Of a stretch of 64,000 bases of DNA, positions 1 to 64,000 are shown in pieces. Position 1 is the stretch's first letter. Every line of letters starts with the position of its first letter. The position numbers and the translations under genes were made by a program. The notes under the pieces are model-generated. The model made no database searches. It saw only the letters and a program-made list of their open reading frames with translations, and had not been told where the DNA came from. Origin of the DNA: Adineta ricciae (Eukaryota; Rotifera; Eurotatoria; Adinetida; Adinetidae); the NCBI GenBank assembly GCA_905250025.1, contig CAJNOJ010000061.1, forward strand, positions 392,385-456,384, in the 5' to 3' direction.

Positions 1-860
1 GGATGCGGTCGATTTATTGCTATTTAAATTAATAGTGTCTGATGAAACAACGGATGCGTACGATTTTGGACCATTCGACGAAGGTGCTTGAGATGGACGC
101 GTTGATAACGAAAGATTACTACTATTAGATTGATAGTGTTGTTGCTGTTGATCTTTTGATGATAGGACATTTACATTTTGTGCATTATCGTTTGTTCCGT
201 TGTCGTAGCTATGTGTGTCATCGTTGTTATTGGTGCCGCCAAGATCAACCGAATTCATTTGTTGAGCGAGCATATCACCAGCGCCACCAGGCGGATATTC
301 ATCGTACACTGATGGTTTCTTGTTCGATGTTGGTCCGCCACCGATCGGTGTCATTTGTTGTTGAGCAATTTGCATCTGTTGCATCGGTAGGTTGTGCGGC
401 GTCCACGACATGTCGAATGCGGATGTAGCCGCTGCGGGTGGACCAGGAAACGTTGATGGTGTAAAGCCTGGATGATAATGTGGATAGGCATGTGGTGGAG
501 GTGGATAATCAAATGGACTGCGAGGTATATCAAGTGGCGAGGGTGTATACATTTGTGGATGATATTGCATGGGACCAGGAGGAGGCGGTGGTGGAACATT
601 GCCAGATGTATCCGTCGTTCCCCACTGACTATGTTCATCAAATGGAGCGAAAGGTTGATACAAACTTGGAGGATAATATGAATACATGTCATTGTGATTT
701 TGTATAGGCGGCATGTTCATGAGATCAAAATGGCCTTTAGAACGACAATAAAGAGCATTGAAGTATTGAGAAAGAAAAAGTTATTCTTACCAGGTGCATA
801 ACTGTACTGCATATTGGCTGACGTTGGAGTGTTCGCCTGCGCAGAACTGCGTTCGTTCAT
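1..860 (-). CDS. YTHDF: YTHDF-like m6A reader, N-terminal part (cut by left edge)
   Basis: The start codon is at 860-858. Exon 1 is 860-791, and exon 2 begins at 734 and stays open to the window edge; the 56-nt intron is GT-AG and keeps phase. The roughly 268 visible residues are low-complexity, rich in Pro, Gln, Tyr and Asn, with a PPPPPP run. A stretch with the pattern MYSYYPPSLY...W.TTDTSG resembles the YTHDF N-terminus, and PKSYASVVSSD near the edge resembles the PASWADIASKP segment of that family. YTHDF proteins bind m6A-marked mRNA through a C-terminal YTH domain, which would lie outside the window, so the decisive domain is not seen. It could instead be another disordered RNA-binding protein. 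Confidence 0.5.
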
Positions 861-1542
861 CGTTTCTATTTTTATTGATTATTTATTATAGAGAAAAAAT
901 CATGACTAAAACAAAAAATGTCGGATGAGTAATATTCTGTTGTCTCTTCATATTTACCGAGAGGGAAAACTATAGAAATAGAAAATCGAAACACGTGATA
1001 TGACAGCGAATCTCTGTTGAAATAATAATTTCTATTTTATGATGTAATTCAAAAGAAATATTCGAAGAAATATTTCTAGAACAATCCAAAACCTTCTTTC
1101 GTTAGTTACACGTCGAAGATTTTCTTTCTGTATGATATGACGATTCAAAAGAAGGAAATTATGTTCTGCTTGAAAAAGATTTAATAAGCGATTGAGTAAC
1201 TAAATGAGAAATTCTAGTAAACAAGCAAACAAACAACCAAACGACGACGCGAAGCAAGAATAAGCCAATGGAAAAGTGACCTCATTTTCTTATTAGCTGT
1301 AGAGATCTGAACTAGTTGAAAACGACGGCTAAACTTCACAGTTTTAACATCAACTTAGCAAGTCCATTTCGTTCTTGAAATTCATTTTTCCGATCAACGA
1401 AAAATCTAATTGATCATAGATGGCGCTTCGGCTGTACCAATCAGAGAAGTTCGCCTCGATTTATTATATTGTATGCATGCATTCTTGTCAGTGTCAGTTT
1501 GTGTTTTCAAACATTGTATCGAAACGATATCTGTGACTAATT
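861..1542. promoter_or_regulatory. Divergent promoter region between YTHDF-like gene and SCYL2
   Basis: This 682-nt AT-rich spacer separates two start codons pointing away from each other, so it must hold both promoters. It has no long open frame. An 11-mer TAGATGGCGCT lies at 1417-1427, 116 nt before the SCYL2 start; the same 11-mer occurs in the same relative orientation upstream of MRPS24 (28447-28457). It resembles the YY1-type ATGGC core. No TATA box is obvious. Confidence 0.4.
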
Positions 1543-4500
1543 ATGGAGTACTTGGAAAAACTAAAAACCTACGGTGATCAGGTGAAGAATGTCGTGGTTA
1601 AATCGATGGTCGATACGGCACATGGCGGACAGAAGATGTTCAAAGATGTCTTACCGGGAAACTTGGTTACACGAGAATTTGAAGTATAGAATCGTTGGGA
1701 ATAGAAAAAATAAAGCATCTCGATTTTTGTAGCTTGTTCGATCGCTTGGATCAGCGGGCCCTTGTCTTCTGTGGAGAATCTACGGTGCCATTAAACGTTC
1801 AACTAAACAAGTTTGGCTCTTCGATGAATAATTAATTTTATTTTGAAAAATATTTCATCATTTAGGAGGCTGCTGTCTTTGTGTTAGAGAAGCGTTTGTT
1901 AGATAAATATCCTAAAAAAGATCGAGATCTCATTTTGGAAGCGATGAAGAAAGGCGTGCAACAACTAGCAAAGATTAAACATCCCCGAATATTGAGTCTT
2001 CAACATCCATTAGAAGAATCTCGGTCAGTAAAGATTTCATACGTGTTTCGAACGATAAAGTCATTTTCTTTTACATCATAGAGACAGTTTAGCATTTGCT
2101 ACTGAATCGTGTTTTGCCAGTCTTGCAAACTGTCTTGGCTTCTATGATAATGTGGCTCAACCAATATCAAAAGAATTCGAAGATTATAAACTTCACGATG
2201 TTGAAATGCGTTATGGTATTGTTCAAGTATGATTGATCTTAAGCTTAAAATAGATTCTCCTCCTCTCATGATTCATCTGTTTTTTTTTCCTTCAGCTTTG
2301 CGAAGGACTTGCGTTTTTGCATAATGAAGTCAAATTACTCCATCGAAATATATCGCCTGAATCGATTATTATCAATTCCAATGGCGCATGGAAATTGATT
2401 GGATTCGAGTTGTCAATCTCCGGTTCAGCAGATGGAGTAAATTATGAAAATTTTTCAGAAAGATTTTTCTCATCAAAATGTGTGTCATGTCGTTAGGTAA
2501 CTTATCCTTTCCGCGATTACGATGGAAATATCCCACCGATACTCAATCCTCGACTCGACTATATGGCACCTGAATATGGTACAGTCAAAGCTTACGATAC
2601 TCAATCCGATATGTTTTCTCTTGGCATGCTTATCTATGCATTGTATAATCGTGGTAGAACATTATATGAATGTCATGATAGCTATTCTTCGTTTATGAAG
2701 ATGTCCGATGATCTCAAATCAGTTAATGCGACGAAATTATCTTCTTTACCAATGGAAGTTCGTGAACATGTCAAAATGTTACTTAGTACAAGGCCAGAAC
2801 TGAGGCCAGATGCCGGTCAATTTTCGAAAGTAAATTTTAAGCATGTCTCGATCAACGTGCATATACATGTGGTTTTGCTTAGATTCCGTTTTTCGAAGAT
2901 GTCGGTACGAAAACATTAGAATACCTTGATTCATTATTTCAAGTCGATGACATCCAACGATCGATGTTTTATAAAAGCCTTCCGCAAGTGATTGATAAAC
3001 TACCTATGGTAAATTTGCTTTTCGATTGATTTCTAGTCGTCATTCCATTCTTCGTTTTCATAGCGTGTTAACTTACAAAGAATAGCTTCAGCGATGGAAC
3101 TGGAATTCGTCAATCCTGAAATGGTTCCATTCGTCCTTCCAAATATGTTTCTCATTGCTGTAAGCTGTCTTTTTGTGGTTCGATAAGTAAGTTTTCGTAT
3201 TCTCATTTGTCTAGGAAAAAGCGAATAACGAAGAATATCAAAAATATATTTTTCCCAAATTGAAACAAGTATTTAAAATACAGAAACCGCCTCAGGTAAT
3301 ATCGAACAATCGAAGCAATAATAAGAAATGATTTTCAAAACTTTTCCAGGGAAGTGGTACATCAGGTGCTGTGATGCAGGTAGAAAATATTGATTTAGAA
3401 AGAAGTTTGACTTCTCTCTTCTTCTGTAGACTCTTTTAATTTTAATGCGTAATATGAAATTAATGTTAACTAAAACTCCACCTGAAGATATCAAACAATA
3501 TATTCTACCTGTGGTTTACAACGCACTGGATGCCGAATCATCACAAGTTCAAGTAGAGAAATGCGAAGTTAATATGAAGGAAAAGAAAAAGAGTTTTGTC
3601 TTTCATGATAGGAACTTTGTCTAGCGATTATTCCATCATTTGCACATTTAATCGATTTACAAGCAATGAAATACGCAATTCTACCACGAATCAAGAAGAT
3701 CTGTTTCGAAACTATAACATTAAGTGTAAGTAAGTAGTGAGATGAACTCCTTCTCATCTTATTTTTCGATGAATCCATTTTCAGGTTCGTGTCAACTGTT
3801 TAATATGTCTTGGCAAATTAGTTGAATCATTAGATAAATGGGTTATCATTGATGAAGTTTTACCACTACTTCAATCGATACCATCTCGCGAACCGGCCGT
3901 TCTTATGGCTATCTTAGGTATTATCAAAGTTGCCTTGTCATCAACAAAAGCTGGCGGTCTACCACGTGAAGTACTAGCGACAAAAATTATACCATTTCTA
4001 GTACCAATATCGATCGAAACTAGTCTAAATTTAAATCAGGTAAATTTCATTTCGCTTCATTTACTTAATTCAAACAAGTTCGTTTGTTTGCCATCGTTAG
4101 TAGAGTATTCATTTTTGCGGCGAAAGATAAAATGTTCCTTACGTATTTCTATAAGTGCAATTTGTCTATCACTATTCAATCGTGTGACACGAGCTTTTCT
4201 CCGTAGTTTTTTGTTCCACCCATACAATGTTTGACACACGAAAGTAATACGTGTTTTGTTTCGTCTCACTTCTCTAGTTTAATGCTTACATGTCGACGAT
4301 TAAAGATATGTTGCAAACAGTTGAAATTGAACAACGTAAGAAATTAGAACAACTTTCTCAGCAAGCAGCAAAGTACGCATTAACTAATATCTGTGTAAAT
4401 CCGATTTCGAACTGAATGTTTTCTAGTGCTCCGATCATTCCCATTGGACCAGTAACAACGGCTGTTAGTTCTGATCACAATGCATCATCATTGGTAAATC

Positions 4501-5408
4501 AGATCGGGTATCATTTGCGAATTATCAGTATAGTTTTCTGTATTAGATGGATCAATTTATGGTTGGTCATGGATTCAGTTCTGAAATCTCACAGAGTAAA
4601 AATCTATCAGCGAGTTTCGACCAAAATCTGTCGGGTGATAGTCCACAACTACAACGCTCACAACAAATGTCATCTTCATTGGCCAATCAATCTAATTCAA
4701 CCGACATTTCCATAGGCAAAAAAGTAAGGTTTCTCTTTTTTTTTTCATCCTTTTTCAAATATTAACTTCCGTGGCTAGCCATTAACACTCGAAGAGAAAG
4801 AACGAATGATGCGTGAAACTGAACAAACTCAACGTATGAAATCACAAGGTGATCTCATTCCTGATAAGAAAACACCACTAGCGTCTTTACCAACTACAAA
4901 ATCGAACATTCCACTTATGTCAATGACGCCTATGTCATCATTAGCAGCATCAAACTCTTCGTCAGCATTGTACAAAGACCTAACAAGTTCATTGTTTGAT
5001 CCAAACTCACCGCAACAAGCATCATCATCATTCCCATCGCAACCACTTTACGGCATGACCACTTCCCAAACAATGCCATCGTTAATACGACCAACCATCA
5101 CACCACAACAGCCCATTCGGCCAGCGATGAATTTTTCATCATCATCAACATCATCAAAAACAACTGATCTAACATCAAGTCTTTTGAATAATATCAATTC
5201 ATTGGCTTCTCGGCCACAAACCAGCCCATCAGCAACACCAATGAACGCAAATTCATCAATACCTACGCCATATTTTAACTCGAATCCAGGAACACTATTT
5301 CAACCACCACCTCCACCGGGTTCGACCGTCATCAGAGGTTCGATCACACCGTCAAACGCCGTACGACCAAAATCGGCAGCCTCTGAACTTGATGATCTTT
5401 TTAATTGA
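1543..5408 (+). CDS. SCYL2: SCY1-like pseudokinase 2 (SCYL2/CVAK104)
   Basis: Seventeen exons: 1543-1683, 1733-1810, 1866-2023, 2082-2226, 2296-2436, 2497-2829, 2883-3008, 3064-3159, 3215-3295, 3350-3379, 3430-3552, 3612-3725, 3785-4039, 4278-4372, 4427-4493, 4547-4723, 4779-5408. They join in frame to 929 residues, the length I recall for the human protein. The N-terminal pseudokinase retains the Lys of AVFVLEK, but the catalytic loop reads HRNISPESI and the DFG position reads GFE, so catalysis is unlikely. HEAT-like repeats follow (for example LLQSIPSREPAVLM). The Ser/Pro-rich tail ends in ELDDLFN, like the clathrin/AP2-binding DLF end of the family. SCYL2 acts in clathrin-coated vesicle traffic between the trans-Golgi network and endosomes. 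The 238-nt intron after exon 13 is the longest. Confidence 0.95.
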
Positions 5409-5961
5409 TTTGTTACTCACAGTGATAAATGTATATAAGGCAAAAAAATCAAAACAGAACACCAACAGTTTTCTTCTTCTGATTTTATAATTAATTTATA
5501 CCCTTAATTTTGCTCTTATTCACTTTACTTTGCGTTCGTCGTTGTTCTTTTTCTCTCCTTGTTATAAATCAAAGTACAAGATTCATTGCCATTTTTTGCA
5601 AATATTTATTGAAGTGGAACGAGTTTTGAAATAATCAATCATGTTATTATTAATCGCCTTCGTTCAACTCTAATAATTTCCTTAATCATACTTTTGAAAA
5701 GATGATCGCTGATTTGTTCGAACAGTCATTTGTGTTCTCTTGTTGTTATCAAGTTAGTCGATTAGAATAGATATGACACTCAGCTGTCTAACTCACTGAA
5801 CATTAACCTTGTACATATACAAAGGTGAGTCGCTTCTATGCGGCACAATTCACGGTTGAATTATAGTAGACGAAGAAGCAAGGTCTTCTAATATTTATGT
5901 ATTCATACGCGATCATTTGTTCGCATTTTCAGCAGATCATTGAAGGATAAATAGTATCGTT
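5409..5961 (+). promoter_or_regulatory. SCYL2 3' region, then 5' UTR intron of the next gene
   Basis: After the SCYL2 stop there is AT-rich 3' UTR-like sequence. A likely 5' UTR intron of the next gene runs from the donor AAAG|GTGAGT at 5824/5825 to the acceptor TTTTCAG ending at 5932 (108 nt), placing the coding start 29 nt downstream. No open frame of note was found. Confidence 0.4.
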
Positions 5962-7590
5962 ATGAACTATCCGACAGGATTCACAAGTAGTCCAGTCTAT
6001 GAATTCCCTTACTTGGGACCACAGGTACCAACGACTACGTACAATGATATTGATGCTATACTAGCGGTATGTGAGATTGCATTTCTTTGTTAGAAAGTTG
6101 TAAATAAGTTTATATACAATAGAGTGTTACATCTGGAGCTAATAACGTAGTTCCCTACCAACAACCAGCGTGTACTTTACAGTGTGTTCCACAGATAAAT
6201 CCGACGATAGGCAGTAATGCAACTGTTTATCATGTTTCAGGTTTATATTTGTTGTTCTTTCTTGTATTTGCATTAAGTAGAAAACTATTCATTCATCTGC
6301 AGATGATATTCCCATTGAAGCAATTTTAAAACAGTTTGGCATTAATGTCGGAGCATTGCAACAATCTAATACTTTGAATAATTACTATAGAAGTAAGCAC
6401 TAAATATTATTCAGATATGGACTGATCAGTGTATACTTGTTCATGATATTTTATAAGGTACAGCGCAACCAGTCGACCTTACAGTTCATTCTTCTCCATA
6501 TCGTCACCGTCGACGGCTTGTTTGCCAAGAAATATCTGATACAGAAGATGATAGTTTTCGCAGACGGCTGTCGCGGTCCCGAACACGGCATCTTTCCGGT
6601 CCCAATGATCTACAACTGCCATCTCCCGCTATGCATGATGTATTAGGTAGAGTATGGGATAAAGTACGAGCTGGATCAGAACATTTACCGACATCAATGT
6701 CTGCGCCCAATTTGAACTGGCAAGCTCAACAAAACAGACCTCCATCTCCCCTTCCTCCTCCTCCCCCTCCACCGGCTTCAGGAATCAATAATGTCTGGCA
6801 AGCAATGCGAAATGCACCATCGCCAACGCCTGATATGAATCAAAATGCTATAAAAAATGTTTGGAATCGAGCAAGTAACGCTGCCGAACAAAATGCCAGT
6901 CGTACGTGGAACGTGTTTAATAAAATGCGACAACCAACTGGTGGGATTGTTCACAGTCCACCACCAATGGCAAATCGAGAAGCTGTGCATGATTTTCTTG
7001 CTATGCGTAATCTGCCACCCGGTATAAATCAACCCTTACCGCCACCACAAAATCGTGAAGCTTTGAACAATTTTCTCGCTGCACGTCACATACCATACGG
7101 CGTCAATGAGCCACCACGAACTCGTGAGGCTGTAAACGATTTCTTAGCGGCGCGTAGTGTACCATCTGCATATGGTCAACCTCCACCATCGTGGGGACCA
7201 CCATCAAATCGAGAAGCTATAAATAATTTTCTTGCTGCGCGTAACGTACCATTCGGTATTAATCAGCCACAATCACCACCATTACACAATCAAGAAGCTA
7301 TTGGCAATTTTTTCGCAGCACGTAATTTTCCACCTCTTGCCAATCCATCCAATCCAGCTGTTGCAAACGTATGGAATAGAGTAGATTATGCAGCTCATCA
7401 TCCATCACCTATCAACAATGCATGGAATCGAATGTCACACGGCGCACCATTTCAATCGCAGTCTTCCTATCCACACCCACCATTCAGCAGCGCAATACCA
7501 CCTCCTCGGTATGTTCCTGCTCCATCGTCATTTGGTGCTTTGCTTTCTCAAGCACATAGGCAGCATTTACCATATGCAGGAGCTATATAA
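5962..7590 (+). CDS. Novel repeat protein with REA..FLAAR and W-N motifs
   Basis: Four exons, 5962-6066, 6123-6240, 6303-6392 and 6458-7590, join in frame to 481 residues. I do not recognise the family. Residues near 277-400 hold five imperfect units of 23-29 residues with the core [NT]REA-x-x-[ND]FLAAR-x-xP, starting at about 6973, 7051, 7120, 7207 and 7288. Around them a second short motif recurs (NNVWQAM, KNVWNRA, ANVWNRV, NNAWNRM). A PPPPPPPP run lies at about residues 203-210 and an Arg-rich patch at about 115-145. There is no signal peptide and no transmembrane segment. The protein is probably largely disordered with short helical repeats; a scaffold role would be a guess. Confidence 0.8.
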
Positions 7591-7750
7591 TCTACTCATC
7601 TTGTAGAACAGTGTTTGTCAAATATTTCTAGAAGAATAGTCAAGCTTTATCTTATATACTTCTATTATTTATTGAAATATTTTCGCCTTAGTCTCGTCTT
7701 TTGTCACATTTATCAAGCATACATATAGATTTTTAAGAAAATAAAGAATT

Positions 7751-8350
7751 TTATAGAAATTTATTGGCTTTAAACAATGTTAAATAGCCATTCACACAAC
7801 CCACGGGTGCTTTCGTTTTTGGTTCAAAAAATTTGATCTTGAATCGATACGTTCCAGTCGTCATCGGTTTCACAAGTTTCGCACTTTTCTTTCGCTTAAT
7901 TTTCATAGGCACGTGTTCAAACGTGTATATACCAGTATCAAGGTCACAAGAACATGGATTCGAGGCATTCTTCGCATTGGCTCGAATAAGACTTTTGCTC
8001 TGACAGGCCTGTTTGATGAGATCACAAAACGATAATTTGTCACATGCACCAATACCCGCCAAACATGGTAGATCGAGCCAAGCAGATCCGAATTTTCTTT
8101 CGACTTTAGTTGAAAATTGTATCTTATCACTGAGTTTCTTCGTAACATTGATTGTCATTGAAAGATCGAGTGCACCAGGAAGAGATAATTCGTTATTCCA
8201 TATGTTAAAAGCAATAATTTGAATTGGAAGCGACGATAATTTCTTTGACTCCTTAATGCAATTGACGTCAACTTCGTTCATTTTCACGGTATAGGATGAT
8301 CCATAGATTTGCTGAATTAGCAACAAGAAGAAGACAACGGCTAGCATCAT
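7751..8350 (-). CDS. Secreted ML-domain (GM2 activator/MD-2-like) lipid-binding protein
   Basis: A single exon of 199 residues. Residues 1-17 form a clear signal peptide (MLAVVFFLLLIQQIYG), so the product is secreted or lysosomal. The body has an ML-type arrangement: a Cys near the mature N-terminus, an LPC..GIGACDKLSFCD segment, CSCDLDTGIY, then GTYRFKIKF...CVNGYLTLF at the C-terminus. This resembles ganglioside GM2 activator proteins, which lift lipids from membranes for hydrolases. Identification is by pattern only and the sequence is divergent. The stop lies about 160 nt from the stop of the convergent upstream gene. Confidence 0.65.
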   Translation of the reverse strand: MMLAVVFFLLLIQQIYGSSYTVKMNEVDVNCIKESKKLSSLPIQIIAFNIWNNELSLPGALDLSMTINVTKKLSDKIQFSTKVERKFGSAWLDLPCLAGIGACDKLSFCDLIKQACQSKSLIRANAKNASNPCSCDLDTGIYTFEHVPMKIKRKKSAKLVKPMTTGTYRFKIKFFEPKTKAPVGCVNGYLTLFKANKFL

Positions 8351-9174
8351 GTGACAGCTAGATTAGCTTTCGTCTATATGGTACGATAAGATAAGTAAAC
8401 TGAAAACGTTCTATCTCCAGCTATATATTTCTACGAGGAAGCAGTATACAGATAATAAGATGTCAGAAGTGTTCGCAATTAATCAACTTATCAACAATGT
8501 CATCAACTATGGCAGAGATTCGCACATACAAACTGTATTATAAAATGTTGTAATCCTACAGTACTGTATTCAATAAATCTATATTTCGATGTAAATCGGT
8601 CCGTCCTTGATCTGTTTCTCATCATTCTATGCCCGATATCAATGAATAACTAAGATATTTTACATTGTTACTTCCAATTCTCAATTCGTCCAACAATATA
8701 ATGTCAAACCATTTCACTGTTGAGGATCACTACTACAGTTCTCATAATTTTCATCCTCTTGATCATTGAAATGGCAACACAAAATAACTCATTCTAGATT
8801 TTCCAGATCCGAAGCAGAATTAGTACATCAGAATATAGATTTATTGAGTAAAATATTGTAGGATCAAAATATTTTGTAGTAAAATTCAAAATACAGTTTG
8901 CATTTGTATTTACGCATCTCTACGAACAAATCGACTCGATTTATCTTCATGATATTGACTAAATAACAGCTAGCATATAAAGGTTGACGAGCATTGATGT
9001 AGAACAGAGACATCTATCGATTGAATAAACTACGGGACATATGAACGAATCAGAAAATGGGCAAGTAAATGTACATTCATACGATCCACACTCTAAAGAC
9101 TTGAATGAATGAGAAAAACGAGCGAGCAACCTCATCCTTATGATTCTTTCGTAATACTTTAGATCAGGAAAAAA
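8351..9174. promoter_or_regulatory. Promoter of the ML gene (GATA pair, TATA-like) and spacer to NOP16
   Basis: Directly upstream of the minus-strand start codon lie two overlapping GATAAG words (8385-8395), and further up a TATATA element at 8422-8427, about 75 nt from the ATG. The remaining spacer up to NOP16 is AT-rich with no convincing gene. A TTTAG/CAG run at 9158-9168 just before the NOP16 ATG could act as a splice acceptor. Confidence 0.35.
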
Positions 9175-9882
9175 ATGGTTCAAACCCGTCGTCGTAAACG
9201 TGGCAAAGTTTACTTACATGAAATCAACCGAAAAAGGTTATGGTCAAAAGAAAAACGTAAACGAGAAGTGCGTGTACGTCATTGTCCATTGATCCGTTCA
9301 AATTGGGAATCAAAATTATCAGTACCAACAAATTATCATGAATTTGCACTTGCTCATGATATTAAAGAAGCTTTCCCAATACCGAAAACAAAAGATCTAA
9401 TGAATCCAAAGATCATTGAGAAACACAACAAACGAAAACAAGAATATTCCGACAATGACGACGACGATAATGAACCGATATTACCTATGGTAGATTCAAC
9501 TAAGAAGAAGAAGAAACGTCGACCAACTAAAGTACATATTCGAGATGAACTCGAAAAAGATGCCAATGCAGAACGTGTGAAATCATTAAGAATATCCGAT
9601 CCAGATCGATTGTATGTTTGATTTCAGTTGAACAAAAATCATTGGAATATTTCTTTGATTTTTTTTAAAAACAAATATAGGTTTTGTATTTATATGATTG
9701 AAAAACATGGAACAAATTATGAAGCTATGGCTCGTGATCATCACAATGATTATCAGCTGACGGCACGACAATTGGAAAGGAAAATCGAGAAATTTCAAAA
9801 GATTCCTAAAGCTTACGAACGTTATCTAGCTGAAAAGGCTGCCGGAAGAGATTTTGTAGCTGATTTCCAGATGAACGATTAA
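9175..9882 (+). CDS. NOP16: Nucleolar protein 16 (ribosome biogenesis)
   Basis: Exons 9175-9611 and 9681-9882 join in frame to 212 residues (about 178 in human). The N-terminus is basic (TRRRKRGK..NRKRLW), followed by a W-containing segment (IRSNWESKLSV..N) and a C-terminal YMIEKHGTNYEAMARD block with the conserved spacing of human NOP16 (YMVENHGEDYKAMARD). An acidic DDDDNEP/KKKKKR linker sits in the middle. NOP16 works in 60S pre-ribosome assembly in the nucleolus. The stop codon TAA (9880-9882) overlaps an AATAAA poly(A) signal (9881-9886), and only 71 nt separate it from the TUBD1 start. Confidence 0.9.
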
Positions 9883-9950
9883 TAAAAGAGAAAAGAAATA
9901 AAATAAAATAAAATGAAAACAATGATTCACTTTCTTGTTATTGTTTGTTT

Positions 9951-9953
9951 CAG
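9951..9953 (+). promoter_or_regulatory. 3' splice-site-like CAG directly before the TUBD1 ATG
   Basis: A pyrimidine-rich run ending in TTTCAG abuts the TUBD1 start codon at 9954. No 5' donor-bearing exon fits into the 71 nt after the NOP16 stop. The arrangement looks like a trans-splice acceptor of a downstream operon gene. Spliced-leader trans-splicing is known in rotifers; its use here is inferred. Confidence 0.4.
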
Positions 9954-11507
9954 ATGTCATGTATCGTTCTTCAGCTAGGTCAATGTGGAAATCAAGTCGG
10001 TCAACATGTTTTTGATACGCTGGTCGAAGACAATCAAACGCACGTAAATGCAGCAAAATCAACAATTACGAATCGTTCTTCCGTCGATGAATATGTTCGT
10101 AACTCATTGGATCGATTTTTCATTCAATATGATAATAAACTTATTGCACGAGCACTTGCCATCGATACCGAACTTAAAGTCATTGAACAATTAACGAATG
10201 AAAAAGCACAGGCGAAACGACATTGGCATTACGAGAAGAAATGCGTGTTTGAAGGTAAAATTGGTTTCACAAAATAAATTCCAATTGTCATCATCGAGAA
10301 GAATAGTGCAAGGTCTTTTGTTTGTTGAGCAAAACTTTCTCTCCATAGTCACCACATCACTATTTTCGTGTTAATTTTCATGCTACTCTTATAGTTTATC
10401 GCTAATTTGAAAAAGGTCGTCTTGGTTCGGGGAACAACTGGGCATGTGGCTATCGCAATGGTTCATTGGCCGAAGAACATATCTTGGAGAAACTTCGATG
10501 GCAATTAGAACACGCCGATCGAGTCGATACTATCCTACCAATCCTATCGCTTGCTGGTGGAACAGGTAATACTTCGATATTCTGTACATTTGAATAGAGA
10601 AAAACAAACTTGTTCAGGTTCTGGTCTTGGCGCATATGCTGTCGAATGCGTCCGTGATGAACTACCACGGTCATTTCTTTTAACGACAATCGTAGTACCG
10701 TATACGAGTGGTGAAGTCGTTGTACAAAACTATAATTCATTGTTGACCCTATCCCATTTGTATCATTCAACTGATGCATTGTTAGTTTTTGAAAATGACA
10801 TTCTTCAACAATATGCCAAAAAACTTGTTTCATGCTCAGGTGTCGATCGTCCAACGAATATTCATGACATGAATAATATATTAACTCGACATCTATGTAG
10901 TTTTCTTCAGCCAATTGCCAAGAAAGATCATTCGTTTTGTGACCTGAATTATCTCTTAGAACAACTTCTACCACATACATTCTATAAACTATTGACACTT
11001 CGTTGCGTTCCACAATTGAGCGATCAAGCATTGGATTTTAGTACCTATAAATGGTCGTCATTAATCAAAACACTGTCTCAAATGTATATAAATAATTCCT
11101 ATTTAGACGAAGGATTAAATTGGTCATTGAAACCATTTCAAACTCGAACGAAATCCTTAGCCAATGTATTTTTATCTCGTTCCTATGATAAAGAAGATCT
11201 TGACAATGAATTGAAACAATATTTTAATCAATCAGATTTTTACTCGTCATTTCTCTCACCCTCGAATTATTACTCCGCATTCCAGTATCGTGATAAATCT
11301 TATTTAAATTACGAAAAATATTTGTCGTTTGTCAGTAATTGCCAAACACCTGTCGCATCACTTGACAGAATAGTGAACAAATCTTGGCAATTATTCGGTC
11401 AAAAAGCATATCTTCATCATTATATGAAATACGATATTGATGAGCAAGTATTTCTCAATGGTTTTGTGCAAATCGAACAAGTTATCAAGTCTTACAATCA
11501 ATTATGA
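9954..11507 (+). CDS. TUBD1: Delta-tubulin
   Basis: Exons 9954-10254, 10416-10565 and 10618-11507 join in frame to 446 residues (453 in human). The N-terminal nucleotide-binding QLGQCGNQVG, the SGNNWACGY segment and the tubulin signature GGTGSGLG (split between exons 2 and 3) are present, as is YTSGEVVVQNYNSLLTLSHLY, close to human TUBD1. Delta-tubulin is needed for centriole triplet microtubules and basal bodies, which fits a ciliated animal. An in-frame TTG lies upstream, but the ATG at 9954 matches the family start. The gene is probably co-transcribed with NOP16. Confidence 0.93.
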
Positions 11508-11794
11508 AAACACACATGAATGAAATAGTTTTTTTTTTCTTATTCATAATAAAGAGAATTCGATATTTGTTTCTACTTATTGCCTTCGCTCAAACAACGA
11601 AATTTATTTGAAATGGATTACGCTAATTAATCGATATCGATATGATCTATAATATCGGTTAGAAGAATGCAAAAATATTTTCTACAAAAAGTTTATGCAT
11701 AAAAAAACGGAGTTCCAATAAAAGTAAAGGATTAATTAGTCTCGATCTATGGTTGACGTAACACAAATAAACAAATGCAAAGCTTTGTCTATGT

Positions 11795-13190
<1,396 letters not shown>

Positions 13191-13487
13191 AATTGGAAGT
13201 TTTTTGTGAAAAGATTTCTAAAAGAATCCTCTAGTAAATATAGATATGTATTCATGCTAATGAAATGTAAACGTGTATATGTTTTGCATTGTTTATTTTG
13301 ACGATTTCAAATGCTTATTTGACAAAAAATCAGCTTGAATAAATGAAAGAAGCAAATACAAACAGTGTAAACCGATCGAGTGTTATATTGACAATATAAA
13401 TAAAAGCTAGAATATTCCGTTGTAGGAGTACACGCGCACGCAGAGTGAAAGGAGAGAAAAAAATTGTTCATGTGTATATATACGATC

Positions 13488-14529
13488 TCATTTGTCTTTA
13501 TCATTCTCAGTTTCCGAGAAAACGGACAATTTGTTCTAAAAAAAAGGATGAAGATAGAAGACAGTCGATATGTCGAGTTGAATTTACTTGTAGTTTGCGA
13601 TTTTCATCGTTTAATTCATCATATTGTTGAATTGATTTGTCATACTGTCCTCGTAATGTTTCCATATCCTCACGTGCTTTGAGTAACTCTAAAGATAAGC
13701 ATGAGTTGTCTATCAGAACGATACGTTCATTTCGGAAACTAACCTTGGTTAAGTTGTTTAATTTCCGCATCATGTTCTTTGGGATCAATGTAACGTCCTG
13801 CAGGAGCAGATGGCACAGGAAGATCTTTGGAGTCACGTTTCTAAAACAACAATCATAGATATGTGAAGACAAATGATTTCAGAACTTACAGTTGGATCAT
13901 TTGATGTAAGACCTTCTAAATGACGGTGAGCACCTTCTGCTTGTTTACGTGCAGCAGCTGAGTCAGCCATTTCACGTGCAACATCAGATAAAAGATTGAC
14001 TAAACGTTTGATGACACTAGACAAGATTAAATCGCTTTTGAGGAAAAGACAATGCATTCCTTCATTCGACTTACAACCAAAGGAAAAGAGCAAAACCGGC
14101 AATGTAGAAATTTCTTTGCGAACGAAATTGTTTCATATGTGCATGTGCCTCAGCTTGTGGTGTGCTCAAATCTTTGACTTCCACACCAGCGTATTTGCGC
14201 AATTCACGAATCGAATCTAGACAAATTTAAAACATTGGTTATTGTCGAAATACAAGATTTAACAGTATTTACCCGCAAATAATAAAGCAAAAATACATAT
14301 GATGAAATTGAAGTAATACTTCGCTCCAGCTTGAAATGCTCGCGCTAGTCTTGACTTAAAAAATCGTTGCCACCTAGGAAGAAAACCATAACAGGATTTG
14401 TCATCGTGTCCTTTAATGTGAAGAAATGGATATTTACCAAGTTGGCGGTATAAACGGTAGAAGTAAAAGGATGACCACAACAAGTTCGCAGTAAAGAAAT
14501 GTTGCGAGAAAAGTCCATTGGAAACTCAT
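13488..14529 (-). CDS. BCAP31: B-cell receptor-associated protein 31 homologue (ER membrane)
   Basis: Seven exons (14529-14438, 14373-14273, 14216-14075, 14016-13890, 13840-13744, 13688-13588, 13535-13488) give 235 residues. MSFQWTFLATFLYCELVVV and FRSQRNFYIAGFALFL match BAP31/29; three hydrophobic segments at the N-terminus are followed by a charged coiled coil. BAP31 is an ER export and quality-control factor. The last exon follows a 52-nt intron ending in TTTTTTTTAG. The C-terminus reads ENDKDK, lacking the KKxx ER-retrieval signal of the human protein (KKEE); only one Lys is at position -3. If the last intron were retained, the tail would be different (stop near 13507). Confidence 0.92.
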
Positions 14530-15934
14530 GATTTATGTTTTATTATTTATCTAATAATAGAGGAATGGACTTTGGAATGTGAGGAAAGAAAAGAATTCTT
14601 ATCAAACTATGTAATGAATACGAAAATATCGAAATCAACGGTTTATATATTCAATATAGAAGACAACAATGAATCCGATAGATGATGGACCTCTGATTAG
14701 AATGATATGGCATGAGAGTTATCGAGTACACAGTAACAAATTTGATTTGATATAATAATGACTCAATGCTGTGTTAGGATATGATAGTGGATTGATGATA
14801 TTGGATGAAAACGATGTGATTTTTATTTAATATTGAAAAGAAATTATTTTTATTAGTTTTAATGTACAAAATTAGTTTATTCGCTTTTAGTACTAGTATT
14901 ACAAGCGATGTTTTTGATTGATTAATATTTTAACGAATAGAATCTCTCCGAATGTCGACCGACCGACAACACTTCGTGTTATCTGTGTACTATGTTTGAG
15001 GCAACATGCATTATGCACTACGTCAATAGACTAATGTCAAAAACCGATCTCTACTGTAATCTAAAGATAGAAGAAGATATGGGACTATGTATGTTCTGAT
15101 AGCACTTTGGAATCGGTTTATTTAACATCATTTTGATATCTGTCGTTCTCGAAATTTAGTTTTAAAAGTTTCCATTGGAAACTTTCCAATTGAAACTACT
15201 CACAGTATCATGAATAATTTAACAAAACGAACTACTAGCTATCTGTATATAGAAAAAACCAACAACTTTGCTACCACAAAATCTCACATTTGTACTAATT
15301 CGAACTTTGCTATTACATTCTTATCAATTGATAGAATTTCATAGAACAAACATATACATATCTTTCGACTCCTATTTATCGTATTTTTATCAAGTCAACT
15401 AATTCGTCTTGGTTATATTGACCTTTGAATATGTTTTTTGATCTCTAATTTTACAAAGATACCTCGCCGTTAAGCATAGTATATCAAATTTCATTTAATT
15501 CTTTGAATAGTCATGTACAACGATGGCTACATATGTTAGTTTGAAAGTGGGGTAGGTGCAAAACAGCAAGCATGGAATCTAATACTAATCATTATGGTAG
15601 GTCGACTAAAATAAGTGACGCGAAAAGAATACATTGGTAAATAATTGATGTGCTTAGCTAACCAGTTAATTCGGCTTTGAAATTATTCAGTTTCTCTCTC
15701 TCTTTTGCTCTCAAGTATTGCGAACACACCCCCATTCCAGCTATTATGGAGAGCTTATTTTTATTTTTCTGTACACATATAAACTCATCGAATATTCAAG
15801 GATATTTTATAAAAAAGAAAACCAAGCCCTTCTTTTGAAAATAAGAAATCATGACCACACCCAGCGACTTTCGTAATATGAACTGTCGTTTTCGTTGAAT
15901 ACTTTTGTTATTTTCCTAATTGTTCACAGGTCGA
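14530..15934. other. Divergent intergenic region, no gene seen
   Basis: A 1.4 kb AT-rich spacer lies between BCAP31 (-) and the threonine ammonia-lyase (+) and holds both promoters. It contains short homopolymers and no open frame with coding character. A polypyrimidine run ending in TTCACAG (AG at 15928-15929) lies 5 nt before the next ATG and may be a 5' UTR or trans-splice acceptor. Confidence 0.5.
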
Positions 15935-18036
15935 ATGACGATGTTGGATGAACGACTTCTGTCCGATGCTGATTTACAACAACGGCAACACGACCTCGAG
16001 AACCAGATAAAGGATATTGAGTACGTTTCTGTGTTATCCATACTTGAAAGCATCGCATCTTTATAGTCTACTGAACATTGAAATAACTGAAGAAGATCTG
16101 TATGATGAATGGTGTGATCCGAAGTCGCCTCATATTCTAACTTTCGAAGAAATATCAGCTGCTGCCTATCGAATCAAATACGGAGTAGACAAAACGCCAT
16201 GTACAGTATGTAATTCATTCGCTTCGAAATTCGATTTGTAATTTCTTTTCCCAATATCTGCAGCCTTCACATATGTCTAAAATAACTGGCATGGAATTGT
16301 ATTTCAAGAAAGATTTCTTGTTACATACGGGTAGTTTCAAGGAACGAGGTGCACGAAATACTCTGATGACATTATCAGCAGTAAGTTTTTCCTTTTGATC
16401 GAATCCTACAAAAACATCTGGTTTTGCTCGTATTATCAGTATGAAAAGGCTCGAGGTGTCATTGCAGCAAGTGCTGGTAATCATGCATTAGCTATGTGCT
16501 ATCATGGTCAACAGTTGGGTATTCCCGTTGTGGTTGTTATGCCTCGACATGCACCGATTATGAAAGTGAATAATTGTAAATCATTCGGAGCTGTCACTAT
16601 TATCAAAGGAAACGATTTGGCTGAAGTATACAATTAATTGAATAGAACAAATATTCACTCGATTTTTTTCTAGTCAAAACGATTTGCATTAAAATTGAGT
16701 CGATTACTCGGTTTGCGTTATGTGAATGGGTATAGATAGATTTCATTGAACACAAACAGCATTGCTTTCTATGTTCGTTTCTAGCTTCGATCATCCTCAT
16801 ATTCTAGCTGGTCAAGGAAGCTTAGGTCTTGAAGTTCTCGATCAAGTTCCAGATGTTGATGCTATTCTCGTACCTACAGGTAAATCATTTTATCAATATG
16901 CATCGATCACATTGTCTACTATACTCTTTTGTAGGTGGCGGCGGCCTTTTAGCTGGTGTTGGTAAAGAAAAAAAAATTTGTTGAATCATTAGAATTCTAT
17001 ACTTAAGTATTCTATTCGTTTAGCCGTAGCAGTAAAATCAGTTAATCCACGTGTTCAAGTCATTTCAGTTGAATCTGAATGTGCACCTGGCTTCTATCAG
17101 GCGACGCAGGGTATACAAAAGTCTTTTCGATCCACTCATCTTACTGATCACTTCGATGTTCATTTAGCTGGTCATCCTATTTATACGGAATGCAAATCAA
17201 CATTGGCTGACGGTTTGGCCGTTCCAATGGTCGGTGGAAATGCCTATGCCACAGCAGCACCATTGATTGATAAAGTTGTTTGTGTAAGGTTAGTATTTGA
17301 TCAAATGAAGGAGAGAAATAGAATAATATGAAATCGAATGATATTTTTAGTGAAGAATATATTGCTATTGCTATTCTACGATTGGTAGAAATGGAAAAGG
17401 CCGTTGTGGAAGGTAGAATTTAACCGATTGCATAGAGTTTCGTAATGATCATTCGTATTTCAGGAGCTGGTGCTGCAGGTCTTGCAGCTGTCTTACAAGG
17501 TTTACTACCTGAATTAAAAGGAAAGAAGTATGATATGACAAGTTCTAACTTAAATACAAATCAACATGCATGAATTACATTCTTTTTTTGTCGTGTAGGG
17601 TAGTCATTCCGTTGTGTGGTGGTAATATAGATACCACTGTGCTCGGCCGTGTTCTTGAACGTGGTCTGGTTGCAGACAAACGTTTACTGAAAGTTTGGTT
17701 AACTGTTAGGTAAAAACAATTTGATACATGGTATTGAACTAATTGTTTTATTCTAATAGTGATCGGCCAGGATCGTTGGCACAAATGTGTAAATTGTTTA
17801 GTTCAGCGGGAGCTAGTGTAAAAGATATTTATCATGAACGTGCTTGGCTTAAATCCGATATGTTTTCTGTTCAAGTTAGTACACTCAGTTTCTTTTCTAT
17901 CAAACTATCCACATATTTATTCATTTCGTAGATTCAAGTTGTATTGGAAGTACGTGATAGCGATCATGCTGATGAAGTAACCAAGGTTATCTCAGAGCAC
18001 TATGATAAAGTTAAATTTCATCAAGATTTACCGTAA
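15935..18036 (+). CDS. L-threonine ammonia-lyase (PLP-dependent, with ACT-like C-terminal domain)
   Basis: Thirteen exons (15935-16020, 16067-16205, 16264-16380, 16440-16625, 16674-16729, 16785-16879, 16935-16961, 17024-17288, 17351-17412, 17464-17527, 17599-17709, 17760-17874, 17932-18036) give 475 residues. The PLP lysine lies in GSFKERGARN, the substrate-loop motif in AASAGNHA, and the phosphate-binding glycine loop in PTGGGGLLAG. The C-terminal 75 residues (SDRPGSLAQM...SDHADEV) are an ACT-like fold, as in TdcB/IlvA-type threonine dehydratases; animal serine racemase lacks this part. The enzyme deaminates threonine, and possibly serine, to 2-oxobutyrate and ammonia. Exon 7 is only 27 nt. 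An alternative ATG lies at 15941. Confidence 0.9.
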
Positions 18037-21000
18037 CAACAATTCAATTCGTCGTATTTAGACACACAAAGAACATCATCGTCTGTAGCTTTTTTTATTC
18101 GCATATCTTAGCTTTTAACTTCAGTGGAATATTATTAATACGTATGATCATGTGCGTATTTATTGAGCATGAATTCATAAGAAGTCCAAAATCTATTATC
18201 AAATTGGTATTTATCGGGTGAATAAATATTTAAAATCCCGTAATATAACTAATTTATTTTCAGTCTGTTGCTTCTCTAGCGATCATACACACGCTAATCT
18301 CTCTCATTCTTGCTTCTAATAAAAAAATTACCTTTCACGATAAAGTCGATGAATCATTTATCCAAATGATTGTTTGTACAAGAAAAAAGAAGAAAGTCTG
18401 ACAGAGAAAAACAGCGATATGTGACATATTTTAACCAACCATTGACCGACCCGATGTTTCTCTTTTATATTTTATCATTTTGAAACATGGTCAACAACTG
18501 GCATGATCACAATATGTTCGTTTTTTGTATGTGAGGCAACTATTTAGCCGTTAAAACGTCATCTAATGTTCAGTTGAGGCTCATTGAACGGAAGCTCTTT
18601 TTGATTTTTTTTTGTTGCTTGATCTTCTCTGCCTTACTCTCTCTCTTCTCTCCCGTTTATAGCAAACGACGCGCTCGATTGACATATTCTCGAGGGAACG
18701 AATCATGTGTCACACCTCGCACGCATTTGTCGAATTGTTTAGCCTTTTGGCTCTATACTCACGTATATATCCAGTGAGTTCACCTTGTTTTATGGCCTTT
18801 ACACATACACATACAAACAGGCCAAGGGTAATTAGAAGCTATCACCGAAAAAAAAAGAACCTTCGTCAACAACATCATTTGGACAGACAAACTCTATAAA
18901 ATATAAAACAACATACGAGTTGAGCTCTCACTCGTGCGCAAAGAACATTATATGAGAATGTCGAGCGCAAACGCAAGGTAGCTTTATTGCTGTTTCCTTC
19001 GAGCTATACAGTAATTGTCCAGTTGAATTTCTTCCTCGCAAGTTTTCAAAAAGAAAAACAATTGGTCTTTATCTTTCACACGTAGAACATTCCAATAGAC
19101 AAAATGAGAGAAAACGATCAGATAACTTTGATTTGTCGATTGTTTAGTCACATATGTATACAGTTCATCTATGTGATCTGGAGAGCATATTGGCTACATT
19201 AATGGATAAGTACTTCCCTGTGGAGCAAGAAACAGCGAACAAAATCAAGAAATAAGCATATGAACAAGAGCATCTGATTGATCAAACGGATGTGAGTAGA
19301 AAAGTTTAATAGGGCCATTGAACGGCAACAGCAGTTGAAAAGTGTCGAATCGTCTGCGTTTGACCGATAACGGGTGCATGTCATAGAGACCAATCGATTG
19401 TGCATATGTGTGAGAAAAACGATAAAAAAAACTAACACAAAATGAACAAACAACAGTGGGTGGTGGTCATTTCCGATCCAATAGTTTTTCAGAAAAGACT
19501 CACTTGAAAAGAAAAACAGATATTTGTAATTCAAAGTGTATCTGTACTTTTTGTTCTCAATTGCTTTTTTATCATTCTGCATAAACTTTTTCTCTTCATA
19601 AATAAATACAATTGGCAAAGAACAATATATAGGCGCGAATCCATTAACGGGGCTTTAATGCGGTACTGATATTGCTCAATAATATGATATATTTATTTTT
19701 ATGGAGGCCATTTCTCTCCTTCTACTTTCTCTCGTTTCTTTTTGCATACATTCGTACACATACACAATATACCTTGTCAACGTTTAGTCGATGATCAGCT
19801 TCTGTTGTTGTTGATGACGATGAACTACTCCAACATTATTCAGGTAGTATGTTGTACTGATATTTTATGATTTCGAAGTCGCGTATCAGCTGAAAAGAGT
19901 TCCCTAGTGACTTGTTTTTCTTATAGAAGTCGTGAGATGATACGAAAAATGATTATCCAATAGGAAAAATACAGATAGCAATTGATGTCAGAACACGCTT
20001 CATTAGATTTGATCTGCACTATCTGTCGGAATGTTATGATTAGAAGAATATAACAAAACAACAAATAGATCTTGCAGATTCCGTTCAAGCATTCGGATTA
20101 TCATTTTGTGACGAATACAATTCTATTTGCAAACAGATTGTTTCGTAATTGGAAGAGAATAGCTTCAAACGCGTCCAGGAAATAAAAATACTACGAAGGA
20201 GAAAAGTAAATACATTATAGATAAGAAACATATGCCAATCAATAGACATACAGATGATAGTAATTACACAAGTATACTTCTTTACTAGATATCTTTCTAG
20301 AGTTTGCTTTGAATTGATCGCCAATATTTTTCAAAGGTGACAAATGTCCTTTTGCTCATTCTTCGTTAACTAAGTCGATTCTTTTATGAAACATACACTG
20401 ACACTTTTGTGATCAAAAACAACTCTAATGACTGGAGGAAGTCGAAGCAAAACGATGACAACATGATCAAAAGGAGAAATACCGAATATAGGTTCCACCA
20501 ACATTGTCATTCACGTCATCAAATTCCCATTAGATAGAACACATTACACATCATCAAGAAGTAGCTTTCTTGTTCCTAGTGTAGATATGATTCAATTGAA
20601 TTCATCTCGGAAATCAAAATGAAGTGTCAACAATCTAGAAAGGCACGGAAACATCATAACTTAATAGTCTATTTCGTTTTTTTGTTATTTGTACGATGCT
20701 TGAATCGTTTTGATTTGACGTTGGACTTTTTTAGTATGCGCATGCCTGTCACATCAATATTCTCTTGCTAGAAAACAACATGTCTGATCTTCACATATCT
20801 ATGCGAGAGAAAAGGTCGATCTCGTTCACTCGAATATAGATTGAAAGGCTAAGTGGCCGACGACTTGATTTACACAATTGTGCTTTTTCTTTCTATCATC
20901 GTCATTTGAAGTAAAGAAAAGCACCATAGACGAGAAGAACTACTTCTACTCTATGATTATTCGTTTATGACATTTTATATGACAAAATTCAACTTGGTGA

Positions 21001-22471
21001 AAAATCTAACATGAATACTATCGGCAAACATAAATCGTCTCAACGTATTGTTTGTTTTCTAAGAAATCAAATAAAATGTATTTCACGACGATTTCAGTTC
21101 AATGCACAATATGACAACTATTGAAATCAGCTCAATTGTCTCGACATCGCAACCTTTTCCCATCGGTTTTAACTTCCATCAATAAGACATTAGTTTACAT
21201 TTCTTTTCTTGTCTTTCTAGTCATCATGACTATGTTTTCCTTTTCGAAAAGAATAACAATACAGTCGGTATTGGTTCAAACGATCGATTTTACTTTCATA
21301 TAGGTATACGCATACATACGCTTTCATCAAAACATGCACTAAGTAAGAACGATCATTAGGGTAAAAGAGAAAAAAACCGATAGGTTGAAATGATATTGAT
21401 TGTTATCTGGGTACGGCGAAAAAAAAAAGCGACAAGTAAAAGAAAATTTTGCAATCACACCTTTGCTTCTTAAGGTTGGTAGTCTATCTATATGCACCCA
21501 TCTTTTTCTTCTCTCTTCTTCGCTTTTTTTCTTCTTCGTCGTCGTTTTCGTATCATATATTTATATTGATACATCTATTTGATCTATACGTACATGTATG
21601 CCTGGTCTCGTTCTTCTCCTATGATAGTACGAGAGGGACACAAAATTAGTCGTATATGTGCTCTCTATCTATATTGTCGTGCGCCTCCGCAGGGTGATGA
21701 CAAAATGAGCAATCGTTCTTCGGGGATACCGTGTGCACATATTGATGATCAATGCAATACAGTTGTAAAAGAAAGAACGAAAGAAGAAGAAGAAAAAGAG
21801 AGAAAAGGACAAATTGCAAAGCGAGCAAGCGTACATGTCTATTTGGGCCTATCAAAGAAAAGAATGGTGATGATTGGTTGAACGGAAAAAAGCGTAAAAG
21901 AGAGGGAAAAAGAGAGAGAAATTCCGTTAGCTCGCTCTTTTCTTCCCTTCGATTGTGCATTCCGACTGGCTCGAAAATATCATCATCTCATCTAACGATA
22001 ATGCTACTGGAGCAAAAACAACAAAACCAGCGTTGAGAAAAGAGAAAACGAGAGATACAATTTTTCTTTATTCTCTCCCTTTTTTCTCTCTTTCTCTTTC
22101 TCTCTCTACTCTCCAACCAACGATAGAAAGAAGTTATTTCCTCCTAACAAATCATTGTAAAGTGCCGGCGATCATTGCCTCCATATTCATTTCAATTGTC
22201 GTTTAAACACGTTCTTCTTCTTCTCATTTTTGTTTTATTATTATGGGCGAGTATTAGTGGCTGTTTTGAGTTTTTTTATTTCTTAACATTAACTATCATC
22301 ATCCGTCTTTTGACCTGAATTGTGTGTGAACTTTTTTATGGGCAATATTATTATTTGACCTCATCAACGACAATTCAATAATAACAAAAAAGACACTGAA
22401 ATTTTTCCGCCCTATTTTCTCTCTCCCTCTCCTCACATCTTACATAAAAACGACGGTAATTATCCGAGACA
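18037..22471. other. Large gene-poor region upstream of the Hox gene
   Basis: The 4.4 kb contains the 3' end of the lyase transcript and then AT-rich sequence with CT/TTC- and GA-rich simple tracts, for example 21515-21550, 21775-21800 and 22060-22110. Open frames here are biased-composition runs with no recognisable domain. A regulatory role for the neighbouring Hox gene is plausible from position only. Confidence 0.45.
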
Positions 22472-23918
22472 ATGAATAACTATTTCAATCTTCCCTCAAC
22501 ATCAACAAATGATCTGTTTTCAAACAACGGGTCAACAACAGCCAATACTGCTGGTAATAGTAATAATAATAATAATAATGCAGGAACATCGTCGAATGGT
22601 GAACAACAAACATCAAATAATGATGTTAATAGTTCGACATCATTCCCCTATGATGTTGATTACAATCGTGGTGGATTTCCCTCCACATTCGATCGATTGG
22701 CGTTTCCTCCTCCTCCTCCAACAGCGAATAAAGATCCACTGATGAATACCTATTCAAACTTTACTATGATGCAAGCTGCAGCAGCCGCAACAATTTCGAG
22801 TTCGAACTCTCATCATCATCCTCATTCACTTCACCCGCATCATCAACAACAACAGCAACAACATCTTCAACCTCCCATGCACCTTCAACAACACCCGTCA
22901 GCAAATGATTATCTTTTACCACCATCGAATGGAACATCGTCATGGAAACAGGGTGAACCCATGTCATCCTCATCCTTAGCTGGTACATCAGGTAATGACA
23001 TGATATCGGCGCCATCAATGCCACCACCTGCACACCCACATCATCAATTATCAAGTTTTTCAATGGCAGTTACTAATCCAATGCTTTACTATGCACATTC
23101 ATGGATGCGACCAGGTAGCGTAGAAAAAGTGAACGGAAATCAAGAAAGTTAATCAGTCAGACAAAGTAGAAGAGAAACATGATTTATAGACAACGTATGG
23201 AGGAAACATAAAAAGTTGACACAAATGTAATCCATTGAGTTGATTAACTTCCTTGACTATCTTGTTTATCTATTAATGAAAGAAATGATTAGTGTGAATC
23301 TTGCCTTGTCTTTTTTCTTTTGTCTCTATAGAATTCAATTTTGAACATAAGCGTACGCGTCAAACGTATACACGTCATCAAACACTGGAATTGGAAAAAG
23401 AATTTCATTTTACAAAGTAAATATTTCTGGAAAATCTCTATATAGAGAAGTATTTTCTTTTCTAAGTAGATACTTAACACGGCGACGACGTATTGAAATT
23501 GCACATAGTTTAGCATTGACAGAACGGCAAATCAAAGTAAGTTCGTCGTTTTTGGTATTGTCTAAATTTCTATCGTCGTTCTTTTTGATTCAATCACAGA
23601 TTTGGTTTCAAAATCGGTATGTATAGATTAGTTCCTTCTTCACAAAATTTGTCTCATCATTGGTTTTCTTTGTCTTGTAGTCGTATGAAATGGAAAAAGG
23701 AAAATAATTTCAAATCACTCAATGATCCAAACGTAAAACTAGAAGCCAATGCAAGCAGTCATGGTAGCAGCGGACATAATCATCATCCTCACGCAATGTC
23801 AACAACTGATGCAACATCATCGTCATGGCCATCGGTGCCAAGTGTTAAAAAAGAAAATAATCCTCATCTTTCTCATCAACATCCTCATCCATATGGTACC
23901 AATGGAAACAATAAATAG
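22472..23918 (+). CDS. Central-class Hox homeodomain transcription factor
   Basis: Five exons (22472-23114, 23332-23416, 23470-23536, 23600-23616, 23681-23918) give 349 residues. The N-terminal part is Asn/Ser-, His- and Gln-rich. A hexapeptide-like HSWMRPG stands just before the 217-nt first intron. The homeodomain begins [19 protein letters not shown] and ends [17 protein letters not shown], with Gln50 and Asn51 of helix 3 present. RQTYT plus KENN places it with the Hox6-8/Antp/Lox5 group rather than Scr/Hox5 or Dfd/Hox4. Three introns interrupt the homeobox: in codon 24, between 46 and 47, and in codon 52. It should bind TAAT-type sites and pattern the trunk; the exact orthology group is uncertain. 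Confidence 0.92.
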
Positions 23919-25324
23919 AAGAAATTCGATTTGTGTGTATATATAGGATATCTCTATTATGAAAAAAAAACAGACATTTGACTTCTAGTCGATTGCAATA
24001 TATGAACACGCGTTTCGTTTCTTGCTCCTCTTTTTCTGCCTTTTCTTTCTCAATATCTTTTGTTTCGTTCTACTTATTGTTCATTCGTTCTTCAATTTGT
24101 CTACAAAGAAAAAGAACCCGTCTCGATTATCAAAGATATATGAATATTAAATGATTATTGATCAATAATGTCTCCGCAGATCCGATTTTGAATTGAACAC
24201 GTCGAAGTTAATCAAGCATATTGACATTTTTGTGTACTCATCTCAGCAATCCAGCTGAAAGGCTTGAGAGAATATTTCTTATTTGATTATCATTATTGAA
24301 GTTTGAATCTTTATATACGTTGTTTGTAAAGCAAATGGCAAGATATTTATATATGAATGACTATCGAAATTGATGGGCAGAATGAGGTGCTTGGATTCTA
24401 GCAAGTAGATAATAATACATTTTGATAGACATTAGAATAAAACCGACAGCGAAAACATTTATTTATGATCGATAGGAAGGATATCGTGCGTATGAAAACG
24501 ACGATAATATTCATTAGTAAGGTAAAAGATAGCGGAGCGCATACGTCATTCGATGGTAGAAATTCGTTAATTATGCGTTATCCCATGTGCTAATCTTTGT
24601 TCATTCAATATTCCGAACATGTCTCTGTCAGAAACATAGGTTACTTATTAATAAACGGATGGTATAGAACTGTCAGCATCATTCCTTTAACTCGCTTTGA
24701 TTGGGAAACGTCACCTTTTTACATCGAAGAGTGTCTCCTGCACATGTTTTTGGCCGCATTGGATGAAACTTCATCTCCAAATTGTTTTGGAAGTTTTCTT
24801 CGTATGACCGGAGAGAATTCTAGGGCGTTAGAATAGACACCACGTATCGTCATCCTATTCTTCTCAGTTTCATTAAACTACATTCGTATGATAAATATTT
24901 ATCTAATTAAATCTACAGCCAAGCCCATTTCTCTCGGTTCTAAAGATTATTTATTTAAAAATTGGATTCTTCCAAGTACAATCCTGTGTTTTGGTTTTGA
25001 ATCTGGAGTCTTAATTTGATCTTCGCAGCAGTTGGTCATAATTAATAATAGTATCATGACACAACGCTCGGTTTCAGTGTAGCTACAAGTTTTCCTCTTT
25101 CGACTCAGGCTATTTTGGAGGAGAACAAGTTAGTGTTATCTCTTCTTCTCGTCACAAATCTCGTTACAAAGGCGTAATTAGAAAAATACGAAACTTATTT
25201 TCATTAAAATTCTAGATTCTTTATCCACCTATATAAATATATAAATCCCCCGTTAGAAAACCATTATTTCCTTGTACTTTTACTCGATTATTCAACCGTC
25301 AACTATATCTCTTGCGAATCGCCA
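23919..25324. other. Intergenic region with TATA-type promoter at the right end
   Basis: The Hox 3' flank is AT-rich, with no coding frame that I trust; the open stretch at 24597-24836 shows no domain and no splice support. At the right end a TATATAAAT element (25231-25239) lies about 95 nt before the start codon of the small secreted protein. Confidence 0.4.
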
Positions 25325-25737
25325 TGCAGGTAACTATCATTCTCTATTGTCATCGAGATGTATTCTACTTTGGATTGGTTTCTATTCAGAAATTAAGTAC
25401 TTTCTTTGCTGTTATTCTCTTCATGATCCATGTTCATGCACTGACGAGCATTCCAGTAAGTTCCGGCAGTGGTGACATATTGAAACGTTCGGACGACACA
25501 TTTTTCCCAAATGAAAATTTTACATTGATAACCAATGAAAAGTTACTTCAATTGAAAGATCTTGCTGATGTTATCGATGACTCAAAATTACATGAATTAT
25601 ATCGCACTGTTAACCATTATGTACAACTAGCAAGAAAAAACAATGAGTACGTTTTGTGGAGATATGATGCCAATGAAGGAGGAATCGTTCTTAGTCTAAA
25701 ACCAAACTTGAATGGTATACTTTACTATGGTAAATGA
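25325..25737 (+). CDS. Small secreted protein, candidate neuropeptide precursor
   Basis: Exon 1 holds only the first two codons (25325-25330, ATG CAG); exon 2 is 25390-25737, after a 59-nt GT-AG intron, giving 117 residues. With this splice the N-terminus is a compact signal peptide (MQKLSTFFAVILFMIHVHA) cleaved near residue 19; without it, an unspliced frame would start further up with a poorer leader. A dibasic KR follows near residue 33. The chain ends in GILYYGK, where a Gly-Lys end could yield an amidated C-terminus after trimming. There are no cysteines. No known peptide family was recognised, so the hormone role is inferred from layout alone. Confidence 0.55.
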
Positions 25738-26044
25738 ACGTGGAACTTCGATTGAATATAAAACTCGGCGTTTCGTTTTTCCTTTTCAATATTCTGTTAA
25801 TTAAAAGACAGGAGAAATACACAAATATACGATTTTAATAAGTTTTATCATTTGTATTTCCTCAACTGTGCGCTTGCTGATTTGCTATGAATGTAGAAAA
25901 ACGAAATGATGTTATAGAGTAACAGCAATACAGTTCTCTAAGTACGCATCAAAAAAGAGAATATAATAAACTAAAGTTTAAGACGAAGAGAAAAGAAACG
26001 AGGAACGGGTTTATTTGGTGTTCTTTTGGTTATCGAATTTCGTT
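25738..26044. other. Short convergent spacer, nothing recognised
   Basis: These 307 nt separate the stop codons of the secreted protein (+) and UQCRFS1 (-). They are AT-rich and contain AATAAAC-like poly(A) words; nothing else was seen. Confidence 0.5.
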
Positions 26045-27234
26045 CTAGCCAATAATAACTGTACTGTCATCTTTGAATGTGTATTGAGGAACTTCAAGAT
26101 TCAATGGTGCAGGACCTTTTCGTATACGTCCAGATGCATCATAATGAGAACCATGGCAAGGGCAATAGTATCCACCATAATCACCGGCATTAGCAATGGG
26201 AATACAACCTACAAGTGAATGGCGTAGTGCGAATAAAATGAAAATCACAGATGAAAACGTACCAAGATGAGTACAGATGCCGATGACAATGAGCCATTCG
26301 GATTTCTTTACACGCTCGGAGTCGTTTTGTGGATGACGTAGTTGACTAACATTAACACCTTCCTCTCGAGCAATCTCTTCAGGCGTACGATGACGAACAA
26401 ATATCGGCTTATTACGCCATTCAAACACAGCATTTTTCCCTTCGGGCACAGCATCAAGACTAATTTCGACTTTTGCAAGTGACATAACATCTTTGGCTGG
26501 ACCAACATAGTTAACAATATCGCGAACGATATATTTTGCCATATAAGCTGATGTTACAGCCATGCCTTTGTAGAGAAAAAGCAAAACAGACTATACAATT
26601 TTTATCAAAGTATCAAATAGCCGTGTCAAAGTACTGATGAAATCCTTAAAACATTCCTTTCAACTTTAAAAAAATCTTCAATAATGACATTAGATACTAC
26701 TGTATCAAACATGCTAATAATAGTAGAAGAGCATGTTATGACGTAGATAAAACGAGAAGGAACGTAAGGTCAAAGGGAAAAAGTTGCTACTACGAATATC
26801 AAGAAATTAAATTGATACCTACCGAGCGGTGTTAAGTACGAGTAAGGTGATGTGGTATCTCCGTCATCGCGATGGGATTTCGATGCATCCAAACGTGCTT
26901 TACGTCGATAGTAGTCAAAGCTTGGCACTTGTATATCAGTATGCGCATGACGCACACTGCGAGCAGCTAGATGAAATGATTTCATTAGGTGAGGTAAAGA
27001 AATACTTTACTGTAACATACAAGTGAGCCCAGTTGTGACGGAGGCGTTTCCACGTAGTAATTGTTTGCTCATCGAAACAAACGTTAGCGGTGTTGGCGTT
27101 TTAGGCACAGCGATATGTGTATGTTCATCATCGTGATGATCATCTTCGACTTTCATGGGTATGGGTTTAGCAACTTGTCGAACAAGATTAGTAGTCACTT
27201 GCGTGATACGTCTGTTACATAATTGCATGGCCAT
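26045..27234 (-). CDS. UQCRFS1: Ubiquinol-cytochrome c reductase Rieske iron-sulfur subunit
   Basis: Four exons (27234-27021, 26966-26823, 26565-26263, 26208-26045) give 274 residues, the length of human UQCRFS1. The [2Fe-2S] ligands lie in CTHLGC (split by the last intron) and [21 protein letters not shown] and [18 protein letters not shown] match the family. A mitochondrial presequence rich in Arg, Gln and Ser precedes them, and a transmembrane segment lies in exon 3. The subunit carries electrons from ubiquinol to cytochrome c1 in complex III. A TTTCAG sits two nt before the start ATG, so a 5' UTR intron or trans-splice site is likely. MRPS24, also mitochondrial, is next on the same strand. 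Confidence 0.96.
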
Positions 27235-27715
27235 ATCTGAAAGAAGAATCATGTTTAAGATTGGAAAATGAAATGATTATCTTAAAGTGCGCAATGTTAT
27301 CAGGGATTTTCTATTTGATGCTCTATTAGTCTTAACGAGGAAATTTTTATTTAATTGTTTTATTAAGTATCGAAATCATCTATCGATTTACTATCATATA
27401 TAACTGTCGATTCGACAGGGAACCGATATGTATCACATTCATTGAGTGTTCCAATAAGTACATAACTTTCCAGTGGTATATATACTTAAAACTAATGAAA
27501 GTTTACCGTTGGTACAAAATCTGACAAAATGGTCAAATCTTCGAATATCATTTATACTTATAAAATATCATTCAATTCATTGATTTGGTTGCATTTGTTG
27601 CGATTTTTAGGAATCTTTTTCCAGCAGTAAAAGCAATACTTTTATCTAGAAATAAACAAATCTATGATAACAAACGGGAAAAAACGATGTTGTTTTATGT
27701 TTCCATTTTCATCTT
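27235..27715. other. Spacer between MRPS24 and UQCRFS1
   Basis: These 481 AT-rich nt lie between the MRPS24 stop and the UQCRFS1 start on the minus strand. CTTTCAG (minus strand, AG at 27238-27237) abuts the UQCRFS1 start. No gene was seen. Confidence 0.45.
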
Positions 27716-28292
27716 CTACCAATAGGTAAAAATGACATCTTCTTTATTTTCAACAGTCTGAATTTCCATTTTCACGGGTGTCTTCAACAAGGCAGAAAGA
27801 ATCTCTTCAGTATAACCAATAAGGAAGTACATTCGTCGTGGATGTATCGTTCTTGTCACAAGTCCACTGAGAATGACCATATTATGTCGTCGTTTGATAA
27901 TCAATTCGGAAACAAATAATGAATGCCAAGTGCCGTAGATGAACTGACGAAGAAAAAGATCGTCACTAACGATTTCTGCTTTACGTTTACCATCGCGTAG
28001 ATTTGATGTATTGAATGTGTTCCACGTCTTCGTATGTCCGATTAATTTTGGAAATTGCCGTTGTTCATCTTTTCTAAGAAACAAGTGCAAACAAAGTTGA
28101 GGAAAGAAAACTACGCATACAGGTCAATGGATAATTTCGTTTTCGAGTATGTTTGGGTACGGCGGCTTCGGTGTTGACTTGCGTGACATTTGTTAATTTA
28201 ACAAACCAACTATGAACAATTGGACTAGTTGATAGATAGCATTGCTGCTGCCAAGCATATCTGGGAAGATTTTGTTTTAACAATATGTTCAT
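27716..28292 (-). CDS. MRPS24: Mitochondrial small ribosomal subunit protein uS3m (MRPS24)
   Basis: Exons 28292-28121 and 28068-27716 join in frame to 174 residues (167 in human). The acceptor is chosen at AAAAG|ATGAAC because it restores PLTYEQRQFP, corresponding to the PVTYEEAHAP of human MRPS24; the AG nearer the donor would give an immediate stop. The C-terminal block (DDLFLRQFIYGTWH, ELIIKRRHN, YFLIGYTEEILS) matches the family closely. The N-terminus is a basic, hydroxyl-rich mitochondrial presequence (..YLSTSP..). It is a structural component of the mitoribosome small subunit. Confidence 0.9.
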
Positions 28293-28963
28293 CGTATATG
28301 AATGGCAAAAACTATTCGTATCCTAAAATGTTTTGGATGTTACAGACGATTTTGTTTATGAGGATTGGATCGATTTGCCATTGGAATAGAAAGAAGGACT
28401 TCAGGTATTTCGTTGACTTGACGATACATGTTCGCATGTGGAAACTAGCGCCATCTAATGTCGATTATGCATTATATATATGCATGATGATACTTTCGCT
28501 GTCGGTAGAAGCAAAATGTGCGGCTTTAGAAAATGAAAATTTGTTTAAAAACAGATGTCTGATCGACTTTAAAGTCGATGTTCAAAAGAATTGATTCTGT
28601 TAGATTTTAGCAGGATTATAGAAAAAAAAAGATGCACACGGATGAATGCGTAAAAAAGTTCCTTAGACAGATTTTATTTGTTGGTTCGTGATTAGCATTC
28701 TAGGATTAAATAAAAAGATCATGCCACATATTAAACTGAATTCTCATTGCTTAAAAAGCGTATCTTGCGCAACCACAATGAAATATATCCTCTAGAAGTC
28801 TATTTATATGTTGTAAAACGATATCAGTATTACCAGAGATACAAAAAAAATGTGATGACGTAGTTGTTTATATATTATATTTTCAACTTTCTATATAATT
28901 CATGTAAAAAAAATAATAATAAAAAAACTAGCTAAAAAGTAAATAGTTTTCATTCAGATACAA
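28293..28963. promoter_or_regulatory. Divergent promoter region of MRPS24 and the first LC8-like gene
   Basis: This 671-nt region contains AGCGCCATCTA at 28447-28457, the reverse complement of the TAGATGGCGCT upstream of SCYL2, so the motif has the same orientation towards MRPS24 (about 155 nt from its ATG). At the right end an A/T-rich run and TTCATTCAG (AG at 28956-28957) precede the next ATG. An open frame over 28229-28594 overlaps MRPS24 on the other strand and has no support. Confidence 0.35.
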
Positions 28964-29539
28964 ATGAAAAAGGTACTCGGTAGTGTTTTCGATCAACCTT
29001 CATCGAAAGCGTCCAATGCGACAAACAAATCGGCGACTGATGTTCAACGTCAAAATCTTAGCAGTCATAAGTCATCAGGTAGTCACAATCGTCGAGAGAG
29101 ACAACCAGATACTATTGTTAATATTGCTACACCAACACTTTCTGATTTGCCTGCTATTGAACATGAACGTGCTATACTCGTAGAAGCAAGTTCGTCTTCA
29201 TTCGGCAGTGAATGTCTTCGATTGATAAATATCGTGTTTCAAACCAGTCAAACATTTCCATCTATAATGGGCACTTGTGGAAATATCAGTCAGTATTTAC
29301 GAAAGGAATTATTCAAAAAGTATCCGGATGAATATTTTCACGTCATTCTTGGCCAGAACAATGCGTTTGGCTTTGCGATAGATGATGGTGATTATTTTGC
29401 TGAGGTGGAACAAGAGCAGTATCGTGTACTGATTTTTACTACTCGACGAGAACAAAAAGTTAATTTGAAAATACATGATGCCAATAGTCAGATGTTATTG
29501 GAATGGAAATCGCTCACAGTCAAACCAACGAAAAAATAA
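28964..29539 (+). CDS. LC8-like (dynein light chain fold) protein, copy 1
   Basis: A single exon of 191 residues. Residues about 85-155 fit the dynein light chain LC8 pattern: a helix ending YLRKELFKKYPDEY (LC8: IKKEFDKKYNPTW), then FHVILGQN (LC8: WHCIVGRN), FGFAI, and the final strand RVLIFTT (LC8: AILLFKS). The first 70 residues are a Ser/Asn/Gln-rich extension absent from LC8 (89 residues). About half of the aligned residues are identical to the next gene (49 of 91 by eye), so the two are a tandem duplication. LC8 proteins dimerise and bind short linear motifs; motor association is not shown here. Confidence 0.6.
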   Translation: MKKVLGSVFDQPSSKASNATNKSATDVQRQNLSSHKSSGSHNRRERQPDTIVNIATPTLSDLPAIEHERAILVEASSSSFGSECLRLINIVFQTSQTFPSIMGTCGNISQYLRKELFKKYPDEYFHVILGQNNAFGFAIDDGDYFAEVEQEQYRVLIFTTRREQKVNLKIHDANSQMLLEWKSLTVKPTKK

Positions 29540-30031
29540 AGAGGCCACTTTTCTATTTTGTATTTATGTCATACAGTGGAATATACTTTTTCGGGATAAA
29601 TCTTCGATTATTTTTAAATACCAATGTGTGCGACACTTGTCACGAAAATCGGATAGAGAAAACGAGTTATAAATCTATTGTTTCAAAGCGATTCGACATA
29701 TTTTCTTGGTAATTAGTTATCATTTGTTGAGTAAATGAGTAATACCGACTGCTTCCTGGTAATAGAAAACGGCGAACAGTTGTACATACATCTATGAGTA
29801 GCAACTGAAAGCATCACATTTTTTATAACCCACCAACATGCATCATTAAATGACGCTAAGTCAGGCCATTCCTCTCGACTTGATAAGAAACGATAAAATT
29901 ATGACTAATGTCATACGCGTCACTCAAATAACAAACGCTAGGCAACCAACAGAGTATATAAACCTTCAGTAGGTATCAAATCTTCACTTGATCTACCTTC
30001 TAAGATTTTCTTCGAACTTATACATATATAC
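29540..30031 (+). promoter_or_regulatory. Promoter of LC8-like copy 2 (TATA box)
   Basis: In this 492-nt spacer a TATATAAA box at 29955-29962 lies about 70 nt before the start codon at 30032. The rest is the 3' flank of copy 1 with no gene visible. Confidence 0.45.
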
Positions 30032-30538
30032 ATGGCTGAAATCATCGGGGAAGTTGTTGGGCGAGTATGTTTGGAAGCAATCGGTGCGGTTATTACACAA
30101 GCAGTCGGGCAACTCATAAGTGAGAAACGTAGAAAGAAGAAAGCTATCTCATCTGCTATCAAACTCAATCAACAATTACCGGCTGATCGTAGCCGTGCTG
30201 TACTCATCTCATCGAGTAACATGAATTTTGGTAACGATTGTGAACGTCTCGTCAATATTGCGTTTCAAACAAGTCAAAGTTTTCCAACGATTATACGGAC
30301 ATATAGTGATTGTCAGCAGTATCTACGCACTGAGTTAGCTAAACAATACCCGAATGAAACTTTCTGTGTAATTATTGGTAAAAATCAGCATTTAGGCATT
30401 GCTGTTGAAGATGGTCAATATTTCGCTGAAATTCAGCACGCTCGATATTCTATATTGATCTTCACAACCAAACAAAACTCTCAATCAAAATTCGATACTC
30501 ACGACGCAAACAGTCAAGTACCATTTAAATGGGATTGA
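30032..30538 (+). CDS. LC8-like (dynein light chain fold) protein, copy 2
   Basis: A single exon of 168 residues. The C-terminal 110 residues parallel copy 1: DCERLVNIAFQTSQSFPTI, YLRTELAKQYPNETFCVIIGKN, YFAEI...YSILIFTT and a shared HDANSQ tail. The N-terminus differs: residues 1-30 are hydrophobic with GxxxG-like spacing (IGEVVGRVCLEAIGAVITQAVGQL) and end in a basic cluster (SEKRRKKK), which could bind a membrane or another helix. It has its own TATA box. Function is inferred from fold resemblance only. Confidence 0.6.
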   Translation: MAEIIGEVVGRVCLEAIGAVITQAVGQLISEKRRKKKAISSAIKLNQQLPADRSRAVLISSSNMNFGNDCERLVNIAFQTSQSFPTIIRTYSDCQQYLRTELAKQYPNETFCVIIGKNQHLGIAVEDGQYFAEIQHARYSILIFTTKQNSQSKFDTHDANSQVPFKWD

Positions 30539-30597
30539 TATTTTTATTTTTATTTTACATTAAAATCCAAATATACAGAAAAAACGATCTTCTTTGT

Positions 30598-30813
30598 TTA
30601 GTAGATAACGTTAGGATTCGTTTGTCCACTGGCATTATCGAGTGTCGTAGCTGTTCCGCTACCTTGCTGACTTGGTGTGTCTCCACCAAACTTTTCAGCT
30701 TGTAAATCAGAATCTTTTGTAGGCGATTTAGTTTCACTGAGAAGTTCCTTGTCTTTACTGGTCAATTTACTGTCTGTAGCTTCTTTATAGTGTTGGCTGA
30801 CAGCACCGTCCAT
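30598..30813 (-). CDS. Small hydrophilin-like disordered protein
   Basis: 71 residues, strongly hydrophilic, with no Cys or Trp, rich in Asp, Glu, Lys, Ser, Thr and Gln, and 6 Gly (8.5%), which fits the >6% Gly rule for hydrophilins. No domain is visible. The gene structure supports expression: on the minus strand a TATATAAA box (30959-30952), a probable 5' UTR exon ending at 30874 (CAAC|GTAAGT), a 60-nt intron and an acceptor CTCTCTAG directly before the ATG. A role in desiccation or osmotic tolerance is a reasonable guess, not shown. The stop lies 59 nt from the stop of the convergent LC8-like copy 2. Confidence 0.6.
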   Translation of the reverse strand: MDGAVSQHYKEATDSKLTSKDKELLSETKSPTKDSDLQAEKFGGDTPSQQGSGTATTLDNASGQTNPNVIY

Positions 30814-31383
30814 CTAGAGAGCGAACAAAAAGTTATGTCGAATTAATTCATGAAATGATTTTTACTGACTTACGTTGAATGAGTACGATTGAGTTAATGT
30901 GTGAGAGAAATTGAAGAATTTTATGTAATACAACAACGTTTCTTTCTGTGATTTATATAGGAATTTGTTGTTTTCATTCTGGGTTGTTCTCGAGCACGTG
31001 ATGATTCTACTCTATATGCTCGTTAAATTCATAGAGAAAAGAAGTACTCTCTCGTACTCGCAGTTTTATTTTTAACAAATTCTGTCGAGAAACTGTAAAA
31101 GCGCTTATACAACTGTCTGCATTTCTTCTCTATTCTTTTCAAGGTTACTCAATCACAACAGTAAAAAAATCTAACCGAATGAATCAGTAGAATTGAAAGT
31201 ATATCTTACATGAACTGAGTAACCTTCGTTACGAATCAAATATAAAATTACGTAAGTATCTTTTTTTTATTAATGTTCAATAATCGTTTAGGTAAACAGA
31301 CTTATTCGAAATGATATCTGACAAAATACATACTTCAGCGAATAGAAAGAGAGAGAGGGGGAGGGGGGAGAAAATTCTTGGTT
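30814..31383 (-). promoter_or_regulatory. Hydrophilin-like gene promoter and CDC23 3' flank
   Basis: This region contains the TATA box and 5' UTR intron (30873-30814) described for the hydrophilin-like gene. A purine tract of GA and G runs lies near 31346-31371 (GAGAGAG then GGGGGAGGGGGGAG), just after the CDC23 stop; on the minus strand it is a C/T-rich tract. Confidence 0.45.
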
Positions 31384-33997
31384 CTAATCAATTGTTGTTG
31401 TAGACGATGAATCAAATTCATGGATCGTTGATTTAGCTGTTGGAATAGGTGCTGATGTTTGTTGTTGTATTGACTCTTTCTCTTTGAGTTGTTGTTGACC
31501 TTCGCGTAGTCCAGTTATTTTGTTTAAAATGTCCTTCGCTGCGTTTTTCACTTCGGGAAATTCTAAGCATTTCCTTGCATATGAGCAGGCTTGATCGTAC
31601 TGACGTTTTTTTACATGATAATTAGCTAGAAAGACGGCAGCTTGAGAGAATTCAGTGAAATTTTTCACCTAAATCAGAAACAAAACAAACAATACTGTTT
31701 CTTGACAAGTCAATTTCGTTTTTATTACCTGTCGCAATTCTTGTGTGCGAATAAATTCCATGTAAGCTCGAGCTGTAGTTTCTTCATCTTTCAGAAGATC
31801 GCATACACTAGAGAGAAGATCGTTCAAAGTCGACGATATTGAACTTCTTACTGTGCATATTTGGCCAATGCATTGCCTTCGATGTCACCAACACAGTACG
31901 AGCGCCAGTAGCATTTCTTAGCTTCGTGTAACTTCTGAGTTCGTTCGTAGATTTCGCCAAGTGCATTTGAATAACGTGAATCATTTGGTCTATAACAATC
32001 GGAAAAAGAACAAATGCTCTAAGAACTAATCAGCAATTGTCTCCTATACTTAAGCGCAAAAGCTTCTTTGAAATAGTATAAAGCATAGTTGTACATTTTG
32101 ATAATTTCGTACGTTTCACCCAGACCGTACCAAGCGCGATGATCTCTGCGATTGAGATCTGTAGCAAAACAAACATTTTTATCATTATTTGTAGAGAAGC
32201 TCTTCTTACCTAACGCTTCTCGATAGGCATTTATAGCTGCTGCATGATTTTTTCCTTCGACAAACTCATGACCCAAAAGAATCCATGCAGCTGGGTAATC
32301 AGGGTTCATACGTAAGGCGCGAGTTAAATATTGAATAGCACGAGCATGATCATTTCGTATACTGTAGAAGTTCGCTGAAAAACAAGAACACAAATGGGAG
32401 TCAATCAAACGAACATTTCCCCTCATCTTACCAACAACAATACATGTTTCAAAGCGATATTTTTCTGTTTCAATACATTTTTGTGCTAAGCTAGCCAGCG
32501 CATGATAATCTTCCTGAAAAGAAATTCCTTATGAAATGGAATTGTGAACGGAATATTAACATACTAGTACGAAAAGAATATTAGAGAAAATATCCATTGA
32601 ATCGAGATTGTACGGATCGATTGTTCGAGCGTCTTCACAACATGTTCGTGCTAATTGTAACTCTAAAATAAAAACATACTGATTAGCAGCGAGATCATCG
32701 GCTTGCAACTATTTACTCACCAGCTCCTGTTTCATAAGCTTTGGCTTGTAGTAAAAGGATATGTGTCGAATTCTGAAAACCGATTTGTGTTAATTCTTTA
32801 CAAATATATACACATAATTCTGGCTTATGTAATTCAACATAACATCGAGCGTAAAAAACATTTCGTATCCAATGTTTGGGTAAATCAAGGTTATGAAGCT
32901 TGAGTGTGAAAAGAAGAGAAGACATAATCCAATGAGCTCGGTCATACATGAACAACTCACCTTTTGTTCGCTATCAACAAGCATTGCAAGATCTTCCCAT
33001 GCTGACCAAAGATGTGGTGCTGCCTTTATCGTACGAACAAAGTAAGTTAATGCTTCATGAAGTAAACCCAATCGTTTAAGTACCAGAGCGTAACTGAATA
33101 AGTAATACTTCAAGTATTTCTATCAATCCAAAATATATCATACTTACACATAACAACTGTATCCATTTAATTGTTGGTTCTTTTCGCATGTAGTCAACTC
33201 TGTACGCAGCCGCATCAACCATGCATTATCAAGTGATGCTTTCGCTATACAATACAACGACCAGAAGATTCATCCCGACGCTTCGTTAATTGGGCTTACT
33301 TGTTGCTTGTCGTTGATTACTTGCTGTATCCGCTACAATCAGTAGAAAAGTCAAGTTCATTTTCATTCTGAACAAACAAACTTACGAAATACATCCACGA
33401 AATCATCACATCGATGCTTGAGACCATCCTACGAGCAAGAAACGGTTCTTATGTATTGATGCACCAAGAAATAATATCTAGTCTCACGAGATATAATGCA
33501 TAGAGACGAAGAAAAAAACCATAACCGGTAGTACAATTTCTTAAATGATGTGCACAACGTGTATATTCTCGAAGATCGAAGTAACCTTTTGCCATTAAGT
33601 ACAGACTTGATGATGTACCTAATTCCTTGAATAGAAGAAATCATTTCAATAATCATCCGTTGCAGTTTTATGTTAAGTGTCCCAGCTCACTTTTGATGTA
33701 ACATTCAAATGGATTCCATCGTCCAACTCTTCGGCGTTGCTTTCTTCTTCAGTTGCAACAGATCCTGCAGTGATACAGTGAAGCATCTCACAGCACCTAG
33801 ACGAACAAAAATCGGCTGTTTAGTATAAGGATAAAGTGAAATGTCGAAAGAAAATTCTACCATTTTCTACTGTGAACAAGTCCGACAAGATCTAGTTCTG
33901 GTATGGCTTTTTGTAAATCATTGACTACTGTTTTGGGATCAAATTGTACATAATTCACATCACGTTGTTCATCGAACGACATTGATAATTGATTCAT
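31384..33997 (-). CDS. CDC23: Anaphase-promoting complex subunit 8 (TPR protein CDC23)
   Basis: Fifteen exons (33997-33861, 33796-33691, 33625-33488, 33428-33386, 33332-33300, 33244-33148, 33093-32961, 32898-32721, 32662-32565, 32513-32432, 32374-32210, 32158-32050, 31989-31852, 31807-31729, 31668-31384) give 606 residues (597 in human). TPR units are clear in the second half: YSIRNDHARAIQYLTRALRM, AWILLGHEFVEGKNHAAAI, DHRAWYGLGETYEIIKMYNYALYY and PNDSRYSNALGEIYE, each near-identical in spacing to CDC23. The C-terminal tail is Gln/Ser/Thr-rich. It is part of the APC/C ubiquitin ligase that drives mitotic exit. Exons 4 and 5 are short (43 and 33 nt) and were set by phase. Confidence 0.93.
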
Positions 33998-34248
33998 TGT
34001 AATAAAAAAATATGATTATTGTTCTCTGATCTCAAAACAAAAAGTACAATGTTTCTTGTTTACTATAAATTTAAACAAAAACAATGATCATTTCAAAAGA
34101 AGAAAAGTTCTCTTTGTTTATTCCACGTATAAATATTACAACAAGAACAACAGCAACAAAAGGAAGAATGAAAACTATAGAGTACATAGGTACTGTTTTC
34201 CTGAGTAAACTAGCGGAAAGACTTTCTCACTTGGACGCACAGACTTAT

Positions 34249-37200
34249 TTAAACTAAAAATGAATTTATGGAGCTCAATCCTTCTTTTTTCGTGGATGCT
34301 ATCGGTGACAACAAAAGAGGATTTAACAAGTTCTTGATTGTATCACGTCGTTCACGTTCTGTAATAGGTACTTGTTTCTTATTATTACTATTTGTCACCA
34401 ATCTTGTTTTATATGCGTTCAACAGTTCAATATTTAACTGCGGAATTGATTGATGTAGAGCCATATCCATCTGTTGACCGTATTGATTATACCACAATTC
34501 ATAGACATGACCTATCAATGAGATCAAATTTGTATTCACACCTTCGTTCTCGTTATGTCTTTCGAGTGCTTTTAACAAATATTGAAATAAGACTTTAATA
34601 TCAGTTACTGGTGATGTATTCATAAGTTTATCGATAATATCTGTGTAAAGTTTCGTAATCGGAAGAATAATTGGTAGAAATCGATTAATACAATATGCAT
34701 CCGGAAATGTTAAACACTCAAACAAAATCTGAATGACATAATTGAAAAGGCGCAATGCCAATGGAAAATCTAAAATATGACAAAATGAGTTCATATGAAC
34801 AACTTGCTGTTGACATACTTTGTCGAGACATTTTCATCATATACATAAACAAATCGCTGTAATCCATTTTTTCCTGTGAATTATTCAATAATTTGTTACT
34901 GATACTATTACTAGCCGCTTGTTCATCCCATTCATCGATCTGATCTAGTTCTCCATTGGTTTCTTCACACATACTCTCACTATTATTACGCCCATTGGAA
35001 ATTTTATTCTTCTTCTTTGCTATGTTTGAATTCGTTTGACCCGGAATGGTTTTGAAGATAAAATAACGAATAATATCGACGAAATCGCGTGTGATTAGTA
35101 CGCAAACGCATTCTTCAATAACTTCATCAGAGCATTCACCTTGTCGACACGTTGTTGTCGCTGTCGTCGTTGTCAACAAATTATTCCACATAACTGTTAG
35201 ACGCTGTTGAATATACGGTAGAAAAACATCAAGGAAAGTCAGAAACAGTTCGTTGATACTGTCTTTATCGGCTGTCGGTAATGAGCAATAGTTTTCCACG
35301 AATAAACGACAAAAGTGTCGAAGAACGATTCGAAGACGAAATGATGGAAGTGTATTGAAATTTTGAAAGAGAATTTTTTGTAAGAATGTTGTGAGAAAGT
35401 AAGTTTCATCGTTCAATTGTATCGAATAGAGTTCCGTATCATGTGCAAAATAGATACCATTTATTTGATAACATATATCAAATAATCGATGAAGATAATC
35501 GCGAAGACGTTGATCATCAATCACTGAATTCGATGTCGATTGAAAACGAATGAAACTTACCGGTAAACTTGAGGGTGTGACACTAAATAATCAATCAAGA
35601 CTTTCAACAAATCAATCTCCACACGAGTCTTACGTTGAAGTAATCGTCGCCTTTGCCATATTGTTACTTTCATACGTGCCTAAATATAATTGCTTTTCTG
35701 TTTCACTGTACGTTAGATTTGCTTTCATAATTTCATAATACGGATTGATTTGTCTGTCGTATAATTGATTGCAGAATTGGGTTACTTTGATGATACAATC
35801 GGAGAGGATTGGTCGAAGGCAAACAGAAATTTGTCCACGGATATGAACGTCAGCTTGTTGTTTGGAATAACGTAGCAATAAACATAGACAATGTAAAGCA
35901 AGCATGAGATTTCGTCGACGGAAACGTGTCATGTTCATTTGATTCGCTCGATTCGAACATAGATCAAGATAATCAATAAATTCAGGTAGAGTTTCTGATG
36001 TTAACGAAACATTTAAAATTTCATAGATCGGTCGAATGAGTTCGTAGAAATCTTCGAATTGATTATTATCTTTTTGAATTTTGTAATGAAATAAGATTTG
36101 AATCGAATCGAGTAACTTCAAGGTCGAACTCGATAGTTCATCGACTGTAACGGACAAACAAGTCTTGGTGTACTGAAATTCATTTTTATATAATTGACAA
36201 AGAAACGGAAATAATTCCGAATAGTATTCGAGCATTTTCGATGGGAAATTTTTGCATAAATATAAAAATGCATTCGATGATTGTGTCTGCATCACGTCGC
36301 ACTCGTTCATATTCGTTCCATCTAAAACATTTCTAGGAAAGTTTTTGATGCGAAAGTGAAACACGTTTATCTTACTGATCGCCTGTTGTTGATACATTTG
36401 GAACGTTGACAACAATCGTTGAATGATCTGGATAGCCAATGATGGTTCATGTTGGGTGATGAAAAACATGCATGATAAAAGATTCAAAACATGTCCATGA
36501 ATATGTTCGCTTAGATTCGGAGTGAATTGCAGAAGAAATTTCAATGTGCGAAGAAGTTGTTCAGTCATCGTCGGTGGCATTAGCAATGTTTGGAACTTTT
36601 CTTGAGATGTTCTTGATAGATTCGATGAAGAAAATAATTCTTTCCGAATGAGAAAAAGAACATGATCGAGAAGAAGGTAGAACGCCTCCCATTCGATTAT
36701 TAAATAGATCGATAGTAAACTATTTGTTGTCTTCGTCGGTGTACGTTGTACAAGAGATTCCAGATAGACGAAGAGATTTTCAAGCATGGATTTCAAACAT
36801 AAAACATTGGTTTCAATTTCGGTCGAACGTTCTAAAAGTAATCAAATCAAATAGGTTTTTCAATGGTGCCGATGTGTTGTAAATTCGAACTTACCAGGGA
36901 TGATCTCGGCAAAGAACAAGCCAATAAATGCTTTGATTAATTTTTGTAGTTCACTTCGATATTGAGAGAAAAATTTCCAAAAGAATTGTTCTTCACTGTC
37001 ATATTCGAACAATGCATAGATGAAACATTGTTGATTGTGTAGATATTGTTTCTTCAAGGTTTCATCGTCATTATCTGTTGGTGTACTTATTGATGATGGA
37101 AAATGAATCCGATGTAATGACTGTTTGAGATTGAAGATCAGTTTCAGACAAAATTGTTCATTGGATAATAAACTGGGCTGTCGAGTGAGAAATAAATTCA

Positions 37201-38626
37201 ATGCTTGATAGGAATTTAGGGATAACTGATGAAATGGATGTTGATTTAACAGAAGAAGAAACTGCAGGAACGAACGAGTTCGTTCGTTGACGAATGTTAG
37301 AAATTCGTTATTATCGATCGATTTCGTTGCTAATTGTTGATACAACTGTAATAAATTATTCGATAATTTAACAAGAAGTTGTCCAAGCATTTTAAGACAA
37401 TTGATATGATCGTTCGTAACAATCGTTCGCAATTGTTCGAGTGAATCCTAGAAGGTTCCAATAGAATTCTCAGATTAGGAAAGGCGATCCATTTACTCAC
37501 AGTTGGACTGATTAAAAGCCGATAGAACATTTCTAATGTATTATCACCGAGTAAATAGTTAAGGAAAAGTTTTTCCTGTTGACAATTGAGAGCTGCTGAT
37601 GGCAACGAAGCAATGCGTTTATTTCTTTGTTGCTGCTGTTGTTGTAATTGTTTTCTTGCTAAACGCTTATTCACCAAACTCAATAAACATTCGAAAGATG
37701 CATGACGTAGTTTAACGGAATTCAACTGAAAGAACTTCAAGAATAATTCACAAAGAAATAATTCGTATTGTTCAAAATGATTATATTCCACCCAGGTGAG
37801 AAAACTGTTCACAGTCAATAAGCAAGTTTGGGTGAGACGTTCATGTTGTTCGGGCATGGTCGATAAATCATTCGATATCCGGATCAAACACGGTAGAATG
37901 TCATTGATCCGTTTCTGTAACTGATTGAGAATTTGTCGACGACGTTGTGCTTGAATTGTTTGTGCGTAGAGTGTCAGGTCTTCGTTGAGGAAACGAAAAA
38001 CAAGTAAGATGAGTTCGAGTTGAGTGGAATTATTCTCTTGAATTTGAGCGATTTCTTGTAACATGTTGATCGTTTCATCGGATGCTGTGTTAAATTTTTC
38101 AAAACAATCACGCTTTATCAATTCGACAAGACATTTCGCAAGAGAATTTCTCATGTAAACTGCTTGGGAAAGTATTTGATTCAGGTAAGTACTTCGTACC
38201 AGTGCAAATAGTTGCTTTTTCACAAGGTTTCGTTCATCGGTTCTCAATACATTCCATTTTTGTTTGATAATTGATTCTAAGAGATGAAGACTGTAATGAT
38301 GAAGAACTGGCTGATTGTTCAATTGTTTTAACAGTTCGAATGCGATCGTTAAACATAGAAGAGAATGGTTTTCTTTCAAATCTTCGAGAAATTTCAAAGC
38401 GTTTTGTTTCTCAGCATTCGTTGTTGTTGAATTGAATGAACAGAGGATGGCAGCAATGACTCTTTCATACAATTCCGGTGTGAATATCATTGTTTCTCGG
38501 TCATTTTTCTTCTCGATCTGAACAAAAAAATCGTGCAAATTTACAAGATTCGCGTCGTCAAATAACTCAACCGATTCTTACGGATTCTTCATAGATATTG
38601 CCTGTTTTGGATAAAGCGTTCATCAT
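34249..38626 (-). CDS. XPO5: Exportin-5 (nuclear export of pre-miRNA and structured RNA)
   Basis: Six exons (38626-38582, 38517-37501, 37447-36895, 36831-35676, 35582-34819, 34769-34249) give 1351 residues (1204 in human). The chain is a helical HEAT-type solenoid. LIKRDCFEKF, YAQTIQAQRRRQILNQLQKR, EWEAFYLLLDHVL, LPSFRLRIVLRHFCRLF and LITRDFVDIIRYF align with human XPO5 blocks. Gln runs and a Ser/Asn-rich insert explain the extra length. XPO5 carries pre-miRNAs out of the nucleus with RanGTP. Exon 5 reads through a GTAAGT near 35545 without splicing; the frame is open there and joins well to the family. Confidence 0.9.
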
Positions 38627-39050
38627 CTTATACTCATGAAATTCTTGTGAAACCAACGGATTTTATTTTATTTTATAGTAACACACAGAAACTGATCGGA
38701 CTGTGACAAAACTCCCAGCCAATCCAGTTGCTTGGAATGAAAGTGACATCTGTAGGTCTATTTCGTAATAAATTTCTCGAGAAAAACTCGCAACGAAATG
38801 TCTAATTCGAATGAATAATTGTGAAGTCTTTGATTTATTTTTCCGTCGATTTTTCATTGAAATAAACCTATCGATCATCTTATAGATAAACAAACAAAAT
38901 AATTTGTCGTAAAATCAGAACAAAACATTATTGTCAATATGTGTTTTATTATGTGAAAGATGTCAATGTTGTCGACATAAAATCTACATCTATACAAAAC
39001 TTTTCCTTCATAGAAATTCGACGTATTTCATGTTCAACAAGCAATAGAGA
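38627..39050. promoter_or_regulatory. Bidirectional promoter region XPO5/OTUD7
   Basis: A 424-nt spacer lies between two divergent start codons (XPO5 minus, OTUD7 plus). It is AT-rich, without a convincing TATA box and without coding sequence. Confidence 0.45.
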
Positions 39051-41951
39051 ATGCAACAATATTCTTCTTCATATCATAATAATGATAGAAATGAAGACAT
39101 ATTTAATCACAATCACCACACGAATGCCAATGAACATCGAAGTAACACATCAGAGGATGTAAAACTACGACGATCAAGTAAAATTTACGAAAAACAAAAT
39201 AGCAAAAGTTCGAATTTTCTCTCTGTAGATGTTGATCACGATACAAATCCAATATTACATCGAGCTTTGTCAACCGTTTCAGCGAATCAGACACTTGTAG
39301 ATAATCAACGAAATGCTTTAGCAAATAATTATCGTCGTACATCAATCAATGATGAAATCGTTACGATTGATCATAACGATGCCGAAGCTTCATTCATTTT
39401 GCCAAATTTATATGAATTACCAGAAGATATTCGAGTTCGTGTTATGGATAGTCTTGTCGATACACCAACGATGGTTTCATTGGAAGAAACAAGTAGGAGA
39501 TCGATTATTGATTTTCTCCATTGTCTCATTTCATCTTTCAGAGCGGCTGAATTGGTGGGTTAACAAGAAACTTCCTTGCCCAAAATTATATCCATTGGTA
39601 ACGACTGGAGATGGCAATTGCTTATTACACGCTACGTCACTTGGTGAGGAAAACGTTTCTTTGACATAAGTGAGTTTATTTGCTTTTGTCATGGATTTCT
39701 TTTAGCTATGTGGGGTTTTCATGATCATTCGTTGTCAATGCGGAAAGCATTGAATGAAACATTAATCACCTCGAAGCCGAATAGTTCTCTCTATCGACGG
39801 TGGCGTTGGGCACAATCAGTACAAAATAAAAAAGTATGTAGAGAAAAATGTCTAAAAGAAACTGTTGAGTCGCATGTTTCTTCTTTTAAGTACGGTCTTG
39901 TTTTTTCTGAACAAGAATGGAGTGAAGAATGGAAAAGTTTATTACGATTATCGTCCGCTGAACCACGTACATCGCAAACGAAATCATCCGATTGCAATCC
40001 TTCGAATGACGAGTATGTGTTTTCTTCTTGGAAATGAATGACTATCTTCGTTTTGTTCAGACTCGATCTATCGAAATCGACTGAGAATAATAATGGGAGT
40101 GCAATTAAACCTCTATCGCAATCACCTCGACAATATTATGAAAGTTTAGAAGAATTTCATGTTTATGTGCTTGCGAATAATATCCGTCGGCCAATTGTTA
40201 TTTACTCAGATACAATCTTACGTACGAATGACGGTGAAGCTATTTCACCGATCGAATTCGGCGGAATCTATTTGCCACTAGGTGAACTTTCTTTGTGAAA
40301 CTTTCTTCCAAATTCCTTTTTTTTTCATTCATTTAGAAATTCCACCTGACAAATGTCATAAGCAACCAGTAAGTTTATACAATTGTTGTCCGTTCCGTTC
40401 TTGACATGTTCTTCTCGTTTTTAACAAGGTATTCTTGGCATTTGATGCTGCTCATTTCTCAGCGTTAGTGCCCATGGAACAAAGTGTGAAATCAATGTCA
40501 AAAAGTAGCTCATTTCGTTGAATTTCATGTCAAATTCTTCATTTTTTTAGTCACATATCGAATACCATTGATCGATATTGAAACACTCGATTTACTGCCC
40601 ATCCATTTTCTCATTGATCCCGGTCTAAATTTTCAATGGCCTATTGACGAAGAATTATCCGACGATAAAATTCATCTTTATCCAAATTATGAAGAGAGTC
40701 GAATGGACGTTCTGGAAAAATACTTATATCTTTCAAAAGAATATTCCTCGATGAGCAATCCCACTTCTCAGGCATCAACAACGACGATTATGAGTACACA
40801 TGAGAATCTACCGGCAACTGAGGAAAACGTAGACTCGTCTAATGAAGTTACACCAACACCAACAATTCCGAATAAGAAGTTATCTCGTTCGTCGTTCAAT
40901 TCTTTTTCGAAAATTATCCGTCGAACATTCATTCATCCATTTTCTTCCGCGAAACGAGCATCGGTAAAAAACCATCAAAGTCAAACCTCAACTTCCTCGA
41001 TTATCAGCGAGAATATCAATGAACGACGTAAATCATCACCACTGTTCAATCGTCATACACAAATTCTTACAATTATCGTCACGAATTTTCAACCTAAACA
41101 ACCCAAAGCATGTGACAATATGATTAAAAACTATATCGACGCGTGTATGAACGAATACAATCTCGAGAAAAACCAAAAACAGCTTGATAATGAAAATGAT
41201 TATGATCTCGTATCGAAATCCAATAATCATCATTCAAGTAATTGTCAACTAACGAAAAATCTTTCATATTTACATCAATGTTTATTTTCCTTTTGATTAG
41301 ACTGGACAGATTCTTCGTTATCGAATTCTCCGCTCGTTGTCTATCATCGACATTATCCATCATCGTCCTCCATCAATCGATATCAGCATAACGTTGCTCC
41401 AACAAATGTCAATGAGAAATTATTTGAAACAGGAATTAAGCATAAATTACCACAAATACCGTCAAATTCCTCCAATCGATCGGTTGTCTTAACTCGAATT
41501 GTACAAAAGAATTCTGATATTGACGATTCAGAAGACTCTCTACCGATTGAAAATGGTCAATTTTCTACAAATATCAATTATGTTCAACGAAAAAGCAATC
41601 CACCTTTCACACGAGTGATTATTTTTTTTCGCTTTTTGCTTTTCGTTTATTTAAATGCATTCATTTCACTTCTAGAATAAGACTCACGAATTGATATCAA
41701 ACCTTTCCCATTATCCCGAATCTCAGATCAACGATGTTTCAAATAAAGCTCTTCCTAGTCAAAAATTAATCTCATCTTCGTTGAAGCGCCAGCAATCATC
41801 AAGTTCTGATAAAAATTCAACTAATCTTAACCTTATCGACTATACTCTCTCACCTTCGCCAACAACAACATCAACAACAGTCACGAATATAAACAAACGT
41901 ACTCAGCAATTGAATACTTCATCAAATCTTGTTCATCATAAACGTCTCTAA
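39051..41951 (+). CDS. OTUD7B: OTUD7/Cezanne-type OTU deubiquitinase
   Basis: Nine exons (39051-39492, 39542-39643, 39706-40012, 40061-40281, 40337-40368, 40429-40504, 40551-41237, 41301-41614, 41676-41951) give 818 residues. The OTU catalytic site is intact: TTGDGNCLLHATSL supplies Asp and the nucleophilic Cys, and FDAAHFSALVPME supplies the His. RLNWWV, MWGFHDHSL, YESLEEFHVYVLA, RRPIVIYSDT and FGGIYLPL match Cezanne (OTUD7B), an enzyme specific for K11-linked ubiquitin chains. The C-terminal 250 residues are Ser/Thr/Asn-rich and show no Cys cluster, so the A20-type zinc finger of vertebrate OTUD7 proteins is not seen. The N-terminal 120 residues are disordered. Confidence 0.92.
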
Positions 41952-42554
41952 GAGTTGCATTGTTCTCTTTTTTCTTATGATCATACCGGTGACATCTCAT
42001 TCCAAAGCAATATAAGCAAAAATCAAATTTTCACTTAACAATGATTTCTATGTAGATCGTGTCTTTCTTATTTGGAATTCTTTTCTTTTCTTTTGTGTTT
42101 GTCAGCAGACAATCATCCTACAGTATATTTTATCTTTTGTTCGAAGGAATTTTTATTGACATGAGATAGGTGCTGAAGGCCAAGTTTATTTCTTGTGCGT
42201 TATCATTAATCATTAAGTTGTTCCGTCTCGGAAACATATGATCTTGATTGAATGAAATATAGAATGATCAACTTATTTTTCTATATTATTTATTTTCTCT
42301 TCTGATTATCATAATAAAACTCGTTCTTTATAATCTAGTTTTATTTGCTTCATTCACTCTCTCTCTCGCGCTCTCTTTTCTTGTTTTTAAATCAATGTAC
42401 AAAATTCGTTTGTTTTTCTTTTTATGAAGAAATAATAAGATTAGATTTGAATGATATTTATATTTGCATCAGCACTGCAGAGAAAGAGAAAGAAAATTCA
42501 GAATAGATTCGCGAAATTTACAGATTACACTCAATGTTGAACTAGAAAAGAGAA
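41952..42554. other. Convergent spacer of OTUD7 and the permease
   Basis: 603 nt between two stop codons, AT-rich, with a TCTCTCTCTCGCGCTCTC tract near 42358-42375 and AATAAAA words near 42312. No gene was seen. Confidence 0.5.
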
Positions 42555-44500
42555 TTAATTAGATGGAGTATCAGCGCGTTGCTCGACGTATTCTGGAGGC
42601 GCTTTCTCCTCGGAATCAACAGCAAGATTATCCATAGCGACGGATTCATCAACTTGTGGTGGATAGCGCAATTTCGAATGCCAATATCCATAGGAAAAGT
42701 ATATAATCTGACCGATGCCCATCCAAACTGCAAGTCGAATACCTGTTTCTTTTGAAGATGTTATCATAAGTAAAAGACAGAGTAAAGCGCCAATCACAGG
42801 TATTATCCAAGGGCCAAAAGGTACTCGGAAACCACGTGGAACTTCTTTATGTGTAAAACGCATCTGAAATACGTATATTCGATGAAAAAATTCAATCGTT
42901 GATCGACATTAACTTACGATAATAACGGCAACATGTACAAGAAAAAAGGCAACCAATGTTCCAATTGATGTCATTTCACCAAGGATACCAAGAGGAAAGA
43001 TGGCTGCAAATATTGAACAAACGATACCGATAATAATTGTTGATACCCATGGTGTCTTCGTACGAGAATGAACTTTTGCAAATATCGGTGGGAGAAGACC
43101 GTCATGTGCCATGGCGTAAAATATTCGCGTTTGACCAAGAAGACTAACAAGAGTTACACTTGTTAAACCAGCAATTGCTCCTAAATCGATTATAATTGGC
43201 AACCAAATTCCATGTGGAGTACCTTTACTAAAATAGAAAGATTCGAAACAGGTATCATCAGGTATGTATTATATTTACATGGCTTCGGATATAGGATTCG
43301 GTGAGTCAAGCGTTTTGTAAGGTACGATACCAACCATTACAGCACAAACGGCTATATAAAGTATTGTAGAAATGATGAGCGAACCAATAATTCCAATTGG
43401 TAATGTACGCTGTGGATTCTTCGTTTCTTGTGCAGTTGTTGTCACAGAGTCAAAACCAATGTATGCGAAAAAGACTACCGTAGCACCATGGAACATACCC
43501 GAGACACCGTATTTATTGAAAGAACCTAGATTAATCAATCAATTAATTATTCATTCACTGTGATAATATATTACTGACCTTCATTTGGAGGGAAAAACGG
43601 CGTATAATTACTACGATGAGTGTAACCACAGCATGCGAAAATGAATAACAAGATTACCGCAATTTTGATCACTACAATAACAAGATTGACTTTTGCCGAT
43701 TCGCCAATTCCAGTTAGAAGTAACAAGGTTAAAGCAATAACAATAGCAATGGCAGGTAGATTGATCACTTTGCCAGTAGCATAGAATACGTTTGATTCTT
43801 CACTCCAAGCAACTGGAGCATCAACAATCCATTTCGTTGCGTTATGTCTCGATACTGTTTCAATAAAATGAACGATGTAACCGCTCCAACCAACAGCAAC
43901 AGTAGCTGCAGCAAGTAAATATTCCAAAATCAAATCCCATCCGATAATCCATGCTAAATATTCTGAAAATAAAACAACATACGATGTCGTGATGCTTCCG
44001 TAGCTCAATTAATTGATAACGTCAGATCACTTACCGCCCATAGCTGTACAGAAGAAAGAAAAGAAAAAAAACCAGGATTGGAATTAATTACACAAAAAAA
44101 GTCTCAACGTACTAGCATATGTATATGAATAAGCTGAGCCAGAAATCGGAACCATCGACGCCATTTCAGCATAGGAAAATGCTGCAAGTCCAGCGACGAA
44201 AGCAGCAATAATAAATGATACGATAACAGAAGGACCTGCATATTTTGCAGCTGCCTCACCACTCAGTACGAATATACCAGTACCGATAATGCCACCGATA
44301 CCCAATGCTAATAACTGGAATGAACCTAAAGTTCGTTTCAGTTCATTTTGACCTTCGGCTTCAGCTTGTAATTGTGTCACAGTTTTTCGCTTGATCAGCC
44401 GCGTAAAAAATGATTTTACATGACCACTGGATTCACGAATATCACATGAGCTATCTGCAGGTTTTTCAAGAGGATTGATCACGAATTTCTGTCGAACCAT
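42555..44500 (-). CDS. APC-superfamily amino-acid permease (bacterial YfnA/CAT-like)
   Basis: Six exons (44500-44113, 44043-44035, 43962-43579, 43525-43279, 43227-42918, 42863-42555) give 548 residues. Exon 2 is only 9 nt (CTATGGGCG); it supplies the codons that make TYATMGEYLAWIIGWDLILEY, the normal family sequence. There are about twelve hydrophobic segments. The first contains the substrate-binding GIGGIIGTGIFVL unwound helix. GQTRIFYAMAHDGLLPPIFAKVH, FRVPFGPWIIPVIG and VWMGIGQIIYFSYG read closer to bacterial and plant YfnA/CAT-type permeases than to the vertebrate SLC7A1 that I recall. The charged N-terminal 50 and the C-terminal 45 residues are cytosolic tails. It likely imports cationic or small amino acids. 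Confidence 0.88.
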
Positions 44501-45077
44501 TTGAATAAGTCGAATAAATTCTAAGTTTAATGTTTCGACTATCTCGGTCAGAGTTTGTGGAGTGTGTTTATATGTATTTTATACGTCGTCTGATTAAAAA
44601 GAGAAAATGACTTATCATTGAAAACTTTCAACTATATATGACAAGCTGTAGAGAGAAGGGAAGAATAGAGAAAGAAAAAAAAATACCCACATGACGACGA
44701 CTGGTTCAGTTATCGCACATTACCAAAGCAATTATATTCATTCGATCGATTCATTCATACAGAGAAAAGATAGAAGCAAAACTAAAATGTAGACGAGAGA
44801 TATACCGATCGTATAAAGAAAGAAATGACTTTATCGGTATTTTTCACGCCCCGAGGGAACTGTTTCACCTTCACTGTATATTTTTGTGTTATAATTATTA
44901 TTTCAGTTCTATCAAGTAGTCACTTCCGTTGACTAATTCAATACAACAGATACTCACTTCAAATTACGGATATCTTCGCCCTAGTGTTTCGTTTGTACTT
45001 TTGTATTGGCCCAATAAACAGTTCGAGTCCTTACATGCCATTAAGCATGATTGAAATTTCACGAAAATATTTTAGAT
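44501..45077. promoter_or_regulatory. Divergent promoter region, permease and unknown gene
   Basis: A 577-nt AT-rich spacer. An ATATTTTAG (AG at 45074-45075) lies two nt before the next start ATG and could be a 3' splice site for a leader. No gene was seen. Confidence 0.4.
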
Positions 45078-45855
45078 ATGTCACAAAAAACAAATGTACG
45101 AAAATTACCAACACTGGCCTTACATATTCCATTGTCTCATCGACGATTTCAAAATCGTGCTGCAGCTGTTTATGACATGAGTATCGATTGTCATGATATT
45201 GAAACCGTCTGTCACATACATCGTTTACCTGAGTCGACTGTTTTGCAAGATTGGAAGGGAAACATGGAATATTTGCAGTCGAAATTGAATTTTAATAATC
45301 GAAAAGACATTCGGAAGAGATTCTCGACGATAATGAAAGAAATTGAAAAGGATAATATTCAACCAGCTCTTGGTAGGATAATTTTTCTTTTATTGAGATT
45401 CTTTATACAATGTCTACTGATATTTCTTAGCGGCCATTGCCCATCATATTCCGTTTGTTTATGTCGAACAAGCTATGAATGATCAAGACATAACAAATGC
45501 GTTCAATCGTTTTCTTGACGATTTTAATCCGAAAAAATTCATTAAAATTCATGAATCAAAAGACAAAAGTCCTCTTCAAACACATTTCAATCAAGGTCTA
45601 CCTGTACTTACTCCATTCGAGCAACATTTACTTCTTGAGCATCTTATTCATTCAACTTCCACGAAGAAACTACGACAACTTATTCAACTTGAACGATGCA
45701 TCATAGACTATATTCAATTAATCAGCGAAACAAATTACTCTTCATTAAAACCGCTTTCCTCTCTTGATCCAATCTGGTTCAAAACATTTCTCCATTGGGC
45801 TTATCCACAAATGAAATCTGTCGATCTATCCTGGTTAAATCTTGAACAAATCTAA
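45078..45855 (+). CDS. Unrecognised two-exon gene, mainly helical protein
   Basis: Exons 45078-45372 and 45431-45855 join in frame (a 58-nt intron with donor G|GTAGGA and acceptor TTCTTAG) to 239 residues. I do not recognise the family. The chain is soluble, rich in Leu, Ile, Gln and His, with blocks such as YLQSKLNFNNRKDIRKRF, FEQHLLLEHLIH and DPIWFKTFLHWAYPQM. There is no signal peptide, membrane segment or Cys motif. The balanced composition, consistent splice and proper stop argue for a real gene. It lies alone before a 4 kb gene-poor stretch. Confidence 0.65.
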
Positions 45856-48800
45856 TTCCTCTGTATAATCTTGTTAGAAAACTCATGAATGAGAATCAGT
45901 AGCCGTTCACAAAGTAAAGTTTTTGTTATGTTTATTTTTTGCAATAATAAAAGAGAATGATTAATCAAATAGAAACCTGAACACAGATCTTCATACATCT
46001 CTTTTCAAGCCGTTGGTCTTAAATCCCTTGCTGAATGCATAAAATTGTAAAGATCTTTATTTCTAATTGCGAAAAGAAAGCAAAAAAATGAATGCCATGC
46101 TCTACGATTTATAATTGTAGAAATACTCATTTATTACGTCCTATGAAATCTTAATCATTCCAACGAATACCGGCTACTCATAATGCTGAAGAGCAATTTG
46201 AAAATCAGAGTAACTCAGATACGATTCGTCTCAGCGAACTTACAATATGACGTATAAGATATTCTAAATGATCATTGCAGGGAAGCGTCTGACTTGATAG
46301 GGATGAACTTTATAACATTGAAAGGAAACGTATTTTAAGAATTTCACATTTGCTTATGTTCGTAGAAATGACGTCAAGATTTTGGTGGTACGATTTCGAA
46401 AAAAAAACATTTGATCGGCTAAAACAGATATCGATATCCTTACAAGAAACTTGTGTTTAATTCAATACATGGCTCAAACGAATTAGTATCAGTGAGATTG
46501 AGACCGGGTTTTGAGAATCTTGGCGTTGCATGTATATACCGCTGATATACTTTCTCACCAGGGTTTCTGCAAGTTTGCGCTAAAAAAGAATCTCTTGTGC
46601 GTGTCACTTCGTAATAGTCGAAGTCATCGAATCAAGAGTACATTCAAAGTTGTCTTGACGTTGATCTATTTTTTCCCTCATAATTAAAAAAAAGCAAGCA
46701 ATTCATGTCATGCCATTGAAATTTGGTATATATATATTCCTATGTATCCCCTTTCGAAAACGATTGTCTGGACAAGACGAAAAGTAATGCGACATGGTAA
46801 AATAGCTGCTATGCAGTAAGCAATAAAACTTATTGACACTATACTGAAATAAAGAAGATAAACCCTATGTACAATAGCTGACAGTATTATGACAGAGAAG
46901 TATAAACAATGATAAAGCAAATGAAGAAAGAAGTTCATGAGATTGACCATTTGATTTTACATAATGCTTGTTTATGTAATCAATATTATTTCTCCCCAAT
47001 GAGCAATCAGACCAGATGTATTATATTAGGGATGCATTGAACAAATAATGAAGAGCTATATATGTAACTGGAGAGATGATTATCCATTGAGTTCTACGGA
47101 GCTGCTTTTTTCCTTTATAGATTTACTGAATTATTCGGTTTTATCTATTGTTGCTTTGTTATCAAGCGGGAATACAAAAAGAATATTGTGTAAATAACAA
47201 GAGATCATAGAGTCAGATGATGTAACACTTGAAACATATGATTCAAGTTGATGTTTATTATTTCAGAAGTTCGACGATAATTGCATTTATTTGCATATAC
47301 ACTTGAACAGGAAGACAGAGAAGCAGAGAAACGATGAAAGAGAGAGAGAGAAAAATGAAAGGTTACATTTCGTTTTACTTGACGTTAATCGAACAAACTG
47401 ATCTTATTCGTGTTAAATGAGAATACTATCAACTTCATCGGCCGTTATATATCGATTTTGATAAGGTTTTCTTTATACTCTTAACGAAATATTGTGTAAG
47501 AAATTGATGATATAATTCAATATTTTGATGAACATTTATGTATAATACTGACATAATCAGTAATGTTTATTATGACCATTGGACAAAACTAATGATTAGT
47601 TCATCATTGTTCGAGACTAAAAGTAAGAAGAAAGAAACCAATGAAAATGTTCTTCTTTTAACCATGACTCTTTCGTACCAAATCGTATATTTAGCGTAAA
47701 ATCCATTTGTCCTACATATCATTTCAAAGATGACTGTTGAATTATCTAGGACCTTTTGAAGATTTACTATGTATCGTATGACCTTATTATAGATGAACTT
47801 TACACACAATTCAGAGTACATTTAATGTTTTGTTTAACTTCGAAGAATCAAAATCAAATATCTCAATTAAACAATCATTTGTATTCATAGAATAAATGGC
47901 TTTTTATCGACAATCGTCATTGATAGTTACCATAGTTTTATCAAAAGATTAGTCAGCAATCATAGAGAGGAAATATTTTCTTTCTCGTATCACGGTAAAT
48001 ATATCTTATCACGAATGAAACAACAGGTGTACCTTGTTTCATTCAATCAATTCAACAAAGGGTAAAAGATCCAGCTGTTATATTATACATCTCTCTCTCT
48101 CTCTCTGTTTTTACATATGGTTAAATCAGTTATCAATTCTCCGCCACTCAATGAAAAGTAATTAGGAAGAAATTAATAATATGGAGAAGAAGAAAAATGC
48201 AATGAGACATCCTTGGTTTGTAATGTATATTGGTGAATAATATTCGTTTTTTTTTGTTTGTAATTTGACTCGTTAATAGACGATAAACTTATGCATTTTC
48301 TTTCTCAATTACTCGACACATTCGTTGTTTTTTTTCTTCTTCTTCCACCCATCACTGCAGTCATCCTCTCTCTCTCTCTTTGTTCCCTCCCTCCTTTCAT
48401 CGTTCGTTCGTTCTTTCTTTATTTATTTCAATTTTTTCCACGTATGATTCAGCAATTCCACTGCTTGGTTTGTAATCGTTATATTACACCTCAAGCACGT
48501 TTTTTCTTCTTTTCTTTGACTTGCTTATCTTTACAATATTTTTTTTCTTCTCATTTTGCATCGATTCGCTGTTATTATTCAACATACGCACATTCACATC
48601 CCTAAGACAAAAGCACACCTATCTGTAAAATAGAAAAAGAAACGGAGATGGAAAAAGTCGTTTCCGTAGGTAAGTAAGACACACAAACCTATTCTTTTCC
48701 TTTACATGTGTCAATTCTCTTCCTCATAGACGAAAACAACGTATCAAATATGTCGACGTATAACTAACAATCTCAATGACATATAGAAAATGAGTAAAAA

Positions 48801-49312
48801 AATATATATATAACTATACCTATTATGATTGATTCTCCACACACACACACGCGTCATATTAGACAATATTTAATGTTCGGACAGCATGAATTGCACAATA
48901 TTCTATGACTGGTTCGATCAAAGTACTTCCTTTTCACACTCCTTATACGCGCCCACATGAGCATATATATATATATGAGTTTGTGTATTTTATATAATCC
49001 TTCGCCATCACGACGTCGCTGTTGCTGTCATTATCATCGATGAAACAATGTATGAGTATATGTGTATCGATAAATAATAATAATTGCATATTACGCCACA
49101 CATGTGTTCATGCGTTAATCTTTCTTCTTCTCTTCTTTTTTTTTCTCTCTTTAACTATAGATTCCTATTCTACTCATGTCATTCACCCTCACCCTTTCTG
49201 CCACATGAATAGATGGAGAGACAGACAAGAGAAAGAACAAAAGAATCATCCGAGAAATCATGCATCGAAAACAAAACATAGGTGAGTGTTCTCATGTTCG
49301 GACAGTTCAGAC
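45856..49312. other. Gene-poor region with microsatellites
   Basis: 3.4 kb of AT-rich sequence with CT runs (48091-48107 and 48367-48381), a GA run (47339-47352) and a CA run (48837-48850). Short open frames are composition-driven. A possible untranslated 5' exon of the DLC1 homologue ends at 49280 (AAACATAG|GTGAGT); a reading through it into the next exon is out of frame, so it would be a UTR. Confidence 0.45.
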
Positions 49313-49525
49313 ACAATATATTGGTTAGCGCCAAACTGAACAGCAGCTCTAGGGGTTGATTTAAGTGGCCACTTCATTATTTTTTGTTCGCTGGGTACCG
49401 CTATTCGGCTATGTCGATGTTCTTACCAACTCTATTTGCATGTATGTAGATCGAAGGAAGGCCGAGATGTGCACTACTACTAAGTGATTTATCGATCTTC
49501 CGATGTGAGTTTAGTTATAGTCGTC
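49313..49525 (+). repeat. Inverted repeat, left arm (213 bp)
   Basis: This segment is identical, base for base, to the reverse complement of 50348-50560, apart from the ambiguous base at 50558. The flanks diverge at once on both sides. The arms are separated by 822 nt. No target-site duplication is seen around either arm and no transposase lies between them. Confidence 0.95.
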
Positions 49526-50301
49526 ATCATCGTCACAATTCCTGTTTTGCTCTGTTTTTCTTCTTTCGCTTTGCTTACGATCATCATCATCGGCGTTTTT
49601 GAAAGAAGAAAGTAAAACATAAATAAGAAAAACCACCCACGCTTGTCGTCTCATACAACATTCGATTTAGTATTATGAGCAGTACTAGTCACTGCCATTT
49701 TATAAACAGAAAGCCACAAAGAAATCCGAGTTAATTGAGATGAGCTTTGATGCGTACACAGAGAGAGAAGCATGCATGAGTTGTCCTTGATCGCATGTGT
49801 TTTATTCATTGTCATCATTCTTGATGAAATACAGTACCTAGTGAATGGATAAAGAAGAAAATTTATGTAAGATGTTCGCAGCTTCGATCTATAAATAATC
49901 GAATGTCGTCCTCGCCGTTGTTCTTCCTCATCATTGTTACAATTGTCATATACTATTCAGTATAATGCTGTAGTGGTGACCTCGTTTTACTATGCGGGCG
50001 TATGTGTATACACGCACACACACATACACACAAGCGCAAAGGCAAACGGATAAAGAGAGAAAAAGAAAAGCGCGCCGCGTGTGTGTGCACACACATAAGC
50101 ATATACTCTATGCGCGAGAGGGAAGAAGAAAAAGAAGGAGAAGGAGAAGAAGAAGATTGTTGAACTAATTTTGCGCCGACGAACACTACCATACAAAAAT
50201 AGTGTTCTGTATGTGTGTATGTATGTTATCGTGAATGAGGAAAAGAGTGTTGGAAAGAGAAGCGAGTAATCGATTCACATGATAAATCTTTTCTATTTCA
50301 G
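49526..50301. other. Segment between the inverted arms; CA-rich simple repeats
   Basis: AT-rich with a CA/TG-rich tract (49998-50100) and a GAA-rich tract (50120-50156). Its right end, TTTCTATTTCAG, is a strong acceptor leading into the first coding exon of the DLC1 homologue at 50302. It probably represents a 5' UTR intron. Confidence 0.5.
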
Positions 50302-53300
50302 ATGATCACTTCAAGTGACGATGTGTTGGAATTAAAAATCGATGAACGACGACTATAACTAAACTCACATCGGAAGATCGATAAATCACTTAGTAGTAGT
50401 GCACATCTCGGCCTTCCTTCGATCTACATACATGCAAATAGAGTTGGTAAGAACATCGACATAGCCGAATAGCGGTACCCAGCGAACAAAAAATAATGAA
50501 GTGGCCACTTAAATCAACCCCTAGAGCTGCTGTTCAGTTTGGCGCTAACCAATATATNGTCTATCACCGATCTGTGATGAGCAACCAATAACGACAACAA
50601 CAACGAATACATCATCAAATCATCAGCATTTTCCTATAATGATTCCGTCCGATGATAATCACATTACTACATCAACTACCGCATTACCTCGTCATTCAAC
50701 GAAATCACCTTCACGTCAAGCGACTCTCTTTGCTCGTCGGCATTATCATGTCTACGATTGGACACGTCTTTCATTTTATGATAATGTACCACCACCACTC
50801 GGCTATCAAAGTGAACCAGTCATCATCGATAATCGTTCTCCCACAGCAACATCAGTTTCGTCAACTGATGACCATAGTCTGAAACGCACTACTTTAACTC
50901 ATATTCGTTCTTCAACTGATAGAAAAGATTCCGGTCTTGGTACAAGTAGTGTTGAAAGACAGATCGATTCTGTTGTATTAACAACTAATTCTGATGTATT
51001 ACATCGATCGACATCTTCTCTGTCATCGTCATCGTCATCATCATCTTCGTCAGAAAGTGATGTAACCAATACTATCCCGTCATCTTCAACGCCGGCACGT
51101 TTACCCGCTAGTCGTAAAATTCGAGTTAAATGGCATTCATTTACAAAATCTCATCGTCCTAGTTTTAATTCATCGAAATATCATTTGGGACAAATGTCCG
51201 TTGGACAATTATTTGCTTTGCGCCGTGCAGCATCTATACGTATCCAAGAATTACTTGATACAACAAGAATTCTATCAATAAAAAAGGATGATCAAATACC
51301 AACATTAGTCAACACAACTGTTGCATCACCGCAAAGTTTACTTGCTACTGCATTTAGTGCTGTACCAAAATTAATCATTCGACGACATCAACAACGAAAA
51401 GTTCGTTTCTTGTTCTCAATACACATGTTCTTCTTATTGAAAATTTATAGGAAACTCATTCAGAAATGAAAGATATTAAAAAATCAGTATTCGGTGTGTC
51501 ACTTCTTTCGATGACTCAACGCACTGGACATCCCGTTCCAATAACGATTATTTCAGCCATGAAATATCTTCGGCGAACATCAATCGACAGCGTTGGCATC
51601 TTTCGTAAACCGTAAGTTCATCTATGAAAGCAAAACTAAAGATCAATTGTTTGATTGAATCTTTTCTATTAACCTTGAGTATGTCGAGAATGTTCGGAAT
51701 GAAAGAGAATCAAATATCCGAAAGATGATACAATTTCTATTCTCAAGGCTGGTAATCAAATATTGTTATAATGTTAAATAAATGGTGGTTCGTTCTTTTC
51801 ATGTCTTCGCGGAATTAATTCAAAAGAAAAGAGCTCTCTTTCCTAACACAATTATCTCTGAATGTACTTTTTCACGTCTATCCGCTGATTAAAGATTGTT
51901 GATTTAAAACAATTTGAAGTTAATGCAAATGAAGTGACTAGATTACCTGCAGCCAGGCTAATCCTTAAATATACTTTGACAAAATAAATGGAGCAAATAA
52001 GCTCAAAGGAAAAATTCATTGAGTGACCTTGTTATACCGAGCGTCAAAATTTGCCTAAGGATGTCTATTTTTAGTCAGTCTTTCCTCAAGAACTTAGATT
52101 GAAACAATGAAATAATCTGCTCTTCTTCTTCTTTTTTTTCTCTAGTGGTGTTTCTAATCGTATCAAGCGTCTTCACGATTTAATTGAATCTGATCTCGAA
52201 TTTCATCAATTCGATGATTTCAGTCCATATGATGTTTCGGATGTCTTAAAACAATACTTCCGTTCATTACCGGAATGTTTATTCACAACGAAACTATCAC
52301 CGCTATTTCTTAATATCAGTGAGCATTTTTCCAACATAGCCACATCATCATCGATCGATTCCACAACGATCAAATTAAATAACGAACGTCGATTACGTTC
52401 GTTACAGTATGCGGTTCTTCTCTTGCCAGATGAAAATCGTTTAGTATTACATTTGCTTCTATCGTTTTTAAATGATGTTTCGAAACATTCGAAAACGAAT
52501 CAGATGAGTTCGATTAATTTAGCGACTTGCTTCGCACCAACATTGTTTTCATTTCGTCACTATAACGATATGGAAATAGTCGATCTATCTACATCGTCAT
52601 CGACACGCAAGACTCCGCAGACGACAGTCACTTCAAATATCATGGGCATGCCTGATTGGAGAGAAATTCAAGAACAACGGAAGGCTATGGAGATTTTAGC
52701 ATTTATGATCGATCATGTTCGATCATTATTTCTTGTACCGGATGAACTTCATCAAGCATGTCACTTTTCTTATATTGAAATTGGCGAACCATGCACATTA
52801 GAAGAATTAGCGCGACGTGTATCGGAAACGACAACAACATCCGCTGTAACAACAACAACAACTCCATTGTTGAATAAATATCGGCGATGTTCATCAAGCA
52901 ATCTCGTTGGAAAACGTACAGCACAACAGCGTGCAACAGAAATCGGCACTATATCAGCGTCTGATTCGATTGGATCATTGTCATCGTCACCGTCCGCATC
53001 ATCATCATGCGAAAATATTCTTTTAAATGATAATTTAACTACGAGTAAATCTTCGACAACGCCCACAACAATGAAATCATTCTCATCATCACGCTTATGT
53101 ACTGACGATATGACTAGTGCATTGCAATTACTATCAACACCACCGAGTATAAAAAATTCCTATCAAGGCTTTATCGATCGCTGTATTGTGGAAGTGATGC
53201 GCGAATCGTGTTACAATAAAATCAAAGGATGGACTTCGTTTGGAATTAACAATGACTTAGAACTTGCATTCAAAAAATTAGACGACGGTCATCCACTGGG

Positions 53301-54175
53301 ATTGTGGAAATGTTCAGCGGAAATTGAAGCGCCACCAATTGAAATACTTAATCGACTTCTAAACGAAAGGCATCTTTGGGATGATGGTACGTACAATGAC
53401 GATATCCTTTCATTGTTCTCGAATTTTTCTTGTGACTATTTAGATTTTCAATCCGGTACAATTATTGAACAGTTAAATCAAAATACGCACGTTTATCAAT
53501 ATACACTCAACTCAATGGTAAATGTTTCCTCGAAGACTAATGTTCAATTATCAACTTGATGCATGTAAATTTTTTTCAGGCTCCTTTAGCATCGCGATAT
53601 TTCTGCGAAGTACGTAGTTGGAGAACGAATGTTCAATTGAATACGAATGGCAGTTATCAAAATTCCATGTCAACAAACAATAATAGCTATACTAATAACA
53701 CACTAATGGCACTTCCAGTTGGTTCATCATCAACAGCATCGTCCAGCGCAATAGCTTCATTTATTACTACGCAAAATCCACATAATCAAAAGCGAGATGC
53801 GTGTGTTCTTGTCTGTACATCTATTGAACATCCAAAAGCACATTGCCCACCAACTCTTGGTAAAAGAACGAATACTTCGAAAGTTCTATTCTCTATCTAC
53901 TTCTTGTTTTTCTATTAAATAGTTCGCGCTGTGACATTAGCTTCTCGGTATTTAATACAATCCTATGGTAATTAATTGATTTGATGTTTTCAGATCTCGT
54001 TCATTCTCGTTTAGGATGTGGTAAATCAAAAGTAACACATTTAAGCCGTGTAGATCTAATGGGTCGTTCACACGAATGGTATACCAAAGCATATGGTTCA
54101 GTCTTAACTCGATTAATGACAAAACTCAGAGACTCATTTGCCCATTTAAATACGGGCCCTGAAACAAAAGTCTGA
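50302..54175 (+). CDS. DLC1: DLC1/STARD13-type RhoGAP with START domain, first exon interrupted
   Basis: Exons 50302-51400 (broken by the inverted arm 50348-50560), 51451-51611, 52146-53517, 53580-53859, 53923-53967 and 53994-54175. As given, the frame from the ATG at 50302 stops inside the inserted arm (TAA 50356-50358); if the arm is ignored (keeping GT at 50559-50560) the exon continues in frame and the protein has 975 residues. A start at 50639 would avoid the arm. RLSFYDNVP, KDSGLGTS and VKWHSFTKSHRPSFNS match DLC1 linkers. The RhoGAP domain has the Arg finger in GIFRKPG, and YDVSDVLKQYFRSLPE and LPDENR match. The START domain spans GLWKCSAEIEAPP...EWYTKAYG. No SAM domain is visible. It should switch off RhoA at adhesions. 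Confidence 0.88.
50348..50560 (-). repeat. Inverted repeat, right arm (213 bp) with the only N of the window
   Basis: This is the reverse complement of 49313-49525. The single undetermined base is at 50558, three bases from the arm end; the left arm predicts T on this strand. The arm carries stop codons in the DLC1 frame (TAA at 50356 and 50546). Sequence on either side reads in one frame, IDER then LSPICDE, if 211 nt are skipped. It is either an assembly error or a recent inverted insertion. Confidence 0.93.
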
Positions 54176-55003
54176 TCTTATGTGATTTTATATTCTTGTA
54201 AATAATTTCAGTGTGTGCGTATGTTTATTGTAAAGAATATAATTATAAGAATTTCTTTCTTTCTCTCTTTCGTCCTTCGTTATTAAAACCACATTAATGG
54301 AATTTTTTGATCTTTGTTTGTTTTCTAGGCAGAGACAGATCTAGTTTCTGTTTAATATTGTTTTCTTTTGTCTGTGAGTGTGTGTATATATTTTTTTGTA
54401 TGATCGACTGATATATGGAATGAGATTGAAAGAAAAAATACAAAGGAAAAGAACAGAAATAGTATGTTAGAATTTGGCTCGAGCAATCAATAATCTTCGA
54501 CGGAAGTTCATTCTCACATTTGTTTTGTTTATCAGACAAGACAACAAAGTTACTTTTAGGTTCACGTCATTGTCTATTCCGGCGAAATTCCGTTCAAGGT
54601 CGACCGCTAACTTGTTTACATAGTTTTGTATGATTATATTGAAATTATCGGTATGGATCTCAAGAGAATCAGACTCTTCGGATAAGATAGAAATACTCCC
54701 ACATCGATTATTGTTTATAGTTGAACAAGAAATCGACTATGAAAATGAAGTGAAAGATACGCATGACTAATATAAACGAAGAATTCTCTAACGAACGACC
54801 GCGACGACATACTACGATTATCCTCCTTTTTTCGTTCGTTCACTACCAATACCATGTCTGTGTGCATGTGTATAGATTCGTTTTTTTGTTCGCTCGATAA
54901 ACCGACATTGATATTCGATCTGATCTGCTGATTTTCTGTATTTTTCTTTAGACTCTTAATTGTTTTATTTAGTGATAAGCCATTACATTGAAAGAAAACA
55001 ACT
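54176..55003. other. Intergenic, DLC1 homologue 3' flank and EXO1 promoter
   Basis: 828 nt, AT-rich. TCTTTCTTTCTCTCTTTC lies at 54255-54272. No coding frame is convincing; the open frames on the minus strand are composition-driven. Confidence 0.45.
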
Positions 55004-57394
55004 ATGGGAATTGAGGGCCTCCATCCTTTGTTAAAATCAGCGATACATCGCGTAGATATCAAGCGCGCTGAATTTCGTGGTACGACATGTGCTGTTGATA
55101 CAAGTTTCTTACTTCATCGAGGCGCTTATGCATGTGCCGGAAAATTAGCGCAAAAAGAATCCACCGATAAGTAAATACGACCTCTTCCATGTATTTTATC
55201 GAATGAAACTTGTCTGTGTTTTTCTCTCTTCTACAGATACGTTCAATATGTAACTCGATATGTAGAAAGATTACTGGAATGGGGCATAAAACCGATCATG
55301 GTTTTTGATGGTTCACCACTGCCGGCAAAGCGTATCACGAATATCAATCGAAGCGAGTGGGTTGTTGATTTTTATTGACATGAACGTCATCTTGACTTGG
55401 TTTACGTCGCTTTTAGCGAACGAGAACGAAATCGTCTACGTGCACAGAAAGCATTGGCCAGTGGAAAAACACGTGAAGCAGAGCAATTCTTTCAGAAAGC
55501 TATTGAAATTACACCAGATATGGTTCTCAATGTTATTCGAGTTCGATGAATTTTCTTTGATGATTAGCGATCTATCATTGATTTGCTTTAGACTCTTCGA
55601 ACGATGGGAATAGATGTTATTGTTGCACCGTATGAAGCTGATGCTCAATTAGCATATTTGAATCGAGCAAAAATCGCTGATTATGTTATTACAGAAGACT
55701 CGGATCTTGTTCTCTTTGGTTGCCATTACGTAAGATATGCAAATAGTGTGTGCTTTCAAATAATACTCAGAAGTGAATGTTTTAGATCTTGTTTAAACTT
55801 GATGATCAAGGCTATGGTGAACTGTTTGAAGGAACAAAACTCGATTTGAAAAAAGAATTTGGCTTGGATTCTTTTGAACGTTTTCGTTGGATGTGCATCT
55901 TATCTGGATGTGATTATCTTGATAATATCGCTGGTATTGGCTTAGCAAAAGCAAAGAAAATCATGAGTCGAACGCAAATAAACAATATCGAATTAGTATA
56001 GAAAAGATTTTATTCCATCAAGATTTGCATTTTACAATTCATGAATAGATTCTCAAACAACTTCCCCAAAACCTCGGCAAAATGAATCTTCGAGTGACCG
56101 ACGATTATATCACTGGGTTCAAGCGGGCACATTTAGCGTTTCTACATCAGATTGTTTATGATCCTGCTCAAAGAAAGCAAATACCATTGAACCCATTACC
56201 CGACGATATCGATCATAGTCATCTCAAATTTGCTGGACAGTATGTTTAGGATTTAATGTCTATGAAGTTTTCTTCATTCCTACATTTAGAATCGACGAAA
56301 CATCACTAGCATTTCAACACGCAATTGGAAATTTGAATGTGAAAACTAAATGCATAGTTGACAAATTCGATCCAGATAAATGGAACGTAAGTTTATCCTG
56401 TTTGATTCGTTGCTGAAAAACAAAAGAACCGATATTTTGAATAGTATCGTTTGCCCAAATTAACATCGGGTTTTACGCCGGCATATTTGAACTCCATCTG
56501 GAATAAAGAATTTCGTGTCCGTGCCGAACCATTTTCATTGATGTCAACGCCCATAAATCGGCAAGTACTCGCTACACCATCTCCACCAAGAAAAGTTCGT
56601 TCACAACCAACGCCATCGTCAGATGCCCTCTCTTCTTCAACTATTCTCAACATGTACCTACCAAAATCAAGTGAGAAGAAACATGAAACAAGCACAAAGA
56701 CATCCTCGTCGATCGAATACCACACATCGATCATTCAAAGTATTGAAATCGTCAAACGACCTTTGCTATTCAATCAATACGACGAAGACAAATCGAGTCG
56801 ATTTTTTTCGTCATCAACTGTAACAAAGAGTACAAGTGTATTTGAAGCTATCAGCGAGAATCAAAATACGACATTGACTAAAGATGTAACTTCACCGAAT
56901 AAAAACAAACGCTTCAAAAAAATAGATACTGAAAATGACTATGACAATTTACCACAAGCGACAACAACTCAAAGTTCAATTGAAGAATTGATGACACCGA
57001 CAAAACCAATTCGTGATGTTCTGAAAAGAAAATCATCTAATACGATCAAAGACTCACCACCGACAGATAAATTAGATAATCAAATCTCAGATAACCTAAA
57101 GGTATGATCGATTTCTTCTTGCCTATGTATATAACCACTTGAATTGCCTGTGTTCTATAGAATGATTCACCTATCGAAAAAATTGGTAAGTCTCTTGTCT
57201 GAGAAAACAATGTATGTATTCGTCGTTTAGAATGTCCACCAACGTTAACGAATGAAGCAAAATCTCCAGTACTCCAGCTACCTCAACATCTGAGAAATCG
57301 CTTTGCAAAGCAAACGTATGTTTGCATTGATACCATCGTTTTACAGATTTGTATGTCTTATTCTAGAACATCTCGAATGGTGCGACCAACATGA
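55004..57394 (+). CDS. EXO1: Exonuclease 1 (Rad2/FEN family)
   Basis: Eleven exons (55004-55170, 55237-55356, 55417-55540, 55592-55729, 55786-55995, 56049-56239, 56290-56386, 56445-57101, 57161-57185, 57231-57315, 57367-57394) give 613 residues (846 in human). The metal-binding acidic residues are all visible: [43 protein letters not shown] and [18 protein letters not shown] (helix-two-turn-helix). The N-terminal 340 residues align well with human EXO1, while the Ser/Thr-rich C-terminal region is short and divergent. EXO1 resects 5' ends in mismatch repair and recombination. The 25-nt exon 9 and the last two exons rest on splice phase alone. Confidence 0.93.
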
Positions 57395-59301
57395 AACATG
57401 TTGTTCTTGTTGGCTGATGCATGCATAACTTGTTCTCAGACGTTTTTATGTGTTCAATTTCTCAATATCTCTGTAATGCATATCCCTCTCTTTTTTCCTC
57501 TTTTAATTTCATGATGGATTCGAGTTAAACATTTGTGTCTGTGTGTATGTATGAGTGTATAGACAGATATTTTTTTTTGGCTATGATGATTCTCTTTTTT
57601 TGTGTCTTTAAGATGCTACTATATAGATTTGTGAAAACTAACAGAATGACATTACTGAAAACTAATATCCGTCTCAAATATCTAACATTTGCCGTCCTAT
57701 GAACTATTAAGGTTGATGGTACTTTCAATAAGTGATACAAGAAGTGATTCCGAAAATGAAGAACTTATTGCTCCAAAGTTTTATGTACAGACTAGCATGA
57801 GGAGATGTATAAAGTGTAGTCAAAGAAAAGTTCTTTGCATTTGTTGGAGTGAGAGTGAATATGGGTTGTTATTTTTGAATACTTATCTATATAGAAGATC
57901 GTATTGGTAAGCTACTCTAATGGCTATGAAAATATCTGCTGATGTTCGTATCGACGTATGCTAAGATGGCCCTCGAGTGTAACCATGCATGCCTTCAGAA
58001 TTTCATAGACAAAAAGTAATATGCCATAAATACGATAGGAAAATGACATGAAACATAAATTAAAACAGGTTCCGTTTAATAAACTAGATCGACTTGAATA
58101 TCCCTAACATGTATGCGTGGTTCTATATGATTGCATACACATACAGATGTAACTCCTTTTCTTTTCTTTTTCCTTTCCCACATGTCCTGTATTTTCTCGG
58201 ACAATCTTCAATTTCTACTCAGTCTTTGATTCAGCCGATTTCGAACTTGTGTTTCGCTCAGTTGTTGTGTCTTCTTCGAAATAAATACTATCAAATAACA
58301 TCACCATGTTCACTCTATTTCACATCAAATCAAAGTACTATAAAGCCTAACACTAAACTAGCTCGTTGAGATCTCAGTTCTCAATTGGTCGTTCTTCTTT
58401 TACAACTGTCTACTAAGCATGACAGCAGATAAAAAGAAACAAGTAATCAACATTATGCGTATTTCATAAGAACCATCTAATTTTCTTTTCTTTGTATCCT
58501 TTGCTGAAGGTTAGGTTGTATGGTCGTTAAAAATGCTTGAAGTTTGTGTATTTTTTTGAGCGATTGAAATGATGTAGAAAAGTGTTCTGGTACTTTTCTT
58601 TTCGAACATTTATCAAAGGTAAAGAAAAATGCATCGCACAAGAGATGGTACAATACCATTGGATATTTGGACATGATATAAAGCTTAAATCATTGCTTCG
58701 CATTGATGGAAAGTAGAGCTTAGAGGATGTAGTGAATTAGTCGGCACAATCCTCGAACGACTACGCCTTAGCTCGAGTGATTTCCAATGGGCAATTTGGG
58801 TGGAAGAAAGTGACTTTTTAAGAGCTGGAGAAGTGGTTCAATTAATGAATTACAACAAATCTTTAGTTTGTCTTAACTATGTTCTGCAATGTAGTGTCAT
58901 AGAATTCATCTGTAGCGAAGAATATGACGTTCGTTCAAAACGATTTGCAGTAAAATGAGTGTCGATTTATCACAAAGTACTGTGCACATCATTTATATAG
59001 AAAGAAGTTGGTTGACAAACAACTTCACTATCAAATGTTCTCTCGCCTCTATCGACTTGCCTTTCTTTCATCTTTTCCGTCTATGTATATCGCAAATCGT
59101 GCGATCAATATACCACGTGCTACTTCAATCAATTAATGTATATATAACTCAATTTTTGATATTCCAGTGTGTCTGCGTTTTCCTTGCGATGTCCAATATT
59201 TTCGACTTTTATTTCACAATTTATTCTAATTGAACCCTTATGCATGTGTATGTAGGCTTGCAAAAAATCAAAAGATTTACATTAAAAGGGATTCATATTC
59301 G
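57395..59301. other. Gene-poor region, EXO1 3' flank
   Basis: 1.9 kb of AT-rich sequence between the EXO1 stop and the convergent R2D2-type gene. Short open frames such as 57689-57910 and 58094-58369 have no domain and no splice support. Nothing else was recognised. Confidence 0.45.
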
Positions 59302-60827
59302 TCATTCCGTACCATGAGCTATTGTCGTCGATGTTGCTTTGATCGGTGATACAGAAACTGGCCGCGAGAATGAAAAATTTCCTGCAGTTTTAGATAACTG
59401 GTTTTTAGTACTAGGCGTAGATGTACGAACAAATGAATCTGATTCAGATAAACGTATTGGTCTTGAATGTCCTAGTTCCTCGCCGTTGTCTATAACAATA
59501 GTCGGTATTATTGGTCGATGACGCGTTGTAGTACTATCATTAGTCTGCTCAGTTGTTCGAAAAGAGTTTTGTTCAAAAGGATTGATATGAACTGGCACAG
59601 GCGTTATCTGATCTGGTATCCATTGAACCGGTGATTTTGAATCCGATATTTTGGATGAGGGTTCGAACCAATCGTCAATTGCATCCTCGTCCTCATTTGT
59701 TGTAACTGAGGATATAACCGGTTGCACTAAAAATATTTTTGAAAAATTTGCTCTAGATATCGTTTGGATAAAGCACGAGAAAAAAAAACTGTGATACCAG
59801 AAAGTTGCCGTGAGTATCGTTTATAATCTTCATCATTCATAACACTTCCGCATACTTGACATATACAGCCGTGCATTCTGGGCGCCTTGTTACCATCTTC
59901 GAATGTTCTTGTTGTCAATGATCTGTCTTTATGTCGCTCTCGAAATCGTTGTTTTCTTGATTGAAAAACATCTTCTTCATTCAAAACATCTTCCTCTGCT
60001 TTTGGCTGAGCCGCTAGTTCAGTATCGTGTGTTTCGAATTGCTTTTTATCATCCGTTTCGGCAACATTATTCTGCTGGAATATTTCTTCTCTATCATGAA
60101 TTTGTTTCGCTAACTCAGCAAGTTCCTCTCGATGACGACGGCGTTTATTTTCGGTACGAATATTTTGCTTATATTTTACCAATTGTCTTACCGATGGCTC
60201 GTCATGTGTTTCCAATTGTTGAACCTCATTGGAAATATCATCCATGATCACATTCGACGTTGGCGTGTGTAGTTTTTTTCGTGTTAGTAGTTCGTCTTGG
60301 AGAATATCATGGTCTGAACGAATATCTTTGCCTGATAGTATTACTTGCTGACCTACCCGATTAGCAAACATAAGACTTCCTATACTAATTTCTGGATGTT
60401 CTCTTGCGCTAATCGTCTATATTAAGAAGAAAGCGAGTAAACTATGTACGTCTCGATTGAGCAAGTCATCAAATATCGATTTACTTACTGGTATAGTACT
60501 TCTATGACTGTTTTGACTTTGATTTGATGTATTACATTGTAATTGTGAGTCATTCAACTTTTCAGCACTTACATTTACACCACAACGTGCTGAAGTAACT
60601 GACTTCGATTGTAGCGTAGTTGTTGTAGTTTTACGAATGCTGTCTGTCTTTCCGTTGCTACCGGCGAAGTTTTGAAATGATTTTGGATATTTATTTTGAA
60701 GATATTGAGCGATCGAAGCTGCTGGATCAGATGGCATTTGTTGTGCTAACACGCGTGTCATGTCTCGGAGCAGACTTTCTACATTATTCTTTTGCCAGTA
60801 GTCTTCTAATTTGGAAGACTTTGCCAT
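59302..60827 (-). CDS. RIIa/DPY-30-type dimerisation-docking (R2D2) domain protein
   Basis: Exons 60827-60489, 60416-59798 and 59726-59302 join in frame to 460 residues. Residues about 7-50 (LEDYWQKNNVESLLRDMTRVLAQQMPSDPAASIAQYLQNKYP) fit the pattern of RII-alpha/R2D2 docking domains, with a helix, an MPSDP turn and a second helix, as in ciliary and testis proteins such as TEX55 and C8orf34. The middle part is a charged coiled coil (KRRRHREELAELAKQIHDREEI) followed by a CICQVC pair, and the tail is Ser/Thr/Pro-rich. Such domains dock to AKAP-type helices, often in cilia. I infer a ciliary or cAMP-signalling scaffold; the precise orthologue is unknown. Confidence 0.65.
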
Positions 60828-62894
60828 TTTTCTATTTGTACGTCTACCAACGAATTGTGTTTGAAAAAATCGAAAGATTTTTAGACGACATTAAACCAGT
60901 TCTGTTCTGTATGTTGTATATGAACAGCCGTCAGGATAGAAAAAAAAATCATAAAGCAATAAAAGAGAAGCATTTACTTATCTGGCGACACCACCGATAA
61001 GAACGAGACAAACAATTCGTTAGTAAATAAGACGAAACGTCCAAAATTGATTGTGAGGTTTTCACAGCAGTTGAGCAATTTTCCGAGTATCGTCCAATTC
61101 ATAGAACACATTCTTCGACGATAATCAATCGCTGTGCAAATTAAAACTTTCAATTCAATCGATCGAAATGACTGATCATACAGAATATGTGAATTAAAAG
61201 CCATGTCACCAAAATAGCATCCATCTGTCAATAGACTTCCGAGTGTAGAAAAGAAGAGCTTACTCCATAGCAGCGTTATTTCGCGAATGTACTTTTTTTC
61301 TTCAGAAGACATTGAGTTTCTCTCGGAGAGTAGTTGTTTTCTGGATTTTTAAATAACACACGAACCGTATTCAGGCTCAAGTATCGTGACTATATATTCT
61401 TCGTATATAATGTCAATCGAGATGAATCAAAGAGATGCAGCAAAAAAGGATTAACCACCATTTTCGACAATACTTTGCAGGAGAATCGACTGTCACTTAA
61501 TTCGATAGGGTTTTTTAGATTATTCTTATTTTCTCACATGATAAAAACAGTGCAATCAAACAATCCAATGGGCAATGTATGGATCATATATTTTCTTTTT
61601 TTCTACTATGTATTTCAGTAATTTTTCAAAAGAGAATAATCGAACTTAGCTTCTAGTAAGTCGACAATTGATTCTAGTGTTTCTTGCTCCTATCAATCAA
61701 ATTCGGCGACAAATAGTTTCCCAGTGAGTGAAAAATTGTTATATCCCATCACTGTATAGAAAAGACTCTTTCAACTCTCCATGCTATCGTCATCTCAAAA
61801 GTCTAAATATGGAGTTCTACTTCTAGAAGTTTTCTCCATCAAGTCTTGTCAAAAAAAGAAGTATTATCTTCGCGATTCATTATCTGCCATCAGCTGTGAA
61901 GCATTTGTTTAGACAGAATGATGCATAACTCTTCATTGTTCTTTGTTTTAATTAGTGCAGATCATGAATAGATACACATTTATCTTATGGTAAAATGAAA
62001 ATAAGAAAAATACTGCAGTTGTGTACTCTAGTTAAGCACTTCGTTTCGTTAGAACGATCATCATATCTCACACAGAAGATCATGTGAGAAATAAGCATAG
62101 TATAATCACACTTTTGCAACACGCGAATTGTAAATCTGATCAATTGAGCTTGTCTATATCCTACAAGGAAATGAGAAGATTTTACGCATGGTCTAATTTA
62201 TAATCTATTCTGACGTGATTCTTCTAGCCCTAGGAAAACGGATGACAGAATGTGTTCACATTCTGACAAGACCATTTCCGTTAACATGATATATTATTGT
62301 TCTAGTAAGTTTATCAGTGTCTTATTTGATGATAATCGATCAATGAGTGTTCAGTTTAGTTGTGCATAAGAGTTCAATTGTATTTCATGAATCCCGCAAC
62401 ATTTTTCGATTAGTATTTTAGATGAACGTGTTAGTCTTTGTCGCGTGTTCGTAGTATTTCACTTGAAGTCTTGATTTCGATCGTACACAATGAAATCAAT
62501 AATCTCTCCTAATCGTTCGCCTTACTCTTCGTAAGGATGATGAAAAATGAATGTCATATACACAATAGTATAAATCTCTTCTGTTCCTTCCTCCCTTATT
62601 CGAATTTCATGATTCAAGTAAACTTGAAGAGAGATTAAGTTAACTGTAGATGTAGATATACGTATACATCCATGTGTATAAAAATGAATCCAGTCGATAG
62701 ACATTATTTGTTTGTTAAGAATAGCTGTACGACTATTGACATTGTTTCTTAGCTTGCATAGGGATCAATCGATCGTTGTTTCACTAATGAACAAATGCTT
62801 GGGTATATACTTTTGCCTTGTAGATGGCTTTTTTCATTGTTTAAATATACCTTTTACTGATATATGTTTGTATTTGTGCGCATATGTATACTGT
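60828..62894. other. Gene-poor region, possible small gene
   Basis: 2.1 kb of AT-rich sequence. Apart from the weak candidate at 60974-61312 no gene is supported. Confidence 0.4.
60974..61312 (-). CDS. Hypothetical 112-residue protein, weak
   Basis: A single open frame with less biased composition than its surroundings: MSSEEKKYIREITLLWSKLF at the start and NWTILGKLLNCCENLTINF near the end. The stop lies about 150 nt upstream of the R2D2-gene start on the same strand. No family was recognised. A GTAAGC...GACAG pair inside would be a 39-nt intron, shorter than any other here, so I read it unspliced. It may be chance. Confidence 0.25.
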   Translation of the reverse strand: MSSEEKKYIREITLLWSKLFFSTLGSLLTDGCYFGDMAFNSHILYDQSFRSIELKVLICTAIDYRRRMCSMNWTILGKLLNCCENLTINFGRFVLFTNELFVSFLSVVSPDK

Positions 62895-63998
62895 CTAAGA
62901 GATAGAACTAGCGATCACATCGAATAAATAAAAGGAAATGAAAATGTTCGAAATAAAATAAAAGTTAAGAAAGAGACTTGTTGATAAATTAGTTCCACGA
63001 TTTTTTACTTCAATATACACTGTCTTCAGATGTTTGATCTCAATAAAAGATGTTGTTGTCTCATTTAATGTTGTTACCTCAAAAGCTGTTGAATTCACGT
63101 CTAAAGTTCCTTCTTCAGTTTCAAATGAGGTCGATAATGTTGTCGCTAATGGAGTGGCAGTTATTAACGTTGTTTCTGCATCAGCCATCGTTGTTTCACT
63201 GATTGTAGTAGGATTGGAAGTTGAACTTATAGTTGTTGTGCTAGTAATCAGAGTGGTAGTTGTAGAAGAAAAAAAAGTACTGCTGATAGTAGTAGTAGTA
63301 GTAGTAATAGGAGTGCTGGAGGTAGAATCAGTTGTCACGGTAGTGGTAGTAAGAATTGTCGTTGATGTTGTTATTGGAATAGTCGTTGTAAAGAGTTTTG
63401 TACTAATCGTTCGAATTGGGAAAGTAGCTGTCGATTTGCTCGTAGATGTTGATATGGTTGAGTTCGAAATTGTTGTGTAAACTGGATTTGTTCGCGGTCG
63501 AGATGGTGCTTGTTGTAGTCGTTGACAAGTTGAAGCGTCCTGATTACACATGGGTCTTTGACAAGTACAATGAGTTCTATTGTTTTGTTCGCGTTCGCCG
63601 AATGTTAAACATTCGTAATGATAAATTGAATAGAAATCCTTGTATATTCGACAGCTTCGACATTTGTGAAGAATTTCCACAGGATATTGACTGGAATTAG
63701 TACCATGGTAACAGGAGAAATGTCGCTTTGACGTTACTTCGTAAATACATCGTTGAATATTTGAATTACATTGATTAGAATTACAATAGCAATGTGTTTG
63801 ATCATACCCATATAATGGACCATCGATTTCCCGTGCACATTGTTGATGTATTACTGTATCGGCATTTTGTCGGCGGCGGCGACGACGACGACGACGTTTC
63901 TTTTCATCAAATAAAAATAATTCTTCTATTGATGGCTCAACATTCGATATAAACTTATTTCTTGAAAAGAACGCTGCTGTCGGTTTCGTTGTCATCAA
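62895..63998 (-). CDS. Thr-rich, Cys-rich (Ly6-like) surface protein, 5' end beyond window
   Basis: The frame is open to the right edge; no signal peptide is seen, so earlier exons probably lie outside. From the N-terminal side: a poly-Arg run coded by CGN/CGC-type triplets (about 63864-63898), two Cys-rich blocks each ending in C-x-C-x(4)-CN (HCYCNSNQCN and HCTCQRPMCN), which resembles three-finger Ly6/uPAR modules, then about 130 residues of Thr/Ser-rich mucin-like sequence, and a hydrophobic C-terminus (FLNFYFISNIFISFYLF) typical of a GPI signal or a membrane anchor. It is probably an O-glycosylated cell-surface protein. The family call is by Cys pattern only. Confidence 0.6.
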   Translation of the reverse strand: MMTTKPTAAFFSRNKFISNVEPSIEELFLFDEKKRRRRRRRRRQNADTVIHQQCAREIDGPLYGYDQTHCYCNSNQCNSNIQRCIYEVTSKRHFSCYHGTNSSQYPVEILHKCRSCRIYKDFYSIYHYECLTFGEREQNNRTHCTCQRPMCNQDASTCQRLQQAPSRPRTNPVYTTISNSTISTSTSKSTATFPIRTISTKLFTTTIPITTSTTILTTTTVTTDSTSSTPITTTTTTISSTFFSSTTTTLITSTTTISSTSNPTTISETTMADAETTLITATPLATTLSTSFETEEGTLDVNSTAFEVTTLNETTTSFIEIKHLKTVYIEVKNRGTNLSTSLFLNFYFISNIFISFYLFDVIASSIS

Positions 63999-64000
63999 TG

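What the first reader, a model, noticed from the sequence alone, without database searches (positions are those of the whole stretch)
49313..50560. Perfect 213-bp inverted duplication ending at the only undetermined base
The sequence at 49313-49525 is the exact reverse complement of 50348-50560, with 822 nt between, and the single N of the window (50558) lies at the end of the right arm. Neither arm has a target-site duplication or transposon-like ends, and there is no transposase between them. Perfect identity means it is either very recent (fold-back or template-switch insertion, active gene conversion) or an assembly artefact at a joined gap.
Basis: seen in the sequence. Interest (0 to 1): 0.72.

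Follow-up and report, generated by a model that had tools for sequence, protein, structure and literature searches.

The report
Inverted copy at a contig join
A perfect 210-base backwards copy of a nearby stretch sits in the middle of an animal gene exactly where two assembled pieces of the genome seem to meet, and it is very probably a laboratory and assembly error, not a real duplication.

Summary
The repeat is real in the letters: 49316-49525 equals the reverse complement of 50348-50557 (210 nt, no mismatch); the window's only N (50558) follows, then 2 more matching bases. It is very probably not real in the animal. The left arm is native: it lies in an intron of a DLC1/STARD13-like RhoGAP gene and matches the same intron of a diverged gene copy on contig C20. 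The right arm has no counterpart there; C20 has exon-intron-exon sequence in its place. In 294 kb of this contig a scan found two exact inverted pairs (24 nt or more, within 10 kb), and both end at a single N. A single N on another contig is where similarity to its 94% identical copy begins, so such Ns can mark contig joins. Contig statistics fit the Adineta ricciae ARIC003 assembly, made from whole-genome-amplified DNA; phi29 amplification (MDA) makes mostly inverted, local chimeras. Low interest.

The parts
49313..49525 (+). Left arm: native intron sequence of a DLC1/STARD13-like gene, the source of the copy
   Evidence: Collinear with the same intron of the second gene copy on C20: local score 63, best of 300 shuffles 45
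50348..50557 (-). Right arm: exact inverted copy of 49316-49525, probable chimeric contig tail
   Evidence: Exact over 210 nt; no similarity to the C20 counterpart (score 24, reached by 171 of 300 shuffles)
50558..50558 (.). Single N, read here as the join between two contigs (inference)
   Evidence: Only N of the window; a single N on C69 coincides with a break in collinearity
49282..50301 (+). Inferred intron (donor at 49282, acceptor ending 50301) that holds the left arm
   Evidence: Donor and acceptor motifs shared with the C20 copy
50302..50347 (+). Start of the next exon (MITSS...), cut off by the right arm
   Evidence: MITSS start shared with the C20 copy; in this frame a stop codon stands at 50356-50358, inside the arm
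50561..51469 (+). Continuation of the coding sequence after the N
   Evidence: LSPICDE... resembles LPPICDE... of the C20 copy; ORF 50639-51469
52423..53559 (+). ORF with the end of a RhoGAP domain and part of a START domain
   Evidence: Pfam RhoGAP E 2.8e-12; PDB STARD13 (2pso) E 4.2e-21 and Rho GTPase-activating protein 7 (3kuq) E 1.5e-9

Best explanation
The right arm is an artefact. Most likely, during phi29 multiple displacement amplification (MDA) a displaced 3' end from the exon at 50347 re-annealed to the same strand about 0.8 kb upstream and copied 49525 back to 49316. The chimeric product was assembled as a 210-nt inverted tail on a contig end, and scaffolding joined that contig to the next one, which starts at 50559, leaving one N. 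Shown: the exact copy, the N at its edge, which arm is native, a second N-edged inverted pair, and a single N elsewhere at a break in collinearity. Inferred: that the assembly is ARIC003, that MDA made the tail, and that the tail is absent from the animal. The confidence given is for an artefact as a whole: about 0.55 for the MDA route and 0.35 for the gap-filling route listed as the first rival.
For: The exact copy ends at the window's only N. In 294 kb of C61 (1-200000 and 362385-456384) the scan found 2 exact inverted pairs of 24 nt or more within 10 kb, and 2 of 2 abut a single N. The C69 single N is the point after which 94% identity to C20 begins. Left arm native, right arm not. The C20 copy has 203 nt of exon-intron-exon where the window has 213 nt. 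In the frame of the preceding exon the arm brings a stop codon at 50356. Assembly fingerprint: published ARIC003 N50 283.8 kb, L50 129, GC 35.5%, 135.6 Mb; here C128 is 283,933, C129 277,305, C130 281,877 and the last contig C1033 10,113, total 130.46 Mb, GC 35.6% in the window and 35.3% in 200 kb of C61. ARIC003 DNA was whole-genome amplified, with the REPLI-g kit named in the same passage; the chimera paper used REPLI-g for its MDA. MDA chimeras: 406 of 475 inverted, 337 of those under 10 kb, most with junction complementarity. Next to this junction lies a 6-nt complementary run (CGATGA), a length reached by 0.3% of random local junctions. Inverted duplications judged artefacts of amplification are reported in an assembly.
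Against: No reads were available. 3 of 5 single Ns have no inverted copy abutting them, so a single N alone does not imply this error. The second N-edged pair is not a clean copy: 68 nt identical, then 11 differences in 88 columns, so it could be an older real repeat or a copy from the other haplotype. A genuine inverted repeat longer than the assembly word could also break a contig at its edge. The 6-nt run is 1-2 nt off the exact junction and the test was framed after seeing it. The methods section does not say how ARIC003 was scaffolded. C129 and C130 are not in strict length order, so the fingerprint is close, not exact, and the species is an inference; a recalled rotifer spliced-leader sequence had no match.
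Confidence: 0.9

Rival explanations
1. Assembly artefact without MDA: a gap-filling or contig-extension step put mis-oriented reads from the neighbouring intron into a gap of about 211 nt and left one N. (A sub-case of the artefact reading; its odds are contained in the 0.9 above.)
For: Same geometry and same N. The GapFiller paper (passages) names paired-end noise in mate-pair data as a source of incorrect scaffolds. The piece inferred to be missing from the C20 comparison (203 nt) is close to the 211 nt occupied. The 2018 A. ricciae pipeline used mate pairs, SSPACE and GapFiller.
Against: Does not predict a complementary run near the junction, though that is weak evidence. The pipeline for the assembly that fits here is not stated for this sample.
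Confidence: 0.35
2. A genuine, very recent templated insertion (inverted copy by template switching during break repair) in the gene; the repeat made the assembler break at its edge.
For: Perfect identity and short local complementarity also fit template switching. Repeats longer than the assembly word can break contigs.
Against: Needs the copy to end at a join by coincidence, or repeat-caused breakage that left an N at only one of four arm edges. Interrupts a gene that is uninterrupted in the second copy. The second N-edged pair has only 68 exact nt, which seems short for a repeat-caused break (word lengths of assemblers are recalled, not looked up).
Confidence: 0.07
3. Fold-back transposon, MITE or other mobile inverted repeat.
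For: Inverted arms with a spacer.
Against: No further copies found in the held genome (counts are lower bounds); no flanking direct repeat by eye; no ORF of 150 aa in the spacer; the left arm is old intron sequence.
Confidence: 0.01

Closest known systems
Inverted chimeras of phi29 multiple displacement amplification (PMC1855051, passages)
   Same: Inverted, local (under 10 kb), intervening stretch skipped, short complementary run near the junction
   Different: Seen here in an assembled contig, not in reads; the run is 1-2 nt off the junction; amplification of this sample is inferred from the assembly's likely identity
Inverted duplications in an assembly of amplified DNA (gorilla Y, PMC6218980, passages)
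   Same: Inverted duplications that the authors attribute to amplification and that were not detected in the compared contigs after read correction
   Different: Those came from long reads; here a short tail at a probable contig join
Genomic palindromes of Adineta vaga (2013 assembly, as described in PMC5916493, passages)
   Same: Inverted arrangement on one scaffold, bdelloid genome (species here inferred)
   Different: Those are multi-gene blocks of homologous copies; this is 210 nt of intron. The 2018 study reports none in A. ricciae

Membership tests
MDA inverted chimera | Second segment inverted relative to the genome | tested here: met
MDA inverted chimera | Segments usually less than 10 kb apart | tested here: met
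   822 nt between arms
MDA inverted chimera | Complementary bases (2-21 nt) at the junction | tested here: inconclusive
   6-nt run 1-2 nt from the exact junction; 0.3% of random local junctions reach it; test framed after seeing it
MDA inverted chimera | DNA was amplified with phi29 | tested here: inconclusive
   Whole-genome amplification stated for ARIC003; that this is ARIC003 rests on assembly statistics
MDA inverted chimera | Junction absent from unamplified DNA | not testable with these tools
   No reads held
Fold-back or MITE transposon | Several copies in the genome | tested here: not met
   Only the two arms match each other (the tool's counts are lower bounds)
Fold-back or MITE transposon | Target-site duplication | tested here: inconclusive
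   By eye no direct repeat flanks the right arm, but the N at its edge leaves the border uncertain
Bdelloid gene palindrome | Inverted blocks of homologous genes on one scaffold | tested here: not met
   210 nt of intron; the second gene copy was found on C20, none further on C61

The most novel reading that the evidence does not exclude
A true, very recent inverted templated insertion in a RhoGAP gene of a desiccation-tolerant bdelloid rotifer, made by template switching during break repair, with more of the same kind hidden at single Ns across the genome.
Probability: 0.06. Interest if true: 0.45.

Novelty: not a real feature. Interest (0 to 1): 0.08.

Why it matters
Mainly as a caution. In this assembly a single N can mark a contig join, and at 2 of the 5 single Ns seen an inverted copy of nearby sequence ends there. 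Such tails break gene models (here a DLC1/STARD13-like gene) and could be miscounted as inverted duplications in a group of animals where palindromes have been used as evidence about asexuality (PMC5916493).

Tried and rejected
Transposon or fold-back element: no extra copies found, no flanking direct repeat by eye, no ORF of 150 aa in the spacer. Structured RNA: no Rfam family at its gathering score. tRNA: none. Gene palindrome of the A. vaga type: the second gene copy is on C20. Rotifer spliced leader recalled from memory: no exact match in the genome, so it gives no support to the species call. TGTGGG repeats occur (38 matches), but the tool's reversed control matches as often (44), since the reversed unit is a rotation of the same repeat, so uninformative. 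Allelic copy of the window region: none found, only the diverged C20 copy, so no haplotype comparison at the site was possible. A paper stating that a scaffolder writes one N at a join was not found (passages of PMC6733440; search listings only); that habit is recalled, not shown. Papers looked at for A. ricciae sequences to confirm the species gave none that I used (passages of PMC3464624 and PMC3499245; listings).

Full report
Observation. The two arms are as described: 212 of 213 columns are complementary and the exception is the N at 50558, the only undetermined base in the window. The unbroken exact match is 210 nt and stops at the N; the two bases beyond the N could match by chance. Two other inverted pairs of 40 nt or more in the window are imperfect (79% and 82%) and have no N.

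Setting. The window is the end of contig C61 (392385-456384) of a 130.46 Mb genome in 1033 contigs. The arms lie in a gene like DLC1/STARD13: the downstream ORF 52423-53559 matches Pfam RhoGAP (E 2.8e-12) and solved structures named StAR-related lipid transfer protein 13 and Rho GTPase-activating protein 7 (E 4.2e-21 and 1.5e-9). A second copy of the gene, 69%, 73% and 58% identical in protein over its three matched stretches, lies on C20 and was fetched.

Which arm is native. Both gene copies share an intron donor (window 49282) and an acceptor (ending 50301) followed by the codons MITSS. The left arm lies in that intron and aligns with the intron of the C20 copy in orientation and order: local score 63, against a maximum of 45 in 300 shuffles. 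In reverse orientation the score is 30, reached by 38 of 300 shuffles. The right arm, as read, scores 24 against the exon-intron-exon stretch of C20, reached by 171 of 300 shuffles. So the left arm is the source and the right arm the copy. In the frame of the preceding exon a stop codon stands at 50356-50358, inside the arm. In the C20 copy, 203 nt of exon, short intron and exon stand between the stretches that I align with the two edges (IHER and LPPICDE), where the window has 213 nt. That alignment rests on short motifs. From MITSS to LPPICDE the C20 copy has 393 nt and the window 259, so the missing piece could be longer. If instead nothing is missing, the arm is a pure insertion of 210 nt plus the N.

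A detail I cannot place: the ten bases AACGACGACT that span the left junction (50345-50354) also occur at the start of the C20 exon just upstream of LPPICDE, in another frame. It may be chance, or a sign that native sequence runs a few bases into the arm and that the jump used this shared stretch.

The N. In 294 kb of C61 (1-200000 and 362385-456384) there are four single Ns and one run of 93. A scan for exact inverted pairs of at least 24 nt within 10 kb gave two pairs, and both end at a single N: this one, and 57054-57121 against 58927-58994, next to the N at 57053. The second pair extends to 156 columns at 93% identity: 68 identical, then 11 differences in 88, with 1630 nt between its arms. 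It is less clean: it could be a copy of the other haplotype or an older repeat. The Ns at 366722 and 381305, the 93-base run, and a fifth single N on C69 (170987) have no such copy at their edges in the sequence held. Of these, 366722 has a 19-nt inverted match 100 nt away, and C69 a 20-nt direct match, neither abutting the N; only 4.3 kb was held to the left of 366722 and 3.4 kb in all on C69. So 2 of 5 single Ns carry the feature. The C69 N is informative in another way: C69 is 94% identical to C20 from the first base after the N onwards, and no similarity was found in the 517 bases held before it. Single Ns in this assembly can therefore mark joins between contigs.

Which genome. The paper on bdelloid transposable elements (PMC7943196; outline, passages, sections 15 and 17) lists A. 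ricciae ARIC003 at 135.6 Mb, 4302 sequences, N50 283.8 kb, L50 129, GC 35.5%. Here contigs below about 10 kb seem to be left out (C1033 is 10,113), and C128, C129 and C130 are 283,933, 277,305 and 281,877 bases; GC is 35.6% in the window and 35.3% in 200 kb of C61. This is a close but not exact fingerprint, so the species is an inference. The DNA of ARIC003 came from about 200 animals and was whole-genome amplified; the kit named in that passage for the single-individual samples is REPLI-g. Section 17 does not say how ARIC003 was scaffolded. The longest contig (1,697,170) is near that of the 2018 A. ricciae assembly (1,675.3 kb; PMC5916493, abstract, passages and section 16), so older data may also have been used.

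Mechanism. MDA chimeras were studied in PMC1855051 (passages): 406 of 475 were inverted, 337 of these joined segments less than 10 kb apart, and most began at complementary bases. Here the segments are 0.8 kb apart and inverted, and a 6-nt complementary run lies 1-2 nt from the junction, a length reached by 0.3% of random local junctions (the test was framed after seeing the run). In a human genome, inversions with at least four supporting mate pairs rose more than 200-fold after MDA (PMC3142133, passages), and inverted duplications in a gorilla Y assembly from amplified DNA were judged artefacts (PMC6218980, passages). I therefore think that a chimeric product became a contig tail, and that the contig was then joined to the next one across one N. 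A gap-filling error with mis-oriented reads would look nearly the same and I cannot separate the two; both are artefacts. The 0.35 given to that rival is contained in the 0.9 for an artefact.

What speaks against. There are no reads. A real repeat can also break an assembly at its edge. Only two N-edged cases were seen, one of them imperfect, and 3 of 5 single Ns have no inverted copy at their edge. I put about 0.07 on a real event.

Novelty. If it is an artefact there is nothing new. The practical point is that single Ns in this assembly deserve suspicion before gene models or inverted duplications near them are believed.

Noticed in passing
C61:57053-58994 (L010 local 7053-8994): A second single N with an inverted partial copy (68 nt exact, 156 columns at 93%) of a stretch 1.6 kb away; the copied stretch has relatives on C69 and C20.
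   Followed up: partly
C69:170987 (L045:518): Single N after which C69 is 94% identical to C20; no similarity was found in the 517 bases held before it, so this may be a wrong contig join or a haplotype switch.
   Followed up: partly
C61:163945-170485: Direct duplication in two blocks (458 nt at 99% and 940 nt at 97%) spaced about 5 kb, seen in the self-comparison.
   Followed up: no
window 50345-50354: Ten bases spanning the left junction also occur in the C20 copy at the start of the exon upstream of LPPICDE; chance or a trace of the jump.
   Followed up: no
window 6631-7590: ORF of 319 aa with repeated units of about 26 residues (FLAAR-like motifs) and no Pfam match at E 0.001.
   Followed up: no
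window 62895-63998: ORF rich in threonine and serine with a cysteine-containing first part, no Pfam match at E 0.001, reaching the contig end.
   Followed up: no
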